A stretch of DNA of 64,000 nt from Methanospirillum lacunae (GTDB lineage: Archaea; Halobacteriota; Methanomicrobia; Methanomicrobiales; Methanospirillaceae): the NCBI RefSeq assembly GCF_003173355.1, contig NZ_QGMY01000001.1, positions 1 to 64,000 on the forward strand, read 5' to 3'. Below, in pieces: positions 1 to 64,000 of the stretch; the stretch's first letter is position 1, and every line of letters begins with the position of its first letter. The translations under genes and the position numbers were made by a program. The notes under the pieces were generated by a model that saw nothing but the letters and a program-made list of their open reading frames with translations, had not been told where the DNA came from and did not search any database.

Positions 1-374
1 ACTGGTTATGTTCCCACCGGTTGAACGATTCGTAAACGACACCGTCAACGGAGCATAACCACTGCTTACATCTGAACTGAAATTTGCTATAACCGTTGGA
101 CAAGGTTCATTTTCAACAGAAATTGTATGAAATACACTAGAATAATTATCACAACTATTACCGGCAGTCAGATTGACTGAATAAAGACCGCTTCGATTGA
201 ACGTATGAACTGGATCAGCAACATTTGAGCCAGTACTATTATCTCCAAAGTCCCATTGCCAACTGGTTATGTTCCCACCGGTTGAACGATTCGTAAACGA
301 CACCGTCAACGGAGCATAACCACTACTTACATCTGAACTAAAATTTGCTACTACCGCAGGACAAGGTTCATTGA
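1..374. repeat. 261-bp tandem repeat encoding PKD domains
   Basis: Bases 1-111 match 262-372 with only a handful of substitutions, an exact offset of 261 bp or 87 codons. The first 62 bases of each copy are identical. One full unit and one partial unit lie in the window, and the array probably continues beyond position 1. Near-identity at silent positions points to recent duplication or gene conversion. Confidence 0.9.
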
Positions 375-1854
375 ATACAGTAAAAATTACAGACTCCGTA
401 CTTTGAGTCTGATCGGGATTTTTTACCTGAACCGTATAATTGCCAGAGACCAGATAGGTCAGATCAAATGATGTAATAATATTAGAAGAATTGATAAAGG
501 TAACCTCACTGGAGTTTGTCAGATTGAATGTGCTATTACTCAGATTAACGAGTAAACCTGATGAAAAGCCAGAACCTGAAACGTAAATTGCAACATTATT
601 ATCTCCCTGAACACCTGAAGAAGGAGATATGGAAAAGATTGATGGATTCGTCTTGTTAACAAACAGGCCGTAAAGTCTGGTACCCTCTACAAGTTCTGAA
701 GAACCATTGAAAGAAATTGAATGTTGTTCTTTGTTAAGAGATGAAGGGATTATGGACCAATCATCATTATCTGTAGCCATTATTCGGATATTTTCTTCAG
801 GATATCCAGTTGGTATATCTGAAGGATTATAGTTTAAGGTGAGTGAGTCAAAAGAACCCGTATCTGTACGGGTAATATTTACATAATTATTCAAACTTAC
901 GAATGAATCATCAGGACCTCTTGGTGTTGAAGGTGTATTGAAAGATAATGGCCCACTCATATTGGATGAAGAGACATTTACACCGCCATTCCCACCAATA
1001 TGTAAATTGTAAAAGGATAGATTACGCGATTGGGAATCAATAAAGAGATCTTTTCCACCCGACTGATTCTGTAGTACAGAAGAAAAAATAACGAGGTTGG
1101 ACGTATTATTAAGGTTCAATCCACCTCCTGAATTTTCTATTGATATCAGATTGTGAATTACCCCTAATGAAGAATCTTTTAGTTGCAATCCCGGACGGTT
1201 GGACGCTGAAATTGTGTTGGCTGTCGATGTAACATTGGTAATGTAAAAATTGTGAGCCCCAGTTAATGACACCCCCCCTTCAATATTTGAAGAAACAGTA
1301 CTATTATCGATAGTTAGGCCATCTATAGATGGCAGAACAATCCCTCCATTTGTATTCTGAAAACAGGATACATCACGGATTGATACATTATAATTATGAT
1401 TACCAGTTCCGCCAGATATTGCAGAACTAGAAATTCCGTGTAGGGAAATATTTGAAAGTTGAATATCAGATACCCCGGAAGAGAATAATAATCCAGCGGA
1501 TTGACTTTTAACTTCAAAATTATCCATGGATGTTGAATTACTCACAACAAAAGCATAACCACTTGAATTAATCAGAGGAGTTCCATTATACCCAATGAGG
1601 GAGGTTTCATTTTTGATAATAAATGGACCCGTATACGCTGTTGATGAAGAACCATTTACCAGGATCTGCTCACCAACCGGAAGAGACTGATTAAGAGAAT
1701 CGGAGAGACTCCAGGGACTATCAAAACTACCCACCCCTTCTTCTGATAGTGCATTAACCGAGACATATTTCTCTGCAGTAACCGGAAAATATGTAAATAA
1801 AATAAATATCCCCAATAGTAAAAGAATAAAATGAAATCGCTTAAACCCACCCAT
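1..1854 (-). CDS. Secreted beta-helix / IPT / PKD-repeat surface protein (3' end outside window)
   Basis: The reading frame is open from an ATG at 1854 to the window edge, giving 618 residues without a stop, so the C-terminus is missing. The N-terminus is a signal peptide: a basic start (MGGFKRF), a hydrophobic core and an Ala cleavage site near residue 27. Residues about 30-310 are Asn/Ser/Gly-rich with NosD-like repeats of short strands, as in right-handed parallel beta-helix proteins. Next comes an IPT/TIG-like segment (ISPSSGVQGD, about 420-500), then at least two PKD domains with the WQWDFGDN motif. The PKD units repeat every 87 residues and are nearly identical in DNA. N-glycosylation sequons (N-x-S/T) are dense. 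Large PKD/beta-helix proteins are typical cell-surface or sheath-associated proteins of Methanomicrobiales. Adhesion or envelope structure is inferred, not shown. Confidence 0.85.
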   Translation of the reverse strand, partial: MGGFKRFHFILLLLGIFILFTYFPVTAEKYVSVNALSEEGVGSFDSPWSLSDSLNQSLPVGEQILVNGSSSTAYTGPFIIKNETSLIGYNGTPLINSSGYAFVVSNSTSMDNFEVKSQSAGLLFSSGVSDIQLSNISLHGISSSAISGGTGNHNYNVSIRDVSCFQNTNGGIVLPSIDGLTIDNSTVSSNIEGGVSLTGAHNFYITNVTSTANTISASNRPGLQLKDSSLGVIHNLISIENSGGGLNLNNTSNLVIFSSVLQNQSGGKDLFIDSQSRNLSFYNLHIGGNGGVNVSSSNMSGPLSFNTPSTPRGPDDSFVSLNNYVNITRTDTGSFDSLTLNYNPSDIPTGYPEENIRIMATDNDDWSIIPSSLNKEQHSISFNGSSELVEGTRLYGLFVNKTNPSIFSISPSSGVQGDNNVAIYVSGSGFSSGLLVNLSNSTFNLTNSSEVTFINSSNIITSFDLTYLVSGNYTVQVKNPDQTQSTESVIFTVFNEPCPAVVANFSSDVSSGYAPLTVSFTNRSTGGNITSWQWDFGDNSTGSNVADPVHTFNRSGLYSVNLTAGNSCDNYSSVFHTISVENEPCPTVIANFSSDVSSGYAPLTVSFTNRSTGGNITS

Positions 1855-1956
1855 GAATTAAGGTTAGCAGGAATGTGTATAATAATTCCGATTTTATTTT
1901 TTATATAAAATGAAAATAAAATTACGAAATTATAATGTCATCCCTTTACATTAATA

Positions 1957-3588
1957 TTACCGCAATTCAGGATGTATTGTTAGGTATCTCTCTTCAATAT
2001 CCCCTATCGTATTCGCTTCCCTGATGTCCTTATCATCCCGGACCCGAACAAACCTTGGAAAACGGAGTGTAAAACCGCCTTCATAATTCGGGCTTTGCTG
2101 AATCTCTGAGTACCCAATCTCAAACACAATCCTGGGCTCAAAGAATATCATCTTCCCTTCTGAATGGATGACTTCATCTTTGAGAGTACTATAGAGCCAG
2201 GTGAGTTGTTCATCTGAAAGACCGGTAGCTACCCGGCTTACCGGAACAAGTTGGTCATCCTGGCGTGCAGCAAGCAGAAACGATCCATATACATGAGCTC
2301 GCTTACCTTCTCCCCATTCAGCACCTATAGCAACCAGATCAAGAGTATCCACTTCAGGTTTGATCTTTACCCAATCCTTTCCTCTCATTCCCGGAGTGTA
2401 ACGAGAGTTCGGTAATTTCAGCATCACACCCTCATGCCCGTTATCCAGGGCCTGGTGGTAGTACTGTTCTATTTCAATAAGATCACTACTTACAAGTTGG
2501 GGAGTTGCATAGTCTCTCAATACCTCTGTAAGGATCTTCCGCCTCTCTGAAAAAGACTGATCAAGCAAAATTTCCCCATCAAGGAGGAGAATATCAAAAA
2601 CATTGGGAACCAGCTTGATCGCCTCTACGGCATCGGCTACCCCATGTTTTCGCCTAAACCGCTTAAGAACCGTCTGAAACGGCATCGGTCTCCCATCCTT
2701 AATGGCAATAACCTCACCATCAAGAATGAGATTATGATCTGTCGCATTCAGCAACATAGAGACAACATCAGGCAGGGAATTGGTCACATCCTCAAGTTTT
2801 CGTGAGTACATCCTACCTGTTGAACCCTGTTTATGAAACTGAAACCGTGCTCCATCGTATTTATACTCTACTGCAATTGTCCCGGCATCAGCTATAACTT
2901 CAGAGATAGTTCCTTGTCGGGCCAACATCATCCGCACCGGATGAAAGAGGTGAAGTCTTACATGAGACAGAGCCTCTTTTCCTTGAGAGGCTAACAATGC
3001 CACTTCGCCCATATCATTGAGAATCTGTTGGGCATGCTCGACAAGACCGGAGTCAACATCGAAGGCTTTTGCAATTGCATCGCGGAGGTTCCCCTCGCCG
3101 ACCCCAATCCTCATGTCGTCAAGCAAAATGCCGGTGATGTAATGGCCTTCAAGGGGCGTAGCTACTGAAAACAATCGCTGGATTATCCGAAGCCGCTCTT
3201 TTTGAGATTTACCACCTTCTGCCTGGGCAATCGCTTCAAACGATGAATACACCTCTGCAAGTGTAAGTTCTTCAGAAAAGAATGAGGTTTGAGATTTACT
3301 TTCAAGCATCTCTTCAACTGCCCTGCCAAGATCTCCCACCGAATTGAGCGTTGAAAGAACCTTCTCGCGGTTTCTTCCGGTAACATATGCCACAGATTCA
3401 TAGAGTAAATTAGGACCTATACCTAGTTTGAGTGGACTCCAGTCAGGAAAGGGTTTGCCCAGAATCAGCCGAACAAAGATTGGGAGATCCGGACATTCCA
3501 CCTCACGAATTGCATTACTCAGAAGATCAATAGTATCAAGCCTACCTTTGATAGACTCAATTTTTCTACAAAGTTCTGCAAAAAACAA
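1957..3588 (-). CDS. lig: ATP-dependent DNA ligase
   Basis: The 543-residue protein is an archaeal ATP-dependent DNA ligase, which seals 3'-OH/5'-phosphate nicks in replication and repair. Residues 1-230 form the helical DNA-binding domain. The adenylation domain carries the nucleotidyl-transferase motif I EYKYDGARFQ with the AMP-accepting Lys at 243, later motifs such as LDGEVIA and EGVMLK, and a final VKIKPE-type motif V leading into the C-terminal OB fold. Length fits the family. The start is a TTG at 3588, because the in-frame stop TGA lies only four codons upstream and no ATG fits the conserved N-terminus. A GGTGATC Shine-Dalgarno-like site precedes it, overlapping the end of the upstream metallo-hydrolase gene. 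The two genes are probably cotranscribed. Confidence 0.95.
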   Translation of the reverse strand: MFFAELCRKIESIKGRLDTIDLLSNAIREVECPDLPIFVRLILGKPFPDWSPLKLGIGPNLLYESVAYVTGRNREKVLSTLNSVGDLGRAVEEMLESKSQTSFFSEELTLAEVYSSFEAIAQAEGGKSQKERLRIIQRLFSVATPLEGHYITGILLDDMRIGVGEGNLRDAIAKAFDVDSGLVEHAQQILNDMGEVALLASQGKEALSHVRLHLFHPVRMMLARQGTISEVIADAGTIAVEYKYDGARFQFHKQGSTGRMYSRKLEDVTNSLPDVVSMLLNATDHNLILDGEVIAIKDGRPMPFQTVLKRFRRKHGVADAVEAIKLVPNVFDILLLDGEILLDQSFSERRKILTEVLRDYATPQLVSSDLIEIEQYYHQALDNGHEGVMLKLPNSRYTPGMRGKDWVKIKPEVDTLDLVAIGAEWGEGKRAHVYGSFLLAARQDDQLVPVSRVATGLSDEQLTWLYSTLKDEVIHSEGKMIFFEPRIVFEIGYSEIQQSPNYEGGFTLRFPRFVRVRDDKDIREANTIGDIEERYLTIHPELR

Positions 3589-3608
3589 AAAATTCAGTCA
3601 GATCACCA

Positions 3609-4466
3609 TCACAGACTGAACTGGTATTGCCAGCATTCATCACAGCAGGATTCACGGGAAGAACCCTGTTTTTTTCGCATCGGAGCTTTTCCTTCCAATT
3701 CTACTGTGGAAGCAGCAAATAGTTCCACAGACTCAGCATGGAGGGACAGTCCTTCCTGGGCTGATGAAAGAGCCAGAGCAGGTTCGTTGTTCTCTTCAGA
3801 TAGATGTGCAAGAATTGCCAGATGAATCGAATCACCTATCTCACGAAGTACCGCTGCGGCATCAGGGTTTGAAAGATGACCACGATTTCCCGCAATTCTT
3901 CGTTTGAGAAACTCAGGGTATGGCCCGGTCCTGAGCATTTCAGGACAATGATTTGATTCAAGGATAACTCCATCTGCCCGGGATATTACTGACATCATGC
4001 TCTCGGTTACTATTCCAGTATCAGTGCAATAACAAAGCCTTGTTGAACCTTCACTGATCAGGTATCCACATGGCTCTGTTGCATCATGCGAGATTGCAAA
4101 CGGTTCGACGATAAAATTACCGATCTCATATTGTGTTCCACATTTGATGGTCTGCACAGGGAAGCGTACCGGACTTGTTCGCTGCCTGATAAAAGCATCC
4201 ATCGTACCCACTGTGCCATAGGCAGTTTTTTGGAGATTATTCCCAACCGCAGCAAGACCCTTGATATGATCACCATGCTCATGTGTGACCAAAATTCCAT
4301 CTATCAGATCGGACCTGCCACCTGATTCAGCAAGGCGACCTTGCTTAGTTTTAGTCCCGAGGAGTTCCCGTGCTGAGCGGCCTGCATCAACTAAAAGAGC
4401 GCTCCCATCACCCTCAAGATAAACGCAATTGCCCTTGCTTCCACTCGCAAGGACTGATATCTTCAT
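3609..4466 (-). CDS. MBL-fold metallo-hydrolase (YycJ/WalJ-like)
   Basis: This 285-residue protein starts MKISVLASGSKGN, typical of the YycJ/WalJ branch of metallo-beta-lactamase-fold hydrolases. The di-metal motif THEHGDH is at residues 61-67, with later metal ligands in SHDATEP, CYCTDTG and LAHLSEENN. The C-terminus adds a short Cys/Ser-rich tail (ESCCDECW). Members act on phosphodiester or nucleic-acid substrates, but the substrate here is unknown. It lies directly upstream of the ligase on the same strand, 20 bp from the ligase start codon, which suggests a shared transcript and perhaps a repair role. Its own promoter should lie in 4467-4669. Confidence 0.85.
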   Translation of the reverse strand: MKISVLASGSKGNCVYLEGDGSALLVDAGRSARELLGTKTKQGRLAESGGRSDLIDGILVTHEHGDHIKGLAAVGNNLQKTAYGTVGTMDAFIRQRTSPVRFPVQTIKCGTQYEIGNFIVEPFAISHDATEPCGYLISEGSTRLCYCTDTGIVTESMMSVISRADGVILESNHCPEMLRTGPYPEFLKRRIAGNRGHLSNPDAAAVLREIGDSIHLAILAHLSEENNEPALALSSAQEGLSLHAESVELFAASTVELEGKAPMRKKQGSSRESCCDECWQYQFSL

Positions 4467-4598
4467 TACCTGATTATTTGTTCAGATAATGCATAAAATC
4501 AGAGCATCATATCATAGACATGTCCACTGATCAGAAAAAATCCTCTGATTTGTCTAACACATTTCTGATGGTATCTGTATCATAATTCTGCAAGTATT

Positions 4599-4625
4599 GA
4601 GAATATAGAGAATATAGAGAATATG
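4599..4625. repeat. Three tandem copies of GAGAATATA upstream of the lipoprotein gene
   Basis: Three head-to-tail 9-bp units (last base of the third copy differs) lie about 45-70 bp before the ATG at 4670. The position is that of an upstream promoter element, but no protein is known to bind it. It may be only a short simple-sequence repeat. Confidence 0.6.
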
Positions 4626-4669
4626 TTTAATGTAACTTCACCCGTTATTGTAAGGCTGGTGTTTTACTT

Positions 4670-5170
4670 ATGAAGCATAATGCAAGTGTAATATATGTGA
4701 TAGCAGTTCTAGGATTGCTTTTAATGGCAACCATGTTCAGCGGATGTACTAGCTCCGACAAGTCATCAACTCAGGCAAAGACCACCACCGCCCCAACAAC
4801 CGCTCCGGTCAAGACCGCAGCCTCTACCTCTGTTCCAACAGTCGAACAGACAGTAAAGGTTCCAGCAACCCAGGCAGCAGCAGCCGCTCCGGTAGAAGCA
4901 AAGGAAGCACCAAAGACAGCCAATGTCTCTGCATCCAACACATCATCTAACGCATCTGCATCTACATCTACAGTAACAGTTTCCAGAGAAAAAACCGTTA
5001 CTAATGATACCACAAAGGTCAACACAACAGTATCTGTATCCAAGGAAACTGTAAAAGAGACCAGTGGAAACCAGACCAAGACTCCATCAGAGTCAAAGAA
5101 CGCAACCTCATCCAATGCAACCGCGGCAAAGTCCCCGGCAACTGCATCAAATAAGACTGCAACACTCTGA
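4670..5170 (+). CDS. Ala/Thr/Ser-rich predicted lipoprotein
   Basis: The product has 166 residues. Residues 1-26 are a signal peptide with a lipobox-like FSGC, so it is probably anchored outside the membrane. The rest is low complexity (Thr, Ala, Ser, Lys, Val and several N-x-S/T sequons), with no recognisable fold. It looks like an extended, glycosylated stalk or linker. It faces the radical SAM gene tail to tail, 80 bp apart. The opposite strand is also open here (4771-5187), but that reading is a shadow of the repetitive codons. Function unknown. Confidence 0.7.
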   Translation: MKHNASVIYVIAVLGLLLMATMFSGCTSSDKSSTQAKTTTAPTTAPVKTAASTSVPTVEQTVKVPATQAAAAAPVEAKEAPKTANVSASNTSSNASASTSTVTVSREKTVTNDTTKVNTTVSVSKETVKETSGNQTKTPSESKNATSSNATAAKSPATASNKTATL

Positions 5171-5250
5171 TCGTTTATAATTAGCATTCAAACCCGGGCA
5201 AGACCTGCCCCCGGATGAATACTTTTTTTAGATAAAACAATAGTGCGGGA

Positions 5251-6369
5251 TTAAGGGATAATCTCGCATCCATTGTACTTCTCGTGATTAAAGTCTGTCA
5301 TTGTGATAACACCGGTATTGAGAAGATATTGAATCCGTGGAAGTAAATCTGACAATACCTTAAATAATTCTCTGACAGTTGTACACACAAGTTCACGCCC
5401 CTCCTGTGGCCAGGGCTCAAGAACTGCAGAATAGAGACATCTTCCACCACAGAGATCTCGAATATCACATACTGCACAGGCTCCGGGAACAGGGACATCG
5501 GGTAGATTCCGAATATCTGCAGTGGTGATCGTTCCCAGATAATAATCGGCCATCCCTATCATAATCGGACATGGCGAAATCTGACCATTTGTTAAAACTG
5601 TGTAGTTTGCAAATCCAGATCCGCATCTAAGCCGGGAAGAGCGTTTGAGAAGCAAATCTTCAACCGGATCGATAAACGGATACCATCTCTCGACAACCCC
5701 GGTCTGTTCCATCCGGGATACCCATTCTTCTGCTAGATGTTTAATGCCCGGAAGGTACGATTTTTTTACCCAGGATTCAAAGTTTCTAATCTGAAAATCA
5801 TTCCAGAAGTTAGCATCAATTTGCCAGTGAATGGATGAAAATGAGTATTCAGCATTGTGAGAGAGATGAAGGACTGATTTTTGGATATCAACAGGTTCAT
5901 GAACTGTCATCCTGGCAATTATCTCACCCACATATCCATTAGCAAGAATGTTCTGAATATTGTCCATTACCCGTTGATAGGTGCCTAACCCCCTGCCAGT
6001 ATCAGTTGTCTCTTTATCACCATCGATTGAGATCAGAATCGTCTCAAACCTGTTTACGATTTCTGAAGGGAGCCGGTGAAGAAGAATGCCATTTGTCTGG
6101 ATCATGAAACGGGTGTCAGGGAGATCTTCCATGATTCGGATGATGAGATCACTGCGAAGCGTCGGCTCACCACCGATAAATGTGACAACTACTCCGGGAT
6201 CTCGGGAAAGAAAGGAGTACAGGTCAGTGAGATCGTAAGTGGCATCTACTGGGATGTCTGCATCGAAAGAGATCTCATCACGTTCCAGTTCAGGGGTATC
6301 AAATATTTTCCCCCGGCAGTAATTACAAGCGAGATTGCAGGAGTCCGTGAGAAAGAGATGAATATACAC
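5251..6369 (-). CDS. Radical SAM/SPASM protein, possible peptide-modifying enzyme
   Basis: The 372-residue protein opens MYIHLFLTDSCNLACNYC. The CxxxCxxC cluster (Cys 11, 15, 18) binds the SAM [4Fe-4S]. The GGEPTLR motif and the C-terminal SPASM cysteines (CGSGF, SPCPIM, CAVCDIRDLCGGRC) hold auxiliary clusters. I associate it with a methanogen family described as putative peptide-modifying radical SAM enzymes (Mhun_1560/AF1577-like); this is memory, not a search. The start is a GTG at 6369: in frame, the upstream stretch reaches a TAA six codons earlier without an ATG. No classical short precursor peptide is adjacent. The nearest candidate substrate is the lipoprotein at 4670. It is divergent from the receiver gene at 6493. 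Confidence 0.85.
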   Translation of the reverse strand: MYIHLFLTDSCNLACNYCRGKIFDTPELERDEISFDADIPVDATYDLTDLYSFLSRDPGVVVTFIGGEPTLRSDLIIRIMEDLPDTRFMIQTNGILLHRLPSEIVNRFETILISIDGDKETTDTGRGLGTYQRVMDNIQNILANGYVGEIIARMTVHEPVDIQKSVLHLSHNAEYSFSSIHWQIDANFWNDFQIRNFESWVKKSYLPGIKHLAEEWVSRMEQTGVVERWYPFIDPVEDLLLKRSSRLRCGSGFANYTVLTNGQISPCPIMIGMADYYLGTITTADIRNLPDVPVPGACAVCDIRDLCGGRCLYSAVLEPWPQEGRELVCTTVRELFKVLSDLLPRIQYLLNTGVITMTDFNHEKYNGCEIIP

Positions 6370-6458
6370 ACAAATCCCATAAAATTAGACATACCTCTGA
6401 TATGAAGATCACTGCCGAACATGCGATAAACCTCAGTTACTCATTTCACAAAGAAAAT

Positions 6459-6487
6459 ATGTGGGTATACCATACATACCTACACAC
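6459..6487. promoter_or_regulatory. Imperfect inverted repeat between divergent genes
   Basis: A left arm TGTGGGTAT and a right arm ATACCTACACA flank a seven-base spacer just upstream of the receiver gene start at 6493. The site lies between the radical SAM gene and the receiver gene, so a regulator bound here could affect either. The arms differ by inserted bases, so this is a candidate operator only. Confidence 0.35.
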
Positions 6488-6492
6488 GTTTC

Positions 6493-6876
6493 ATGACTCA
6501 TCGAATTCTTCTCCTTGATGACGAACCAGCCATCTGTGAGATCACCTCAATACTCCTGAAGAAACTCGGGTATGATGCTGTTATTACCAGTAAAGGAGAA
6601 GATTCAATTGAAGCATATCGGGCGGCACTTGATCAGGGTGCACGATTTGATGTTGTCATACTTGATCTATCCGTTCCCGGGGGACCTGGAGGTAAAGAGG
6701 TCATAGCCGCCCTTCTGGAGATGGATCCAAAAGTAAAAGCACTTGTATCAAGTGGCGATGCAAACGATCCTGCAGTCTCACGATTCAGGGACTTTGGATT
6801 CACCGGGGTTCTCATGAAGCCATATACAAAGGCTGTTCTTGATGAAACCATCAAAAAGGTCATTAGCCCTGAGTGA
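6493..6876 (+). CDS. Stand-alone response regulator receiver
   Basis: The 127-residue protein is a single CheY-like receiver. It has the acidic pair DDE at 9-11, the phospho-acceptor Asp58 in VVILDLS, and the conserved Lys in LMKPY near the C-terminus. No output domain is present, so it should act by binding a partner such as a kinase or switch protein. No histidine kinase is adjacent, so its cognate kinase cannot be named. The protein starts close behind an inverted repeat at 6459-6487. Confidence 0.93.
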   Translation: MTHRILLLDDEPAICEITSILLKKLGYDAVITSKGEDSIEAYRAALDQGARFDVVILDLSVPGGPGGKEVIAALLEMDPKVKALVSSGDANDPAVSRFRDFGFTGVLMKPYTKAVLDETIKKVISPE

Positions 6877-7094
6877 TCAGGATAATAGTTTCACCTGTTC
6901 AGATGTCACTGAACTCCTCTTCTATGGCAATATAGCCTTTTTTGAATTGGTCATCCACCTCACCGGGCAACAACTTGTTGATCAGATCGAGGGATTAATA
7001 TCAGATAGAGAATTCAAGACCGGGATGAGTTTTTTTAATAAAGGGCAGAGGTGTATACCCTGGTCCAGGGCACTTTCAGTCCCTGTCATGTCGT
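6877..7094. other. Intergenic gap between receiver and transporter genes
   Basis: No convincing gene lies in these 218 bases. An out-of-frame plus-strand ORF starts inside the receiver gene and crosses the gap but has no ribosome site. A 31-codon minus-strand stretch (about 6905-6998) has a plausible composition but no start codon. The transporter promoter is expected here, but I cannot place a clear box A. Confidence 0.5.
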
Positions 7095-8216
7095 GTGAGG
7101 AGTATGCTAACTGTACAACCTGAGGATGGTGACTTTTTCAGAATAACACTTGGAAATATTGCCGGATCAGTGGGCAACTTTGGGACAATAATTCCTCTCT
7201 TCTTTGCCGTATCACTTGCAACCGGTATGTCCCTTTCATTAATGCTCCTCTCCTGTGGGATATGGTATATCATCACTGGTTTCGTGTACAAAATCCCAAT
7301 ATCAGTAGAACCGCTCAAAGCAGTAGCCGCAGTTGCTATAGCCGGAGGAGTTACCACCGGAGAGATTGCTGCATCTGGTATCATTACCGGGACTCTCTTC
7401 TGTCTGGTTGGCCTGAGCGGAAAGATGCAATGGTTGGCAACCAGAATTCCATCTTCGGTTGTACGCGGGATTCAACTCGCGCTCGGGTTGATCCTTCTCA
7501 GGAGTGCAATCATGGAATTCGGGATACATGATCTTTCCTTCTTCATTTTCTGTCTTGTGATCCTGGCTTTGTTTTTACTTGGAAAAAGGCTGGTTCACCT
7601 GCCTGATCTTTCTGCTCTCGTCATCCTCTGTATCGGAATAATCGCACTTTTAAGTACAACTGGAATTCCAACAGCGGCTCTTCCCACTCTTCCTATCGTA
7701 TCATTACCAAATTATCAGGAGTATGTGACAGCGACATGGGTTCTTGTCATCCCCCAGATCCCGCTTACACTGGCAAATTCAATTCTTGCGACAGCACTTC
7801 TTTCAACCGAACTATTTCATCGCAGAATCACTCCAGACAAATTGAGTTTTACTATTGGAGCAATGAGTCTTTCCACATCAATTCTTGGAGGATTTCCCAT
7901 GTGTCACGGGGCAGGGGGGGTAGCTGCACATTACCGTTTCGGTGCACGCTCTGGTTGTGCTATGATTATAGGTGGTATAATTCTTATCTGTGGGTCGGTA
8001 TTTCTTACAAACCCTGAAACTCTAACTGCAATTCCGGGAGGAGTATTTGGAGCCTTGCTTTTTGCTGTTGCTCTAGAACTTATTGGACATGGGTTAAAGA
8101 CTGAAGAACCTCTTGTTTCCATGGTGATGGCATTCATCGCTATTCCAGCTGGGATCGCTGTTGCATTCATAGCCGGGTTACTTTTTGCAGAATTATCCAG
8201 TTATTTTCGGCGATAA
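7095..8216 (+). CDS. MOT1/SulP-like molybdate or sulfate transporter
   Basis: The protein has 373 residues and about ten hydrophobic membrane segments. The motif GNFGTIIPLFF near residue 27 and the signature FPMCHGAGGVAAHYRFGARSG match the MFS_MOT1 (SulP-related) molybdate transporter family. Substrate is molybdate or sulfate by family; molybdate or tungstate uptake would serve formylmethanofuran dehydrogenase, but that is inference. The start may be GTG 7095 or ATG 7104. A GTGAGGAG sequence overlaps the GTG and lies unusually close to the ATG. The gene is convergent with the PEBP lipoprotein gene. Confidence 0.85.
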   Translation: MRSMLTVQPEDGDFFRITLGNIAGSVGNFGTIIPLFFAVSLATGMSLSLMLLSCGIWYIITGFVYKIPISVEPLKAVAAVAIAGGVTTGEIAASGIITGTLFCLVGLSGKMQWLATRIPSSVVRGIQLALGLILLRSAIMEFGIHDLSFFIFCLVILALFLLGKRLVHLPDLSALVILCIGIIALLSTTGIPTAALPTLPIVSLPNYQEYVTATWVLVIPQIPLTLANSILATALLSTELFHRRITPDKLSFTIGAMSLSTSILGGFPMCHGAGGVAAHYRFGARSGCAMIIGGIILICGSVFLTNPETLTAIPGGVFGALLFAVALELIGHGLKTEEPLVSMVMAFIAIPAGIAVAFIAGLLFAELSSYFRR

Positions 8217-8276
8217 TGTAAGATAGAAATATCAGAAAAAAAAGGAAACTGGAATTTTCGATGGGAATGAGAGATG

Positions 8277-8852
8277 TCACTGCCCAAAGAAAGTAATACT
8301 TCTGGCCTTTGCCAGAACATGTCCTTCCATTGCTGCATCTACATGTGACCGGTCTGCAGGATTAGGTTTGATTACTGAATCGAGGGCATAAAGTGTAAAA
8401 ATATACCGGTGGGTTTGCCCTCCCGTGGGGCATGGTGGGTAATATCCCTTTGACCCTAATGAATTTACCCCCTGATACCCGGATCCAGCACGATCTGCAG
8501 CAGGGACCTGATTGGGGGGTATCGCTTCATCCCCAGGATTTAGATTATACACAATCCAGTGTGTAAACACATTATCTCGAGCATCGGGATCATCCATAAT
8601 AAGAACTATTGATTTTGTTTCTGTAGGAGCATTTTTCCAAAATATTGACGGAACCTGTCCAGGACCCATACAGGTGTATCTGGTGGGAAGGGTTGACCCA
8701 TTAATTGCAGAACTGACTGACACCACAAATGATTTGTTGGATAGGCTATCAGCACCACTCTGACCTTTCTGACTCTCTGAAGCCTGGATACAACCGGAGA
8801 CCAGGACTCCTGATACCAGAATCAAGAGGAATATATAATGAAATATTTTCAT
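8277..8852 (-). CDS. YbhB/YbcL-type PEBP family lipoprotein
   Basis: The 191-residue protein has a signal peptide ending in the lipobox VSGC (Cys 21), so it should be lipid-anchored outside the cell. Residues 40-191 are a phosphatidylethanolamine-binding protein (RKIP/YbhB) domain, with DDPDAR, THWIVYN, the GYYPPCPTGGQTHRYIF block and LYALD. Bacterial and archaeal members bind small anions or phospho-ligands, and their biological role is unknown. It is divergent from the membrane phosphatase gene, with a 210-bp spacer. Confidence 0.9.
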   Translation of the reverse strand: MKIFHYIFLLILVSGVLVSGCIQASESQKGQSGADSLSNKSFVVSVSSAINGSTLPTRYTCMGPGQVPSIFWKNAPTETKSIVLIMDDPDARDNVFTHWIVYNLNPGDEAIPPNQVPAADRAGSGYQGVNSLGSKGYYPPCPTGGQTHRYIFTLYALDSVIKPNPADRSHVDAAMEGHVLAKARSITFFGQ

Positions 8853-9062
8853 ACGATTCTATCTACGCCAGGATTATTGAGACTTTCGAATTATTCTCAT
8901 CTTCATCGGGTGTGCGAGATATGATAAACTCAGATAGTTGGATTACTCATACGGGGATAGAAACTGATCAGGATAAATCTCCCGGAGTATACTTTTCTTA
9001 TCAATTCAGGGGATCACTTCATCCAGGGATGATGGACAAGAATCCTTACCAAAAGTGAGTAC

Positions 9063-10475
9063 ATGGCAACATTTTTCGATCTCATCATAGGAAACATCAG
9101 AACCTGTATCGTTCTCCTGCAGATGGTTTGCGTGATCATCGTCATCACGTATTTGATCATGAGATCACGCTTTTTTATAGATTTTCAAAATAGGGCACTC
9201 ACCTGGAAGAGTTCGATCCTTATGATCCTGCTCTTTGGTCTTGTATCTATATACGGGACTGAAAGTGGAATCTATGCTTTTGGTGCTCAGATAAATATCA
9301 GGGACCTCGGCCCTATGGCAGCGGGTCTGACCTGTGGACCGCTGGTCGGGCTAGGAGCGGGTATCATCGGCGGGCTATACCGGTACTTCATTACAGGGGG
9401 TATCTCTCAACTTGCCTGCACCATAGCTGCCATCATTGCGGGCCTTATTGGTGGAACAGTCTATCTCCTCAACAAAAAGCAGTTCATTGGTGTTAAAGGT
9501 GCGATTATTACCGCGGGCTGCATGGAACTTATTCATATGGGGCTCGTACTTCTGCTTGGAAAGCCTTTTGATCAGGCACTCGCACTTGTCTTACAGGTAG
9601 TTCTCCCTATGACTATTGCAAACATGGTTGGGATCGGAATATTCTCTTTCATCTACATGAATCTGATTCAGGAACGAGAAACTGCCAATGAACGTGATCG
9701 GATTAGGACAGATCTTCAACGGAAACAGGCAGAACTCTCTATTGCACGCGATATCCAACTCAGCTTTCTCCCAGACACAATCCCCTCAATAAATGGATAC
9801 CAGATTTCACCCGTCAGCCTGCCAGCCCGGGAGGTTGGTGGAGACTTTTACGATGTCATCATCCCGGTTTCACAGGATAAAATAGGGATCCTGATCGCAG
9901 ACGTATCTGGAAAAGGAGTGCCTGCAGCCTTGTTCATGGCCCTCTCCCGGACGATTACCCGTACCAATGCAACATGGCATAAATCTGCAGTGAGCGTGAT
10001 CACAGAGACAAACACAATGATCTGCGCTGATGCACGATCAGGTATGTTTGTCACTCTTTTCTTCGGCGTGCTAAATCCAGACAGACGGACTTTCACCTAT
10101 GTTAATGCAGGGCACAACCACCCACTCATATTCAGGGATAACGGCACCAAAGAGGAACTCACCACTACCGGCCCCGCGCTCGGGATCATGGACGATATCA
10201 GGTATACAGAACAGACTACAACCATCAATCCTGGTGATATCATGGTCATGTATACTGATGGTGTCACCGAATCTGTAAACCGAAACAATGAGGAATTTGG
10301 TGTAGAACGACTAGAATCAATCATTGACGAGCATCGATGCTCTTCTGCTGAAGAGATCAGGGATGTCATCATAAAAACAGTAAATGAATATACTGATGGA
10401 CAGGATCAATTCGACGATATCACGATAATAGTTATGAAAGGAGAGGAACACGGCAGTTTCTGTACTGGAACCTAA
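9063..10475 (+). CDS. Membrane SpoIIE-type protein phosphatase (5TM/LYT sensor plus PP2C)
   Basis: The protein has 470 residues. The first 200 are hydrophobic, with about six membrane helices that resemble the 5TM-5TMR_LYT sensor domain (GPLVGLGAGIIGGLYRYF). A short coiled segment (205-232) leads to a SpoIIE/RsbU PP2C phosphatase: REVGGDFYD around Asp261, ADVSGKG at 279-285, AGHNHPL, YTDGVTES around Asp399, and DDIT at 451-454. All metal-binding aspartates expected in active enzymes appear present. In bacteria such phosphatases act on anti-sigma-factor antagonists, which archaea lack, so the substrate here is unknown. GTGAG at 9055-9059 precedes the ATG. The thioesterase gene follows 54 bp downstream. 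Confidence 0.9.
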   Translation: MATFFDLIIGNIRTCIVLLQMVCVIIVITYLIMRSRFFIDFQNRALTWKSSILMILLFGLVSIYGTESGIYAFGAQINIRDLGPMAAGLTCGPLVGLGAGIIGGLYRYFITGGISQLACTIAAIIAGLIGGTVYLLNKKQFIGVKGAIITAGCMELIHMGLVLLLGKPFDQALALVLQVVLPMTIANMVGIGIFSFIYMNLIQERETANERDRIRTDLQRKQAELSIARDIQLSFLPDTIPSINGYQISPVSLPAREVGGDFYDVIIPVSQDKIGILIADVSGKGVPAALFMALSRTITRTNATWHKSAVSVITETNTMICADARSGMFVTLFFGVLNPDRRTFTYVNAGHNHPLIFRDNGTKEELTTTGPALGIMDDIRYTEQTTTINPGDIMVMYTDGVTESVNRNNEEFGVERLESIIDEHRCSSAEEIRDVIIKTVNEYTDGQDQFDDITIIVMKGEEHGSFCTGT

Positions 10476-10529
10476 CGATTCTCCTAATCATTCCGACAAA
10501 CCGATACCGGACAAATACAGACTTCTACT

Positions 10530-10922
10530 ATGGATGATGCAACAACATTCCTCAATGCAGATCCCTTTTCCAAACAACTTGGAATCAGGCTGATAAGTTC
10601 TTCACCAGGAAAGTCAACCCTCCATCTTGATATTTCAGAGAACCATCTCAACAGTCATGGAACAGTCCACGGAGGAGTAATCTTCTCCCTCGCTGATGTC
10701 GCCTTCGCCGTTGCCAGCAACACAAGCGGAATCCCTGCTGTTGCAATCAATACCAGCATTACCTATATGAAAGCCGCTTCATCAGGTACCCTGATTGCAG
10801 AGGCAAATGAGTTTTCATCAAACCCGAAACTCGGATCATATGTCGTGGAGGTGTATGATCAAAATAGGGAGAAGATTGCTGTTTTTCAGGGACTTGCATA
10901 CCGGAAGTCTCCAAGAAAATAA
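10530..10922 (+). CDS. PaaI-family hotdog thioesterase
   Basis: The 130-residue protein is a single hotdog-fold domain. The motif NSHGTVHGGVIFSLADVAFA is typical of PaaI-type acyl-CoA thioesterases, which hydrolyse aryl- or acyl-CoA. The natural substrate cannot be told. The gene follows the phosphatase on the same strand after 54 bp. A strong hairpin lies just downstream, shared with convergent htpX. Confidence 0.9.
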   Translation: MDDATTFLNADPFSKQLGIRLISSSPGKSTLHLDISENHLNSHGTVHGGVIFSLADVAFAVASNTSGIPAVAINTSITYMKAASSGTLIAEANEFSSNPKLGSYVVEVYDQNREKIAVFQGLAYRKSPRK

Positions 10923-10930
10923 TACAAAAG

Positions 10931-10960
10931 AAAAAAACAGCCAGATGGCTGTTTACATTT
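10931..10960. terminator. Bidirectional hairpin terminator
   Basis: A perfect 9-bp stem (AAACAGCCA, two-base loop, TGGCTGTTT; 10935-10954) sits between convergent genes. An A-run precedes it and a T-rich tract follows, so it can end transcripts from both strands. Confidence 0.75.
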
Positions 10961-10963
10961 GTT

Positions 10964-11983
10964 TTAATATCCACGCAGTTCTGACTCAACTTTGCGAAGG
11001 TTCTCAATCCGCTTCTCAAGTGGAGGATGAGTGGAGAAGAGACTTGCAAGAGTCTTGCCAGATATTGCTGGAATGATGTAGAAGGCGTTTGCTCCTTCTG
11101 CAGCAACCTTGGCCTCAGCAGGGATGTATTCCATACGGCCGCTAATCTTGGTTAATGCAGAGATGAGTGCTTCAGGATTATTGGTTATATATGCACTCCC
11201 TCTGTCTGCTGCAAACTCACGATACCGGGAAAGAGCCATCATCAGGAGTGTTGCAACCACCCAGACAACGGCGGCAACAATACCTGCAATGATCCAGGCA
11301 CCTGCTCCTCCTTCACGCCGATCAAAGATTGAGGCAAAGAGGAAGTTCTGCATGATCATTGATGCGATCATCGCAATGAATGAAGCTAGTGTCATAGTGA
11401 GGATATCACGATTCTTTATATGTGAGAGCTCATGGGCTAAGACCGCTTCAAGTTCCTGCTGATTCAGGGTCCTCATAATCGAATCAGTCACTGCGACCAC
11501 TGCATGAGTCGGGCTTCTCCCGGTAGCAAATGCATTCGGGATAGGTGACTGCATTACTGCAACTTTTGGTTTTGGAAGGCCTGCTTCAGTACAGAGTTTT
11601 TCAATCATCCTGTGAAGGCCGGGTTCTTCATCCTCTTCGACAATACGGGCACCGGTGGACATCAGAACCAGTTTGTCAGAGAAGAAGTACTGGACAAGAC
11701 CCATGACAACTGAGATGATAATAATAAATCCGATACTCAGTTTGAGTGCCATGAGGATGCCGATAAATACAAGATATACCAGGAGGAGCAGGGACCAGGT
11801 GATAAAAACCCGGTAGGTCAAACCCCAGTCACGTTTCCAGATCATAGTATATACGTATGCGAGCACGTCATCATAAACATTATCTGCAAAGTTCCAGATT
11901 ATCCCGGAAATTTCACCTTCTTCTGCAGAACGAGCAGTTTCCTGAAGAGAAACCTTATCAGGAGAAAAAGAATAATCAACCAA
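10964..11983 (-). CDS. htpX: HtpX-like membrane zinc metalloprotease
   Basis: The 339-residue protein is an M48 family membrane protease that degrades damaged membrane proteins. The zinc motif HELSH is at 184-188, with the third ligand in SRYREFAADRGS. Hydrophobic segments lie around 60-100 and 195-255, the second block between the two zinc-ligand motifs. The first 46 residues are polar and lie before the usual family start, so translation might begin at Met47 (MIWKRDWG). It ends in a hairpin shared with the thioesterase gene and is divergent from proC. Confidence 0.93.
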   Translation of the reverse strand: MVDYSFSPDKVSLQETARSAEEGEISGIIWNFADNVYDDVLAYVYTMIWKRDWGLTYRVFITWSLLLLVYLVFIGILMALKLSIGFIIIISVVMGLVQYFFSDKLVLMSTGARIVEEDEEPGLHRMIEKLCTEAGLPKPKVAVMQSPIPNAFATGRSPTHAVVAVTDSIMRTLNQQELEAVLAHELSHIKNRDILTMTLASFIAMIASMIMQNFLFASIFDRREGGAGAWIIAGIVAAVVWVVATLLMMALSRYREFAADRGSAYITNNPEALISALTKISGRMEYIPAEAKVAAEGANAFYIIPAISGKTLASLFSTHPPLEKRIENLRKVESELRGY

Positions 11984-12058
11984 AACTCATTCTATCGGAT
12001 TGATTACACCGGTGATCCCGCATCAGAACTGATAAACCATCAAAATCAACCTGGTACC

Positions 12059-12877
12059 ATGAAGTCCATCGGGTTTATCGGATACGGACAGATGAACTGT
12101 ATGCTTGTGGAGGGGTTTTTACAGACCTCTGCTCTTAATCCAGAAGATATCATCATCAGTACCAGAACCAGGGAAAAGGTAAACCCACTGCTTGAAAGAT
12201 ATCCTGAAATCAGGATTGCTACATGTAACAGTGAGGTAGCAGAAGTAGCAGACCTGATAATTATCGGGGTCAAACCACTTGAGGTAACCGGGATCCTCAA
12301 AGAGATCAGTGGAGTCAGAGACAATGAGATTCATATCATCTCACTTGCGGCATGTGTCAGTACTGATCTGCTAGCACAGATTCATCCAGGAAAGATAACA
12401 AGAATCCTCCCTTCAGTCTGTTCAACTGTTGGCGAAGGGATCTCACTTTGCTACCACCACCACAGAGTAACTCCAGACTGTGCGAGATATGTCGAGGAAC
12501 TCTTTACTGCTATCAGCACCGTTAAATTAGTAAAAGAGGAACTCTTTGAACCTGCAGGAGACATGATGAGTTGTGCTCCTGCCTTTCTCTCACGGTTTTT
12601 TCTTGAGTTCGCCCTGGCAGGTTCACGACATAGTACACTCACACTCAATGAATGTCTTGAGATGGTTGTATCCACTGCATTTGGTACAGCTCTTATGCTT
12701 CAGGAAGGAATGGAGCCGGAAGATCTGATACGAAGGGTAGCCACACCAGGAGGAATCACAGAAGAAGGAGTAAAAATACTTGAGAGAGATCTCCCTGCTG
12801 TCTTTGACAGACTCTTTGAAACAACATTATCAAAGTATGATCTTGTCAAAACCAGGGTATCAGAGACCTTCAATTAA
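12059..12877 (+). CDS. proC: Pyrroline-5-carboxylate reductase
   Basis: The 272-residue protein reduces 1-pyrroline-5-carboxylate to proline with NAD(P)H. The N-terminal Rossmann motif GFIGYGQM is followed by the family segment IIIGVKPLEV. The C-terminal dimerisation domain contains ATPGGITEEGV, the usual PGGTT-like signature. One oddity is that the substrate region is more divergent than in textbook ProC (SCAPAFLSRF in place of the usual GSGPAY). A related NAD(P)-binding enzyme cannot be excluded. The next gene follows after about 50 bp. Confidence 0.85.
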   Translation: MKSIGFIGYGQMNCMLVEGFLQTSALNPEDIIISTRTREKVNPLLERYPEIRIATCNSEVAEVADLIIIGVKPLEVTGILKEISGVRDNEIHIISLAACVSTDLLAQIHPGKITRILPSVCSTVGEGISLCYHHHRVTPDCARYVEELFTAISTVKLVKEELFEPAGDMMSCAPAFLSRFFLEFALAGSRHSTLTLNECLEMVVSTAFGTALMLQEGMEPEDLIRRVATPGGITEEGVKILERDLPAVFDRLFETTLSKYDLVKTRVSETFN

Positions 12878-12930
12878 AAAACCATAATAAATCAGTATAG
12901 TTCGAATAAATGTGGAGATAAACAGGTAGT

Positions 12931-13380
12931 ATGGAATATGCTTCAGGTACCCAGGGACGAATCTTTTATATCAGATTTGATCATGGAGAGAATCTTCTAT
13001 CAGAACTACAGACCTTCATCAGCGAGAATAATATTCGATCTGGAATGATCCATCTTATTGGTGCCCTTTCGCAGGGAACCCTTGTCACCGGACCAAAAGA
13101 AACCGTTCTCCCCCCTGATCCGAATTGGCATTCATTTGATGATGCCCGGGAACTGGTGGGTATTGCAATGATAAGGGAGGGAACAGATGGTCCTGCAATC
13201 CATTTTCATTGTTCGACAGGACGGGGAGATTCATCTCTCACCGGATGTATCAGATCAGGAACAAAAGTATACATCGTAATAGAAGCAGTAATTACTGAGT
13301 TTGCAGGATTTACAGTGTTTACTGAAAAAAATGAAAAAATCGGCCTTGATCTTCCTATGCCACGCCAAAATCAGGAATAA
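12931..13380 (+). CDS. PPC/DUF296 domain protein
   Basis: This 149-residue protein is a single PPC (plant and prokaryote conserved, DUF296) domain. It has FDHGENLLSEL near the N-terminus, a GALS motif, and HFHCSTGRGDSSLTG with the His/Cys cluster typical of the trimeric fold. In plants the domain is attached to AT-hook proteins; prokaryotic single-domain members have no settled function. It is on the proC strand and may share its transcript. Confidence 0.85.
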   Translation: MEYASGTQGRIFYIRFDHGENLLSELQTFISENNIRSGMIHLIGALSQGTLVTGPKETVLPPDPNWHSFDDARELVGIAMIREGTDGPAIHFHCSTGRGDSSLTGCIRSGTKVYIVIEAVITEFAGFTVFTEKNEKIGLDLPMPRQNQE

Positions 13381-13394
13381 AATCTGATATTAGA

Positions 13395-14027
13395 TTAATT
13401 ACGGGACACCCCAATCCTGCTTTTTCGAGATTCAATACGAAACCCTAACGACTGAAGATATTTTTTTGCATTTCCTGAAGTATGGAGGAGGACTTCAACC
13501 AAGTCATCCTGCTCATCAACGTCACAGTACAGCCTGAATGAGTCAATAACCGAACAGGTGAGACCTGCATCTGAAGCAAACCGTACATGCTTGAGATAAC
13601 TGGTTCCGTAATATTGGGCCCTGAATTTGTCTGCAGACCTGATGTATACAGCATTGGTTCCACCACCCCGTCCCGGAACAATTGCCATGTCAGAGCCAGA
13701 GGTCATCAATGCTAATATTGAGGATCGATCTGCTAGTGCCAGATCGGCCATGATGATGGCAAGTGGTCCGGTGTTTGCGATACAAAAGATATCAATCGCC
13801 TCGTTCAGACCCTGATCCAGAATCTCAACCCGTACCTCTTCACCTTCAGGGAGTGTAAACGAAGCAGTTGAGAGAATCAGTGGATCGCATCCGGCACTCC
13901 TTATTGCACCTACAACATCGCGGAGCATGGCCAGGGCAAAGATCTCACGCTCCTCATCATTAAGTACGCATGAGAGACGTGTCTTAGGATTTTTCGGTTT
14001 AAAAGGGATTACTACCGGAACTCGCAT
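13395..14027 (-). CDS. cofC: 2-phospho-L-lactate guanylyltransferase (CofC)
   Basis: CofC activates 2-phospho-L-lactate (or phosphoenolpyruvate) with GTP in coenzyme F420 synthesis. The family signature VIPFKPKNPKTRLS is at the N-terminus, and a Gly-rich GRGGGTNA follows near the middle. The frame extends upstream to ATG 14042 and TTG 14045, but ATG 14027 is chosen because it places the conserved segment at the usual distance and has GTGAT four bases upstream. It is divergent from cofG with about 130 bp between starts, consistent with co-regulated F420 genes. Confidence 0.93.
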   Translation of the reverse strand: MRVPVVIPFKPKNPKTRLSCVLNDEEREIFALAMLRDVVGAIRSAGCDPLILSTASFTLPEGEEVRVEILDQGLNEAIDIFCIANTGPLAIIMADLALADRSSILALMTSGSDMAIVPGRGGGTNAVYIRSADKFRAQYYGTSYLKHVRFASDAGLTCSVIDSFRLYCDVDEQDDLVEVLLHTSGNAKKYLQSLGFRIESRKSRIGVSRN

Positions 14028-14156
14028 GGTATCACAGGCCATCAATGACTGCTGTTACATGGTTAGCCGGAGTACGGGTTAAAGGAACCTGAGATGTCTT
14101 CATCAAAGACCGATTGATTACCCAGTACTACTAAAGTTAACCTGAACTTTCCAGAT

Positions 14157-15194
14157 ATGCCACCTGAAATCAACCCATCATTAGGACAACGTTCTAAGAT
14201 TATTCACGGAGAAGAAGGGATCATCACCTTTTCCCGCAATGTCTTCCTTCCTCTTACATTCGTCTGCCAAAACCACTGTGGATACTGTACGTTCAGGCAG
14301 CCTCCCGGCACCGGATGCATGACCGAACCACACCAGGTACAAGAGATCCTTTCTAAAGGTCAGATATTCGGATGTACAGAGGCACTCTTCACCTTTGGTG
14401 AAAGACCTGAACTGGTTGCCGGGTTTCAACCTTATCTGAAATCTCTCGGCTACTCTACGATCCTTGAATACTGCGAGGAGATGTCAAAGCGTGCTTTAAA
14501 GGCCGGCATCCTGCCGCATACCAATGCAGGTGTTCTTACCAGTGAGGAGATGGAACGCCTTAAACCCCTGAACGCAAGCATGGGCCTGATGCTTGAGACA
14601 ACAGCCGATATCCCTGCACACAGAGGATCACCGGGAAAGGCTCCGGAGGTACGGATAGAAATGATAGAAGAGGCGGGAAGACAGAAGATCCCGTTTACCA
14701 CAGGACTCCTGATCGGAATCGGTGAGACCCGGGAAGACCGGAAAGAATCACTCCAGGTAATCAGCGATCTGCACCGCAGACACGATCATATCCAGGAGAT
14801 CATCATCCAGAACTTCTGCCCAAAACCAGGCACTGATATGGCTGCATACCCGGGGGCAACTACTGAGATCATGAAGGATACAATCAGTCTGGCAGATGAG
14901 ATACTACCAGAAGACATCTCAATTCAGATACCACCTAATCTTGCCGATTCCCGTACACTGCTCAGGTTCGGGGTGACTGATCTCGGCGGGGTCTCACCCG
15001 TAACCCCAGACTATGTAAACCCTGAACACCCCTGGCCGGGAATTGAGGAACTCAAAGGCCTGACCAGAGGATATAGCCTGCGTGAGCGTCTCTGTATTTA
15101 TCCGAAATACATCAGAAAAGGGTGGTATCCACCAGGTCTGAAGGATTATATCATGAGGCTGGAGAACAGAATCACTGAGAGAGGAATGCAATGA
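14157..15194 (+). CDS. cofG: 7,8-didemethyl-8-hydroxy-5-deazariboflavin synthase subunit 1 (CofG)
   Basis: CofG is the radical SAM half of FO synthase. With CofH it builds the deazaflavin core of F420 from tyrosine and a flavin precursor. The CxxxCxxC cluster is at Cys37, 41 and 44 (CQNHCGYC), followed by TFRQPPG. The length of 345 residues fits the family. No cofH lies in the window. It overlaps purC by the four bases ATGA, so the two are translationally coupled. Confidence 0.95.
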   Translation: MPPEINPSLGQRSKIIHGEEGIITFSRNVFLPLTFVCQNHCGYCTFRQPPGTGCMTEPHQVQEILSKGQIFGCTEALFTFGERPELVAGFQPYLKSLGYSTILEYCEEMSKRALKAGILPHTNAGVLTSEEMERLKPLNASMGLMLETTADIPAHRGSPGKAPEVRIEMIEEAGRQKIPFTTGLLIGIGETREDRKESLQVISDLHRRHDHIQEIIIQNFCPKPGTDMAAYPGATTEIMKDTISLADEILPEDISIQIPPNLADSRTLLRFGVTDLGGVSPVTPDYVNPEHPWPGIEELKGLTRGYSLRERLCIYPKYIRKGWYPPGLKDYIMRLENRITERGMQ

Positions 15195-15907
15195 GCATGG
15201 AGACCCCCCTGTATGAGGGGAAGGCCAAATCAGTGTACCAGACTCAAAATCCGGATGAACTGAGGGTTGTCTTCCGCAATGACATGACCGCTTTCAATGG
15301 TGTCAAGCACGACCAGTTTGAGAATAAAGGGCGGTTCAATGCGACTGCATCAGAGTTTTTCATGCGCCTTCTTGAAGAAAAAGGTGTTTCTACCCATTTT
15401 ATCAACAGGCCTGACCCAGATACCATGATCGTCAAAAAACTCCAGATGATCCCACTCGAGGTAATTGTCAGGAACGTTGCTGCCGGTTCAATGGTGAAAA
15501 AGTACCCGATTCAGGAAGGCACTGTCCTTAATCCACCGGTTGTTGCGATCGATTACAAGGATGATGAACGCGGGGACCCGATGATCAACGATGAGATCAT
15601 TTTCGCATTAGGAATCCTGAATCCAGAAGAACTTGGAGCAGTAAAGAAAGCAGCCCTTCGCATAAACGAAATCCTTTCAGTATTCTTTGATGAATATGGG
15701 ATCAGGCTGGTTGACTTCAAACTGGAATTTGGAAAGGCAAAGGGTGCCATTATCCTCGGCGATGAGATCAGCATGGATTCAATGCGTCTCTGGGATAAGA
15801 GGACTGGAGAGTCGTTTGACAAGGATGTGTACCGGTTTGAGAAAGGAGACGTTATGACCGCATACCGCCGTGTCCTTGAGAGGATCATTCCGGGCTTTGG
15901 AGGATAA
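15191..15907 (+). CDS. purC: SAICAR synthetase
   Basis: PurC joins CAIR with aspartate in purine synthesis, using ATP. The 238-residue protein has the N-terminal YEGKAKSVY motif, the EVIVRNVAAGS block and the C-terminal VDFKLEFG and DKDVYR segments typical of the family. Translation may start at 15191 (overlapping cofG) or at ATG 15197. Pairing with cofG is not functionally obvious. A 150-bp spacer with a directly repeated CCGGGTATT (15951-15968) follows. Confidence 0.96.
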   Translation: MSMETPLYEGKAKSVYQTQNPDELRVVFRNDMTAFNGVKHDQFENKGRFNATASEFFMRLLEEKGVSTHFINRPDPDTMIVKKLQMIPLEVIVRNVAAGSMVKKYPIQEGTVLNPPVVAIDYKDDERGDPMINDEIIFALGILNPEELGAVKKAALRINEILSVFFDEYGIRLVDFKLEFGKAKGAIILGDEISMDSMRLWDKRTGESFDKDVYRFEKGDVMTAYRRVLERIIPGFGG

Positions 15908-16058
15908 ATCCCTTCATTTCCCCACAGTTATGTTACTCCCAGTGACCAAATCCGGGTATTCCGGGTATTAAAGATGGGATACCTGGATCAGGAGAAAAAA
16001 ATCCTTGATTTTATGGTTCATCACAGCAAAATTCGTTCAGAAAGGATAGAGTGATAAC

Positions 16059-16337
16059 ATGAGTACAGAGCAGGAAGACGCAGTAAAGGCGTGGGCAGAA
16101 GGATATGCAAAGGAACATGGATGGATCCTTAACCCTGATGACAAACAGCGCGAGGCAGTAATCAAAGGACTTGCTCGCAATACTGAGCGGTTCGGATTCA
16201 GATATTGTCCTTGCAGGATCAGGTCAGGAGATCTTGAAAAGGACAAGCGTATCATTTGTCCATGCGTGTTTCACCAGGATGAACTGGACCAGGCTGGTCA
16301 CTGTACATGTAATTTCTTTTATGACAAAGATGAGTAA
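16059..16337 (+). CDS. Ferredoxin:thioredoxin reductase-like catalytic protein
   Basis: The 92-residue protein resembles the catalytic beta subunit of ferredoxin:thioredoxin reductase, which uses a [4Fe-4S] cluster next to a redox disulfide. It contains CPC (Cys 50, 52), a second CPC 14 residues later and a final HCTC. Plant enzymes end in CHC; here the His precedes the first Cys and Thr sits between the two. All six cysteines are kept. It would move electrons from ferredoxin to a thioredoxin-like partner; none is encoded nearby. Confidence 0.85.
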   Translation: MSTEQEDAVKAWAEGYAKEHGWILNPDDKQREAVIKGLARNTERFGFRYCPCRIRSGDLEKDKRIICPCVFHQDELDQAGHCTCNFFYDKDE

Positions 16338-16380
16338 TCACCTCATTTTTCCTGCTCTTTATATCTTTTATTAATACAGG

Positions 16381-17148
16381 ATGCAAAAACCTGCCAACTC
16401 ATTTCGATATCTTGATACGCTGTATGCTCCTGATTATGTACCACAGGAAGCAGACATGGGATCATACTCTGCAATTCTCTCGGATGGATCCGAGTACGTA
16501 AGAGAAGGACTTGTTGAGAAGTGGCAGCGATGGGTGATCCTCATCCTGCTGCTCGTCATCCAGGCCTTCACAATCTGTATCATTCCGTTGTTCAATGGAT
16601 ACCTCGTCAGGATCTATGGATCAACCAGTAATGATGCCCCCAACATTGATGACTACAAGCGTCTCTTTGTTGACGGCTGGAAATTGAACATTGTCACCAT
16701 CCTCTACATGATTCCGGCAGTTATCGTCGGCGTAGTGCTTGGTCTTTTAAGCATTGCTCCAATCATGGCAGCAGTTCTTGGAAGAGGTCGCATAGACGAG
16801 ATTCTGGGTTTAGTTGCAGGCAGCATCGGGCTGGTTGTTACCGGTCTAATCTTTGCGATCATCACTTTGATCATGTACATGGCTTTTGTCCATTTCTCAA
16901 GAAGTGGCAAAATCATTGATGCATTCAGTGTTGGTGAAATTACAAAAAAGATAGGAGATGGAATCGGCTGGGCTTCCTATGTATTTATGTGGGTAATCAT
17001 CTGGATCATCTCAATGATTCTCTGTGTCATCATCATGGGGCTCAATGTTATTCCACCACTCGGTGTTACCGTTGGTATCGTGCTCACCCCACTCTGGGCA
17101 GTTTTCATTGCAAAAGTAACCCGCAACGTATATGACAACAAACTCTGA
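16381..17148 (+). CDS. DUF4013 family membrane protein
   Basis: The 255-residue protein has a polar first 45 residues, then about five hydrophobic helices (51-72, 102-130, 140-175, 203-225, 226-245). Its arrangement and the block YLVRIYGSTSNDAPNIDDYKRLF resemble the DUF4013 family, common in methanogens and of unknown function. Translation could also start at ATG 16456. A hairpin with a T-run ends the transcript. Confidence 0.7.
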   Translation: MQKPANSFRYLDTLYAPDYVPQEADMGSYSAILSDGSEYVREGLVEKWQRWVILILLLVIQAFTICIIPLFNGYLVRIYGSTSNDAPNIDDYKRLFVDGWKLNIVTILYMIPAVIVGVVLGLLSIAPIMAAVLGRGRIDEILGLVAGSIGLVVTGLIFAIITLIMYMAFVHFSRSGKIIDAFSVGEITKKIGDGIGWASYVFMWVIIWIISMILCVIIMGLNVIPPLGVTVGIVLTPLWAVFIAKVTRNVYDNKL

Positions 17149-17170
17149 TTGAAATCAGGGTTCTTTTTTT
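17145..17170 (+). terminator. Hairpin plus T-run terminator
   Basis: CTGATT and AATCAG form a six-base stem around GA just after the stop codon, followed by TTCTTTTTTT. It lies between convergent genes. Confidence 0.7.
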
Positions 17171-17183
17171 CCTAGTTTCCAGA

Positions 17184-17636
17184 TTATTCTGGTTTGACTA
17201 CCAGGACAGTAACCTGGCTCTGATGGACAACACCAGTGCTTACACTACCAAGGATTAACCTTCCAGCCATACCTTTGCCACTTGATCCAACTACAATCAG
17301 GTCATTTCCGTGTGACTGGGAGAACTCAATCAGGCCCTCAACTGCATCCCCGACACGGGTATGAATTGCAACTTCATAGCCTTCTTCTTTTGTAACTGCT
17401 CTTATAGAATCAAAGAGTTCATTTTCTTCCATTTGAAGAAGACTTGTATGGGTTGCACTGCCGTTTTTCTCGTGAACAACGATGTCCTGTTCAGCACACT
17501 GTGCATAGATTCGCGGCGGTATAACAAAGAGAAGATCCAATGTTGCGTTCAGCAGTTTTGCAAGCCTGACAGCATCGCGTAATGCTTTCATGCTTTCTGG
17601 TGAACCGTCAACACCAATGAGAATCCGCTTGTACAT
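17184..17636 (-). CDS. UspA-type universal stress protein
   Basis: The 150-residue protein is a single Usp domain. It starts MYKRILIGVDGS and ends with GSSGKGMAGRLILGS, which fits the ATP-binding pattern G-x2-G-x9-G-S/T. It is therefore probably the ATP-binding type. It is a soluble dimer by family; its stress and partner are unknown. Confidence 0.95.
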   Translation of the reverse strand: MYKRILIGVDGSPESMKALRDAVRLAKLLNATLDLLFVIPPRIYAQCAEQDIVVHEKNGSATHTSLLQMEENELFDSIRAVTKEEGYEVAIHTRVGDAVEGLIEFSQSHGNDLIVVGSSGKGMAGRLILGSVSTGVVHQSQVTVLVVKPE

Positions 17637-17730
17637 AGAATTTCTATCTGTTGCAGGGCATTAAAAGTTGATGAAATGACCCGGTGACCTGGCGAAAAAA
17701 ATAGGTGGATGAAGCGCTATCTAATAAGCC

Positions 17731-18540
17731 ATGATCCGTACACCGGTTTTCATACCTCTTATTGCCATTTTGTTGTTCTGCGGCCTCTTTCCGGGATCCG
17801 CTTTAGCAGATCAGGTTAACCTATCTGGAACAGACCTACTGAGCAAGGTCAGTTCATCACTTTCAAATGCACTCGATGAAGTAGATAGTAATATTTCAGA
17901 TACTGCAGGGGTGTTCAGTGGTGAAACACTCAAGACAGCATCTGCAGAGAAGATCGTAGCCAGGAACAAGATGAATATCCCTGGATGCGCTGGAATTGTT
18001 CTGGTGGCAGGTAATACTACCCTCAATACGCTGAATGAATCATATATCAACCCTCAGCAGATAGAGACCATAAAAAGTGATCCATCAGTATTGAATGCGA
18101 TTGCAATCCTCAAACCACGGACTGGTAATGCAAATCCACGTGCCGGGGACAATATGATCCTCGTCACCCGCCCGGCAGTGGTAGATGAACAGAACGGAGC
18201 GGCAATCGCAGTTCTGCTTTCAGCTCCCTTCTGCAAAGCAGTCTTTGATCCCCAGGTAAAAGATACTGATGCAATTGCGATGGTGATGCAGCCTGATGGC
18301 ACCATCCTGTACATATCAGATTCATCTGAAATGGACAAAATCCCTCCTGACAACTATGTTACCGAGTATCCATCATTCAGAGATGTAAAAAATGCCATGA
18401 TTAAGGAGAAAGAAGGGCATATCTCATATGAACTATGGCGACCTGATCCAACAGAACCCAAGGGCAGAGAAGCATACTGGGACACTATTTATCAGAATGG
18501 AGCAGAATGGCGTGTGCTTGTTGCACAGGCTATCAGGTAA
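17731..18540 (+). CDS. Secreted cache-domain sensor-like protein without output domain
   Basis: The 269-residue protein has a signal peptide (cleavage after ALA, residue 26) and then one extracellular cache-like domain. The C-terminal half (MVMQPDGTILYISDSSEMD, then YWDTIYQNGAEWRVLVAQAI) parallels the first cache domain of the protein at 34945. There is no second membrane helix, HAMP or kinase domain. It is probably exported and binds a small ligand; how a signal would enter the cell is unclear. Confidence 0.75.
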   Translation: MIRTPVFIPLIAILLFCGLFPGSALADQVNLSGTDLLSKVSSSLSNALDEVDSNISDTAGVFSGETLKTASAEKIVARNKMNIPGCAGIVLVAGNTTLNTLNESYINPQQIETIKSDPSVLNAIAILKPRTGNANPRAGDNMILVTRPAVVDEQNGAAIAVLLSAPFCKAVFDPQVKDTDAIAMVMQPDGTILYISDSSEMDKIPPDNYVTEYPSFRDVKNAMIKEKEGHISYELWRPDPTEPKGREAYWDTIYQNGAEWRVLVAQAIR

Positions 18541-18806
18541 GTAGTAGTTTGATCATCTGATGGGAAAATAATCATTAAATATTCCCTTTTTTCTAAAATT
18601 ATCCATTATATTAGACATTGTCATGGGATTATCATTTTCTGGAGTATGTTCCCATAACTCAACTCTTCGCCAAAATAGTATCTTTCTTATATAACCAAGA
18701 TAATTTTCGAGATACAAAAAAATACTCCAAGAAAAAGCGAGAATTGATTTTGTTTACTCGTTCCAAAATTTAAATATAAAGAGACAAACTGAAAAAAATG
18801 AATGTA
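18541..18806. other. AT-rich gap between convergent genes
   Basis: These 266 bases lie between two gene 3' ends and hold no gene I can support. They are AT-rich, with several A and T runs that could end transcription on either strand. Confidence 0.6.
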
Positions 18807-19109
18807 TTATGCCAGCCGGAGCAGGGCATCTTTCCCGCTCATTCCGATCGTTATTCCAAGGGCTGTTCCTGCCTGATTCACTGCAACGATCTCTCCAGAG
18901 AGAAGTTCATTAATAGTACTGACAGATGGTGTTGAGACTGGTCTGACTTTGGCTGCCGGAAGATGAAATTTATCAAGGGCAAGTACATCAACTGCTCCAC
19001 AACCAACAAGACCCTTCTCCCCCATTGCAAAGACAAGATTTACCGGGCCAATAGGTATAACATGCCCCATAAAGGTCTTACTGCCCACAGAGAACGATTC
19101 AGATGCCAT
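18807..19109 (-). CDS. DUF1805 family protein
   Basis: The 100-residue protein fits DUF1805 (YunC-like), a small conserved archaeal and Firmicutes family of unknown function. The block FAMGEKGLVGCGAVDVLAL and the ending GITIGMSGKDALLRL are typical. Its start lies two bases after the stop of the glycosyltransferase gene on the same strand, so they are probably cotranscribed, though no functional link is known. Confidence 0.8.
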   Translation of the reverse strand: MASESFSVGSKTFMGHVIPIGPVNLVFAMGEKGLVGCGAVDVLALDKFHLPAAKVRPVSTPSVSTINELLSGEIVAVNQAGTALGITIGMSGKDALLRLA

Positions 19110-19111
19110 AT

Positions 19112-20305
19112 CTATATCTCAGCCTTTTTAAATATATCAAAGATGGCAGAACACCTGTGATCAGGCGTTTTTTTCTGACATACTCCGGTCACGATTGTCC
19201 GGTAGTATTGCTCAAGGTCATGCGTGATCTGATCCCAGTCGTGAGCAGTAGCATAATGGTTGGAAGCCACAGAATCCGGGCGGTTCTCAAGACAATACCT
19301 GATACCTGAAGCGATGTCTTCAGGAGTCATAGCAGAGAGATATCCAAGATCCGGGAGGACATGGGCTGATGCAGCGTTGCGGGGATGATTCACCGTAACC
19401 AGTGAAAGTCCACATGCCATGGCTTCCAGAGCAGCTATTCCAAAACCCTCTCGTTCACTTGGCAGAACAAAAATCCGTGATGATTTCATGAGAGACAGAA
19501 CGTGCTCATGCTCGGCAATAAATCCGGGGCAGGTAATATGAGCAGTAAGACCATATTTCTGAATTTTGGTTTGGATGATATCATAGTCTGGACCATCACC
19601 GATGATAATTGCATGGATGGAAGGAAAATCAGAAATCAGCAGTCGAACTGCTTCAACCACAAGCTCCGGGTGTTTTTCGGGGATGAATCTTCCAACAAAG
19701 ATCAGATCTGATCTTTCTGCTGCCGGGTGAACAGCGGTAATTGCTGCGACATCAATCCCATTTGGAATCAAAACCACATCACCACCATATCCGGTTTTCT
19801 TTACCTGGGAAGCTGTAAGTGATGATACTGAAATGATCCTGGGACTCATCTGAAGAGCAGCACGCTCGATAAGGAGTCCGGCAACGCCACAAAATCCCAT
19901 GTACAAAAACCAGTACCTGCCCCAGAACTCATGCCATGTAATCACCAGGCATCGTTTCTTTACCAGACAGAAGAGCGAGAGAAGGATTGCGGGAAAATAT
20001 GGAAAGTTCTGACAATCAAAGATCTCTATATCAGATCTTGCGAGATGTGTAGCCAGACCGAAGGTGTACCGAATTGCCTGGAGAATTGAACGCCGTCCCT
20101 CGGTATAGAGTCCCATGGCAGGACAGACACCATGAAGGATCATGCCTTCGCGTTCAATCACATCTGGCCCGCTCCAGTATTTCATTCCATACAGATGGAC
20201 TTCGTGACCGCGGGCAGCAAGCCGGACACCTAACTCATGAATCCGCTTCTCCACCCCGCCGATGGTCTCGGGGTAGATTACATCATAGATATAGCCTATC
20301 TTCAT
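19112..20305 (-). CDS. Glycosyltransferase family 4 protein
   Basis: The 397-residue protein has the GT-B fold of group 1 glycosyltransferases. It shows an N-terminal GGVEKRIHELGVRLAARGHEV acceptor-domain motif, a linker VLIPNGID, FVGRFIPEKHPELVVEA for the nucleotide-sugar domain, and the E-x7-E-type motif SEREGFGIAALEAMACG. The donor sugar and acceptor are unknown; an envelope glycan or lipid is likely. Its start is only 19 bp from the annotated start of the CARF-HEPN gene on the other strand. Confidence 0.93.
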   Translation of the reverse strand: MKIGYIYDVIYPETIGGVEKRIHELGVRLAARGHEVHLYGMKYWSGPDVIEREGMILHGVCPAMGLYTEGRRSILQAIRYTFGLATHLARSDIEIFDCQNFPYFPAILLSLFCLVKKRCLVITWHEFWGRYWFLYMGFCGVAGLLIERAALQMSPRIISVSSLTASQVKKTGYGGDVVLIPNGIDVAAITAVHPAAERSDLIFVGRFIPEKHPELVVEAVRLLISDFPSIHAIIIGDGPDYDIIQTKIQKYGLTAHITCPGFIAEHEHVLSLMKSSRIFVLPSEREGFGIAALEAMACGLSLVTVNHPRNAASAHVLPDLGYLSAMTPEDIASGIRYCLENRPDSVASNHYATAHDWDQITHDLEQYYRTIVTGVCQKKTPDHRCSAIFDIFKKAEI

Positions 20306-20324
20306 CAGAAGACTCCGGAGACCA

Positions 20325-21614
20325 ATGGCGGTTCTCCTGGATCAGTTCCGATTAGGATTTATCCCTCCCGGTATATCAAGATCAAGAGCCCTGATGAGAT
20401 GTATCTCCTGTATAAATCATGAAAGGTCAGATTCGTCCCGGTTTTGCCGCGATGATCTCTGCCAGGTCACAGATATGGTCCAGGAAGCGATCTGGACCTT
20501 CTGGCATCCTGAAGAAATTATCCTCTGTATCAGGGATCCCAGAAGTGCTCATCTCGCATCTGAATGTGAATCCAGAGGAATAACTGTCAGAAAACTCTGG
20601 CTTCCAGAAGGAACCAATGAGGATGAGTTATGGCAGACCTTTACTCTTCTTGTAGAACTGGCTGAGGAGGGTGAGGAGATACTCTTTGATGTTACAGACG
20701 GACACCGGAGTCTTCCATTCATTATCTCACTTGCTGCAACCTGGATGAAAGAGGTGAGAGGAGTAAAAATAATCGGAGTTGTGTATGCAACCCAGCCTGA
20801 CGAACACGGGTTCCGGCACATCGTAAACCTTCAGCCGGTTCTCCAGGTTATCGACTGGATGGCTGGTGTTCGTGCTCTTCTGTCACATACAGATGCTGAA
20901 AAGATAAGTCATCTGTTCACCGGACTGCAGGGGAATATTTATAAAGCGGGACAGGAACCAGAGCCACCAAAACGTTTAACGGGCTGGTCACATCTACTCG
21001 GAACTTTCACAAAAGCAGTCCGTCTCTCAAGGCCGGTTGATGCTATGTATGCAGCATGGGGAATCTCCCAGGATTTACCAGTTATCAGGGATGAAATCCA
21101 AAGATTTGCACCTGCACTCCTGTCTGTTGTAGAAGAACTCGCAGAGATCGGGGAGATGGCCGCCATTCCAAGCCCGGAAGAACTCAACAATGAGTACCTT
21201 TTCATGCAACTCAGGCTGATCAGATACCAGATCGATCATGGCCTTGAGATGCAAGCCATAGCCCTCTCACGGGAGTGGCTTATCTCGGTCTCCATGCTGG
21301 TTCTTGAAGTTGATGAATCCTGGCTTGATGCCGACAGCCGGCATACAGTCTCACGAACCCTGACCGGTCTGGCACTCACCCTCCAGGGTATTCCTTCAGA
21401 AACAACACCATTTACTCACATACTTCTTGAAAAGACAAACTGGAAAGAGATGGTCAGAACTTGGGAAAGGGTTTCAGATCTCAGAAACGATCTTGCTCAT
21501 TGCGGGATGAATCGTAGAAATGAGAGCCTGCGATCACTCCTTCAGCGGACACAATCAATACCGGATGAACTAAAAGAGTTTGCACAGCATGCAGGTATCC
21601 CGCTTAATGTATGA
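20325..21614 (+). CDS. CARF-HEPN ribonuclease-like protein (TM1812/Csx1-type), orphan
   Basis: The 429-residue protein matches the TM1812/Csx family by motif. Residues 91-130 read LWLPEGTNEDELW and FDVTDGHRSLP, the place of the DxTHG-FRSLP signature in CARF proteins; here the His is replaced by Asp and Phe by His. The C-terminal helical domain contains RNDLAH (387-392), an R-x4-H HEPN nuclease motif. Characterised relatives are RNases switched on by cyclic oligoadenylate made by type III CRISPR complexes. No cas gene or array is in the window. The first 47 residues are unusual, with a Cys pair CISC (26-29) and CRDDLC (41-46); translation might instead start at ATG 20394 or 20475. Only 19 bp separates it from the divergent glycosyltransferase gene if 20325 is right. 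Confidence 0.75.
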   Translation: MAVLLDQFRLGFIPPGISRSRALMRCISCINHERSDSSRFCRDDLCQVTDMVQEAIWTFWHPEEIILCIRDPRSAHLASECESRGITVRKLWLPEGTNEDELWQTFTLLVELAEEGEEILFDVTDGHRSLPFIISLAATWMKEVRGVKIIGVVYATQPDEHGFRHIVNLQPVLQVIDWMAGVRALLSHTDAEKISHLFTGLQGNIYKAGQEPEPPKRLTGWSHLLGTFTKAVRLSRPVDAMYAAWGISQDLPVIRDEIQRFAPALLSVVEELAEIGEMAAIPSPEELNNEYLFMQLRLIRYQIDHGLEMQAIALSREWLISVSMLVLEVDESWLDADSRHTVSRTLTGLALTLQGIPSETTPFTHILLEKTNWKEMVRTWERVSDLRNDLAHCGMNRRNESLRSLLQRTQSIPDELKEFAQHAGIPLNV

Positions 21615-21654
21615 AGGGCAGATTCAGGCAGGAAAAAAAGACCCGAAGGGTTGA

Positions 21655-22650
21655 TTATCTTTTATTCTTGAACTGGGGCATCATCGCCCTTATCTCGGAG
21701 CCAACCTCTTCAATAAGGTGCTCCTCGTCTGCACGGGTGAGGGCAGTGAAAGTAGGACGGTTAACCATGTTCTCGAGGATCCATTCCTTGGCAAAAGTAC
21801 CGTTCTGGATCTCTTCAAGAACCTCCTGCATCGCCATATATGACTCCTGGCCGATGACACGCGGGCCACGGGTCAGATCACCATACTGGGCAGTGTTGGA
21901 GATGGCACTGCGCATCTTGGTAAATCCACCTTCATAGATGAGATCAACGATCAGTTTGGTTTCATGCAAAACCTCAAGGTATGCCATCTCGGGAGCATAC
22001 CCTGCTTCAACGAGCGTTTCAAACCCTGCCCTGATAAGTGAAGTGATACCACCACACAGAACAGCCTGCTCTCCAAAGAGATCAGTCTCGGTTTCTTCAC
22101 GGAAGTTGGTTTCAAGAACAACTGCTCTTGTGGCACCGATACCCTGTGCGTATGCAAGGGCAACCTTTCTGGCATTGCCTGATACATCCTGGTGGATTGC
22201 GATCAGAGCCGGAACACCCATACCCTCAGTATAAGTCCGCCTGACCATGTGACCGGGTCCTTTTGGTGCGACCATCACAACATCAACATCTTCCGGTGGA
22301 ACAATCTGCCCGTAGTGGATGTTGAATCCATGGGAGAACATGAGGACCTTGCCCTTGGTAAGGTTGGGTCCGATAAAGGAGCGGTAGACCGCTGCCTGGT
22401 TTTCGTCAGGGATAAGAATCTGTATAACATCAGCTTTCTTTGCTGCTTCTGCAACCTCATAGACCTGGAAACCCTCGCTCTTGGCAAGGTCCCAGCTCTT
22501 ACCCGGGCGCAGACCGATGATTACGTTCAGGCCGCTGTCTTTCAGATTCAGTGCCTGTCCTCTCCCCTGAGAGCCGTATCCGATTACTGCAATCGTCTTC
22601 TTGGCGATTGCGGACGGATCGACATCATTATCGTAGTACTTCTGGATCAT
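21655..22650 (-). CDS. ilvC: Ketol-acid reductoisomerase
   Basis: IlvC isomerises and reduces acetolactate or acetohydroxybutyrate with NAD(P)H in valine, leucine and isoleucine synthesis. The 331-residue class I enzyme starts [11 protein letters not shown], with the Rossmann motif [10 protein letters not shown] and the metal-binding [23 protein letters not shown] region. The frame is open to 22701, but ATG 22650 is chosen because of the family N-terminus and the GAGGT site five bases upstream. It is on the opposite strand to the ilvBN operon 1.8 kb away. Confidence 0.97.
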
Positions 22651-22740
22651 AGATGACCTCTGTGTTCTCCTGATAACCTGTTGGGAAGGAAGGGATATCA
22701 CTTTTCCTTCTTTTCATAGTTTTCAGATGGACAGTCAATA

Positions 22741-22783
22741 CCATTACCATACCATGGTGCAGTTACGCGCATCGTCTGGTGCA
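22741..22783 (-). promoter_or_regulatory. Candidate shared branched-chain amino acid operator upstream of ilvC
   Basis: On the minus strand the region reads TGCACCAT then GG then TATGG. The hexamer GGTGCA (plus strand) occurs at 22756-22761 and again at 22778-22783, 22 bp apart or two helical turns. A closely related TGCACCAT-TT-ATGG element lies upstream of the LeuA/CimA-ilvBN operon at 24378-24395. The link is a pattern match only. Confidence 0.4.
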
Positions 22784-22866
22784 TAACATCATAATTCAGG
22801 GCAGAGAGGTTGGCAGACAATAACTATTCAGCAGGGTTAATCACCGGAGAAAAATCACCAGTTACT

Positions 22867-23457
22867 ATGTTTGTCTGGTCATCAAATCTCACAAGAGCAG
22901 TTCTTTGTCTTTTTTTCATGTTTCTATTGATACCATCGGTTTTTGCCGGAGGGGCAGGAGCCGGGTTTGGAGATTATGGAGATTTTGGCGTTTCAGAAGG
23001 GGCACGAATGGGTGCAAACGCCCATTACTCAGGCCTTATTGCCGGTAACATTTCTGCAACAAGTTCAACCCCCAGAGTGATGACACCATTGCCTACCGCA
23101 ACTCCTAAACCAACAGTAACACAAACCCCGGCATACCAGAATAAAACATCAACAAACGTAACTACAGAAGGGAATCAGACCAATTCATCAATTGCTGCAG
23201 ATAATTTCACCAGTTCCTCAACAAATAACAGCGAGCCAACATTAGGAGATCTTATCAGGGCAGGAGACTGGAACGCTATCACTGCATACCATGACCAGAA
23301 ACGAATAGAACAGGCAAATTTTCATGACACAACCGGGGTAAATGCAACTCAGGAGGAGGTAAAAAGTCAGGGTACTTCAAAGAATGCAGATCAAAATGAC
23401 TCTGCCCTGGCACACGATGATGACTCGGTAGTCACTGTCGTATATCCGTGTTCATGA
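22867..23457 (+). CDS. Secreted Thr/Asn-rich hypothetical protein
   Basis: The frame is open from TTG 22810, but ATG 22867 places a clean signal peptide (about 28 residues ending SVFA) at the N-terminus. The mature part starts with a Gly-rich segment (GGAGAGFGDYGDFG), followed by a Pro/Thr/Asn-rich linker with many N-x-S/T sequons. The C-terminal half (LGDLIRAGDWNAITAYHDQKR) is more ordered. I recognise no family. It is probably an extracellular glycoprotein. Confidence 0.65.
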   Translation: MFVWSSNLTRAVLCLFFMFLLIPSVFAGGAGAGFGDYGDFGVSEGARMGANAHYSGLIAGNISATSSTPRVMTPLPTATPKPTVTQTPAYQNKTSTNVTTEGNQTNSSIAADNFTSSSTNNSEPTLGDLIRAGDWNAITAYHDQKRIEQANFHDTTGVNATQEEVKSQGTSKNADQNDSALAHDDDSVVTVVYPCS

Positions 23458-23588
23458 AACACGCAGATAAATCAGATCTAAAATCAAACCTCATTTGAAA
23501 GACTGACAATACCTTCATTTTTTTATCCAGTAGACTTTCTCAAAAACTCTTTTATTCCGCGGGTTCTATCACTACCACTGAATTTATT

Positions 23589-24284
23589 ATGAATTACGAG
23601 ATCAAATATCGCCCAAGTTACGGATATCTTGTGGTAAAACTCCAACCGGGAGAGACTATAGTCGCTGAAGCAGGGGCGATGACTTACATGCAACCATCCA
23701 TTGAGGTTCATACCAGGAAGAGGAAACAGGGCCTCCTTTCAACTATTGGTATGACTTTTCTTGGTGGCCAATCCTTCTTTGTTAACGAATTCACTGCAAC
23801 ATCAGCTCCAGGGGAGGCGGGATTTTCAGCAGCCCCTCTTGGAGATGTAGAAGTCATGGAGATCGGAGTAAATAAGGGCTTTATCATCCAGAAGACCGCA
23901 TACATCGCATCTGAACAGGGAGTCAACCTGGATGTTGATTGGCAGGGTTTTACAAAAGGAGTCTTTGGTCAGGGACTCTTCATGATAAAAGTATCGGGTC
24001 AGGGTTTGCTCTTCATTAATACATTCGGAGCAATAGACAAGCACATTCTGGCTCCAGGTGAGCACCTTGTTGTTGATAACTTCCATCTGGTGGCATTCAG
24101 TGATACCTGTTCGTACCAGGTAACAAAGTTTGGTGGATGGAAAGAAACATTCCTGTCTGGAGAATTTCTGGTAACTGATATTACCGGCCCGGGAGAGGTC
24201 TATATTCAGACAAAAAACATCAGAGAACTTGCAGACTGGATCTGGAAACTTATTGAACCACGGATCCAGACAACAGCCAGGTAA
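23589..24284 (+). CDS. AIM24/TIGR00266 family protein
   Basis: The 231-residue protein is a beta-rich AIM24 (DUF124, TIGR00266) protein. It starts MNYEIKYRPSYGYLVVKLQPGE and has AEAGAMTYM, the Gly-rich SGQGLLFINTFG and the ending block FGGWKETFLSGE typical of the family. Function is not established; some members are tied to membrane or mitochondrial proteins. It lies alone, upstream of the amino-acid operon promoter. Confidence 0.9.
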   Translation: MNYEIKYRPSYGYLVVKLQPGETIVAEAGAMTYMQPSIEVHTRKRKQGLLSTIGMTFLGGQSFFVNEFTATSAPGEAGFSAAPLGDVEVMEIGVNKGFIIQKTAYIASEQGVNLDVDWQGFTKGVFGQGLFMIKVSGQGLLFINTFGAIDKHILAPGEHLVVDNFHLVAFSDTCSYQVTKFGGWKETFLSGEFLVTDITGPGEVYIQTKNIRELADWIWKLIEPRIQTTAR

Positions 24285-24446
24285 ATAAAAACTCCCTGTT
24301 TTGTGGTGCGCCATTGCCCAGGGCCATAGTAATAGGGCACCAAATGGTTGCTTGAATCGAACCACCATATAAATAAATGCACCATTTATGGCACAACCTT
24401 TTTAGCAGATCGGACCCCACCTACTCATGGGAGCAATATCCTATGA
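24285..24446 (+). promoter_or_regulatory. Promoter and leader of the LeuA/CimA-ilvBN operon
   Basis: A box A-like ATATAAATAA is at 24367-24376. Immediately downstream, 24378-24395 is an imperfect palindrome (TGCACCAT, TT, ATGGCACA) placed about where a repressor would block transcription initiation. Further GCACC/GGTGC elements at 24306-24345 could pair with one another. A related motif lies upstream of ilvC. This supports amino-acid-responsive control by an Lrp-like regulator, but the regulator is not known. Confidence 0.45.
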
Positions 24447-25961
24447 GTGAGTGTTTTATTGGGCAATAGACGGTTTCGCTTTTTTGACACAACGCTCCGT
24501 GATGGTGAACAGACACCAGGAGTATCGCTGACCCCTGTAAATAAACTTGAGATTGCTGCTGCTCTTTCTGACATCGGAGTAGATGTTATTGAAGCAGGAT
24601 CAGCTGTTGCATCAGAAGGTGAAAGAGAGGCTATACGGCTTATCGCAGATGCCGGCCTCGCAGCAGAGTGTTGTACTTATGTCAGGGCACTAAACCAGGA
24701 CATCGATTGCGCAGCTGAAGCAGGTGCCGACTCAGTCCATCTGGTGGTCCCGGTCTCTGATCTTCATATATCAAAGAAGATGCAGAAGACCCGTGAAGAG
24801 GTCCATGCAATGGCAATGAGTGCCGTGGCATATGCAAAGGAACGCGGATTGATTGTAGAACTTTCTGGAGAAGATGCCTCACGGGCTGATCAGGAATTTC
24901 TTGCAATGCTCTATCGTGACGGGATTGAAAGCGGAGCAGACAGACTCTGTTTCTGTGATACCGTGGGAGTTCTCACACCCGAGAGGGCAACAGAGATCAT
25001 TCCACCCCTTTGTATGGCTCCGCTCAGCATCCATTGTCATAACGATCTCGGGCTGGCTCTCGCGACAACTCTGGCAGCATTCAAGGCAGGGGCAAGTTGC
25101 TCACATGTGACAGTAAACGGCCTTGGCGAGCGGGCAGGAAACACACCATTTGAAGAAGTGATAATGTCTCTTGAGACATTATACGGGTACAAGACAGGGA
25201 TTGACACAAAAAAGATCTATCCACTCTCAACTCTTGTATCCCGCCTGACTGGTGTGCCGTTTGCAACAAACAAACCAATAGTCGGGACAATGGCATTTAC
25301 CCATGAGAGTGGGATCCATGCCCACGGACTCTTCCGGGATTCACGCACGTATGAACCAATATCTCCGGAATCAGTAGGACGCCAGCGTCGTATAGTTCTT
25401 GGTAAACACTCAGGCTCTGCCTCGGTGAAAGCGGCACTGACCGAGCTTGGGTATAGTCCGAATCCCCGGCAGCTTGAGGAGATTGTTAAGCGGGTCAAGG
25501 CACTCGGAGATGAGGGCAGACGGGTGAGTGATACCGATGTGATGGCCATCGCTGATGCAGTCATGCTGCTTGAGTGCAAGCCTATCATCAGTGTCAAGCA
25601 GTTCACGGTTGTAAGTGGATCAAATATCCTTCCCACTGCTTCGGTCACCATGGAAGTAAACGGAGAAGAGGTCACAGGAGCAGCAACGGGTGACGGACCA
25701 GTGGATGCAGCTCTCAGGGTTTTGCAGCAGTCAGTTGCCAGTGCCGGTGACATCAGGCTCGATGAATATCATGTGGAGGCCATCACGGGTGGCACAGATG
25801 CAATGGTTGATGTAACCGTAAAACTGAGAAAAGATGGAAGAACCATCACTTCACGCGGCGCAAGGACGGATATCATCCAGGCAAGTGTTGAAGCTGTGGT
25901 GACGGGAATGAACCGCCTTTTGAGGGAATTAGATGAAAAGCGGCGCACAGATACTGATTGA
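24447..25961 (+). CDS. 2-isopropylmalate synthase / (R)-citramalate synthase
   Basis: The 504-residue enzyme condenses acetyl-CoA with a 2-oxo acid. FDTTLRDGEQTPGV marks the TIM barrel, with metal-binding SIHCHNDLG and the NGLGERAGN motif. Residues about 385-500 form the LeuA-type allosteric dimer domain, so end-product feedback is likely. Sequence style is close to archaeal citramalate synthase (CimA), which feeds isoleucine synthesis from pyruvate, but LeuA cannot be excluded by eye. The shorter AksA is unlikely, since it usually lacks the regulatory domain. The start is a GTG at 24447; an ATG at 24443 is out of frame. It overlaps ilvB by 29 bases. Confidence 0.9.
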   Translation: MSVLLGNRRFRFFDTTLRDGEQTPGVSLTPVNKLEIAAALSDIGVDVIEAGSAVASEGEREAIRLIADAGLAAECCTYVRALNQDIDCAAEAGADSVHLVVPVSDLHISKKMQKTREEVHAMAMSAVAYAKERGLIVELSGEDASRADQEFLAMLYRDGIESGADRLCFCDTVGVLTPERATEIIPPLCMAPLSIHCHNDLGLALATTLAAFKAGASCSHVTVNGLGERAGNTPFEEVIMSLETLYGYKTGIDTKKIYPLSTLVSRLTGVPFATNKPIVGTMAFTHESGIHAHGLFRDSRTYEPISPESVGRQRRIVLGKHSGSASVKAALTELGYSPNPRQLEEIVKRVKALGDEGRRVSDTDVMAIADAVMLLECKPIISVKQFTVVSGSNILPTASVTMEVNGEEVTGAATGDGPVDAALRVLQQSVASAGDIRLDEYHVEAITGGTDAMVDVTVKLRKDGRTITSRGARTDIIQASVEAVVTGMNRLLRELDEKRRTDTD

Positions 25962-27624
25962 AGGGCTGAAAGAGCAGGGAGTAGATGTTATCTTCGGCTA
26001 TCCGGGCGGCGTGGTTCTCCCGATATACGATGAACTCTATGACGCAGATATCAGGCACATCCTGGTACGACATGAACAGGCAGCCATTCACGCAGCCGAC
26101 GGATACGCCCGTGCTACTGGAAAAGTGGGGGTCTGTCTCGCCACATCCGGGCCTGGCGCCTGTAACCTCGTAACCGGCCTGGCTACTGCATACATGGATT
26201 CCATCCCGGTTGTTGCTCTTACCGGACAAGTCCCAACCGGACTTCTAGGAAACGATGCGTTCCAGGAGTCTGACATTACCGGCATCACCATGCCGGTGAC
26301 AAAACACAACTTCCTTGTACAGGATGTAAAGGATCTGAAACGGATCATCAGGGAGGCATTCTATATTGCCAATACAGGCAGAAAGGGACCGGTCCTTATA
26401 GACATCCCAAAAGATGTCAGCACAACTAAGATCCCTGATGAAGACGGACCTGACCAGCAGATTAAGCTTAGGGGATACAAACCAACCTATCAGGGCCACG
26501 GCAAGCAGATTCAGAAAGCAGTAGAACTCATCGAGGCAGCAAAGCGGCCGATAATATATGCTGGAGGTGGAGTGATCTCCTCAGAAGCATCAAAAGAACT
26601 CGTTGAGTTTGCCGAGCGAACATGTATGCCGGTTACAACCACCCTGATGGGTCTCGGGTGTATTCCTGCTGATCACCCGCTCAACCTTGGTATGCTCGGG
26701 ATGCATGGCACTGAGTATGCCAACTATGCTATTACAGAATCAGATCTGCTCTTTTCTATCGGAGTCAGGTTTGATGATCGGGTAACAGGAAATCTGGCAA
26801 CCTTTGCACCGAATGCAAAGATCATCCACATGGATATCGATCCTGCAGAGATTGGAAAGAATAAACCGGTTGATATCCCTATCGTCGGAGATGCAAAGAA
26901 CATCCTCACAGATCTCCTGAAAAGAATCCCTGCTACCTGTTCTCACCCTGAATGGTCAGAGAAGGTACAGAACTGGAAAAAGAATCATCCGCTCAGATTT
27001 AAAGAGGATGGAAAACTTCGTCCCCAGTACGTGATCAGAAGACTTGCAGAAACTTTGGGTGATAAGGGAGTTATTGTAAGCGAAGTCGGGCAGAACCAGA
27101 TGTGGACAGCACAATATTACCCGTTTTCCCATCCCAGGCAGTGGATTACTTCAGGAGGGCTTGGTACTATGGGTTTCGGATTCCCGGCAGCTATGGGAGC
27201 CCAGGTAGCCGTTCCTGACCAGCCGGTATTTGTCATAGCGGGAGACGGAAGTTTCCAAATGAACATCCAGGAACTCGGGACCATCGCGCAGTATCAAATC
27301 CCGGTCAAGATAGTAATCTTGAACAACCAGTTCCTTGGAATGGTCAGGCAGTGGCAGGAGCTCTTTTACGAGCGGCGGTACTCGTACACCGAGCTTCCGG
27401 AGGTGCAGTTTGAACACATTGCAAAGGCCTATGGAATCGAGGCAGAAACTGTGAGATCAATACCTGATATTGATTCTGCATTCAAACGGGCCCTTAACTG
27501 TAATGGTCCATATCTACTTGATATCAGGGTTGAGCGTGAAGAGAATGTTTTCCCTATGGTTCCGGCAGGAGCAGCCATCAGCGAGATGATCGTTGGGCAA
27601 CACACCGAACATGAGGAGGAGTAG
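25933..27624 (+). CDS. ilvB: Acetolactate synthase, large catalytic subunit
   Basis: IlvB makes acetolactate or acetohydroxybutyrate with thiamine diphosphate. The 563-residue protein has the catalytic Glu48 in HEQAAIHAADGYAR, the middle FAD-type domain, and the TPP motif GDGSFQMN-x-NN in the C-terminal third. The ATG at 25933 lies inside the end of the upstream gene and has GAGGG eight bases before it, so the 29-base overlap is probably real and implies coupled translation. ilvN follows with no gap. Confidence 0.97.
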   Translation: MKSGAQILIEGLKEQGVDVIFGYPGGVVLPIYDELYDADIRHILVRHEQAAIHAADGYARATGKVGVCLATSGPGACNLVTGLATAYMDSIPVVALTGQVPTGLLGNDAFQESDITGITMPVTKHNFLVQDVKDLKRIIREAFYIANTGRKGPVLIDIPKDVSTTKIPDEDGPDQQIKLRGYKPTYQGHGKQIQKAVELIEAAKRPIIYAGGGVISSEASKELVEFAERTCMPVTTTLMGLGCIPADHPLNLGMLGMHGTEYANYAITESDLLFSIGVRFDDRVTGNLATFAPNAKIIHMDIDPAEIGKNKPVDIPIVGDAKNILTDLLKRIPATCSHPEWSEKVQNWKKNHPLRFKEDGKLRPQYVIRRLAETLGDKGVIVSEVGQNQMWTAQYYPFSHPRQWITSGGLGTMGFGFPAAMGAQVAVPDQPVFVIAGDGSFQMNIQELGTIAQYQIPVKIVILNNQFLGMVRQWQELFYERRYSYTELPEVQFEHIAKAYGIEAETVRSIPDIDSAFKRALNCNGPYLLDIRVEREENVFPMVPAGAAISEMIVGQHTEHEEE

Positions 27625-28128
27625 ATGAACCGACATATCTTCAGTGTCCTGGTAGAAGACAGTCCGGGAGTCCTCTCCAGAGTGACGGGACTCTTCTCTC
27701 GACGGGGTTTCAACATCGAAAGCCTTGCGGTCGGGACCTGCGAACAACCAGATACCAGCAGGATTACTATTGTCGTTTCAGGTAACGATGTCCAGATCGA
27801 GCAGGTAAAAAAGCAACTCAATAAACTAATAGAGGTCATCAAGGTTCTGGATATCACAGACCTGGAGCATGTAGAACGGGAACTAGCCCTCATCAAGGTC
27901 AAGGCAGAACCCGGAGAAGTCAGATCTGCGATCATGCAGGTTGCAGGAATATTCAGGGCAAAGATCATCGATGTCGGGACTGATTCATTGATGATTGAGG
28001 TTACTGGTGATTCAAGTAAGATCGCAGCAATCGAAGATCTTATGAGTCCATATGGAATCATTGAAATGGTCAGAACCGGAAAAATTGCACTCCAGAGAGG
28101 AGCCGGTACCGCCTGTTCAGGTAGGTAA
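27625..28128 (+). CDS. ilvN: Acetolactate synthase, small regulatory subunit
   Basis: The 167-residue protein has the N-terminal ACT domain (FSVLVEDSPGVLSRVTGLFSRRGFNIESL) that binds valine and a C-terminal IlvN domain ending SKIAAIEDLMSPYGIIEMVRTG. It activates the large subunit and brings feedback control. Its ATG is immediately after the ilvB stop, and the GAGGAGG site lies inside the end of ilvB. A T8 run at 28139-28148 after the gene is a likely archaeal terminator. Confidence 0.97.
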   Translation: MNRHIFSVLVEDSPGVLSRVTGLFSRRGFNIESLAVGTCEQPDTSRITIVVSGNDVQIEQVKKQLNKLIEVIKVLDITDLEHVERELALIKVKAEPGEVRSAIMQVAGIFRAKIIDVGTDSLMIEVTGDSSKIAAIEDLMSPYGIIEMVRTGKIALQRGAGTACSGR

Positions 28129-28255
28129 TCAGGTATTCCCTTTTTTTTCTCACCAGATTTCTGTCATCTATTTCCCGTAGATTGATATTCAAGATCGACA
28201 TAATTGGTATATACCAGGGTATAGCTGATGCTCAGCCGGGTGGAAGAGAGAATAA

Positions 28256-28633
28256 ATGCCTACCATTTTAATTATCGATGATAATCCGGAAGACCAGAAC
28301 AACATGGCGGAGATCCTGAAGAGCGTAGGATATGATACTGTTGCCGCAGGGATGGGCCCGGAGGGAATCAAACTCTGCCGTGAGCATAAACCTGACCTCA
28401 TCACAATGGATCTGGTCATGCCTGATATGAACGGGATAGAGGCTCTCCGTGAATTAAAAAAAGAATTCCCTGATATTCCAGTCATCATGTGTTCAGCAGC
28501 AGGGCTTGAACAGGTAGTAGCCCTCGCACTCAGAGTCGGTGCAACCGGATATATTGTAAAACCCTATGACCGTGAAACCGTTCTAAAAAATCTTAAGGGA
28601 CATATTGCAGCAGGAAAAAACCTGGCAGGATAA
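28256..28633 (+). CDS. Stand-alone response regulator receiver (CheY-like)
   Basis: The 125-residue protein is a complete receiver: DD at 8-9, the phospho-acceptor Asp52 in ITMDLVMPDMNG, and Lys in IVKPYD. No output domain. Pattern MPDMNGIEALRELKKEFP is CheY/PatA-like. Chemotaxis-type genes lie within 4 kb (receptor, CheW), but no kinase is in the window. It faces the long TPR gene tail to tail. Confidence 0.93.
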   Translation: MPTILIIDDNPEDQNNMAEILKSVGYDTVAAGMGPEGIKLCREHKPDLITMDLVMPDMNGIEALRELKKEFPDIPVIMCSAAGLEQVVALALRVGATGYIVKPYDRETVLKNLKGHIAAGKNLAG

Positions 28634-28676
28634 TAATATCTTAATCAGATTGGTACGCAGTCTCTCATCTATTTAT

Positions 28677-31600
28677 TTACTTTTTCTGTTGCAAATATCG
28701 CATCTTTCGTGATATCATCAGACCAACTGTATTATCTCCTCCGAGTGAAAACGCCCGCTCATGCGCAACTGCAGCCTCTTCAAAACGTCCAAGATTTTGA
28801 AGGGCATCTCCTTTCAAAAACCAGGCCCTGGCATTGTCATCATCTTCTGCCAGTACCCTCTCATAAGCAGTGACAGCTGCTTCGTGCTGCCCTGTAAGCC
28901 AGAAAAGTTCGGCATGTAACGCCCATGGTTCAGGAATATCAGGGGCAATTTCAATGATCTTCTCAACAGCCTGCAGAGCTTCATCATATGCCCCGTTCTC
29001 ATACAGCGTTTTTGCATGGGAAAGAAGCAGGGTTGGATCTTCAGGAAACTGTTTAAGTGCTTCAATTACCGCTCGTGCTGCCTCATCCTGTCTTCCACAT
29101 GCTATCTCTGCATCAGCCTTAAGGCGCCATGCTTCCGGATCATCAGGACGTTGCTCAAGTACGAGTTCAAGGGGTCTGAGTGACTCTTCAAATTTTCCTG
29201 CTGCACACAGACTACGTGCATACCTGAGAAGGATAGAGGGATCACGATTCTTTTCACCAATACGACCGAAAGATTCAGCAGAACGTTCATATTCTCCAAG
29301 ACGGTAGAGCGCTTTTCCTTTCATTGCCCAAATTTCTGAATCATCAGGAGCCAGATCCAGGTACTTATTAAAACTGGCAATTGCCTTCTCACATTTTCCC
29401 GCTGCATATAGTGTTACTCCCTGTTTTTTGATTATTCCAGGATCATCTGGGAGATAGAGTGCAGCCTGTTGGTATGCCTCAGCAGCCAGATTATAATTGC
29501 GGAGGATTTCAAGGGCTGCTGCTTTTCTTTTCCAGAGTTCACCATTTTTACTATCACGGGAGAGTGCCTTTTCCAGGTACTTGAGAGACTCTTTATACTT
29601 CCCTGCTTCAAAGAGTGCCACTCCCAGAGTACCGGGAATCGTGTTGTCATCAGGAGCATAACGGGAAGCTTCAATCAGAGAGAGGGATGCATCTTCAAAA
29701 AGATGGAGAGACTTTTCAATTTCTGCCTTTAGAAGCCATATATCAGCAATCTTTCCATGCTTCTCAAGTAGTCGCTGGACTTTTCCATACGCTTCTTTTA
29801 CCTGACCAATCTGCAGGAGTGCATTCGCATACCCATATAGCACCTCATACGTGCCTGCCGCCGGATCAGCAATCTTCTCATAGGTCTGGCAGGCCCCTTT
29901 GAATGAGCCGATCTTTACCTGGAGATCGGCTTTCTTTATCAGAGCATCCTGATCTTTAGGATCCAGTTCAAGTGCATGATTCAGTGACTGGATCGCATCA
30001 GGCAATTGATTCAATGAGATCTGTATACTCGCAAGAAGCATCCAGGAATCAATCTCGGAACTTGAGATCTGGATCGAATGTTTGAGAATAAATTCAGCCT
30101 TTTGGAACTGCTCCATTGCAACCAGTGCTTTTGCATGAGAATACCATGCCTGATAATCATCAGGCTGACTATCCTCAACCTGTTCAAACGCATTGATAGC
30201 TTCAGAATATCGTTTCAGTGCAAGAAGTGTAAGGCCATACCAGTACAAAGCCTCAATATTATTCTTCTCTCTGGAGATAGCCTGATTAAGTTTTCCAATT
30301 GCTCCCTCGTAAAGCCCTAATTTGTACAGGGAGACACCAAACAGGAAGAATACCTCATCATCTCCTCCAAACCGTTCGAGGAACCGTTCTGCAACCCGAA
30401 TAAGTTTTTGATGTTCGTTCTGGTATGCAAGAGCATTAAGATACACTTTCCAGCTGTCAACAGGTATGGGTCCAATCTTACAGGCTTTTTCAAACGAGGT
30501 AATAGTTCCCGAGAACTCCCCCAGTTCAAAGTTGGTTATTGCATGATTTACCCAGGTGTCAGGACTATCGGTCTTCTGTACAGTGGCATGTTCAAAGGAT
30601 TTGAGTGCATCATCATGGCTGCCAAGTGATCGAAGTGCTAATCCCCGTTGATTCCAGGCAGCAGAGTTATCAGGGTCCAGATCAAGGGCTTTTTCATATG
30701 AGATGACTGCTTCGCGGCAATCACCGCGTTCATACTGCGCATCACCTAGGAGGACCCAGACATTAGGTTTTTTAGAGTTTCTCTTTGTAGCCTGGGTAAA
30801 AGCACCGATTGCACGTGAGTAATCATACTGGCGGGATGCAACCATTCCAAGTCCAATCCACGAATTGACATTACCGGGATTGAGTTTGAGAGCATGCTGG
30901 AACGATTTTATTGCATCGTTGTAATGTCGCATCTTATAATGAGCAGCCCCATGATTGTGCCAATATGACGGATTGGTCTGATCAAGCATAATGGCATGAT
31001 CAAATGCCTGGATTGCTGCCTCATATTTTTTGAGATGTAAAAGAGCCAGACCATGTGAGTTATAATACCCGGGTGTCTCCTGTCCCTCATGAATAATCTG
31101 GTTCAGGATATTTGTTACACCATCGGTATCTCCTGACAGTTCAGCTTTGAGCAGGGCGTGAGTGTACCGCACCTCAAAATTCCAGGGCTGGAGTTTGAGC
31201 ACCTGCTGATACGCAGTGGTTGCCATCTCCAGATCTCCCATATCCGCATGAAGATCACCAAGTAGATTCCAGGCATCAGCAAAATCAGGATCCTGCTTGA
31301 CAGCTTCAAATAGTGCTTCTACTGCCTGTTCACTCTCACCGATATGGCTTAGGGCACTCGCAAGCCCGAAATATGGCATTGAATCATCAGGAGAGATCTC
31401 GCACCCAATCTGATACGCATCTATTGCCGCCTGGTGATCACCAAGTTGTTCATAACAGTACCCTTTCAGTACCCAGATCTCAACCTGACTAAGCCCACAG
31501 TCGGTTGCTTCTTCAAGATCACCAAGTGCTTCTTTAAACTGTTCCTTTGCAACAAGACATGAACCCCGGTACATCCATGCCTGACACATTGAAGGCTGAT

Positions 31601-31922
31601 TTTCAATCAGCCGGGAAAAAACTGCAATCGCCTCCTTGTACATTCCGACTTCATGAAAGGCAATTCCGAGCTGGAGATGAGCATTGTTATTTCCAGGAGA
31701 ATATTTGAGAGCATTGCGATACATCTTAATGGCATCACGATGACGCTCCTGTTTTGAAAGAACAATACCTATCTGATACCAGAGTTCTGCATTTTCGGGA
31801 TCACTGCGGAGTCCTTCTTTGAATGCATAAAAAGCCTTGTCCAGTTGTTCCTTCTTGAGAAAAGATGCCCCCATAACAAGCCATTTTTGAGTCTGGTTCT
31901 GTGGATCCGAATAGTTTGTCAT
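28677..31922 (-). CDS. Giant TPR-repeat protein
   Basis: The 1081-residue protein is almost entirely tetratricopeptide repeats: about 30 units of 34 residues, each with the W-LG-Y-G-A-Y-A-P pattern (for example YKEAIAVFSRLIENQPSMCQAWMYRG). It has no signal peptide, membrane helix or catalytic domain, so it is a cytoplasmic superhelical scaffold. Such archaeal TPR proteins are common in Methanomicrobiales. Partners are unknown; the neighbours are a receiver and a chemoreceptor. Several short plus-strand ORFs over it are shadows. Confidence 0.92.
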   Translation of the reverse strand: MTNYSDPQNQTQKWLVMGASFLKKEQLDKAFYAFKEGLRSDPENAELWYQIGIVLSKQERHRDAIKMYRNALKYSPGNNNAHLQLGIAFHEVGMYKEAIAVFSRLIENQPSMCQAWMYRGSCLVAKEQFKEALGDLEEATDCGLSQVEIWVLKGYCYEQLGDHQAAIDAYQIGCEISPDDSMPYFGLASALSHIGESEQAVEALFEAVKQDPDFADAWNLLGDLHADMGDLEMATTAYQQVLKLQPWNFEVRYTHALLKAELSGDTDGVTNILNQIIHEGQETPGYYNSHGLALLHLKKYEAAIQAFDHAIMLDQTNPSYWHNHGAAHYKMRHYNDAIKSFQHALKLNPGNVNSWIGLGMVASRQYDYSRAIGAFTQATKRNSKKPNVWVLLGDAQYERGDCREAVISYEKALDLDPDNSAAWNQRGLALRSLGSHDDALKSFEHATVQKTDSPDTWVNHAITNFELGEFSGTITSFEKACKIGPIPVDSWKVYLNALAYQNEHQKLIRVAERFLERFGGDDEVFFLFGVSLYKLGLYEGAIGKLNQAISREKNNIEALYWYGLTLLALKRYSEAINAFEQVEDSQPDDYQAWYSHAKALVAMEQFQKAEFILKHSIQISSSEIDSWMLLASIQISLNQLPDAIQSLNHALELDPKDQDALIKKADLQVKIGSFKGACQTYEKIADPAAGTYEVLYGYANALLQIGQVKEAYGKVQRLLEKHGKIADIWLLKAEIEKSLHLFEDASLSLIEASRYAPDDNTIPGTLGVALFEAGKYKESLKYLEKALSRDSKNGELWKRKAAALEILRNYNLAAEAYQQAALYLPDDPGIIKKQGVTLYAAGKCEKAIASFNKYLDLAPDDSEIWAMKGKALYRLGEYERSAESFGRIGEKNRDPSILLRYARSLCAAGKFEESLRPLELVLEQRPDDPEAWRLKADAEIACGRQDEAARAVIEALKQFPEDPTLLLSHAKTLYENGAYDEALQAVEKIIEIAPDIPEPWALHAELFWLTGQHEAAVTAYERVLAEDDDNARAWFLKGDALQNLGRFEEAAVAHERAFSLGGDNTVGLMISRKMRYLQQKK

Positions 31923-32119
31923 TAAGGCACCCCGGGAAACGTGATCGCAACAACTCTTCCAGGTAAATATTTTTTTGGATTACTATTATTGATAATAATC
32001 CAGCAGATAAGAAAAGCATTACGGGTGGAAGAAAGGAAAACCTTTAAGACTGGAACATAACCGCAAGATATTACATCTATCAGGTGAGGATAGTAGCTAA
32101 CAAATATTGGGGGTATGAA

Positions 32120-34318
32120 GTGAACGAATCGAACGATGATACAGGTCAGAGAGGTGAGATAGAGAGGATGAGACAGGAGATAGAGGAACTTAAATCTCAT
32201 AAGGATGAGTCAGAATTTATCTTCACTCAAAATCCAAATCCCATACTCATCTGGAACAGTGAACTGAAAGTCATTGACGTGAATGATGCATTTATCAAAG
32301 CTACCGGGTGGAGTAGAGAGAAGAGTATCTCTGCAACTCTTCACGATTTTATTTACCTTGATAAGAAAGGGGAAGGACTCGCAGAGACCCTCAAAGACAG
32401 GAAGGCGAAAATTGGAGAGGCAACCTTTCAGTTTCCTTCAGGAATTGTCACCTGGATCAGACATACAATACCGATTCTGGACAATTCAGGAAATATAGAT
32501 AAGATACTCGCTGTGTATAACGATATTACCGAGATAAAAAAAATACAGCAGCAGGCAGATTCTATTATTGATCAGAACCCGCTTCCGATCCTCCAGTTCA
32601 ACTCAGCATTTGAGATACAGCATGCAAATGTTGCATTCACCGAACTCTCCGGTTTTACAAAAGAACAGTTACTCAGGATGAAGATATCAGATATAAATGT
32701 CATCAGTTTATCCGGAACTGGATCAAAATCAGCAATTCAGGAGAAGAAGAGGGGAAAGGCAGAGTTAGTCGTTGACTTTCCAAGTGGCAGGAAAGAACTT
32801 GTTGGAAATACGATTCCACTCATCGACCAAAAAGGGGATGTAACATCTGCCTTTGGTGTTTACATTGACGTAACCGAGGAGCGTAAACATACACGTGAGA
32901 ACCAGATCCTGCAACGTCGTTCAGAAACTATTATTTTTGACAATCCATTTCCCTTCATCCTGTGGAATCCGGATCTGAAAGTTGTGGAGATGAACCCGGC
33001 CGCTTTAAAACTCATGGGTTTTGATAAACGTGATATTGGGACAATCACCATCAAAGATTTCCAATATGTGAAACAATCAGGGGACAGTGTTTCAGATACC
33101 TTCAGGACAAAAAAACCCAGTCAGGGAGAGGCCACAATAAGATTTCCTTCTGGCGAGAAGACTGTTGAGAGGCATAATATTCCACTTATTGATGAGGAGG
33201 GAACAGTATACAACGTTCTGACCGTGTACAATGATATTACACATCAGAAACATGCAATTGATGAGATTATTCAGGTTGCCCTTGCAGCAGAAAAAGGAGA
33301 TCTAACCTCAAGAACTCATCAGGATCATTATACTGGTGATTATTTCGAGATAGCACGAGGCATAAACCAGGTACTTGATACTGTTGTAACACCGTTCCAG
33401 GTTTTTAGCAAGAAGGTCGGGGAGATATCTGCTGCGACAGAAGAACTCACAGCAAGTGCAAAGGAAGTAACTAATGGAACAAATCTCCTGGCCGAGAGTT
33501 CGAATATCGTCGGACACAACGCAGAACAGGGAGAAGACGGGGTGAAACAGATCCTGAATGCCATGGAGGATCTAAACCGGACCGTATCAGACATTGCTGT
33601 CCGAAGTGAGTCTGTTGCCAGACTCGCAACCGATGCTGATGAGAAGAGCCAACTTGGAGTAGATCTCGCAAAAAAGGCTGAAGAGGTGATGGTTGGGATA
33701 TCTAAAAACTCAAGTCAGGTTGAACTTATCTTTCAGGATATCAAGGCACAGATGGATCAGATCGGCAAGATCGTGAATGTTATCACAGATATTGCAAACC
33801 AGACAAACCTCCTTGCTCTTAATGCAGCAATCGAAGCTGCACGTGCTGGTGAAGCTGGCCGGGGATTTGCGGTGGTTGCAGCAGAGGTCAAATCACTAGC
33901 ACAGGACTCGCGGAAATCTGCTGAGAACATTGCAGACATGATCAGATCCCTGCAAGATAAGTCTGTAAAGGCTGCAGAAGCGGTAACTGAAGCAGGAGCC
34001 ATCGTCAAAGAAGGAGATGTAGCCCTTGCAGAGACATTGAATGCCTTTAAGGTGATCGCTGAATCGGTTGCAGATATCTCAACAAATGTAACAGGGGTTG
34101 CTGCAACATCTGAAGAACAGGCTGCGTCGGTTGAAGAGATTACAGCCAGTATTAACGAACTTGCCTCCTTGCTTCAGGAGACTACCAGACAGGCAGTAGA
34201 CTCTGCAGCAGCAACAGAGGAGGCATCTTCATCTATTGCACAGATCGAAAAAGTAATATCTGAAGTGTCATCCAATATCGAACAGGTAGCCAGAGAACTA
34301 GCACGGTTTCAGGTCTAA
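32120..34318 (+). CDS. Soluble methyl-accepting chemotaxis protein with three PAS domains
   Basis: No membrane segment is present, so this is a cytoplasmic chemoreceptor. After a short coiled N-terminus come three PAS domains (about 30-140, 145-255 and 270-375), each with a QNP/DNP-x-P start, then a HAMP-like segment, and the long MCP helical hairpin. The tip [25 protein letters not shown] matches the CheA/CheW contact region. A methylation-like region with Glu/Gln pairs follows. The frame opens at GTG 32084, but GTG 32120 behind TATTGGGGG is my choice. CheW starts 13 bp downstream, so the two form an operon. PAS ligands, for example haem or flavin, cannot be read. Confidence 0.93.
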
Positions 34319-34331
34319 TGAGTGAGGAGAA

Positions 34332-34859
34332 ATGGCAATTGCAGCAAGTCAGCAAAACGGTTCAGGCAGTTTAGGGACAGCTGCCGGTAACGATGAAGTA
34401 CAGGTTGTTGAATTTCTTATCGGTGAAGATAAGTTCGCAGTAAACCTCTTTGATGTCAGGGAAATCGTAGAAGCGAGCAAAATAACTCCCCTTCCTCACG
34501 CATCCTCGTATATCAGGGGGATCATAGATCTGCGTGGTGAGATCACAACCATCGTTGATCTCCGCCACCTGCTCAAAATTAAAAAAGGCGGAGACAATAA
34601 TAGCGAAGATCTCAGGTTTATCGTTCTTGACGAATCGGTAACAGATGGCAAAACAGGGGTTGTCGTTGATGAGGTCACTTCAGTGCTCACAGTTTCTGTT
34701 GCTGATATCGATCAGAACTCACATGGGGCAGGTGACGAGTCATATATCCTTGGTGTCATCAAGAAAGAAGTTGGAGAGAGGGGAGAGAGTAAGAAGGAAC
34801 TGGTGATCTGGATCGATATCTGTGGTTTGATCAAACAGGCCGGCGGAATAAGCCCCTAA
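34332..34859 (+). CDS. cheW: CheW chemotaxis adaptor
   Basis: The 175-residue CheW domain starts about residue 20 (EVQVVEFLIGEDKFAVNLFDVREI) and includes the IRGIIDLRGEITTIVDLRHLL block. It links receptors to CheA. A GAGGAGA site precedes the ATG, and the gene directly follows the soluble PAS receptor. The first 20 residues (Gly/Ser/Gln-rich) are an extra tail. A T-run follows the stop. No cheA is in the window. Confidence 0.95.
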   Translation: MAIAASQQNGSGSLGTAAGNDEVQVVEFLIGEDKFAVNLFDVREIVEASKITPLPHASSYIRGIIDLRGEITTIVDLRHLLKIKKGGDNNSEDLRFIVLDESVTDGKTGVVVDEVTSVLTVSVADIDQNSHGAGDESYILGVIKKEVGERGESKKELVIWIDICGLIKQAGGISP

Positions 34860-34944
34860 ATTTCCTTTTTTTAAGAGCGATGCTATTTTTCTTTTCCACG
34901 ACGTATCCGATGGATTATAAAGCGATGTCATCCCAGTGACTTGT

Positions 34945-36636
34945 ATGAGAGGGATTAAGATCCTCCTATGCCTGCTGATCGTCTACCTTCTGTTGGTTAT
35001 GGCAGGAGCAGAGCAGAATAATGCAGTTAATGATTCAAGGCATCAGGATATGAAGAATCTTATCGGAAAAATATCTGATGAGATAACCAGCGGCCTTGAA
35101 GATGTCGAACGTGCAAATGAGAAGAGCGCTAAAACATTCTCAAACGGCACACTTGAAGGTGAGTATGTTTCAACAGTTCTGAATGACAAGGTGTCTGCAA
35201 TTCCTTTCGCCCATTCATCACTCGTGATTTTACCTTCAGGACTGGTCACAGCTGCAGCACCGGCTGAGTACCAGAATCTTGTGGGTATGTCTCTAAATGA
35301 TACTGCAGTTATAACAGCAAATAAAAAGAAGAGGCCGGTACTTAGTGACATATTCCTTCTCACAGAGGGATTTTATGGAGTATCACTCAGTTATCCAATC
35401 TTTTCACCAGAGAAGAATTACCTGGGATATACTGATCTAACATTCAGACCTGAAGAATTTCTCAGGCAGTACATCATTCCTGCGGTAGAGCAGAGCAGGT
35501 ATGATATCATGATCCTTCAGCCAAACGGACTCATTGTATACGAAACCAATGAGGAAGAGATCGGGCGTGATGCAATTTCTGATCCTCTGTACGCTGAACC
35601 AACTCTTCACCAGGCTGCAATTAATATCACATCACAGAGAGCAGGCACATCTTCATATCAGTTCTGGAACCAGAACTGGAATAAAAAAGTCCCACGGGAA
35701 GCGATCTGGGATACCCTTGAATTTGATGGACAGCAATGGAGAATCGTTGTAATCAGTGATATTGGTGATTCTGAACCTGTCAAAAATCTTAAGATTAATA
35801 TCACGACAGAAAAAACCGAGGACCTGAACAGTTCAATTCTCTCACTCACCGAATATATGGAAAATGCAACAGATTATGCTAAAAATCATGGAAAGAAGGA
35901 AGTTCTATCTGTATTTAATAACCAGTCAGGGCCGTTCGTAACAGGAGATCGGTACATCTTTGCATATGACATGAATGGTACAGCCCTTGCTCTTCCTTTT
36001 CAGCAGGGATTTATCGGGAAGAACCGGATGAACCTCACCGATGTAAATGGATTTTCGATCCTTCCTGCAATGATTGATCGTGCCAGTGATGGTGGCGGTT
36101 ATCTCTACTTTGTGTATCCGAATCCTGCAGAAAATTACACCCCGATGCTGAAACTTTTCCAGGTGAAACCCGTTGATGACAGCTGGTTTATCGGATCAGG
36201 GATCTATATACCCCAGATTCAGGCCTCAATATCACCACAAAACCTTAGTGACCTCAATACGCGGGTAAAAAAAGCTGCAATGCATGCAGATGATATCGGA
36301 AAAGAGAAGGCAATTGCTGATTTCAATGATATTAACGGTACATATGCTGACGGAGGAGACTATATATTTGCATATGGGTACGACGGGACAACTCTTGCTC
36401 TTCCACACCAGCCAGAATTGATAGGAACAAACCGGTCAGATTACACCGATCAGTTTGGATGTCAGATCATCAGAATGGAAATAGATGCAGCAAAGAGGGG
36501 CGGAGGATATGTGTACGTGGTATATGGAAACCCGGACACTAAAAAGAACGAATTAAAACTCTGCTATGTCACTCCTGCCGGAGATGATTGGTTAGTTGGC
36601 TCAGGGATTTACACAGGACAGAACCTGGACGGGTAA
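34945..36636 (+). CDS. Secreted protein with three cache-like domains
   Basis: The 563-residue protein has a signal peptide (about 20 residues) and no later membrane helix. The first domain, about 30-255, is a double-cache-like region (QPNGLIVYETNEEEIGRD, then EAIWDTLEFDGQQWRIVV) similar to the protein at 17731. Two further single-cache domains repeat each other: DRYIFAYDMNGTALALPFQ and DYIFAYGYDGTTLALPHQ, each ending WFIGSGIY or WLVGSGIY. These cache types usually bind organic acids or amino acids. With no output domain it must act through a partner. It lies 85 bp after CheW on the same strand. A GTG at 34936 is an alternative start. Confidence 0.85.
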   Translation: MRGIKILLCLLIVYLLLVMAGAEQNNAVNDSRHQDMKNLIGKISDEITSGLEDVERANEKSAKTFSNGTLEGEYVSTVLNDKVSAIPFAHSSLVILPSGLVTAAAPAEYQNLVGMSLNDTAVITANKKKRPVLSDIFLLTEGFYGVSLSYPIFSPEKNYLGYTDLTFRPEEFLRQYIIPAVEQSRYDIMILQPNGLIVYETNEEEIGRDAISDPLYAEPTLHQAAINITSQRAGTSSYQFWNQNWNKKVPREAIWDTLEFDGQQWRIVVISDIGDSEPVKNLKINITTEKTEDLNSSILSLTEYMENATDYAKNHGKKEVLSVFNNQSGPFVTGDRYIFAYDMNGTALALPFQQGFIGKNRMNLTDVNGFSILPAMIDRASDGGGYLYFVYPNPAENYTPMLKLFQVKPVDDSWFIGSGIYIPQIQASISPQNLSDLNTRVKKAAMHADDIGKEKAIADFNDINGTYADGGDYIFAYGYDGTTLALPHQPELIGTNRSDYTDQFGCQIIRMEIDAAKRGGGYVYVVYGNPDTKKNELKLCYVTPAGDDWLVGSGIYTGQNLDG

Positions 36637-36678
36637 AACCCGACATGGGATTTATAAAATCTCAGGTTCCTACCTTTT

Positions 36679-38034
36679 TTATCTCCGGTCTACAAGCCGC
36701 TTAGGACGCCCGGATAGTGCAGCTGACTCAAGCCCACCCGGAGGGGTGATGTGGCATGCTATCGATAACAGGCCTTCCTGATACGGATTAATAAGCCCGG
36801 GTTTTCCAGCGAAAAATGATTTGATAAAATTTTCAGAGATCAGATCGTGCTCAGGTTTTTCGGGATGTTTACTCTCCACATTCACCCGTAGCAGAGTCGT
36901 ATCATGCTCCTCATCAAAATAAATAAACGATTCATACTCTCCGGTGAGATACTCCATATTCTCCCTTTGAAAAACTCCACGTTCAATATCAACCCGGTTC
37001 AACGGGGCACCCTGGATCCAGAAGGTTTCAGCTTCACGCTGCGGGCTATATATCCTCATGTGAGTTCTGCCACAGGCACAGGTATCCCGGGATATTATAA
37101 CAGTGGTATCTTCAGTATCATAGTTCAACAGGATCGTCCCACATAATTCGCCTTCAGGAATAAGGGTTGTCAGAACAATCCGCCCACATTCACCATCTTT
37201 AACAAAATTTTTCATCCTGTCATCGTATATGTCCATGTGTACCAGGTCTTCTGGAACATGCAGACCCTGCCGGGCAGTACATTCACCACACATCGTGCCT
37301 TCTGTGCTGCCATAGGTGTTGTATACATCACACCCCCACAGATCCCGGAGATATGCCTTTGATTCTTCAGCATACGCCTCGCCGCCGATGATCAGTCTCT
37401 GAATTCCTGACTCTTCAGGTCTGATCCCTTCAGCTTTCATCTTGTCTGCAAGCCGTAAAAATTTGAAAACACTACCGACAATTCCTGTTGGATGATAGTT
37501 TGTGATAACCCTAAGTGGGAAGGTGCACTTTCCTGTCGGGATAATTGTAAAACCAATATCACGTGCTGCAAGTGTCATGGTATTGGCACCCACATTCATC
37601 CCATATGATGCACAGATAATGATCCTGTCACCGGGACCTATTCCCTGGGATACAAATGACCGGGCATATTTTTCCGCAAATCGTTGCCAGTCATTCCATG
37701 TAAGAAAGTAACTTTTTGGTACCCCGCTCGTGCCACTTGTTTCATGAACGGTAAAGACACTATCCCAGGATACACTTTTAAATCCAAACTCATTTTGATT
37801 GGGGGGCTGATGGGTCCTTATGTCTGCTCCAGATATTATAGGAAGTGAGAGGAGATCTTCATGGCACCTGATGGAATCCGGATCGATATGATGGGTTTTG
37901 AACCATTTCCGGTAGAATGGAGAGTGTTCATTTGCATACATAACCGTATAATGGAGCCTCTCTTCGATCAGTTCATCAAGACTCCCCCGGTCCATCGTCT
38001 CCACAGACTCGCGGTAATAGCCATTTATTCCCAT
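36679..38034 (-). CDS. Coenzyme F390 synthetase / phenylacetate-CoA ligase-like enzyme
   Basis: The 451-residue protein belongs to the ANL adenylate-forming group. It carries HETSGTSGVPKSYFLTWNDW (ATP phosphate loop), YGSTEGTMCGECTARQG, and LLNYDTEDTTVI with the C-terminal CACGRTHMRI. This layout fits coenzyme F390 synthetase, which adenylates or guanylates F420 when methanogens meet oxygen, better than phenylacetate-CoA ligase. A true ligase of another acid is still possible. The zinc-like Cys motif CTAR/CACG is typical of this subgroup. It is divergent from uvsE. Confidence 0.8.
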   Translation of the reverse strand: MGINGYYRESVETMDRGSLDELIEERLHYTVMYANEHSPFYRKWFKTHHIDPDSIRCHEDLLSLPIISGADIRTHQPPNQNEFGFKSVSWDSVFTVHETSGTSGVPKSYFLTWNDWQRFAEKYARSFVSQGIGPGDRIIICASYGMNVGANTMTLAARDIGFTIIPTGKCTFPLRVITNYHPTGIVGSVFKFLRLADKMKAEGIRPEESGIQRLIIGGEAYAEESKAYLRDLWGCDVYNTYGSTEGTMCGECTARQGLHVPEDLVHMDIYDDRMKNFVKDGECGRIVLTTLIPEGELCGTILLNYDTEDTTVIISRDTCACGRTHMRIYSPQREAETFWIQGAPLNRVDIERGVFQRENMEYLTGEYESFIYFDEEHDTTLLRVNVESKHPEKPEHDLISENFIKSFFAGKPGLINPYQEGLLSIACHITPPGGLESAALSGRPKRLVDRR

Positions 38035-38162
38035 ATAATCAGTTCACTCCTCTCTTGCTTCCTTATCCCGTTGCTGTGTGTATAGTACTTCCAATATATA
38101 TCATGAGTACTCAGGCTCTTGTTCATTACCTGGAAAGGCAGAGATCCTGTAGAACATACCAT

Positions 38163-39053
38163 ATGAAGATTGGATATCCCTGTATCAACAGAGGAATCGG
38201 TTGCAGTTCAGGAAGAACATTCAGGCTTAAATCATACTCTGAAGAGAGGATGATCTCTTCTGTATCAGATAACCTCATGTGTCTTGAGAGAATCCTTGCA
38301 TGGAATCTGGAGCATAGGATCCGGTTTTTCAGGATCACATCAGACATTATCCCATTTGCATCACATCCAATCTGCACATATCCCTGGAAAGAGCATTTTA
38401 AGGATAGACTCAAAGAAATTGGAGAGTTCATTAGTAATACTGGAATTCGAATATCAATGCATCCGGACCAGTTTATTGTTCTAAATTCTCCTAATGAAAA
38501 GGTGGTTTCCCGTAGCATTGACGAACTAATGTATCATGCTGCTCTACTTGACATCATGAATCTGGATAGTACTGCCAAGATCCAACTCCATGTCGGTGGT
38601 GTATATGGAGATGCGAAGGCAGGAATCTCAAGATTCATCGGTGTTTATGAGATGCTTGATCCAGCTTTACAGAAACGTCTTGTTGTTGAGAACGATGATC
38701 AACGGTTTACTGCTACAGACTGTCTCGAAATACATGAAGAGACCGGCATTCCGATCCTCTTTGATGTCTTTCACCACACCTGCCACAACACCGGTGAAAG
38801 AGCAGATGAGATGCTGAAATTAACAGGCAAAACCTGGAAGAAGAGCGATGGAATACCAATGATAGATTATAGCTCACAACATCTGGAAAAACGAGTGGGG
38901 AGTCATATAGAGCATATCGATCCAGATGATTTTAAAAGATTCCTTGCATTTTCAAGTCCACATGATATCGATATTATGCTTGAGATCAAAGATAAAGAGA
39001 AGAGTGCTATTGAAGCGATAATGATAGCGGAATCAGATCCGCGGTTTATATGA
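38163..39053 (+). CDS. uvsE: UV DNA damage endonuclease
   Basis: UvsE/UVDE nicks DNA 5' of pyrimidine dimers. The TIM-barrel protein has the start MKIGYPCINRGIGC, then FRITSDIIPFASHP, MHPDQFIVLN, HVGGVYGDAK, VENDD, FDVFHHTCHN and DYSSQ, which supply the usual metal ligands. The frame is open from 38055, and ATG 38103 is possible, but ATG 38163 matches the family N-terminus. An AATATATA sequence at 38091-38098 could be the box A. It sits in a stress-related group. Confidence 0.93.
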   Translation: MKIGYPCINRGIGCSSGRTFRLKSYSEERMISSVSDNLMCLERILAWNLEHRIRFFRITSDIIPFASHPICTYPWKEHFKDRLKEIGEFISNTGIRISMHPDQFIVLNSPNEKVVSRSIDELMYHAALLDIMNLDSTAKIQLHVGGVYGDAKAGISRFIGVYEMLDPALQKRLVVENDDQRFTATDCLEIHEETGIPILFDVFHHTCHNTGERADEMLKLTGKTWKKSDGIPMIDYSSQHLEKRVGSHIEHIDPDDFKRFLAFSSPHDIDIMLEIKDKEKSAIEAIMIAESDPRFI

Positions 39054-39108
39054 TCGCCTCAAAGTAAAATTATCAGTAATTTACCAGGCAAAAAAAGAGG
39101 CTCCTGTA

Positions 39109-39672
39109 TTAATGCGCTTTTGTCAGGAAGTATGAGCCGATACAAAGTGCAAGAATTGCCAGAGCAAGCATGAATGCATCTGATACCGCAAGCATCTTCA
39201 TTGAGATAACGTTCTTGAAGAATGCGACAATGAGGATGATGATGATAACCTTGATGATCTTGCTCTTGAGTTCATCAAGCGAGGATATCTGCAGGAGTGG
39301 ATGATCTACATCATCAGTTGAGTCATGAGCGATGTCAATCTTTGAAATGATTAATTCATACAGACCAAAACTAAAAATCAGGAAGAAGACCGCAATCAGA
39401 TAGAGATCAAGAGCCCCGATAAAATCCTTTAAAATATTCTCATTACTTATCTGCTCATGATTTGTGAGAATACCCGGGGTCGTGATGATGATCTCTTTTA
39501 CCGGAGTAAGAATTTCCATTGTTCCCATAATAAAAAGTGCAATGGAAGCAAACGCACAGAAAAAAACAGCAAGTAGAGCAATATATCGGAACTTCCATAG
39601 CCAGTACTCGATTGGGTTCAGAACCTTGGCTTCAAAATCCTCCTCGATATGCTGGTTTATCTTTTTAATCAT
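39109..39672 (-). CDS. YqhA/UPF0114 family membrane protein
   Basis: The 187-residue protein has membrane helices at about 30-52, 88-108, 138-158 and 163-183. FEAKVLNPIEYWLWKFRYIAL at the start and DLYLIAVFFLIFSFGLYELIISKI in the middle fit the YqhA (UPF0114) family, whose function is unknown. The loop (115-135) is acidic. It is convergent with uvsE. Confidence 0.8.
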   Translation of the reverse strand: MIKKINQHIEEDFEAKVLNPIEYWLWKFRYIALLAVFFCAFASIALFIMGTMEILTPVKEIIITTPGILTNHEQISNENILKDFIGALDLYLIAVFFLIFSFGLYELIISKIDIAHDSTDDVDHPLLQISSLDELKSKIIKVIIIILIVAFFKNVISMKMLAVSDAFMLALAILALCIGSYFLTKAH

Positions 39673-39950
39673 GATTGTCCTGAAAATTCTTGGAGAGATG
39701 GGAGTTAAGGTTTGTGATTGTTTATGTCAAGTGACAATTATCCACCCAGATACCCGCAACCATTGCCAATTATGAAAGACAGAACTACTGTTCTAGAACA
39801 ATCCATAAAATAACACCCCTCGGAAAATATCTGTATAATCGAATAAAAAAACTGATTACTTTCGCACGATTTATCAAATCTATTTATACCATACAGGGAA
39901 ACTCTCCGTAAGAACCGGATCTAAAGCCTGGTTCATCGAGAGGAATAATT
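39673..39950. other. Intergenic, promoter side of two divergent genes
   Basis: These 278 bases lie between the starts of the divergent YqhA-like and glyoxalase-like genes. They are AT-rich with possible box A elements (for example ATTTATACC near 39881) but no gene. Confidence 0.5.
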
Positions 39951-40427
39951 GTGATCAAGTATCATTCAGTGGTTTTAATCTGTAAGGACATGGATATTAG
40001 CCGCACATTTTACCAGGAACTCTTTGATCTTACTATAGAACTCGAGATCGAGGGATTAACAACCTTCATTGGAGGAATATCACTCTGGGACCGGGCGTTT
40101 GCATCAGGACTCCTGTACAAAGGAGCAGGGATCTCAGAGCCACCAGAGAGGCCGGCTCAGGAGATCTACTTTGATACCGATGAGATCGATGCCTTCTTCA
40201 ATAAAATAACAAGCAGAGGAGTAAGACTGCTCCACCCGATCGAGAATACTCCCTGGCAGCAGAGAACTGTGCGGTTCTTTGATCCTGATGATCATCTGAT
40301 CGAGGTTGGAGAGTCCATGGAAGAGGTGATCAGAAGAATTGCACGGGAAGGACACACACCTGAAGAGGTTGCTGACCTGACATTTATGCCTGTCGAGATA
40401 ATTAGGGAAGTTCTAAAGCAGAATTGA
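39951..40427 (+). CDS. VOC (glyoxalase/dioxygenase-like) protein with C-terminal helical tail
   Basis: Residues 1-125 form a vicinal oxygen chelate domain: YHSVVLICKDMDISRTFYQELF and the second half VRFFDPDDHLIEVGE. The last 30 residues (EEVIRRIAREGHTPEEVADLTFMPVEIIREVLKQ) form a small helical segment often fused to VOC proteins in anaerobes. The substrate is unknown. The start is GTG 39951. The zinc ribbon gene follows on the same strand. Confidence 0.85.
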   Translation: MIKYHSVVLICKDMDISRTFYQELFDLTIELEIEGLTTFIGGISLWDRAFASGLLYKGAGISEPPERPAQEIYFDTDEIDAFFNKITSRGVRLLHPIENTPWQQRTVRFFDPDDHLIEVGESMEEVIRRIAREGHTPEEVADLTFMPVEIIREVLKQN

Positions 40428-40480
40428 CCACGCTAGAGCATAGAGAAGAACATTTCACCATTAAAAACAAAGACGATATC

Positions 40481-41002
40481 ATGAGCACTATACCCGGAGT
40501 CTGCCAGAGCTGTGGAATGCCACTTATGTCACCTTCAGATCTAGGCACTGAATCAGATGGAACACCATCAACACAGTATTGTACCTACTGCTACCAGAAT
40601 GGAGAATTTACTGATCCAACCGCAACAGTAGAACAAATGTCTGAAAAAGCAGGGGAAATCATCTCAAAGATGTACGAAATGCCCCTTGATAAGGCAATAG
40701 AACTTAGCAGAATGCAGATTCAGAATCTGGTCCGCTGGAGCGGGAGAGTAATCCCATCATGCGAGAGCTGTGGAATGCCTCTTGTTTCAGATCATGATGC
40801 CGGGACTGAGAAGGATGGAACCCCAAGCACCAGGTATTGTACCTACTGTTATCAGAATGGAGCATTCACTGAACCTGACCTAACTTTTGAGACCATGATC
40901 AAAAAATATGCAACAATGTTTGCCAGTGAGTATGGCATGCCGGTCAACAAAGCAGAGCAGATGGTGAGCCAGTTCACCAGCACTCTCCCCAGATGGAGAT
41001 AA
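40481..41002 (+). CDS. Duplicated putative zinc-ribbon protein
   Basis: The protein holds two copies of a zinc-ribbon module. Each reads CxSCGMPL, then GTE-DGTPST, YCTYCYQNG and a helical tail, so each has four Cys ligands. The copies lie about 86 codons apart and still share identical DNA stretches, including TATTGTACCTACTG. The single-copy domain is a widespread putative zinc-ribbon family. The frame extends up to TTG 40424, but ATG 40481 puts the first ribbon at the N-terminus. Function unknown; metal sensing or redox is plausible. Confidence 0.85.
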   Translation: MSTIPGVCQSCGMPLMSPSDLGTESDGTPSTQYCTYCYQNGEFTDPTATVEQMSEKAGEIISKMYEMPLDKAIELSRMQIQNLVRWSGRVIPSCESCGMPLVSDHDAGTEKDGTPSTRYCTYCYQNGAFTEPDLTFETMIKKYATMFASEYGMPVNKAEQMVSQFTSTLPRWR

Positions 41003-41458
41003 ATGTAATATCCCATCTTTTAGATAAGCAGTTATCACCTTTTGAAAATTCTGTTTAACCGGAATATCCCAGATAACCGAATCAGACATCAGGGGTTATT
41101 AAGAGATTTCTGACCTGACTGGTTCTTTCAGTTCTATCATTCATTCTGTCTGTAGTTGTTAGGGAATTAAAGATATGATAGTCCTGCTGTCTTACAACAT
41201 CAAAATCTTGGATTCAACTTTCTTAAGGTTCCTATCAGTTACATCATTTTATTAAGATGCCTCATGAACAGGATTCAGCCCGGGATTTGTATAACAAATA
41301 ATTAACAAAGATGAAATAAACAACAAAAGAGCCCAGAAGGGTGACCTCCCGGCAAGTCCGGGAGGCCTGAAACTTGAGTGTTCGATCAGGTGGCTTATGG
41401 GGAGTTATTGGACATGGGAGTCCGTGTTTGAATCGGAGGAAATTAAGTAATTAATTAA
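41003..41458. other. Intergenic gap with stable hairpins
   Basis: This 456-bp stretch lies between the 3' ends of the convergent zinc-ribbon and fprA genes. The first 300 bases are AT-rich without a gene. The last 130 hold a strong hairpin (41345-41365), a small one to its left (GCCC-AGAA-GGGT) and two weaker ones to its right (CCTGA/TCAGG and GGAC/GTCC). This may be the terminator and 3' UTR of fprA or a separate small RNA. Confidence 0.5.
41345..41365 (-). terminator. GC-rich hairpin downstream of fprA
   Basis: CCTCCCGG and CCGGGAGG form a perfect 8-bp stem with the loop CAAGT. On the minus strand the stem is followed by a second small hairpin and then TTTTGTTGTTTATTTC, so it can end the fprA transcript about 95 bases after the stop codon. 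It could equally be the core of a small RNA. Confidence 0.6.
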
Positions 41459-42676
41459 TTAGACCTTAACCTTCTGTGCAATCTCCTTCCCTGCCGCAAA
41501 GGCTTTATCGAGTTCGTTCTCATCAGGCACATAGAGAACTTCCATACCATCAACAACAGTAAACCCTGCGGTCTTGAGTTCTTCTGCGACAATCTTAATA
41601 GCCCCACCTGTTCCTCCCATTGAACCGAAAGTAAGGGCAAGCCGCTCACCGGTCCGGTTGAACCGCAGACCTTTGAGATAGTAAAGGAGATCACCGATAC
41701 TTGGATATGGCATATCATTGATCGTTGGAATACCAACCATGATCGCTTTAGATTCAAGGATGTGCTTGACGATCTCTGAACGTTCATCTTCATGGAGGTT
41801 GAAGACCTTAACATCGCAACCGCCTGCCATGGCACCCTCTGCAAGTGCATGACCAAGCATCTTGGTTGATCCATGCATCGTGTCATAAATGACGGTTACC
41901 TTGTTCTTCATCCCGGTGCCGGTTGCCCATCCGACATAAGCGTTGATGATCTTTGAGGGGTCTGTCCAGATCTGGCCGTGTGACGGGGCAATCATTTTCA
42001 CCTTACTGAGCAGGTCAAGATTCGTCAGTTCAGTTGCTTTCTTGAGGAAGAGCGGAGTTAGTGGAACGATGAGATTTGCATAAAATTTCTGGGCTGCATC
42101 CATCAGGATGTACTCAGGGATATCAGTGTCAAGCCTGTCTGCAAAGCAGAGATGCTGACCAAAGGCATCATTCGGGAAAAGAATTCCATTTTCGGCATAG
42201 AGCGTGAACATGGAATCTGGCCAGTGAAGGAGGGGTGCTTCAACAAACGCCAGGGTTTTGCCTCCGATATCAAGTGTCTCACCGGTTTTAACGTTCTTGT
42301 ATGTAGCATCCTTGAGTGCAGGATAGTGGCGGATCAATCCCTCCTCGCAGACTTTGGTACAGTATATCGGTGCATCAGGGAAGCGTTTGTGTACCTCTAC
42401 AACACCACCGGAGTGATCCTTCTCGACATGGTTTTGTACGATGATGTCAATCTTGAGATCTTTTCCTTCACGAGCACAGGCATCAGCGATACGGCCCCAC
42501 ATCTGTGCAGTCTGGCCGGGATAGACATTATCAATAAGGACAGTCTTCTCACCAAAGATGAGGTAACAGTTGTAAGAAGTTCCGTCCAGTGTGTATCCGT
42601 GATAGGTTCTCAGATCCCAGTCAAGAGTTCCGACCCAGTATACGCCATCAGCGATCTTGTATGCTTCTGCTTTCAT
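41459..42676 (-). CDS. fprA: F420H2 oxidase (flavodiiron protein FprA)
   Basis: FprA reduces O2 to water with F420H2, protecting methanogens from oxygen. Residues 1-250 are the beta-lactamase-like di-iron domain, with ligands in NHVEKDHSG (His83, Glu85, Asp87, His88), PNDAFGQH and SHG. Residues 255-405 are a flavodoxin domain ([16 protein letters not shown]) that binds FMN. The length of 405 residues is typical. Upstream are GGAGAG, a TTTATACT box A on its strand and a divergent V4R regulator gene. Confidence 0.97.
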
Positions 42677-42699
42677 GTTGTTCTCTCCATTCGTATTAC

Positions 42700-42733
42700 T
42701 GCGAACATTCTATTGCATGCGAACGAGTATAAA
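42700..42733. promoter_or_regulatory. fprA promoter with repeated TGCGAAC operator candidate
   Basis: TTTATACT on the minus strand (42726-42733) is at box A distance for fprA. Two direct TGCGAAC copies (42700-42706 and 42718-42724) lie 18 bp apart between that box and the gene. A TTCG-N8-CGAA inverted repeat overlaps the first copy. The divergent regulator gene makes this a natural control site. Confidence 0.5.
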
Positions 42734-43562
42734 GGTTGTGATCAAATCTGTGTATGTGAACCAGGCAGGAGCCATTGAAGATCATGAAAGGGATGGCGAG
42801 GTCACCCTCTTCTCAACAAAAACAAGTGTTATTGCAATAGACAGTCTGATCAAGCGCCGGATTTTAAAGATCATTGCTGATGGCGAGATCTCATTTGACG
42901 AGATAGTCTCGCTAACCGGTAAGGCGAAATCCACAATATCAGTTCACCTTAGGGACCTGGAAACTGCAGGCCTTATCTCCTCCAGGCCTGATCCGGTAGA
43001 CCACCGTAAAAGGCTCATTTCGATGAACTCAGAACCAATCGGACAACTAACTAATGCAGACAGGAAAACTGCGCAGAAACATATCCATGAAGAGGAAGGT
43101 ACGCTTCCTTTCACCGAAGGAGACATCGCATCCTTTTTCAGTTATACACTTCGCGTTTTCAGAACCGAGGCTATGAACCTTGGAATGAACATCGATCCAA
43201 TCCTGAAGAGGTCTGGTCTTCGAATCGGCAGGGCTCTTGCCCCTCTGGTTGCTGATGAGACAGTTGCCGGAAAGGTTTCAAAAATGAGTGCCTTCTGGCA
43301 GTCATACGGACTTGGAACGATCACTCTAGTTTCTGAACACCCGCTGACTCTCCGGGTGGAGGGATGCTTCGAATGCCAGGACCTGCCAATTACCGGACAT
43401 GGTTCTTGTGCATTTGATATAGGTGTCCTATCATCCTTGTTTTCAGAAGAGTTTATGCAAAACCCACAAGTTGTTGAAGTCGAATGTTATTCAACCGGTT
43501 TTGACCACTGCACATTTATCATTACCCGCGGAGATCATCCAGAATTCAACACGGTTGCCTAG
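42717..43562 (+). CDS. ArsR-type winged helix regulator with V4R domain
   Basis: The N-terminal third is a winged helix (LIKRRILKIIADGEISFDEIVSLTGKAKSTISVHLRDLETAGLI). The C-terminal half is a V4R (4-vinyl reductase-like) ligand domain with Cys/His residues in VEGCFECQDLPITGHGSCAF and VECYSTGFDHC. V4R domains bind small hydrophobic molecules or metals; the Cys set could sense redox state or iron. It is divergent from fprA and may control it. The start is uncertain: ATG 42717, or GTG 42738, 42750 or 42756. The open frame to 42657 runs into fprA and is unlikely. Confidence 0.85.
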   Translation: MRTSIKVVIKSVYVNQAGAIEDHERDGEVTLFSTKTSVIAIDSLIKRRILKIIADGEISFDEIVSLTGKAKSTISVHLRDLETAGLISSRPDPVDHRKRLISMNSEPIGQLTNADRKTAQKHIHEEEGTLPFTEGDIASFFSYTLRVFRTEAMNLGMNIDPILKRSGLRIGRALAPLVADETVAGKVSKMSAFWQSYGLGTITLVSEHPLTLRVEGCFECQDLPITGHGSCAFDIGVLSSLFSEEFMQNPQVVEVECYSTGFDHCTFIITRGDHPEFNTVA

Positions 43563-43680
43563 AATAATGGGGAAGTGTTATTACTCGTGAAGGAAAATAT
43601 TAGACAATAATATTCGGATTCAGTTCTGTTTCTTTTTTTCTGACTGCCATTGTCTTTTGATCGTTTATTGGGGGCTTGTG

Positions 43681-45195
43681 ATGAAAAACAAACGTACATC
43701 TACAACTCGTGCAACCAGTAATAATCCTACTAATCTGACTGATTCAATCCCGCGAACGATGAGTACGCAGCACCCAGATAATGTCACCACCCCGTTCTTT
43801 GCAGCTAACCCTGAACTGAGCGGCGAGGACGAGGTCAGAGAGGCGTTTTACATCTTTTCACATCTTGGCTGTCGTGAACAGATGTGGGATTGTGAAGGTA
43901 AGGAAGTTGACAACTTTGTTGTCAAGAAACTTCTCTCACGCTACCCCGAGTACTTCAGAAAGAATCAGCTCGGAAAAGATAGGTTGCTCACACTGAGGGT
44001 TCCAAACCCTGAGTTCGAACGTGCTGAAGCAAAGATCCTGCTTGAGACATTAGGATCAATTCCACGATCCTACGACATCGCCTCTCTCTTTTACGGAGAT
44101 GAAACACCTCCGATCTTTGAGGTCATCCTCCCGATGACAACATCCTACTCATCCATCGACAACATCTACCAGTATTACTGTGATTTCGTTGTCGGGCAAC
44201 AACACCAAAGACTCGGGGGACGGGATAGCACAATTGCAGACTGGATCGGATCCTTTCACCCAGATCGAATCAATGTGATCCCGCTCTTTGAAGACAGGGA
44301 CGGGATGCTCAATGCTGCCTCAATCGTGAGACGGTATATGCAGGATAAAAACCTGCCATACCAGCGGGTCTTTCTGGCACGCTCAGATCCAGCCGTCAAC
44401 TATGGGCAGATCGGAGCAATCCTGCTCAACAAAATAGCACTCTGGAAATTATCTGCACTCTCTGAAGAGACCGGAGTTCCGATATGCCCGATCATCGGTG
44501 CAGGATCAGCTCCGTTCAGAGGAAACTTGAGACCTGATACAGTGGATCGCGTTGTTAAGGAGTACCCGGGAACATACACCTTCACCATTCAGTCTGCATT
44601 CAAGTATGATTATCCTCTCAATGAGGCTGCAGAAGGGATAAGGCTCCTTGAAGAGCGGGATATCAAGCCCGCTGTGTTCATTGATGAGGAAGAGTCACTC
44701 AACCTTCTGGATCGATACTCTGCCGAGTATCAGAAACAGATCATCACACTTGCCCCGATGATAAACCGGATAGCGGGACATATCCCGGGAAGACGGAAGA
44801 GAAAACTACATATCGGGCTCTTTGGGTATTCACGGAGTATGGGGGAGGTATCACTGCCTCGTGCCATCACCGTAACTGCTGCTCTGTATTCGATCGGAAT
44901 ACCACCAGAGATCCTTGGAATGAATGCTCTTACTCCAGAGGATATTGAATTTTTAAAGAAGACATATGTAAATTTTGAGGCAGATTTAACTGATTCAGTC
45001 AGGTACCTGAACCCTGAATCAAAATTCATTCCAGATGGAGTGATTCAGGCAGTAAACGAGATCGTCCCGATACAGCCTGATCCAGAACATCAGGATATCT
45101 CATCCAGGATAGAGAAAGGGCTTTCTGCATGTCAGATGGAAAGTTTCACAGATCTCATTTTACAGGCAGGACATATCAGAAAGTTCCTCGGATAG
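43681..45195 (+). CDS. ppcA: Archaeal-type phosphoenolpyruvate carboxylase
   Basis: PpcA makes oxaloacetate from PEP and bicarbonate, feeding the partial citrate cycle of methanogens. The protein has IPRTMSTQHPDNVTTPFF at the start, then GCREQMWDCEGKEVDNFVVKKLL, the PIIGAGSAPFRGNLRPD block and GYSRSMGEVSLPRA. This is the short archaeal PepcA family, far shorter than the bacterial enzyme. ATG 43681 lies seven bases after GGGGG; ATG 43759 is an alternative, since the first 26 residues (KNKRTSTTRATSNNP) are low complexity. Confidence 0.96.
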   Translation: MKNKRTSTTRATSNNPTNLTDSIPRTMSTQHPDNVTTPFFAANPELSGEDEVREAFYIFSHLGCREQMWDCEGKEVDNFVVKKLLSRYPEYFRKNQLGKDRLLTLRVPNPEFERAEAKILLETLGSIPRSYDIASLFYGDETPPIFEVILPMTTSYSSIDNIYQYYCDFVVGQQHQRLGGRDSTIADWIGSFHPDRINVIPLFEDRDGMLNAASIVRRYMQDKNLPYQRVFLARSDPAVNYGQIGAILLNKIALWKLSALSEETGVPICPIIGAGSAPFRGNLRPDTVDRVVKEYPGTYTFTIQSAFKYDYPLNEAAEGIRLLEERDIKPAVFIDEEESLNLLDRYSAEYQKQIITLAPMINRIAGHIPGRRKRKLHIGLFGYSRSMGEVSLPRAITVTAALYSIGIPPEILGMNALTPEDIEFLKKTYVNFEADLTDSVRYLNPESKFIPDGVIQAVNEIVPIQPDPEHQDISSRIEKGLSACQMESFTDLILQAGHIRKFLG

Positions 45196-45296
45196 GACGT
45201 ATCTTTTGTTCTCTTTTTTTGATATCCATTTAAAGAACCTCCAACCAGGTACAACTCTTTATTTTAAAGCATTTTCAAGCACACATTATAGAGAAG

Positions 45297-46181
45297 ATGA
45301 ATAATAAGGGAATGTTCAGAACTGATTCACTCTTGAGAATTCCTGAACTCATCCTGCTCTCGGGCCTGATATTGTGTGTCTTTGGTCTACTTGGAATTCT
45401 TATTCCTTATCTAGGCCCTGCTACCTCAATTGCAGGAATCGTCTGTGGATTCTGGCTTTCAGGATATGCAGTAATGACAATACTCTTCCCATTCAAAGCA
45501 TCTGGTGAGCGGATTGTAACAATTATTGGAAGTCTGCTCTGCAGCATCACATTTCTGACTGTTGGTGCATTAGTCTGTGAATTTATTGGAAACCGGGCTT
45601 TTTCTTATCTGTCAGATCCCGGTGTTACTCCATTCTTTACTTCAATAATTCTGTTATACACAACAATTTTCGTTTTGATAGCCCTTATCGTGGTTTATAC
45701 ACGATCAGACAGGATCACAATATCAGATTTCATCAGCGAGGCAGGTAGTGAATTACACAAATATGTCCCTATCGTTGCCGCAGGACTCCTGACAATACTT
45801 CTTTTTCTTGGTGTTGCATTATGGATATTATCTGCCGCACAACCCGCAGAAACAACTGAACTCTGGCTACTTAATATGAATCATACTGCAGCAGATTATC
45901 CAACATCAGTGCATGCAGGAGAAGGTCTCACCAGTATTATTGGAATTCATAACCAGGAGAAAAACACCAGGTTTTTTCTTGTAACCAAAATTCAGAATGA
46001 TACAATAAGTTCAAGACCAGTTATCCTTGATAAAGGAGAGATGACAGAGTTCCCGGTCATCATCAATAATCTCACTGGATCTCAAGGTGATAAAGTGAAG
46101 ATCACATACAATCTCTTTACCGAAGATGGCCTGAATACGACACCCTTCCGGAGTGTATCAGAGAGTATTAGAATACTATGA
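45297..46181 (+). CDS. DUF1616 family membrane protein
   Basis: The 294-residue protein has five membrane helices in the first 190 residues and one extracellular C-terminal domain. The domain begins ELWLLNMNHTAADYPTSVHAGEG, as in DUF1616 proteins, and looks like an Ig-type fold. DUF1616 proteins often sit in archaeal envelope or glycosylation clusters. The stop overlaps the glycosyltransferase start as ATGA, so the two are cotranslated. Confidence 0.75.
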   Translation: MNNKGMFRTDSLLRIPELILLSGLILCVFGLLGILIPYLGPATSIAGIVCGFWLSGYAVMTILFPFKASGERIVTIIGSLLCSITFLTVGALVCEFIGNRAFSYLSDPGVTPFFTSIILLYTTIFVLIALIVVYTRSDRITISDFISEAGSELHKYVPIVAAGLLTILLFLGVALWILSAAQPAETTELWLLNMNHTAADYPTSVHAGEGLTSIIGIHNQEKNTRFFLVTKIQNDTISSRPVILDKGEMTEFPVIINNLTGSQGDKVKITYNLFTEDGLNTTPFRSVSESIRIL

Positions 46182-47992
46182 ACGACAGAACATACCTATA
46201 TCTGTGCTCTGTAAGTTGTGCTGCAGCTGCATGTATCCTTCTTTTATCAAGGATCTATCCCTCACTCGCCCCACTATCTCTGATCTGTTTCGGGATTGCT
46301 GTTCTCTCCTGTATCAGCTGCCAGCGACCGGGATCAAGCCTGGTTATTATCGCTGCCACTACCGCCCTCATCCTTTCATTCAGGTTCCCCTATCTCACAT
46401 GGGGAGATCCATGGCAGGATTATGAATCGGTGCTGGAAGTGCTAGTCCAGGGATCAACAGCAGCAGCGGGATACCGTCTCCAGCAGCCAGTCTTTCCGGT
46501 GGTGGTGTCTGCATTATCAGGGTTTTTATCAATCTCCCCGATGACAGTACAAAAGATCATAATACCCCTCATTGGATCACTTTCGGTTTCAATCCTTTAC
46601 TTTATGGGACGTGAATACACTGATCGAAAGACTGCATTAACCGCATCTCTAATATATCTCGCTAGTATCCCCTACCTTCACTGGGCATCACAGGGGGTCA
46701 GGGAAACACTCGCAATACCCTTCTTCCTTCTTTCAATCTACTTCTCTCACCGGGCTGTGAGGACCGGAAGAGTATCAGACATCTTCCTATCTATTACCGT
46801 AATAACAGGGCTCGTTCTTGCCCACCATCAGTCTGCATTTATGTTCTGTGTAATATTTCCGGTAATGACGCTTGCAGAGATATATCTCTTCAAATCTGAC
46901 ACCAGAATCAGAAAGGACGCAGGCATTATCTGCTTAATTATGGCATTTGCCCTCTCCCTTATGCTTATTTGGTGGAAATTCAGACTCACTTTCATTTATA
47001 TATCCTTTATTGATGATATCAACAAAATTTCACCACTTCATACTATACCGGCAATAATCCAGGTAATCGGTATATTCCTGATCTTTGTATGTGTTGCATT
47101 TCTTCCGTCTTTCTATCAGGGAGTAACCAGACCTCTCCGATGTTTGATGTACTGGTTATCCCGGAAAGTCTGGATCCTCCAGATTGGAGGATTCTGCCTT
47201 GCTATCGGGGGACTGATACTACTGGTCTCATCACTTGCCGGATATTCATTTATTGCAGTCAGGTACCCGGCTCCCATGATCAGTGCAGGAGTTCTGATAC
47301 TGCTTCTTATTCTGACAGGTCTACCTGATTTTCTTACACCCAAGCGATTCCCGCTTCTTCTCTTTGCTGCTGTCCCACTAGTATTGCTTGCTCTTGGTCT
47401 GACCAGAGCCCTACCTGGAATTGAACTTTTATGGAACAGCCAAATCGATCCACTCAGATTTTTAGGATACCTCTGGCCTCCACTTGCTCTTGCAGCCGGT
47501 GCTGGAATTCTCAGGATATTTAAAACAGAAAAAAGATGGAAAATAGCAACAGTCATCCTGTTTCTCTTCCTGCTTGCTACAACTTTCCCTTCAGTTGTTC
47601 TCATGGGAACTCCATTTGAAAAGGGAACGATCTGGTATGACAACCGAAGTTTTGTAATATCACATCCAGATACAGAAATTCAGGCTATTGAGTGGTTTAA
47701 AGGTGAGAAGACAGATGGAACCCTGACTTCAGACAGGTATGCATTCTCTGCTGCACGATGGCTGAACACCCAGGGGAGTTCTGTAAAAGAGCCTATTGAA
47801 CGACCATCCCCTGATTCATCATATAATTACTGGCTTCTTACCTCACGAATGAGTATTTACGCGAATTTTGTTGAATGGATTACCCAGGAGGCATACCCTG
47901 TAACGACCAGGGAGCGGGAAAGTCTGGATCTGAATACAGTCCGGTTGTATGATAACGGGGATGCTGTATTATACAGAAATGCAAACGCGTAA
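46178..47992 (+). CDS. Multi-pass membrane glycosyltransferase-like protein (GT-C type)
   Basis: The 604-residue protein has about 12 membrane helices followed by a soluble C-terminal domain (490-604). The first large loop carries an acidic GDPWQDYESV motif, the position of the catalytic acidic residue in GT-C enzymes that use lipid-linked sugars. It pairs with the DUF1616 gene. Transfer of a sugar onto surface proteins or lipids is inferred. Confidence 0.7.
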   Translation: MNDRTYLYLCSVSCAAAACILLLSRIYPSLAPLSLICFGIAVLSCISCQRPGSSLVIIAATTALILSFRFPYLTWGDPWQDYESVLEVLVQGSTAAAGYRLQQPVFPVVVSALSGFLSISPMTVQKIIIPLIGSLSVSILYFMGREYTDRKTALTASLIYLASIPYLHWASQGVRETLAIPFFLLSIYFSHRAVRTGRVSDIFLSITVITGLVLAHHQSAFMFCVIFPVMTLAEIYLFKSDTRIRKDAGIICLIMAFALSLMLIWWKFRLTFIYISFIDDINKISPLHTIPAIIQVIGIFLIFVCVAFLPSFYQGVTRPLRCLMYWLSRKVWILQIGGFCLAIGGLILLVSSLAGYSFIAVRYPAPMISAGVLILLLILTGLPDFLTPKRFPLLLFAAVPLVLLALGLTRALPGIELLWNSQIDPLRFLGYLWPPLALAAGAGILRIFKTEKRWKIATVILFLFLLATTFPSVVLMGTPFEKGTIWYDNRSFVISHPDTEIQAIEWFKGEKTDGTLTSDRYAFSAARWLNTQGSSVKEPIERPSPDSSYNYWLLTSRMSIYANFVEWITQEAYPVTTRERESLDLNTVRLYDNGDAVLYRNANA

Positions 47993-48145
47993 TATAAGGT
48001 GCCAGACAGTTGCAATTCGCTGCAACTCAGATCAACCCTTTTGATACCTTTAAACCCTTACCATACAATACGTCAATCAGTACAAAACTGACTACTCCAT
48101 ACTGAAAGATATGGGAATGTCACCGATCCAAAGCCGGGAATATTG

Positions 48146-48955
48146 ATGACGGACCAAAGGAGTAAACCTGAATCGTATCACAATATCGATCTCTCCTTTT
48201 TTACTCATAACGGGGGGATAAGGGCAAACAATGAGGACAGCCTTCTAGTTGATGATTTAGTGATATCGGACAGATCCATGGACAAGCCACTCTCTCATCA
48301 GATGACAGGGAAAGATATCATCTGCTGTGTCGCAGACGGGATTGGTGGTTCTGAAAAAGGAGAGGTTGCCAGCAATCTTGTTCTCTCTGCTCTCAGAAAC
48401 CAGGAAAAAGCGATTGATAATGAGGAATCACTCGGATTTGCCATTGCTGAAGGAAAGGAATTACTGGAAAAGTATGCACTTGACAACCCAGATGCAGTAA
48501 ATTTAGGCTGCACTCTTGCCGGGATCTCCATCTTTGGTGATTCAGCGATTGTATTCAACGCCGGAGACTGTAGGGTGTATCGGATCAATGGCAACTATTT
48601 CGAACAGATTACCAAGGATCACTCGGTAGTCCAGGTTCTCTTCGAGGAAGGGATCATTAATGAGGATGAGATGAGGTACCATCCGAGAAGAAACGTAGTC
48701 ACCTCGTCGGTATCGGGTGATGGAAACCCGAACTCAGTCAAACTCTTTTTTACGAAAATTCCGGTAAGGATGTCTGATGTTTTTTTTATTTGTTGTGATG
48801 GGATATGGGGGTGTTTTTCACACGATGAACTCGAACTTATTTACCAGCGGTTTAAAGGGTACGAATTCTGTGAAAAACTCCTGGGCGCCGCAATAGCGAG
48901 AAAGGCATCAGATAATATCTCTGCAATTCTCATCCAGATATCACCAGTTACATGA
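48146..48955 (+). CDS. PP2C-family protein phosphatase
   Basis: The protein of about 269 residues has the bacterial PP2C layout: GGIRANNEDSLLVDD (first metal Asp), CCVADGIGGSEKGEVAS, NAGDCRVYRI, CDGIWGCFSHDEL and the closing KASDNISAILIQ. All aspartates needed for two Mn/Mg ions appear present. It should reverse phosphorylation by the next gene. A TTG lies one codon before ATG 48146. The stop overlaps the kinase start as ATGA. Confidence 0.95.
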   Translation: MTDQRSKPESYHNIDLSFFTHNGGIRANNEDSLLVDDLVISDRSMDKPLSHQMTGKDIICCVADGIGGSEKGEVASNLVLSALRNQEKAIDNEESLGFAIAEGKELLEKYALDNPDAVNLGCTLAGISIFGDSAIVFNAGDCRVYRINGNYFEQITKDHSVVQVLFEEGIINEDEMRYHPRRNVVTSSVSGDGNPNSVKLFFTKIPVRMSDVFFICCDGIWGCFSHDELELIYQRFKGYEFCEKLLGAAIARKASDNISAILIQISPVT

Positions 48956-51900
48956 CATCACCCCCAGAAGATCCACCAACCATCAGAGAAGGGTTGAATC
49001 CTGATATCAGGAAAGAAAAGGTCATCTCGAGGGATATTGCAGAATATGCCGAGCCAGAGCCTATCAGTGGTGAATTCAGGGGATACCGCCTTATAAGGCA
49101 GTTTCCTGCTGCAGGAGGAGAAGCTGATATCTGGCTTATCCACAAGGATTCCGGTTATGGAGTTCTGAAACATTACCGGCTCGGTATAGAGCCAAAACCT
49201 GATGTTCTTGAGACAGTTGCTGCAATATCACATAAGAATCCCCGTCACCTGGTACGGATTCACTCATATGGATTTGATGAAGCCACAAACCGTTGGTATG
49301 AGATCCAGGAGTACGCTGGAAATGGATCACTCAAGGATCTTATCAGGAACCAAACCATCGGGATGAGTCAGTTCAGGAGCATTATCGGAGAGATAACAGA
49401 GGGTCTTGAATCCCTTCACCAGTCAGGAATTCTCCATCTTGATCTCAAACCATCAAACATCCTGATACGAAGTCTGCGACCACTGAACCTGATCCTCATC
49501 GACTTCGGGATATCAACGCTTCTGCAGAATGAATTTTCCAGACAGGTAACAAGTACGAAAGGAACCCCGATGTACTGGGCACCTGAACAACTGGGCAATA
49601 TTGTAGGAAAGGAGGCTGATTACTGGGCTCTGGGCGTGATAGCACTTGAGATCTTCACGCACAAACACCCCTTTGACGGGATGAACCATAATGTCATCCT
49701 TGCTACCCTCTCAACACGGGGGATCCAGATCCCATCAGACATTCATCCAAAAACTGCAAACCTGCTAAAAGGACTTCTGACAAGAAACCCACGCAGGCGG
49801 TGGGGATACAGAGAGGTTTCAGCATGGCTTGCAGGCAGGCAGAATATACCGGTTTTCTATGAGGTTGAATTCTCTTCAGGTAACAGAAAGAATCAGTATG
49901 AATTCAGGGGAGAATATTATGGCAGCCTGCAGGATATCTCATATGCATTAATCTCGGATCCCGAAGCATGGGATGATGCAAAGCGGCATATCGGAAGAGG
50001 ATATCTGAACCGGTGGCTTGAGAAGACAGAGCAGTACGGCAAAGCTGTTGAGATAGAAAAACTTGGAGAGCAGTATCCTGACGAGGATGAACGGCTCATC
50101 TTCCTTGCTGCACGATACAACCCATCGGTTCAGTTTGCATTTCTCGGAAAGCCGCTCGATGTTTCAAGCATTACAAGTTACCTTGACAGGTACATGAGAC
50201 ACCAGAACGATGAACGAGAGAAGAGAATCATCTCGATGCTCTTTTCAGGTGAACTTAACAGGATTTACCTGACTTTTTCCGAAATCACCGGAGTTCATGA
50301 TGGGACATCGCAGATCTCGCAGATGTTTGCATGGCTCTTATCAAATCCCAGGGGAACAGATGAAAAAAAGCAACTCTATGATTACCTCAGTATTCTCAAA
50401 GAACGTGAGGAACTCGGTAGTCCTGAAGAGTGGGACACAAAGGCTGTACTCCGTCTTGCGGAGATCAGGAATCTCTTTTCAAAGAATGGATACGATGTTG
50501 ATTCTGTCAGGATCCGTGATGAACTAAAAAATGCCTGCAAACATGCTCTCCAGTCAGATTCATGTGAACCCGATCTCCTTGTTGCCCTCGCATCAGCAGC
50601 AGAAGAAGCAGAACTCTTTGAATTTGTCTCTCCGTGCCTGAAAAAGGCAGCAACCACAGATATCAGAGTGATCAGTCTTCTCTTCAGTAAAAAGAAAGGG
50701 ATGTTCAGGTTCAAACTCTACAAACGGATGAGGATGGAGTATGAGAAAAATCTCTATTCAATCTCTTCTGATCCCTGGAGAGAGACACCTGAATTCTGGC
50801 AGAGCCAGTTTTTTAGTTTAAGAGGAGATAACGCCCTGCCTCTGGCAATATCAGTAGCTGAACGCCTAGTTGAGACTGATATGTTTCGCATTCAGGGATT
50901 AGTTATGCGTGGGTGCGCTTTAGCACAAATAGGACGGGTAAAAGAGGCGGAGTTCTTTTTTTCACATCCAGATCTCCTGTCATCTCATGACCCGGATGTC
51001 TGGCAGATCCTTGGCAAATGTCATATCTGGACAGGGAGGACAGAAGATGCAAAACAGGCTTTTTTGAAAGGTCTGACATTCAAAAAAGATCACAAGGGAC
51101 TCCTCAACGACATGATGAAACTTTCAGGTTCGCAGAAGACCCAGACCCAGGTACTTGAGACTTATGATGAGGCATTGGGCAGAGATCCTGATAACCCGGA
51201 ACTACTTCGAAAAATGGCTGATACTCTCTTTTCAATCGGTAATATCGGGGAAGCGATGACTGCATATGAACAGTACATCAGAATATGTCCGAAAGATAAC
51301 GCAGCCAGGATATCTCTTGCACGCTGCCAGATAAAACTCAAAAAGACCAGTGAGGCAGAAGAGGTTATAAAACCCATATTAGAATCAGGAATCGCTGATC
51401 CACAGGTATATCGCCTGAAGGCATATTTACTCCTTGTAACCGGAAAGGTCAGAGATGCCATCAAGTATCTTGACCTGGCTCTTGAAAGTGAACCAGAAGA
51501 TGAATGGACAATAAAAATAAAGGCTGATGCACATCTCGCAATAAAGGAGTTTGGTCCTGCCTTACGCTCTATTAATAAAATTCTTGGAACGGATCCCCAA
51601 AACTTCCTTTTTCTAGAGAAGCAGGGTAAGATTCTTCTCTCGCTCGGATTTTTTACTCCTGCATTGGAATCACTAAAAAGTGCAGTAAATGGAGGCCGAA
51701 ATTCCATTGAACTCTGTATTCAGTATGGCGATGCATTGAGACGGGCAGGTGATGATCGATATGGATCGCTGAAAGATGTACATGAGGTCACCGGACATTT
51801 ACTGAAATGGAGAGTCAGCTCTCTTTACCTTGATCTCTGGGATATAGAAAGAGTCGTTCCCGGTCAGATTGAACGGTTTATGGAGGCAGCAGAATGGTAT

Positions 51901-52371
51901 GAACGGGCATACAACCTTGGTGGAGAGGAGTCGGTTATCAGAAACAGGAAGGGAATCATCGCTGCCCTGCTTGGGAATTATGAAGAGGCGATCACAGCTT
52001 TCAGAACAGCAGCCGATACACAGAAGATGCAACCTGCATACCGGACAAACCTGGCTGTTGCCTATGTCCTAAAGGGTGAGATAGAAAAAGGAATCGGCAT
52101 ATTTCTTCAGGGGATGAGCAAATTCTCTAAGGTTGCCCAGTTCCTTGATCAGTGTGCAGGAATGTACTTTCACTATATCGGAGATGATGAAACCGCACTC
52201 GACCTCTGCTCTCAAGCAGTAAAAGCGAATACCACAAGAGATCCTAATATCCTATATCATCAGTACCTGGCACTCTCCAGGATGAATCAGACAGAACGAG
52301 CAGGTAATGTTAGTACGATGATTCGCCGAATCGATCCCTGGTTCAGATTATCGGGTTCTGATTCTGGATAA
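48952..52371 (+). CDS. Ser/Thr protein kinase with long TPR-like C-terminus
   Basis: The 1139-residue protein has a Hanks-type kinase domain at 45-310: Gly-rich AAGGEADIW, ATP-binding Lys73 in GVLKHYRL, catalytic HLDLKPSN (Asp164), DFG (184-186) and the activation/APE region GTPMYWAPEQ. It is therefore predicted active. About 800 further residues are helical, with clear TPR units around 640-850 (LGRDPDNPELLRKMADTLFSIGNI). No membrane helix. It is translationally coupled to the upstream PP2C gene and shares the strand with the FHA gene. Confidence 0.95.
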   Translation: MTSPPEDPPTIREGLNPDIRKEKVISRDIAEYAEPEPISGEFRGYRLIRQFPAAGGEADIWLIHKDSGYGVLKHYRLGIEPKPDVLETVAAISHKNPRHLVRIHSYGFDEATNRWYEIQEYAGNGSLKDLIRNQTIGMSQFRSIIGEITEGLESLHQSGILHLDLKPSNILIRSLRPLNLILIDFGISTLLQNEFSRQVTSTKGTPMYWAPEQLGNIVGKEADYWALGVIALEIFTHKHPFDGMNHNVILATLSTRGIQIPSDIHPKTANLLKGLLTRNPRRRWGYREVSAWLAGRQNIPVFYEVEFSSGNRKNQYEFRGEYYGSLQDISYALISDPEAWDDAKRHIGRGYLNRWLEKTEQYGKAVEIEKLGEQYPDEDERLIFLAARYNPSVQFAFLGKPLDVSSITSYLDRYMRHQNDEREKRIISMLFSGELNRIYLTFSEITGVHDGTSQISQMFAWLLSNPRGTDEKKQLYDYLSILKEREELGSPEEWDTKAVLRLAEIRNLFSKNGYDVDSVRIRDELKNACKHALQSDSCEPDLLVALASAAEEAELFEFVSPCLKKAATTDIRVISLLFSKKKGMFRFKLYKRMRMEYEKNLYSISSDPWRETPEFWQSQFFSLRGDNALPLAISVAERLVETDMFRIQGLVMRGCALAQIGRVKEAEFFFSHPDLLSSHDPDVWQILGKCHIWTGRTEDAKQAFLKGLTFKKDHKGLLNDMMKLSGSQKTQTQVLETYDEALGRDPDNPELLRKMADTLFSIGNIGEAMTAYEQYIRICPKDNAARISLARCQIKLKKTSEAEEVIKPILESGIADPQVYRLKAYLLLVTGKVRDAIKYLDLALESEPEDEWTIKIKADAHLAIKEFGPALRSINKILGTDPQNFLFLEKQGKILLSLGFFTPALESLKSAVNGGRNSIELCIQYGDALRRAGDDRYGSLKDVHEVTGHLLKWRVSSLYLDLWDIERVVPGQIERFMEAAEWYERAYNLGGEESVIRNRKGIIAALLGNYEEAITAFRTAADTQKMQPAYRTNLAVAYVLKGEIEKGIGIFLQGMSKFSKVAQFLDQCAGMYFHYIGDDETALDLCSQAVKANTTRDPNILYHQYLALSRMNQTERAGNVSTMIRRIDPWFRLSGSDSG

Positions 52372-52531
52372 TTGAAGCATTCGTGCTGGATTAGCCTGAA
52401 CCAAGACAACACAATGCTCAATACTGATGAGATGAAGTATTACATACCAAAACATATGTCTGGTGGCACTATCTGCTCCTCTCACCAGAAAGGTACATAA
52501 AAATAAAATTTTCGCGTTATTTGGCACAGAT

Positions 52532-53032
52532 ATGACACTGAAGAAGATTTGTGATGTATGCGGGATGGCCAACCCACCTACCGAGATAATATGCCAGAGA
52601 TGCTTCACTGATCTCACCAAAAAACGACCAGTTACAGGAAATTCCCCTACAAAGCCCATGAGTCAGGCAACAGGACGAAAGTCGCACATCATATTCATGG
52701 GTAAACCTCAATTTGATCAGGATAAAACAATCAGAGAGGTTGCTCCTCTTTTGCTTGTAATGTCACCAGGTCAGATCATCACCATCCATCATGGAGATAC
52801 AATAGGGCGTGAAGCAATTGGGGGCAGAATATTAAACCAGTACAGTGCAGTCTCCCGCAATCATGCATCGTTTAAATACACAAATGGAAAGTGGCTGGTA
52901 AAAGACGAAAACTCCACAAATGGGACGTATATCAACGGAACAAAACTTCTCCCTGAAAAATGGTATGAGATTATGGTAAATGATACCTTCTCGGTCTCAT
53001 CAGGTTGTAACTTCACGGTCCAGTTCGGATGA
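52532..53032 (+). CDS. Zinc ribbon-FHA domain protein
   Basis: The 166-residue protein has an N-terminal zinc ribbon (Cys 7, 10, 21, 24; CDVCGMANPPTEIICQRC), a linker, and a C-terminal FHA domain: GREAIGG, SAVSRNHASF and ENSTNGTYINGTKL. FHA domains bind phosphothreonine, so it is a likely reader of the neighbouring kinase. The frame opens at GTG 52463, but ATG 52532 matches the ribbon start. It overlaps the next gene as ATGA. Confidence 0.95.
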   Translation: MTLKKICDVCGMANPPTEIICQRCFTDLTKKRPVTGNSPTKPMSQATGRKSHIIFMGKPQFDQDKTIREVAPLLLVMSPGQIITIHHGDTIGREAIGGRILNQYSAVSRNHASFKYTNGKWLVKDENSTNGTYINGTKLLPEKWYEIMVNDTFSVSSGCNFTVQFG

Positions 53033-53829
53033 ATGTTGATCTTAAAGATATTGTTTCTTCATTTTGTACAGAAAAAAATATCCCGCTCGTCGGATATGCT
53101 GCATCCAACAGATGGGAACAGCCACTCTTTGAACCCTGGATTCCGGCTGATTTCTACCCACATCATATTCTTCCTGAAACACGAAGTGTCATTGTAATCG
53201 GGCTGCCTGTTGCCCTTCCGGTGCTTGAGACCTCCCCTTCAATCTGGTATCACGAACTCTATAAGACTGTCAACTCCCTACTCGATCAATATACAGTTCA
53301 GCTGGCATCCCTTCTATCTCGTGCAGGTTTTCCATCAGTTTTTGTTCCTAGAGACGGATACGGGAGCATTGAAGTGCTGCAGAAGAATCCGGTCGCATTT
53401 TTCTCACACCGTCATGCAGCAGTTCTTGCCGGCCTTGGGAGATTCGGGGTGAACAACATGGTGCTCACAAGGGAGTTCGGACCGAGAATCAGGTTTGGAT
53501 CAATCTTTACAACTGCACTGATTCCATCTGATCCTCTTGTTGAAGATGAACTCTGCATACATTGCAACAAGTGTGTTAGCTTATGTCCGGCAAATGCACT
53601 TAAAGAAGGAGACTATCCCCTCGTTCTCACAGACAAACCGGCCTGCACAACACAGAGTGCATCTCTCAATAAGAGGTATATTTCACCATGTGGAATCTGC
53701 ATCAAAGTCTGTCCCATCGGAGAAGACCGGAGAGTCTTCCACCGGGGGAATACCGGGATCTATGAACCGGGGTCTGATACAGATCTTTTCCATGGATGGG
53801 AGCATGTCAGGAAGTACGGGGGGAAGTGA
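53029..53829 (+). CDS. QueG-like iron-sulfur protein (epoxyqueuosine reductase family)
   Basis: The 266-residue protein resembles the Fe-S half of epoxyqueuosine reductase. HRHAAVLAGLGRFGVNNMVLTREFGPRIRFGSI is typical of this family, followed by two cluster motifs: CIHCNKCVSLCP and CGICIKVCPIG. Archaea use archaeosine rather than queuosine, so the substrate is probably something else. Its start overlaps the FHA gene by four bases. Confidence 0.85.
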   Translation: MNVDLKDIVSSFCTEKNIPLVGYAASNRWEQPLFEPWIPADFYPHHILPETRSVIVIGLPVALPVLETSPSIWYHELYKTVNSLLDQYTVQLASLLSRAGFPSVFVPRDGYGSIEVLQKNPVAFFSHRHAAVLAGLGRFGVNNMVLTREFGPRIRFGSIFTTALIPSDPLVEDELCIHCNKCVSLCPANALKEGDYPLVLTDKPACTTQSASLNKRYISPCGICIKVCPIGEDRRVFHRGNTGIYEPGSDTDLFHGWEHVRKYGGK

Positions 53830-53972
53830 GAATATGTATGAAATCATGCCCTTTACCCATAAAACGAAATAAAAGAACCACGATTTTTCTTTCTTACTCT
53901 GTACCAATCTTTTTAAATAATACCCTTCATTACAGTATACTGCTAGGCACCTGAATGCTGGATGGGATACCC

Positions 53973-54029
53973 ATGAAAAATACCCTGTCCGGGCATCGTG
54001 CAGCCTTGGGAGTGAGGTTCTGGGTATGA
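53973..54029 (+). other. Possible 18-codon leader ORF
   Basis: MKNTLSGHRAALGVRFWV ends in a TGA that overlaps the ATG of the small cysteine protein (ATGA). There is no clear ribosome site. A box A-like TTTTTAAATAA lies about 60 bp upstream. Coupling is possible but unproven. Confidence 0.25.
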
Positions 54030-54196
54030 CAAAGAAAGAGAAATGTCAGGAGCTTATGGGCAGCTTATTCGGTCCTGCTTCTGCTAAACTCGTGTCAAAC
54101 ATGGGTGAAGAGGATTGTGTAAAGAAGTGCAGGGAAAAGGTTGCGGCATTCTTTGGTGAAGAAAAAGCCAAAGAATTTGATACTATCACGGGGTGA
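54026..54196 (+). CDS. Small CxxxC protein of 56 residues
   Basis: A small reading frame, MTKKEKCQELMGSLFG... to TITG, has GTGAGGT seven bases upstream. It has Cys at 7, 31 and 35 (DCVKKC) and is mostly charged helix. It overlaps the next gene at GTGA and is on the same strand. I do not recognise it. The compact, hydrophilic composition and the ribosome site support it as real. The CVKKC pair could bind metal or form a disulfide. Confidence 0.7.
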   Translation: MTKKEKCQELMGSLFGPASAKLVSNMGEEDCVKKCREKVAAFFGEEKAKEFDTITG

Positions 54197-54201
54197 GACA
54201 G

Positions 54202-54945
54202 ATGAAGATATTACCAAAAATGCTCTTATGCTTTGTCTCAATAATACTGATTTTTGGAGTTATCATGACCATTTCCGCATCTTTTGATGCACAACGGGAA
54301 AAGTCAAACATGATAACCCTGTATGAAGAGAGGGCAGTAAGTATTGCCAAGACTCTTGATACATCAGTAGATAGTGAAGAACAACTGGATAATGAGGCCC
54401 AGAATCTGGTAAATAAATTAATAGCTGCAGATATGGGAGTTTACGAGTTCAGTATTCATGGAAGGGCTCCGGAAGGAATAACGGAAAGCGGGTACTGGAG
54501 ACTTGCGAGTAACGACCCAACAATTGTCCACAAGGAGTCTGATCCAGAGGACCTTGATGCTATTAAGATCGATAAGTACAATGTTATTTATAATACTGAA
54601 GACGGAAAACCCATCATTGATGTCACATATCCGCTTCATGATGCAAATGGAAAGCCGATCGCTACCGCTGGTATAAAGTTTGATATGACTGCGATTCAGA
54701 AGCAGATGATTCCGACAAATATGCTTGCCATCCTGCTTGTGATGCTGATAATCGCCATTATTGCAACGATTATTGTTGCCAACACCATTACTAAGCCCAT
54801 CAAACAACTTAAGGATGTTGCAGACCGGGTGACATCAGGTGATTTTGATGCAAGTCTGCCAGAAGCGTCTGACGATGAGATTGGAGAACTTACTGCATCG
54901 ATAGAGATGCTGATCGTAGGGCTAAAGATCAAACGTGGACAATAA
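54202..54945 (+). CDS. Membrane cache-HAMP protein without output domain
   Basis: The protein has a membrane helix at 4-24, an extracellular cache-like domain of about 140 residues, a second helix near 175-198 and a HAMP domain (ITKPIKQLKDVADRVTSGDFDASLPEASDDEIGELTAS). It ends about 10 residues after the HAMP, where an MCP or kinase domain would normally follow. GGTGAG lies four bases before ATG 54202; GTG 54193 is an alternative. A terminator follows, and a soluble chemoreceptor gene starts 470 bp downstream. Confidence 0.85.
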   Translation: MKILPKMLLCFVSIILIFGVIMTISASFDAQREKSNMITLYEERAVSIAKTLDTSVDSEEQLDNEAQNLVNKLIAADMGVYEFSIHGRAPEGITESGYWRLASNDPTIVHKESDPEDLDAIKIDKYNVIYNTEDGKPIIDVTYPLHDANGKPIATAGIKFDMTAIQKQMIPTNMLAILLVMLIIAIIATIIVANTITKPIKQLKDVADRVTSGDFDASLPEASDDEIGELTASIEMLIVGLKIKRGQ

Positions 54946-55413
54946 CAAATTTTTTTTGGGGAATTAATATTACATTAAAACCGCGAGGTTTTTTCAATAA
55001 ATCCCAATCTTATTGTATCATCCAGACAATCGACATCTTAATTATATCCCACATATAAATGTCCTTATTTATCACTCAAATTTAAACCACATACGATTAA
55101 AAAACTTTAACATTAAATTTATGATCACATAAACGCGCGTCCTTTTTTTTTAATTAATTACCATTAATCAGATGTATTACATGTATGAACACTCGGGGTC
55201 TGGAGTAATTTTTCCTCATTTTATCGAGATTTTTAAAAAACCAGATGTATCAAATTCGAAGGAGGATTCTGAAAGAGATTAAAACGATTCTTATCCATTC
55301 TCTTTCTACTACCTCTTTAATGAAGATCTGATGTATAGAATAATCCATACACGGTGCCTGAACTAGAATTCAGACGATATCAAACGCCTGCCTTGTACTA
55401 TATCAGAGGAATC
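54946..55413. other. Long AT-rich promoter region before the poly-HAMP receptor
   Basis: The first 50 bases hold the terminator of the cache-HAMP gene. The rest is very AT-rich with no gene, and includes box A-like TTTATATA/TTTAAA sequences. The GC content is well below the flanking genes. Confidence 0.5.
54977..54994 (+). terminator. Short hairpin terminator
   Basis: AAAACC and GGTTTT form a six-base stem around GCGA, and the T-run continues after it, 30 bases after the stop codon. Confidence 0.65.
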
Positions 55414-58179
55414 ATGAGTGAAAACCCGTTCTCTAATGAAGAAATTTCAGATATTCTGACCCTACTTGACGAGATCCCCTATGCCATCCAGGTAATTGAC
55501 AACGGAATTTTTAGTTATTGTAATAAGGCAACACTTGACCTCTTTGGTGGAGAAAACCTGGAGATGATCCTGGAAAAACCTGTATCCATAATCTCTCCGA
55601 GTAGACAACCTGACAACAGTTCATCTCATGAACAGTTTAGTCAATTTATGAGCAGGGCTCATTCTGGTGAGAAAGTCACATTTGACTGGTCGTTTATATC
55701 ATTGCAATCAGGTCAGATTTTATGTGAAGTCACACTTCATCAGATTCAGTTTAGAGGTAAGAGATGTTTACTTGCAACCGAATCTGAAATAGAAGAATGG
55801 GTAAAAGATCTGACTGGACTTGAAAAGAAAAACACTTTCCTTGAACACTCGTTGCAGGCTGTATCAGAGGGACTTAATGCCCTTGCTTTAGGAGATACAG
55901 ACTTTTCTCTAGCCATACCTCAAGCAGACAATGATACACAGGGGACAATGACTCATCTGACCAGAGTTGTAGAGTCGGTAGAAAAAACCCGAAAATCAAT
56001 AAAAACTCTGATTGATGATACGACACAGCTTTCTACATCAGTGGCAGAGGGTCAACTCAGCGCCAGAGTAGATACAACAAGGCATCAGGGGAAATTCCGT
56101 TATGTTATTGAAAATATCAACTCAACCCTTGATTCGGTTGTAACTCCCCTGCAGACAACAACTGATCTTGTAGGCAGAATATCAAATGGTGATATCCCAC
56201 CTCCAATATCGGATGAATATCCCGGGGATCTTAATACTGTGAAAACAAGTCTCAATCAGTGTATAGAGGCTATAAATTCTCTTGTATGGGATACAGTACT
56301 GCTGAGCGAAGCTGCAGTGAAAGGTAATTTATCAGTTCGTGTGGATCCGACAGAGCACCGGGGAGACTTTGGGCTTATTGTAGAGGGAATAAACAATACC
56401 CTTGATTCTATCATTGGACCATTTAAGATCACTGCAGACTATCTTGCCCGGATTGCAGTTGGTGACATCCCAACGACGATAGAGGAGACATACGAGGGAG
56501 ATTTCAATGAGATAAAAAATAACCTGAACACATGTATCGAAGCTGTGAATGCTATGGTCTGGGATACTGTTGTACTTAGTGAGGCTGCGGTGAAAGGAAA
56601 ATTTTCTGTTCGTGCTGATGCCTCGCAACATAAGGGAGATTTCAGGGCAATCGTAGAAGGGATCAACAATACTCTTGATTCAGTGATAAATCCCCTGGAG
56701 GTTGCTGCAGAATATGTACATCGTATCTCGAAAGGTGATATGCCCCCACTTATCACCGATACATATGAAGGTGACTTCAACGAGATTAAAAACAATCTGA
56801 ACACATGTATCGAATCGATTAAACGGTTAATATCAGATGCAAATCTTATGGCCGCCGCAGCGGTGAATGGAATGCTCGATACGAGGAGTGACCTGGATAA
56901 ACACCAGGGTGATTTTAGGGAGATAATGGCAGGGATTAACACCACCCTTGATCACTTTACCTGGCCAATCAGGGAGACTTCCCGCATATGCAAGCATTAC
57001 GCAGAGTGTGACTTTTCTGCTCGTGTTAATTCAAAACTAGGGCTATCTGGAGAATTTATACCATTCAGGGATTCACTAAACGGTATTGGAATCCAGATGC
57101 AGGATGTCATTTCAGAGATAAACCGTATTGCAGGAAGCTATGCTAAAGGTGACTTCAGTACGACGATCGACAGTTCATGCCGGATCAAAGGAGATCTCAT
57201 ACCATTGCGGGATGCACTTGACAGAATTGGTTCAGATATTTCAGATCTGCTGAAAGTAGTCCTGCTACAGATGAAAGATCTGACTGAAAATGCAAAGACT
57301 GCATCATCAGGGGTTGCTGATGTCAGTAGCGGTGCGTCCCTGATTGCAGAGACTGCTGAAAGAACGCAGGAAAATGCAGAGAGAAGCCAGCAGGGAATTG
57401 ATCAGGTGCTTCAGGCCATGGAGGATCTCACCAGGAATATCAGTGAGGTCTCTGTGAACACCGAAAGGGTGGCACAACTGACAAAATCAGCAGATGAAAT
57501 GGCACAGGGTGGTATTCTCAGCGCCAGTAATGCAGAAAAAGGGATGAAAGACATTACACGGACCAGTAACACTGCAAACACCCTGATTGCCGAGATTCAG
57601 AAAGAGATGCATGAAATCGGGAAGATTGTGAACCTGATCACAAATATTGCCAGCCAGACAAATCTGCTCGCTCTTAATGCCGCTATTGAGGCTGCACGGG
57701 CCGGAGATGCAGGGAGAGGGTTTGCTGTGGTTGCTTCAGAAGTTAAGTCACTTGCCCAGGATTCACGAAGATCTGCAGAAAACATCAACGAGATGATAGC
57801 AAAGTTGCAGAGCAGGGGCGAAGAAGCGGCAAAGGCTATGGCTGAGTCGCAAACCGCTGTTGATACAGGAGACAAAGCCCTGAAAGAGACATTGCAGGCG
57901 TTTCATAATCTTTCAGGATCTGTGGAGACGATCAAAGAGAATATGGAGACCGTGGCAAGTGCTTCAGAGGAACAGGCTGCATCATTTGAGGAGATTACTG
58001 CCAGTGTAAGCGATATGAGTACACTTGTCAACGAGACTGCAAAGCAGGCGATAAACTCGTCAGCAACGAGTGAAGAGGCCCTTGCGATTGTGTCCCAGAT
58101 TGAGCATGTTATTGAAGAGATAAATCGTGTTTCAGTTACTATAACTCATAATATGAGCAGATTTACAATAAGGAGTTAA
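55414..58179 (+). CDS. Soluble poly-HAMP methyl-accepting chemotaxis protein
   Basis: The protein of about 921 residues has no membrane helix. An N-terminal PAS-like domain (about 10-120) is followed by a long run of HAMP-like modules in pairs, and then an MCP helical hairpin ending the protein (tip [24 protein letters not shown]). The paired modules repeat about every 91 residues, with near-identical blocks [22 protein letters not shown] arrays transmit or switch signals along a coil. ATG 55414 is chosen because AGAGGA lies four to nine bases upstream; the frame is open to 55354. Confidence 0.92.
56488..56820 (+). repeat. 273-bp duplication inside the poly-HAMP receptor gene
   Basis: The block starting ACATACGAGGGAGATTTC at 56488 recurs at 56761, 273 bp later, with mostly silent changes. 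It encodes [18 protein letters not shown], so the HAMP array grew by unit duplication. Confidence 0.7.
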
Positions 58180-58338
58180 ACAGGATATAATCCTCTGACC
58201 CAACATACATTTCCTGAAATGCTATAATTATCCATGTAATTATTTCTCACAATATGGTTACCAAAGATATCAGGTAATCTAAAAAACATGTTTGAAATGC
58301 CTCATGTTCCATTTATAAACTATTTTGTGAGGATTGCC

Positions 58339-59114
58339 ATGATAATTCTTCCATATGCCGGTCGTGTGATGATGACACCGGTAAGTACTTAATTCATTTT
58401 AATTTTTCATCATAGTCATATCATCTACGGTTGCTGCCATCCGGTAGATACTCATGTGTTGAATACAAGCGTTGAGGGAGAAACACAAGACTGATTAAAA
58501 TCATATGCTGATGAACCGACACTCCCTGATGATCAAATCACCTCATATTACGAGATCTGGATCTCTTTTTTTGATGCTCTAAACCAGTGAGATCGGGTTA
58601 TCAGAGAACAGTTCAGGGGTTACCGGAGAATTGCTTCAGATAATATTCTTGAGCATGAGATCAGGCAGAAAATTTTTCAGATTGTCTGTGATAATCCAGG
58701 GATAAGTTTTTCAAAGCTTGGGCAACATTTAAAAGTCAATGAGAGTACTCTTCGATATCATATCGCCAGAATAGAAAAAAACGATGCATTACTGCATATG
58801 AATCGGGAAAATCACATCATTTTTTTGAGAGTCACCATGCGTATTCCATAGAAGATAAGGAATTGTACTCCCGTTATTCGTCAGGACTTTCAGGGAGAAT
58901 TTTTCACCAGGTCAGTGAATGCCCCGGGATTACACGAAGAGAACTTGCAGACAAGCTCGGAGTGACAAGTCCTACTGTAACCCGGGCTGTTCGAAATATA
59001 TATAAAGAAAATTTTATCATTCTGGTCAGGAAAAGAAAATGTATACCGCATTTCCTTTCACATAGTGAATGCAACATGGGGAGAGATAATCCCTGTTTAA
59101 TTAAAGACAATTAA
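58339..59114 (+). pseudogene. Degraded two-winged-helix transcriptional regulator
   Basis: From ATG 58339, behind GTGAGGA, one frame runs through three stops (TAA 58390, TGA 58492, TGA 58588) and still encodes a plausible helix-turn-helix (HEIRQKIFQIVCDNPGISFSK). A frameshift at a T7 run (58820-58826) then moves translation to the next frame, where a second winged helix (ITRRELADKLGVTSPTVTRA) runs to 59114. Restoring one T joins both parts as FFESHHAY. The layout fits a common methanogen regulator family with two winged helices. Confidence 0.75.
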
Positions 59115-59170
59115 TCTAGTTTTTTTTGAAAAGAAGATGTTTCATTCAATTATGGGACAATTATTGATGA

Positions 59171-59271
59171 ACTCCGAATGACTCCCGATAAGACGGAGTC
59201 GTTATCCCATCACCAATAAATTTTATATATTATTAAACACTAACTTAAAGTATACATAGGAGGGATTACCT
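59171..59271 (+). promoter_or_regulatory. Hsp20 promoter, upstream palindrome and ribosome site
   Basis: TTTATATA (59222-59229) is the probable box A. AGGAGGGATT (59258-59267) is an unusually strong Shine-Dalgarno site, about five bases before the ATG. Upstream, GACTCC/GGAGTC (59180-59200) and ACTCCG/CGGAGT (59171-59199) form alternative stems that cannot both pair, perhaps an operator for a heat-shock regulator. Confidence 0.5.
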
Positions 59272-59805
59272 ATGAGCCTATTCAAAAAAGAAAAAGGAAC
59301 AGAAATTACTCCCTCAAGACCTGGATCTGCGATATCCATGAGGGATCGAAGAATCGACTTCGTTGATGATTTTGACTCTATCTTCAATGATTTTCGTCAG
59401 TCATTTGATAATTTAATGAAACCATATTTCCCGGTTGAGTTCTTTCCCCGTGAGATGATGGATTTCCATCCGGTGAAATTTGCCCCATTAGATCTTGTCG
59501 ATGAAGGAGACCATTATAGAGTTCAGGTTGAACTTCCGGGAATGTCTAAAGAAGATGTTGAAGTAAATATTACTGCAAACAGGCTTCAAATTCAAGCACA
59601 AAAGGAATCTTCAACAGAAAATTCAGATACAAATTACCTCCATCGTGAAAGATATTCTTCTGTGTGGAGGCGAGAAGTCAGTTTCCCTGAGGAAGTGTGC
59701 CCGGACAAAAGTCAGGGAACTATGAAAGATGGCGTATTGGAGTTAAACATCCTAAAAAAGGAGCCAAAAACCAAAGATCAATCATATTCCATTAAGATAA
59801 ATTAA
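59272..59805 (+). CDS. Hsp20/alpha-crystallin small heat shock protein
   Basis: The 177-residue protein has a long N-terminal arm (1-70), then the alpha-crystallin domain: FAPLDLVDEGDHYRVQVELPGMSKEDVEVNI through the closing DGVLELNILKKEP. It prevents aggregation of heat-damaged proteins without ATP. The C-terminal tail is YSIKIN, close to the usual IXI motif. A strong ribosome site precedes it and a hairpin follows. Confidence 0.96.
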   Translation: MSLFKKEKGTEITPSRPGSAISMRDRRIDFVDDFDSIFNDFRQSFDNLMKPYFPVEFFPREMMDFHPVKFAPLDLVDEGDHYRVQVELPGMSKEDVEVNITANRLQIQAQKESSTENSDTNYLHRERYSSVWRREVSFPEEVCPDKSQGTMKDGVLELNILKKEPKTKDQSYSIKIN

Positions 59806-60334
59806 ATCTCAATTTTTCCCCCTTTACCTCACCCTGATCCCGGATTTCCGGGATCTATTATTTAGAATACTGATTTCTGATATTCACAGTATAAGTTCTA
59901 CACCTATTCCGGTTATCGATGTGATCTATACCGGTATCTCATATCTCTCAAGGTTTTTTAGGGTTATTTGTTGCCCAGATATCAAAAAAGTAGGATACCA
60001 GACTGAAGGTAGATCAGTAGTATACCAAATACATCGTTTGTGATATGCTCAGGGTTTACCTTCGTTATCGGTTCATAGACAGCCATTAGTGATCAACCTG
60101 GCAACCATAGGATGATATGATGGATTAAGTCATCCATAGGTATCAATGAAATGATGGGAGATGATGTATTTACATTCCTGACAATTCTTTAACCAATCAT
60201 TCTTGGGTATAATCGGGAGGATATACGAATATTTTTATTTAAAATCAGTTATACATCGTTTTATATCTGACAATACAGTAAACACATTAAGACTGATCAT
60301 CCGAAAAAAGAAGGCCTGGAATAATGACCTAAAT
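59806..60334. other. Long non-coding stretch with one terminator
   Basis: These 529 bases hold the Hsp20 terminator and no supportable gene. A short ORF at 60203-60409 has no ribosome site and runs antisense into the next gene. The rest looks like decayed or AT-rich spacer. Confidence 0.55.
59836..59855. terminator. Perfect hairpin after hsp20
   Basis: GATCCCGG and CCGGGATC pair perfectly around ATTT, 31 bases after the stop codon. A weak TATTATTT follows. Confidence 0.65.
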
Positions 60335-60679
60335 CTATACTGTTATGGAGCTTTCCTTAGATCCGAATATATTACACTGTCCGATTACATCAATGACCGA
60401 ACCTGCTGATGCATTAATAGGATATACGTACGTGAAAACGTCCACTGTTGGCTGTGAGGTATAATTTTCATTGAGTACTTCTTTGCCATCCATAGTAACT
60501 TTTACATTTTTTACATAATGTGTCGTAGAATCTGCAACCGGGTGTGTGAATGTTGCAGAGAGATTTCCTGAAGATTTGTCATATGTCAGGTTCAAATCAC
60601 TGGGAGGATTTGCAGAGACAATTGATACTGTCATCATCAATGCAAGAATGCCCAGAATCAAAAATGTATACTGGTTCAT
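60335..60679 (-). CDS. Small secreted protein with Ig-like/desulfoferrodoxin-like domain
   Basis: The 114-residue protein begins with a signal peptide (MNQYTFLILGILALM to VSA). The mature part DLNLTYDKSSGNLSATFTHPVADSTTHYVKNVKV is a beta-sandwich resembling the Ig-like half of superoxide reductase or desulfoferrodoxin, without the iron site residues that I can recognise. The upstream frame to 60850 is not needed; ATG 60679 gives the signal peptide. Function unknown. Confidence 0.7.
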   Translation of the reverse strand: MNQYTFLILGILALMMTVSIVSANPPSDLNLTYDKSSGNLSATFTHPVADSTTHYVKNVKVTMDGKEVLNENYTSQPTVDVFTYVYPINASAGSVIDVIGQCNIFGSKESSITV

Positions 60680-60984
60680 ACATGAACATTCAGATAATAC
60701 TTTATCTACTTGCTGGTTCATGATCATTAAGTGGCATAAACCTGAAATGTATTGATTTGATGTGAATTCTCGCTCTACAATAAACCGGGTTTGAAAATGA
60801 TAGACAGCAGCTGACGGGGATGAGAAGCTTTTATGTAATGATATTGCCAATCGTTTATTCGCAAAGTTTACCCCAAATAAACAAAGGATACCATTCGTAC
60901 ATATGAATACTCACACGTAGAAAATAGGGATTTCTTTTTTTGTAGACTGTTATCGGGAAAAATCGTGATTTAAAAGGAAAGTAC
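60680..60984. other. Intergenic gap
   Basis: I see no gene in these 305 bases; the two minus-strand secreted-protein genes flank them. The stretch includes an A-rich/T-rich segment near 60930 and a repeated ATGAACCAG at 60671-60679 and 60713-60721 on the minus strand. Confidence 0.5.
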
Positions 60985-61410
60985 TTACTTTTCCCGTTTT
61001 AGAACCTGGTATAATGCAAAGGCATAGTTTGATTCTGCTTTTTTAGTCCCGGTATTGATATAATTAACCATAAGGGTATCCTCATCTGTGATATGTGCGA
61101 TATAGGTTCCTCCACTTGAATCAACAATATATACTATTTTTTCATCAGGACTGATACTACCAGCCACCGGTTCCTGAACCAGTTTTGTGGAGTCATTAAA
61201 ATAGTTCGTTCCTGAAACAAGGTTACCATTCTGAGTGAGAGTCCAATAGTCATCAGTAGCTGAAGAGTTCAAGGATTCTCCTGAATATCTGAAACCTTCA
61301 ATCGTTTGTTGAATCCACTTTCCGGTCAGATTCATGGGAGAATCAGCACAGACTGGCCCAATCCCCAGTACAAGAAATACACCCAGCACAAGAAGTACGT
61401 TCACTTTCAT
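60985..61410 (-). CDS. Small secreted lipocalin-like hypothetical protein
   Basis: The 141-residue protein has a signal peptide cleaved after CADS (residues 20-24). The mature part starts NLTGKWIQQTIEG and continues with repeated short beta strands (YWTLTQNGNLVSGT), as in small lipocalin-like or META-type barrels. I cannot assign a family. It probably works outside the membrane. Confidence 0.7.
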   Translation of the reverse strand: MKVNVLLVLGVFLVLGIGPVCADSPMNLTGKWIQQTIEGFRYSGESLNSSATDDYWTLTQNGNLVSGTNYFNDSTKLVQEPVAGSISPDEKIVYIVDSSGGTYIAHITDEDTLMVNYINTGTKKAESNYAFALYQVLKREK

Positions 61411-61654
61411 ATCAATGGGATTTACCTTCGTTCAGAAAAACTTTATGCAGGTACACAATATTGAGTTTTCTCGAGAGACAGCGGTGAACTTTTTCCTCAT
61501 CAGGACTTTAACAATCGATATACCCTCTCGATGTCAGGTTTACCATGATATCCCAATCAATCAACAGGCTTTCCCGGTTGAATGTTCGGCCGCTAAATCC
61601 TCATATATATCTTAATTATATCATAATGAGAAATTATTGGTACATTTCACAGAT

Positions 61655-62179
61655 ATGAGAACAATAACAATAGTCCAGGCAGATCCCAGGTGGGAAGAGG
61701 AATTTTCAAAGATCAAAGCGATGATATCAGGGCATATCGGAGATCTTATCATCGGGATTGAGCACGTAGGGAGTACTTCAGTTCCCGGTTTGAGAGCAAA
61801 ACCCATTATCGATATTGATGTGGTTATTGAGGATATGACCTGTTTTCCGGCTATAATAGAACGCCTTAATCATGCAGGATTTGATCATGAGGGAAACCTT
61901 GGAATAGAAGGACGGGAAGCATTCAAACGAAGATTTGACGATGGATTCATGCCCTATCACTTGTATGTCTGTCCAACAGATAGCAAAGGATATCGTGAGC
62001 ATATCGCCTTTCGGGATTATCTCCGGTCACATCCTGATGCTTCCAGGGAATATGAAAGAATAAAACAGGGGTTGGCAAGGTTATATCCGCATGATATCGA
62101 CAGGTATCTGAGTGGGAAGAATAATTTCATTAAGGAGATATTGAAGGAAGCGTTGTATGGAAACGAGAAGGACATTTAA
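61655..62179 (+). CDS. GrpB/UPF0157 nucleotidyltransferase-like protein
   Basis: The protein of about 174 residues has EHVGSTSVPGLRAKPIIDIDVVIED, the GrpB signature with the nucleotidyltransferase-type GS and DxD residues. Members are close to antibiotic- and tRNA-nucleotidyl transferases, but no reaction is established. The frame begins at TTG 61637; ATG 61655 fits the family start. It is divergent from the secreted protein gene. Confidence 0.9.
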   Translation: MRTITIVQADPRWEEEFSKIKAMISGHIGDLIIGIEHVGSTSVPGLRAKPIIDIDVVIEDMTCFPAIIERLNHAGFDHEGNLGIEGREAFKRRFDDGFMPYHLYVCPTDSKGYREHIAFRDYLRSHPDASREYERIKQGLARLYPHDIDRYLSGKNNFIKEILKEALYGNEKDI

Positions 62180-62433
62180 ATCGTATTTTGGATAAACAAA
62201 TGAGTTCTTACTATTTATTAATCGAAAAGCAGGTCATTCAACAGGTTTGGATTACTTTGTTTCTTCTCAATAAAATCTAATTTTTTACCTATCCCAAGAA
62301 TTGAAAACAAATTTACTTTTTCATAGCCTTTCATATTCACAACGTAAATTATCAATTAATTATATATATTAATGCCAATCGTTGACATAATAACAATATG
62401 AATTGCTAGGTTTTTTTAACATATTGGTGAGTA
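62180..62433. other. AT-rich gap before the histidine kinase
   Basis: The 254 bases are very AT-rich and hold no gene. A box A-like ATTATATATATT near 62355-62370 is the likely promoter of the kinase gene. Confidence 0.45.
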
Positions 62434-64000
62434 ATGACTATCAGTGTTTATACAATATCGCTGGTTTTTTCAGCTGTAGTGACAAGTCTTATTTCGGTTT
62501 TTATATGGAAATATCGGACCTGCCGGGTTAGTCGTGAATTCGTCCTCCTTCTTGTAGCTGTTAGTTGGTGGTCCGCTACTACTGCGATGGAAACACTTGT
62601 CCAGCCCCTATATCTCAAGTTATTTTTTACAACAATCTGTTATTTAGGAAGTCAGTTTTCTCCGGTTCTCTATCTCCTTTTTGTTTTAAAATTTACTCAA
62701 ACTGACTCGCATCTCAATATCAAATCTCGATATCTACTTTTTGTGATACCGTGTATTTCATTTTTTATGGCTGCAACAAATGGATTCCATCACCTTTTGT
62801 GGTCATCAATTACATTAACCGAATCTGGATTTGCAGGGATATATGTTATTTATACGCATGGTCCATGGTACTGGATCGAATGGCTCTACAGCATCGGTCT
62901 GTTACTGGTAGGGATTGTGGTACTCGTTTTTACTGCCTTTCGTTCTTCTCACTTTTTTACAGTGCAAAGCAGAATTATTCTACTATCCTCACTGATTCCA
63001 ATTGTTGGATGTTTTGGATATGCAGTATTCTTTTCTGAATTAGAGGGCATAGATCCTACTCCCCTGCTCTTTTCATTAACTGGAATCTTTATGGCGATTG
63101 GAATAATAAGATATTCTTTTTTAGATATAGTTCCAATTGCACGAGATCATGTTCTCGAATGTATGGCTGAAGGGGTTCTGATAATTGATAACGATAATAG
63201 AATTATTGATGCTAATCCATCTGCATGGAAATATCTTCAGAGAGCAAAGCCTGCAATTGGATCAAGCATCCAGGATATATTTCCGGAATGGTACGCCAGA
63301 TACAGTGTAGATAAGAGAGAATCAGGCACACTTTCTATTTCCGGAGAAAATAATAATAAATTTTGGCTTTTGTGGTCTATCTCTACTATTAATGATATTG
63401 AAGAATGTTCTATTGGTTCGTGCCTGATAATCAAGGACATTACTCAGCAGTATGAGGCAAACGAAAAAATAAATGCCCAGACATTGCATCTTGAAAACCT
63501 TACACAGGATCTGATTAATGCAAATCGGTCACTTCAACTGATGACAGGTATTACCAGGCATGATATTCTCAATATGATTTCTGTTCAACGAGGGTATATG
63601 GAGATTGCAATGAAGGATAAGACAGTTGAATCATATGCTCATGCAGTCCACATGTCTTATAATGCATCTCTGGAAATACAGGGATTAATTAAATTTACAC
63701 AGGAATATCAGGATATTGGTGCAGTTCAGCCTTCTTGGATGAATCTGGCATTATTAATTCAGGATCAAATTAGATTCTTTAATAATGACAATATTAATCT
63801 GATTACTTTCATTCCTGCTGATATCGAAATTCTTGTTGAACCATTATTTGCCAAAGTATTCTATGTTCTTATTGAAAATTCTTTGAGACACGGCCAGATG
63901 TTGACTGAGATTATGATTTATTGCCGTCGTGAGAATGACCTGATTATTTATTATGAAGATAATGGGGTTGGAATCAGAAATGAAGATAAAGTAAAAATAT
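62434..64000 (+). CDS. Histidine kinase with 7TM sensor and PAS domain (3' end missing)
   Basis: The frame runs from ATG 62434 to the window edge with no stop, at least 522 codons. The first 230 residues have about seven membrane helices, as in the 7TM HisKA_N sensor family. A PAS domain follows (VLECMAEGVLIIDNDNRIIDANPSAWKYL). The dimerisation segment has the phospho-acceptor His in TGITRHDILNM, and the ATP-binding domain shows the N box (IENSLRHG) and G1 box (DNGVGI). GGTGAG is two bases before the ATG. Confidence 0.92.
   Translation, partial: MTISVYTISLVFSAVVTSLISVFIWKYRTCRVSREFVLLLVAVSWWSATTAMETLVQPLYLKLFFTTICYLGSQFSPVLYLLFVLKFTQTDSHLNIKSRYLLFVIPCISFFMAATNGFHHLLWSSITLTESGFAGIYVIYTHGPWYWIEWLYSIGLLLVGIVVLVFTAFRSSHFFTVQSRIILLSSLIPIVGCFGYAVFFSELEGIDPTPLLFSLTGIFMAIGIIRYSFLDIVPIARDHVLECMAEGVLIIDNDNRIIDANPSAWKYLQRAKPAIGSSIQDIFPEWYARYSVDKRESGTLSISGENNNKFWLLWSISTINDIEECSIGSCLIIKDITQQYEANEKINAQTLHLENLTQDLINANRSLQLMTGITRHDILNMISVQRGYMEIAMKDKTVESYAHAVHMSYNASLEIQGLIKFTQEYQDIGAVQPSWMNLALLIQDQIRFFNNDNINLITFIPADIEILVEPLFAKVFYVLIENSLRHGQMLTEIMIYCRRENDLIIYYEDNGVGIRNEDKVKI

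Follow-up and report, generated by a model that had tools for sequence, protein, structure and literature searches.

The T6SS threonine phosphorylation pathway comprises PpkA, PppA and Fha together with ClpV. In Actinobacteria, PknG acts with GarA/OdhI; autophosphorylation sites in its disordered N-terminal tail recruit the FHA substrate, and its TPR lies at the C-terminus (PMC8546545). In Sulfolobales, the reader ArnA works with kinases and a phosphatase (PMC6509490), the set being ArnA/ArnB, ArnC, ArnD and PP2A. Among archaea, FHA proteins have been reported to be conserved only in Crenarchaeota (PMC10470591).

In this study, we analysed a 64,000-nucleotide stretch of Methanospirillum lacunae DNA (the window) that carries a PP2C phosphatase gene, a kinase gene and a zinc-ribbon/FHA gene. 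The kinase resembles PknG in having a disordered N-tail with candidate phosphothreonine sites, a kinase domain and C-terminal TPRs, and its small FHA partner resembles GarA/OdhI in that a disordered segment preceding its FHA domain carries a threonine motif. Unlike PknG, the window kinase lacks a rubredoxin domain and belongs to a different kinase family, its closest relatives being Synergistaceae and Nitrospirae kinases. The set also differs from the actinobacterial one in being archaeal, in the zinc ribbon of its FHA protein and in having the PP2C gene within the operon, and docking is here predicted from sequence.

A preliminary description had placed four genes on one strand, in the order PP2C, kinase-TPR, FHA and Fe-S. 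All four ORFs are real and apparently functional in this order, on the + strand: a PP2C-type Ser/Thr phosphatase of 269 aa, the eraser (48146..48955; Pfam PP2C, 7e-12); a Hanks-type kinase with a C-terminal alpha-solenoid/TPR region, 1139 aa, the writer (48952..52371; Pkinase, 2e-36, with TPRs); a zinc ribbon-linker-FHA protein of 166 aa, the reader (52532..53032; FHA, 6e-14); and a double 4Fe-4S cluster protein of 266 aa, a lineage-specific neighbour (53029..53829; Fer4, 9e-8). The ATGA overlaps reported at the PP2C/kinase and FHA/Fe-S joints are both present in the sequence. The kinase/FHA gap, which had been called short, measures 160 nt because relatives share an FHA start at ATG 52532, whereas the ORF tool places it at the GTG at 52463. 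Comparison with the sister genome G129 gave pN of 0.11-0.16 and pS of 0.6-0.74 for all four genes, which are under strong purifying selection. A PEP carboxylase gene lies upstream of the cluster, and the surrounding gene content is housekeeping. The host genus, Methanospirillum, is a methanogen, as described.

We then compared the proteins with curated families. The phosphatase scored 46 bits against the Pfam PP2C cut-off of 20.3 with its metal-binding residues present, and all 9/9 Methanospirillum keep the metal-site motifs RxNNED, DGIGG, GDCR and DN, in agreement with the earlier statement that its catalytic residues look intact; it remained below the Stp1 equivalog cut-off (147 vs 230). The catalytic domain of the kinase spans about residues 45-297 (49084..49842, + strand). 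Its D164 and D184-G186 (DFG), which had been called intact, are invariant among 17 kinase homologs, as are K73 and the APE motif, and it is thus of Hanks type; it is a non-RD kinase because its catalytic loop reads HLDLKPSN. The best NCBIfam kinase match was Stk1/PknB (80 bits vs cut-off 450), and no PknG model appeared among the 25 NCBIfam matches listed. A fold search of the PDB matched nothing beyond kinase domains and TPRs, and the global TM-scores were low. In the FHA protein, the four Cys residues and the GR, VSRxHA and SxNGT motifs are conserved. In nine Methanospirillum genomes the three genes are linked, and all the residues checked in their products, whether catalytic, phosphate-binding or zinc-binding, are conserved.

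A short motif, T-[ILV]-[RK]-[ED], is shared by the tail of the kinase and the linker of the FHA protein. In the window it reads TIRE at residues 10-13 of the disordered N-tail of the kinase (48979..48990, + strand), a candidate autophosphorylation and FHA-docking site, and again at T66-E69 of the disordered linker directly ahead of the FHA domain (52727..52738, + strand). The motif was defined after inspection of the Methanospirillum sequences, where it is found in the N-tail of 9/9 kinases vs 0.11 expected by shuffling; the bacterial tails, which are its only partly independent test, carried it in 13/18 kinases vs 0.36 expected, with the strict form missing from the other 5/18. TIRE is also present in the FHA-protein linker of 9/9 Methanospirillum, and T66 in 11/12 aligned FHA proteins, bacteria included; in Synergistaceae FHA proteins the linker threonine is usually retained and the acidic +3 position is not. 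Neither a tail nor a linker motif was seen in the further archaeal kinases, FHA proteins and PP2C proteins that were examined; a 1673-aa kinase had a single internal match. AF2 models, for which the alignments were shallow (12 and 17 rows), showed a kinase domain followed by a solenoid (pTM 0.41) and a kinase tail (residues 1-35) with pLDDT of about 30, and for the FHA protein a linker (36-68) with pLDDT below 50 ahead of an FHA fold beginning at about 73; both motif sites are predicted to be disordered. The motif looks like a site of kinase autophosphorylation and FHA docking. Its presence in both tail and linker predicts a PknG-GarA/OdhI-like circuit, apparently convergent.

Two non-coding elements accompany the genes. 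Upstream of PP2C, TGATACCTTTA is kept in three clade A genomes while its flanks diverge; on this conservation, TGATACCTTTAAACC (48042..48056, + strand) is a candidate promoter of the PP2C-kinase unit. Between the kinase and FHA genes lies a conserved 33-nt block with the dyad AATACT-N10-AGTATT (52410..52442, + strand). It has two variable columns across four clade A species, occurs once per genome and is absent from the other eight genomes. An Rfam scan of the gap gave no match, and the stability of the block as an RNA was not unusual. It is perhaps an operator or promoter element.

Orthologous clusters in the nine Methanospirillum genomes showed two layouts. The sister clade, with five genomes, has PP2C, a coiled coil, the kinase, usually a degenerate ClpB-like AAA+, and FHA; the window genome lacks the coiled-coil and AAA+ genes, its sole AAA+ match being an ordinary 870-aa Clp-like paralog. 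In termite-gut Synergistaceae and on a rumen clostridial plasmid, the kinase, coiled coil, AAA+, radical-SAM, FHA and PP2C genes occur together. Members of the kinase, PP2C and AAA+ families (the last with E about 1e-100 to 1e-114) are present in Synergistaceae L123, L131, L124, L126 and L132, as is FHA; the radical-SAM gene was confirmed in L123 and L131. The order on the Aristaeella plasmid is DUF4011-kinase-CC-FHA-rSAM-AAA-PP2C-DUF6273-kinase. The bacterial genome scan used two peptide patterns, so this distribution is a lower bound. Neither the sister-clade genes nor the bacterial relatives figured in the preliminary description. In the kinase tree, Methanospirillum, Synergistaceae and Nitrospirae kinases grouped together (96/98), and the 14 other archaeal kinases in the tree fell elsewhere. 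A search with the full kinase across the order returned only TPR or generic kinase-domain matches, and the 119 other genomes sampled therefore yielded no ortholog; no relative was found in viral contigs. The PP2C-kinase-FHA core probably descends from a larger module, of which the window clade would have lost the coiled-coil and AAA+ genes. Related clusters share a Clp-type AAA+ with the T6SS pathway, along with linked kinase, PP2C and FHA genes, but no secretion genes were seen in them and the FHA protein is unlike TagH (20 bits vs cut-off 120). The conflict systems of PMC7159879 were considered as a match and set aside; these are vWA/MoxR systems and a GAP1-N2 set (kinase, PP2C, vWA), different from the present one.

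The four genes had been proposed to form one system with the Fe-S protein as a possible target; in such a dedicated redox circuit, the kinase, PP2C and FHA set would control that protein. The core held up across the genus, but the fourth gene did not belong to it: Fe-S is linked to FHA only in the three sister species G000, G129 and G121, and in six other Methanospirillum an ortholog (58-61% identity) lies outside the cluster, with its own conserved gene neighbours in the genomes where this was examined. G130 keeps the PP2C-kinase-FHA core with no close Fe-S ortholog, and the clade A Fe-S proteins lack the T[ILV][RK][ED] motif. Even though the FHA/Fe-S ATGA overlap is retained in three species despite saturated synonymous divergence, we consider such a circuit quite improbable; the Fe-S gene is a recent neighbour, not a core part of the operon. 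Its product resembles QueG, with residues 125-193 alone matching solved QueG, but membership of that family is not borne out (43 bits vs cut-off 200). Nor is the clade A Fe-S gene the missing radical-SAM partner, since it has no significant homology to the bacterial radical-SAM protein (E 0.11).

A still active defence (conflict) system, kin to Mokosh-like and AAA+/radical-SAM modules and with a kinase that senses invasion, would account for the top PADLOC match of the kinase, mad6 of MADS (6e-43), and for its match to MkoA of Mokosh, confined to the kinase domain (residues 92-293). Related AAA+/rSAM modules adjoin DUF4011 or SF1 (MkoA-like) helicase and PIN genes on plasmids, and are also present in further archaea from the phylum. 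The window cluster, however, has no SF1/DUF4011 helicase, nuclease or toxin-like effector gene, is kept genus-wide rather than patchily amid otherwise housekeeping genes, and the AAA+ is degenerate or lost; present-day defence is accordingly very doubtful. An ArnA-like role, with the zinc-ribbon/FHA protein as a regulator of transcription (motility or stress) that is set by the kinase and phosphatase, seems unlikely to us, if less so. The order zinc finger, flexible linker, FHA is that of this archaeal, kinase/phosphatase-set reader, and ArnA (5a8i) is also the best solved relative (E 6e-11), but the vWA partner ArnB is absent from the clusters examined, and the kinase and phosphatase differ in kind, the phosphatase being PP2C in the window and PP2A in Sulfolobales. 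Unlike in the Arn system, the FHA gene shares an operon with the kinase and its linker carries the threonine motif.

The best explanation, which we regard as on the whole probable, is that the set works as a phosphothreonine relay along the lines of PknG-GarA/OdhI, its core of bacterial-module origin and its Fe-S gene a late arrival. The writer-eraser-reader reading is strengthened by gene linkage across the genus and Synergistaceae, and by the candidate docking motif common to kinase tail and FHA linker. In this relay, the kinase would autophosphorylate T10 of its tail, and the FHA domain of the zinc-ribbon protein would dock on phospho-T10 (pThr plus the acidic +3 residue). The docked protein would then be phosphorylated on T66, and phospho-T66 may occupy its own FHA domain (a closed state, as in OdhI/GarA) or that of a neighbour (an oligomer), with altered binding by the reader as the predicted outcome. 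PP2C would reset the switch, and the TPR solenoid may serve as input or scaffold. The core would stem from the bacterial kinase/coiled-coil/AAA+/radical-SAM/FHA/PP2C module, with AAA+ decaying and then being lost in Methanospirillum, and the Fe-S gene would have joined the operon late, in a single clade. More tentatively, and with less than even confidence, we suggest that this is a cross-domain module (kinase, coiled coil, ClpB-like AAA+, radical-SAM, zinc-ribbon/FHA, PP2C), absent from the literature searched, in which the FHA reader is recruited through a short, repeated phosphothreonine code in the kinase tail, T-[ILV]-[RK]-[ED] with variants by lineage. The origin of the module may lie among bacterial defence-like gene sets; after transfer to Methanospirillum it would have shed AAA+ there and turned into a house regulator.

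Only a few kinase-reader circuits of archaea are understood. The present set is euryarchaeal and spans its genus, and its candidate docking motif is precise. It illustrates the possible reduction of a bacterial defence-like phospho/AAA+ module to its signalling core, and would add an apparently independent example of the tail recruitment known from PknG-GarA.

The four open reading frames of the preliminary description were all present on the forward strand, encoding a PP2C phosphatase (48146-48955), a kinase with a TPR tail (48952-52371), a zinc ribbon/FHA protein (52532-53032, with the conserved ATG as start) and a double 4Fe-4S protein (53029-53829). The ATGA overlaps claimed for PP2C/kinase and FHA/Fe-S were recovered, but the supposedly short kinase/FHA gap spans 160 nt from the conserved FHA ATG. 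The catalytic residues of the kinase were intact, as claimed, and invariant across 17 homologs; the kinase is non-RD, because its catalytic loop reads HLDLKPSN. Comparison with the sister species showed strong purifying selection on all four genes. The kinase/FHA gap also contains a conserved 33-nt non-coding block (52410-52442) with the dyad AATACT-N10-AGTATT, which is present as a single copy in each of four clade A genomes and missing from the remaining eight of the genus. The window genome carries two further FHA-kinase pairs and one further PP2C-kinase pair (L003, G000:C9 about 18-20 kb; L071, G000:C2 about 148-151 kb; L007, G000:C2 about 231-233 kb), indicating that the studied operon is one of several phosphothreonine circuits.

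A PP2C ortholog stood at the cluster in nine of the 12 Methanospirillum genomes, in two layouts. The order in clade A (the window, G129, G121 and G126) was PP2C, kinase (about 1139 aa) and FHA, followed by Fe-S in 3/3 genomes where the contig reaches; the G126 contig stops within FHA. The 4-nt PP2C/kinase overlap was kept in 4/4 of these genomes, and between the window and G129 the block was retained while the genes 3' of Fe-S differed. Clade B (G120, G122, G123, G125 and G130) showed the order PP2C, 535-aa coiled coil, kinase (about 865 aa), 600-aa ClpB-like AAA+ and FHA, except that G125 lacks the AAA+ gene and G123 has it as two split ORFs. A search of the window genome found neither the coiled-coil gene nor the cluster ClpB-like AAA+. 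At the C-terminal end, clade A kinases are longer than those of clade B by about 270 TPR residues (about 860-1139 in the window kinase), an extension that coincides with the loss of those two genes.

Linkage of PP2C, kinase and FHA thus held in the genus, whereas Fe-S was linked in clade A only, and the emphasis that the preliminary description placed on the Fe-S protein failed: clade B clusters lack it, and orthologs with 58-61% identity lie at other sites in G120, G122, G123, G124, G125 and G128. In the genomes examined their surroundings were conserved, with an MCP or a peptidase gene at one flank and an ABC protein gene at the opposite flank, which indicates that the FHA/Fe-S link is a clade A event. 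The Fe-S gene is outside the conserved core; the link may have importance within clade A, because the overlap is retained. The proposed likeness to QueG was confirmed over the cluster domain but not beyond it, and the match to reductive dehalogenases was confined likewise.

The Methanospirillum AAA+ proteins retain Walker A; Walker B has changed from LFDE to LFEN, the GYVG pore loop is missing and the sensor 1 TSN is lost. Judged by these residues, the protein is probably a pseudo-ATPase being lost. The AAA+ genes of loci L062, L065, L066 and L116 appear as decay caught in progress, the gene being missing or split in some species.

The kinase alignment was run against 84,980 species genomes. 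The results showed relatives outside Methanospirillum in one Nitrospirae MAG and in Synergistaceae MAGs, whose kinase domains scored 193-307 bits with the family model, compared with ≤55 for other archaeal kinases. In the tree these kinases grouped with Methanospirillum (96/98), with the outgroup order made unsure by long branches elsewhere; any statement on whether archaea or bacteria were the donor would be inferential. Two Synergistaceae loci (L123, L131) have the tight order kinase(s), coiled coil, AAA+, radical SAM, FHA and PP2C, and three others (L124, L126, L132) hold the kinase together with AAA+, FHA and PP2C. A 44-kb linear plasmid of rumen Aristaeella lactis (L176) carries DUF4011, kinase, coiled coil, FHA, radical SAM, AAA+, PP2C, DUF6273 and kinase. 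AAA+ and radical SAM adjoin a kinase/AAA-domain fusion on Rhizobium plasmids; with a coiled coil and an SF1 helicase, and without a cluster-type kinase, they occur on a Moellerella conjugative plasmid and in the same-phylum archaeal genomes G391 and G244, where a large protein with a PIN domain adjoins all three sets. These plasmid and archaeal sets indicate that the AAA+/radical-SAM part serves in defence-like settings, with kinase/FHA/PP2C as one add-on. SF1 helicase, large PIN-domain protein (match weak in L161), coiled coil, ClpB-like AAA+ and radical SAM stand together in L161 and L162 (same phylum) and in L179 (the Moellerella plasmid), whose helicase is MkoA-like by PADLOC; this set is a candidate conflict system common to archaea and conjugative plasmids.

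The kinase N-tail (residues 1-35) is predicted to be disordered (pLDDT about 30) and is weakly conserved apart from T-[IL]-R-[ED], present in 9/9 Methanospirillum. T-[ILV]-[RK]-[ED] was found in 13/18 bacterial kinase tails (≤3 copies; shuffling expectation, 0.36 tails), the pattern being defined post hoc and related rows in the 9/9 and 13/18 counts not being independent. The FHA-protein linker carries TIREV in 9/9 Methanospirillum, in a predicted disordered stretch directly before the FHA fold, and its threonine, T66, is retained in 11/12 aligned proteins, bacteria included. The motif was not found in the tail or linker of the other archaeal kinase, FHA and PP2C proteins examined; Aristaeella kinase tails (L176) repeat T-[IV]-x-N instead (e.g. 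TTINPD, ETIIN).

From the observed sequences and gene order, and by analogy, we infer phosphorylation, docking and an output: the FHA reader would dock on phosphothreonine of the kinase tail, the kinase would phosphorylate T66, and PP2C would reset the switch. PknG has autophosphorylation sites in a disordered N-terminal stretch, to which the FHA domain of GarA/OdhI is anchored, and a TPR domain that links the signal with the substrate (PMC8546545). The anatomy of the Methanospirillum kinase is alike (disordered N-tail, TPR), but by sequence it is no PknG member, so that the likeness is one of working, not of kinship. The zinc-ribbon/linker/FHA reader resembles ArnA of Sulfolobales (5a8i, best solved match), which works with kinases and a PP2A phosphatase (PMC6509490). 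FHA proteins among archaea have been stated to be conserved in Crenarchaeota only (PMC10470591), and we found no paper on the present gene set in the open-access literature, where absence is weak evidence. In sum, the phosphothreonine core within the window operon is real and conserved; its kinship with bacterial gene sets was unexpected, and its candidate docking motif can be tested.
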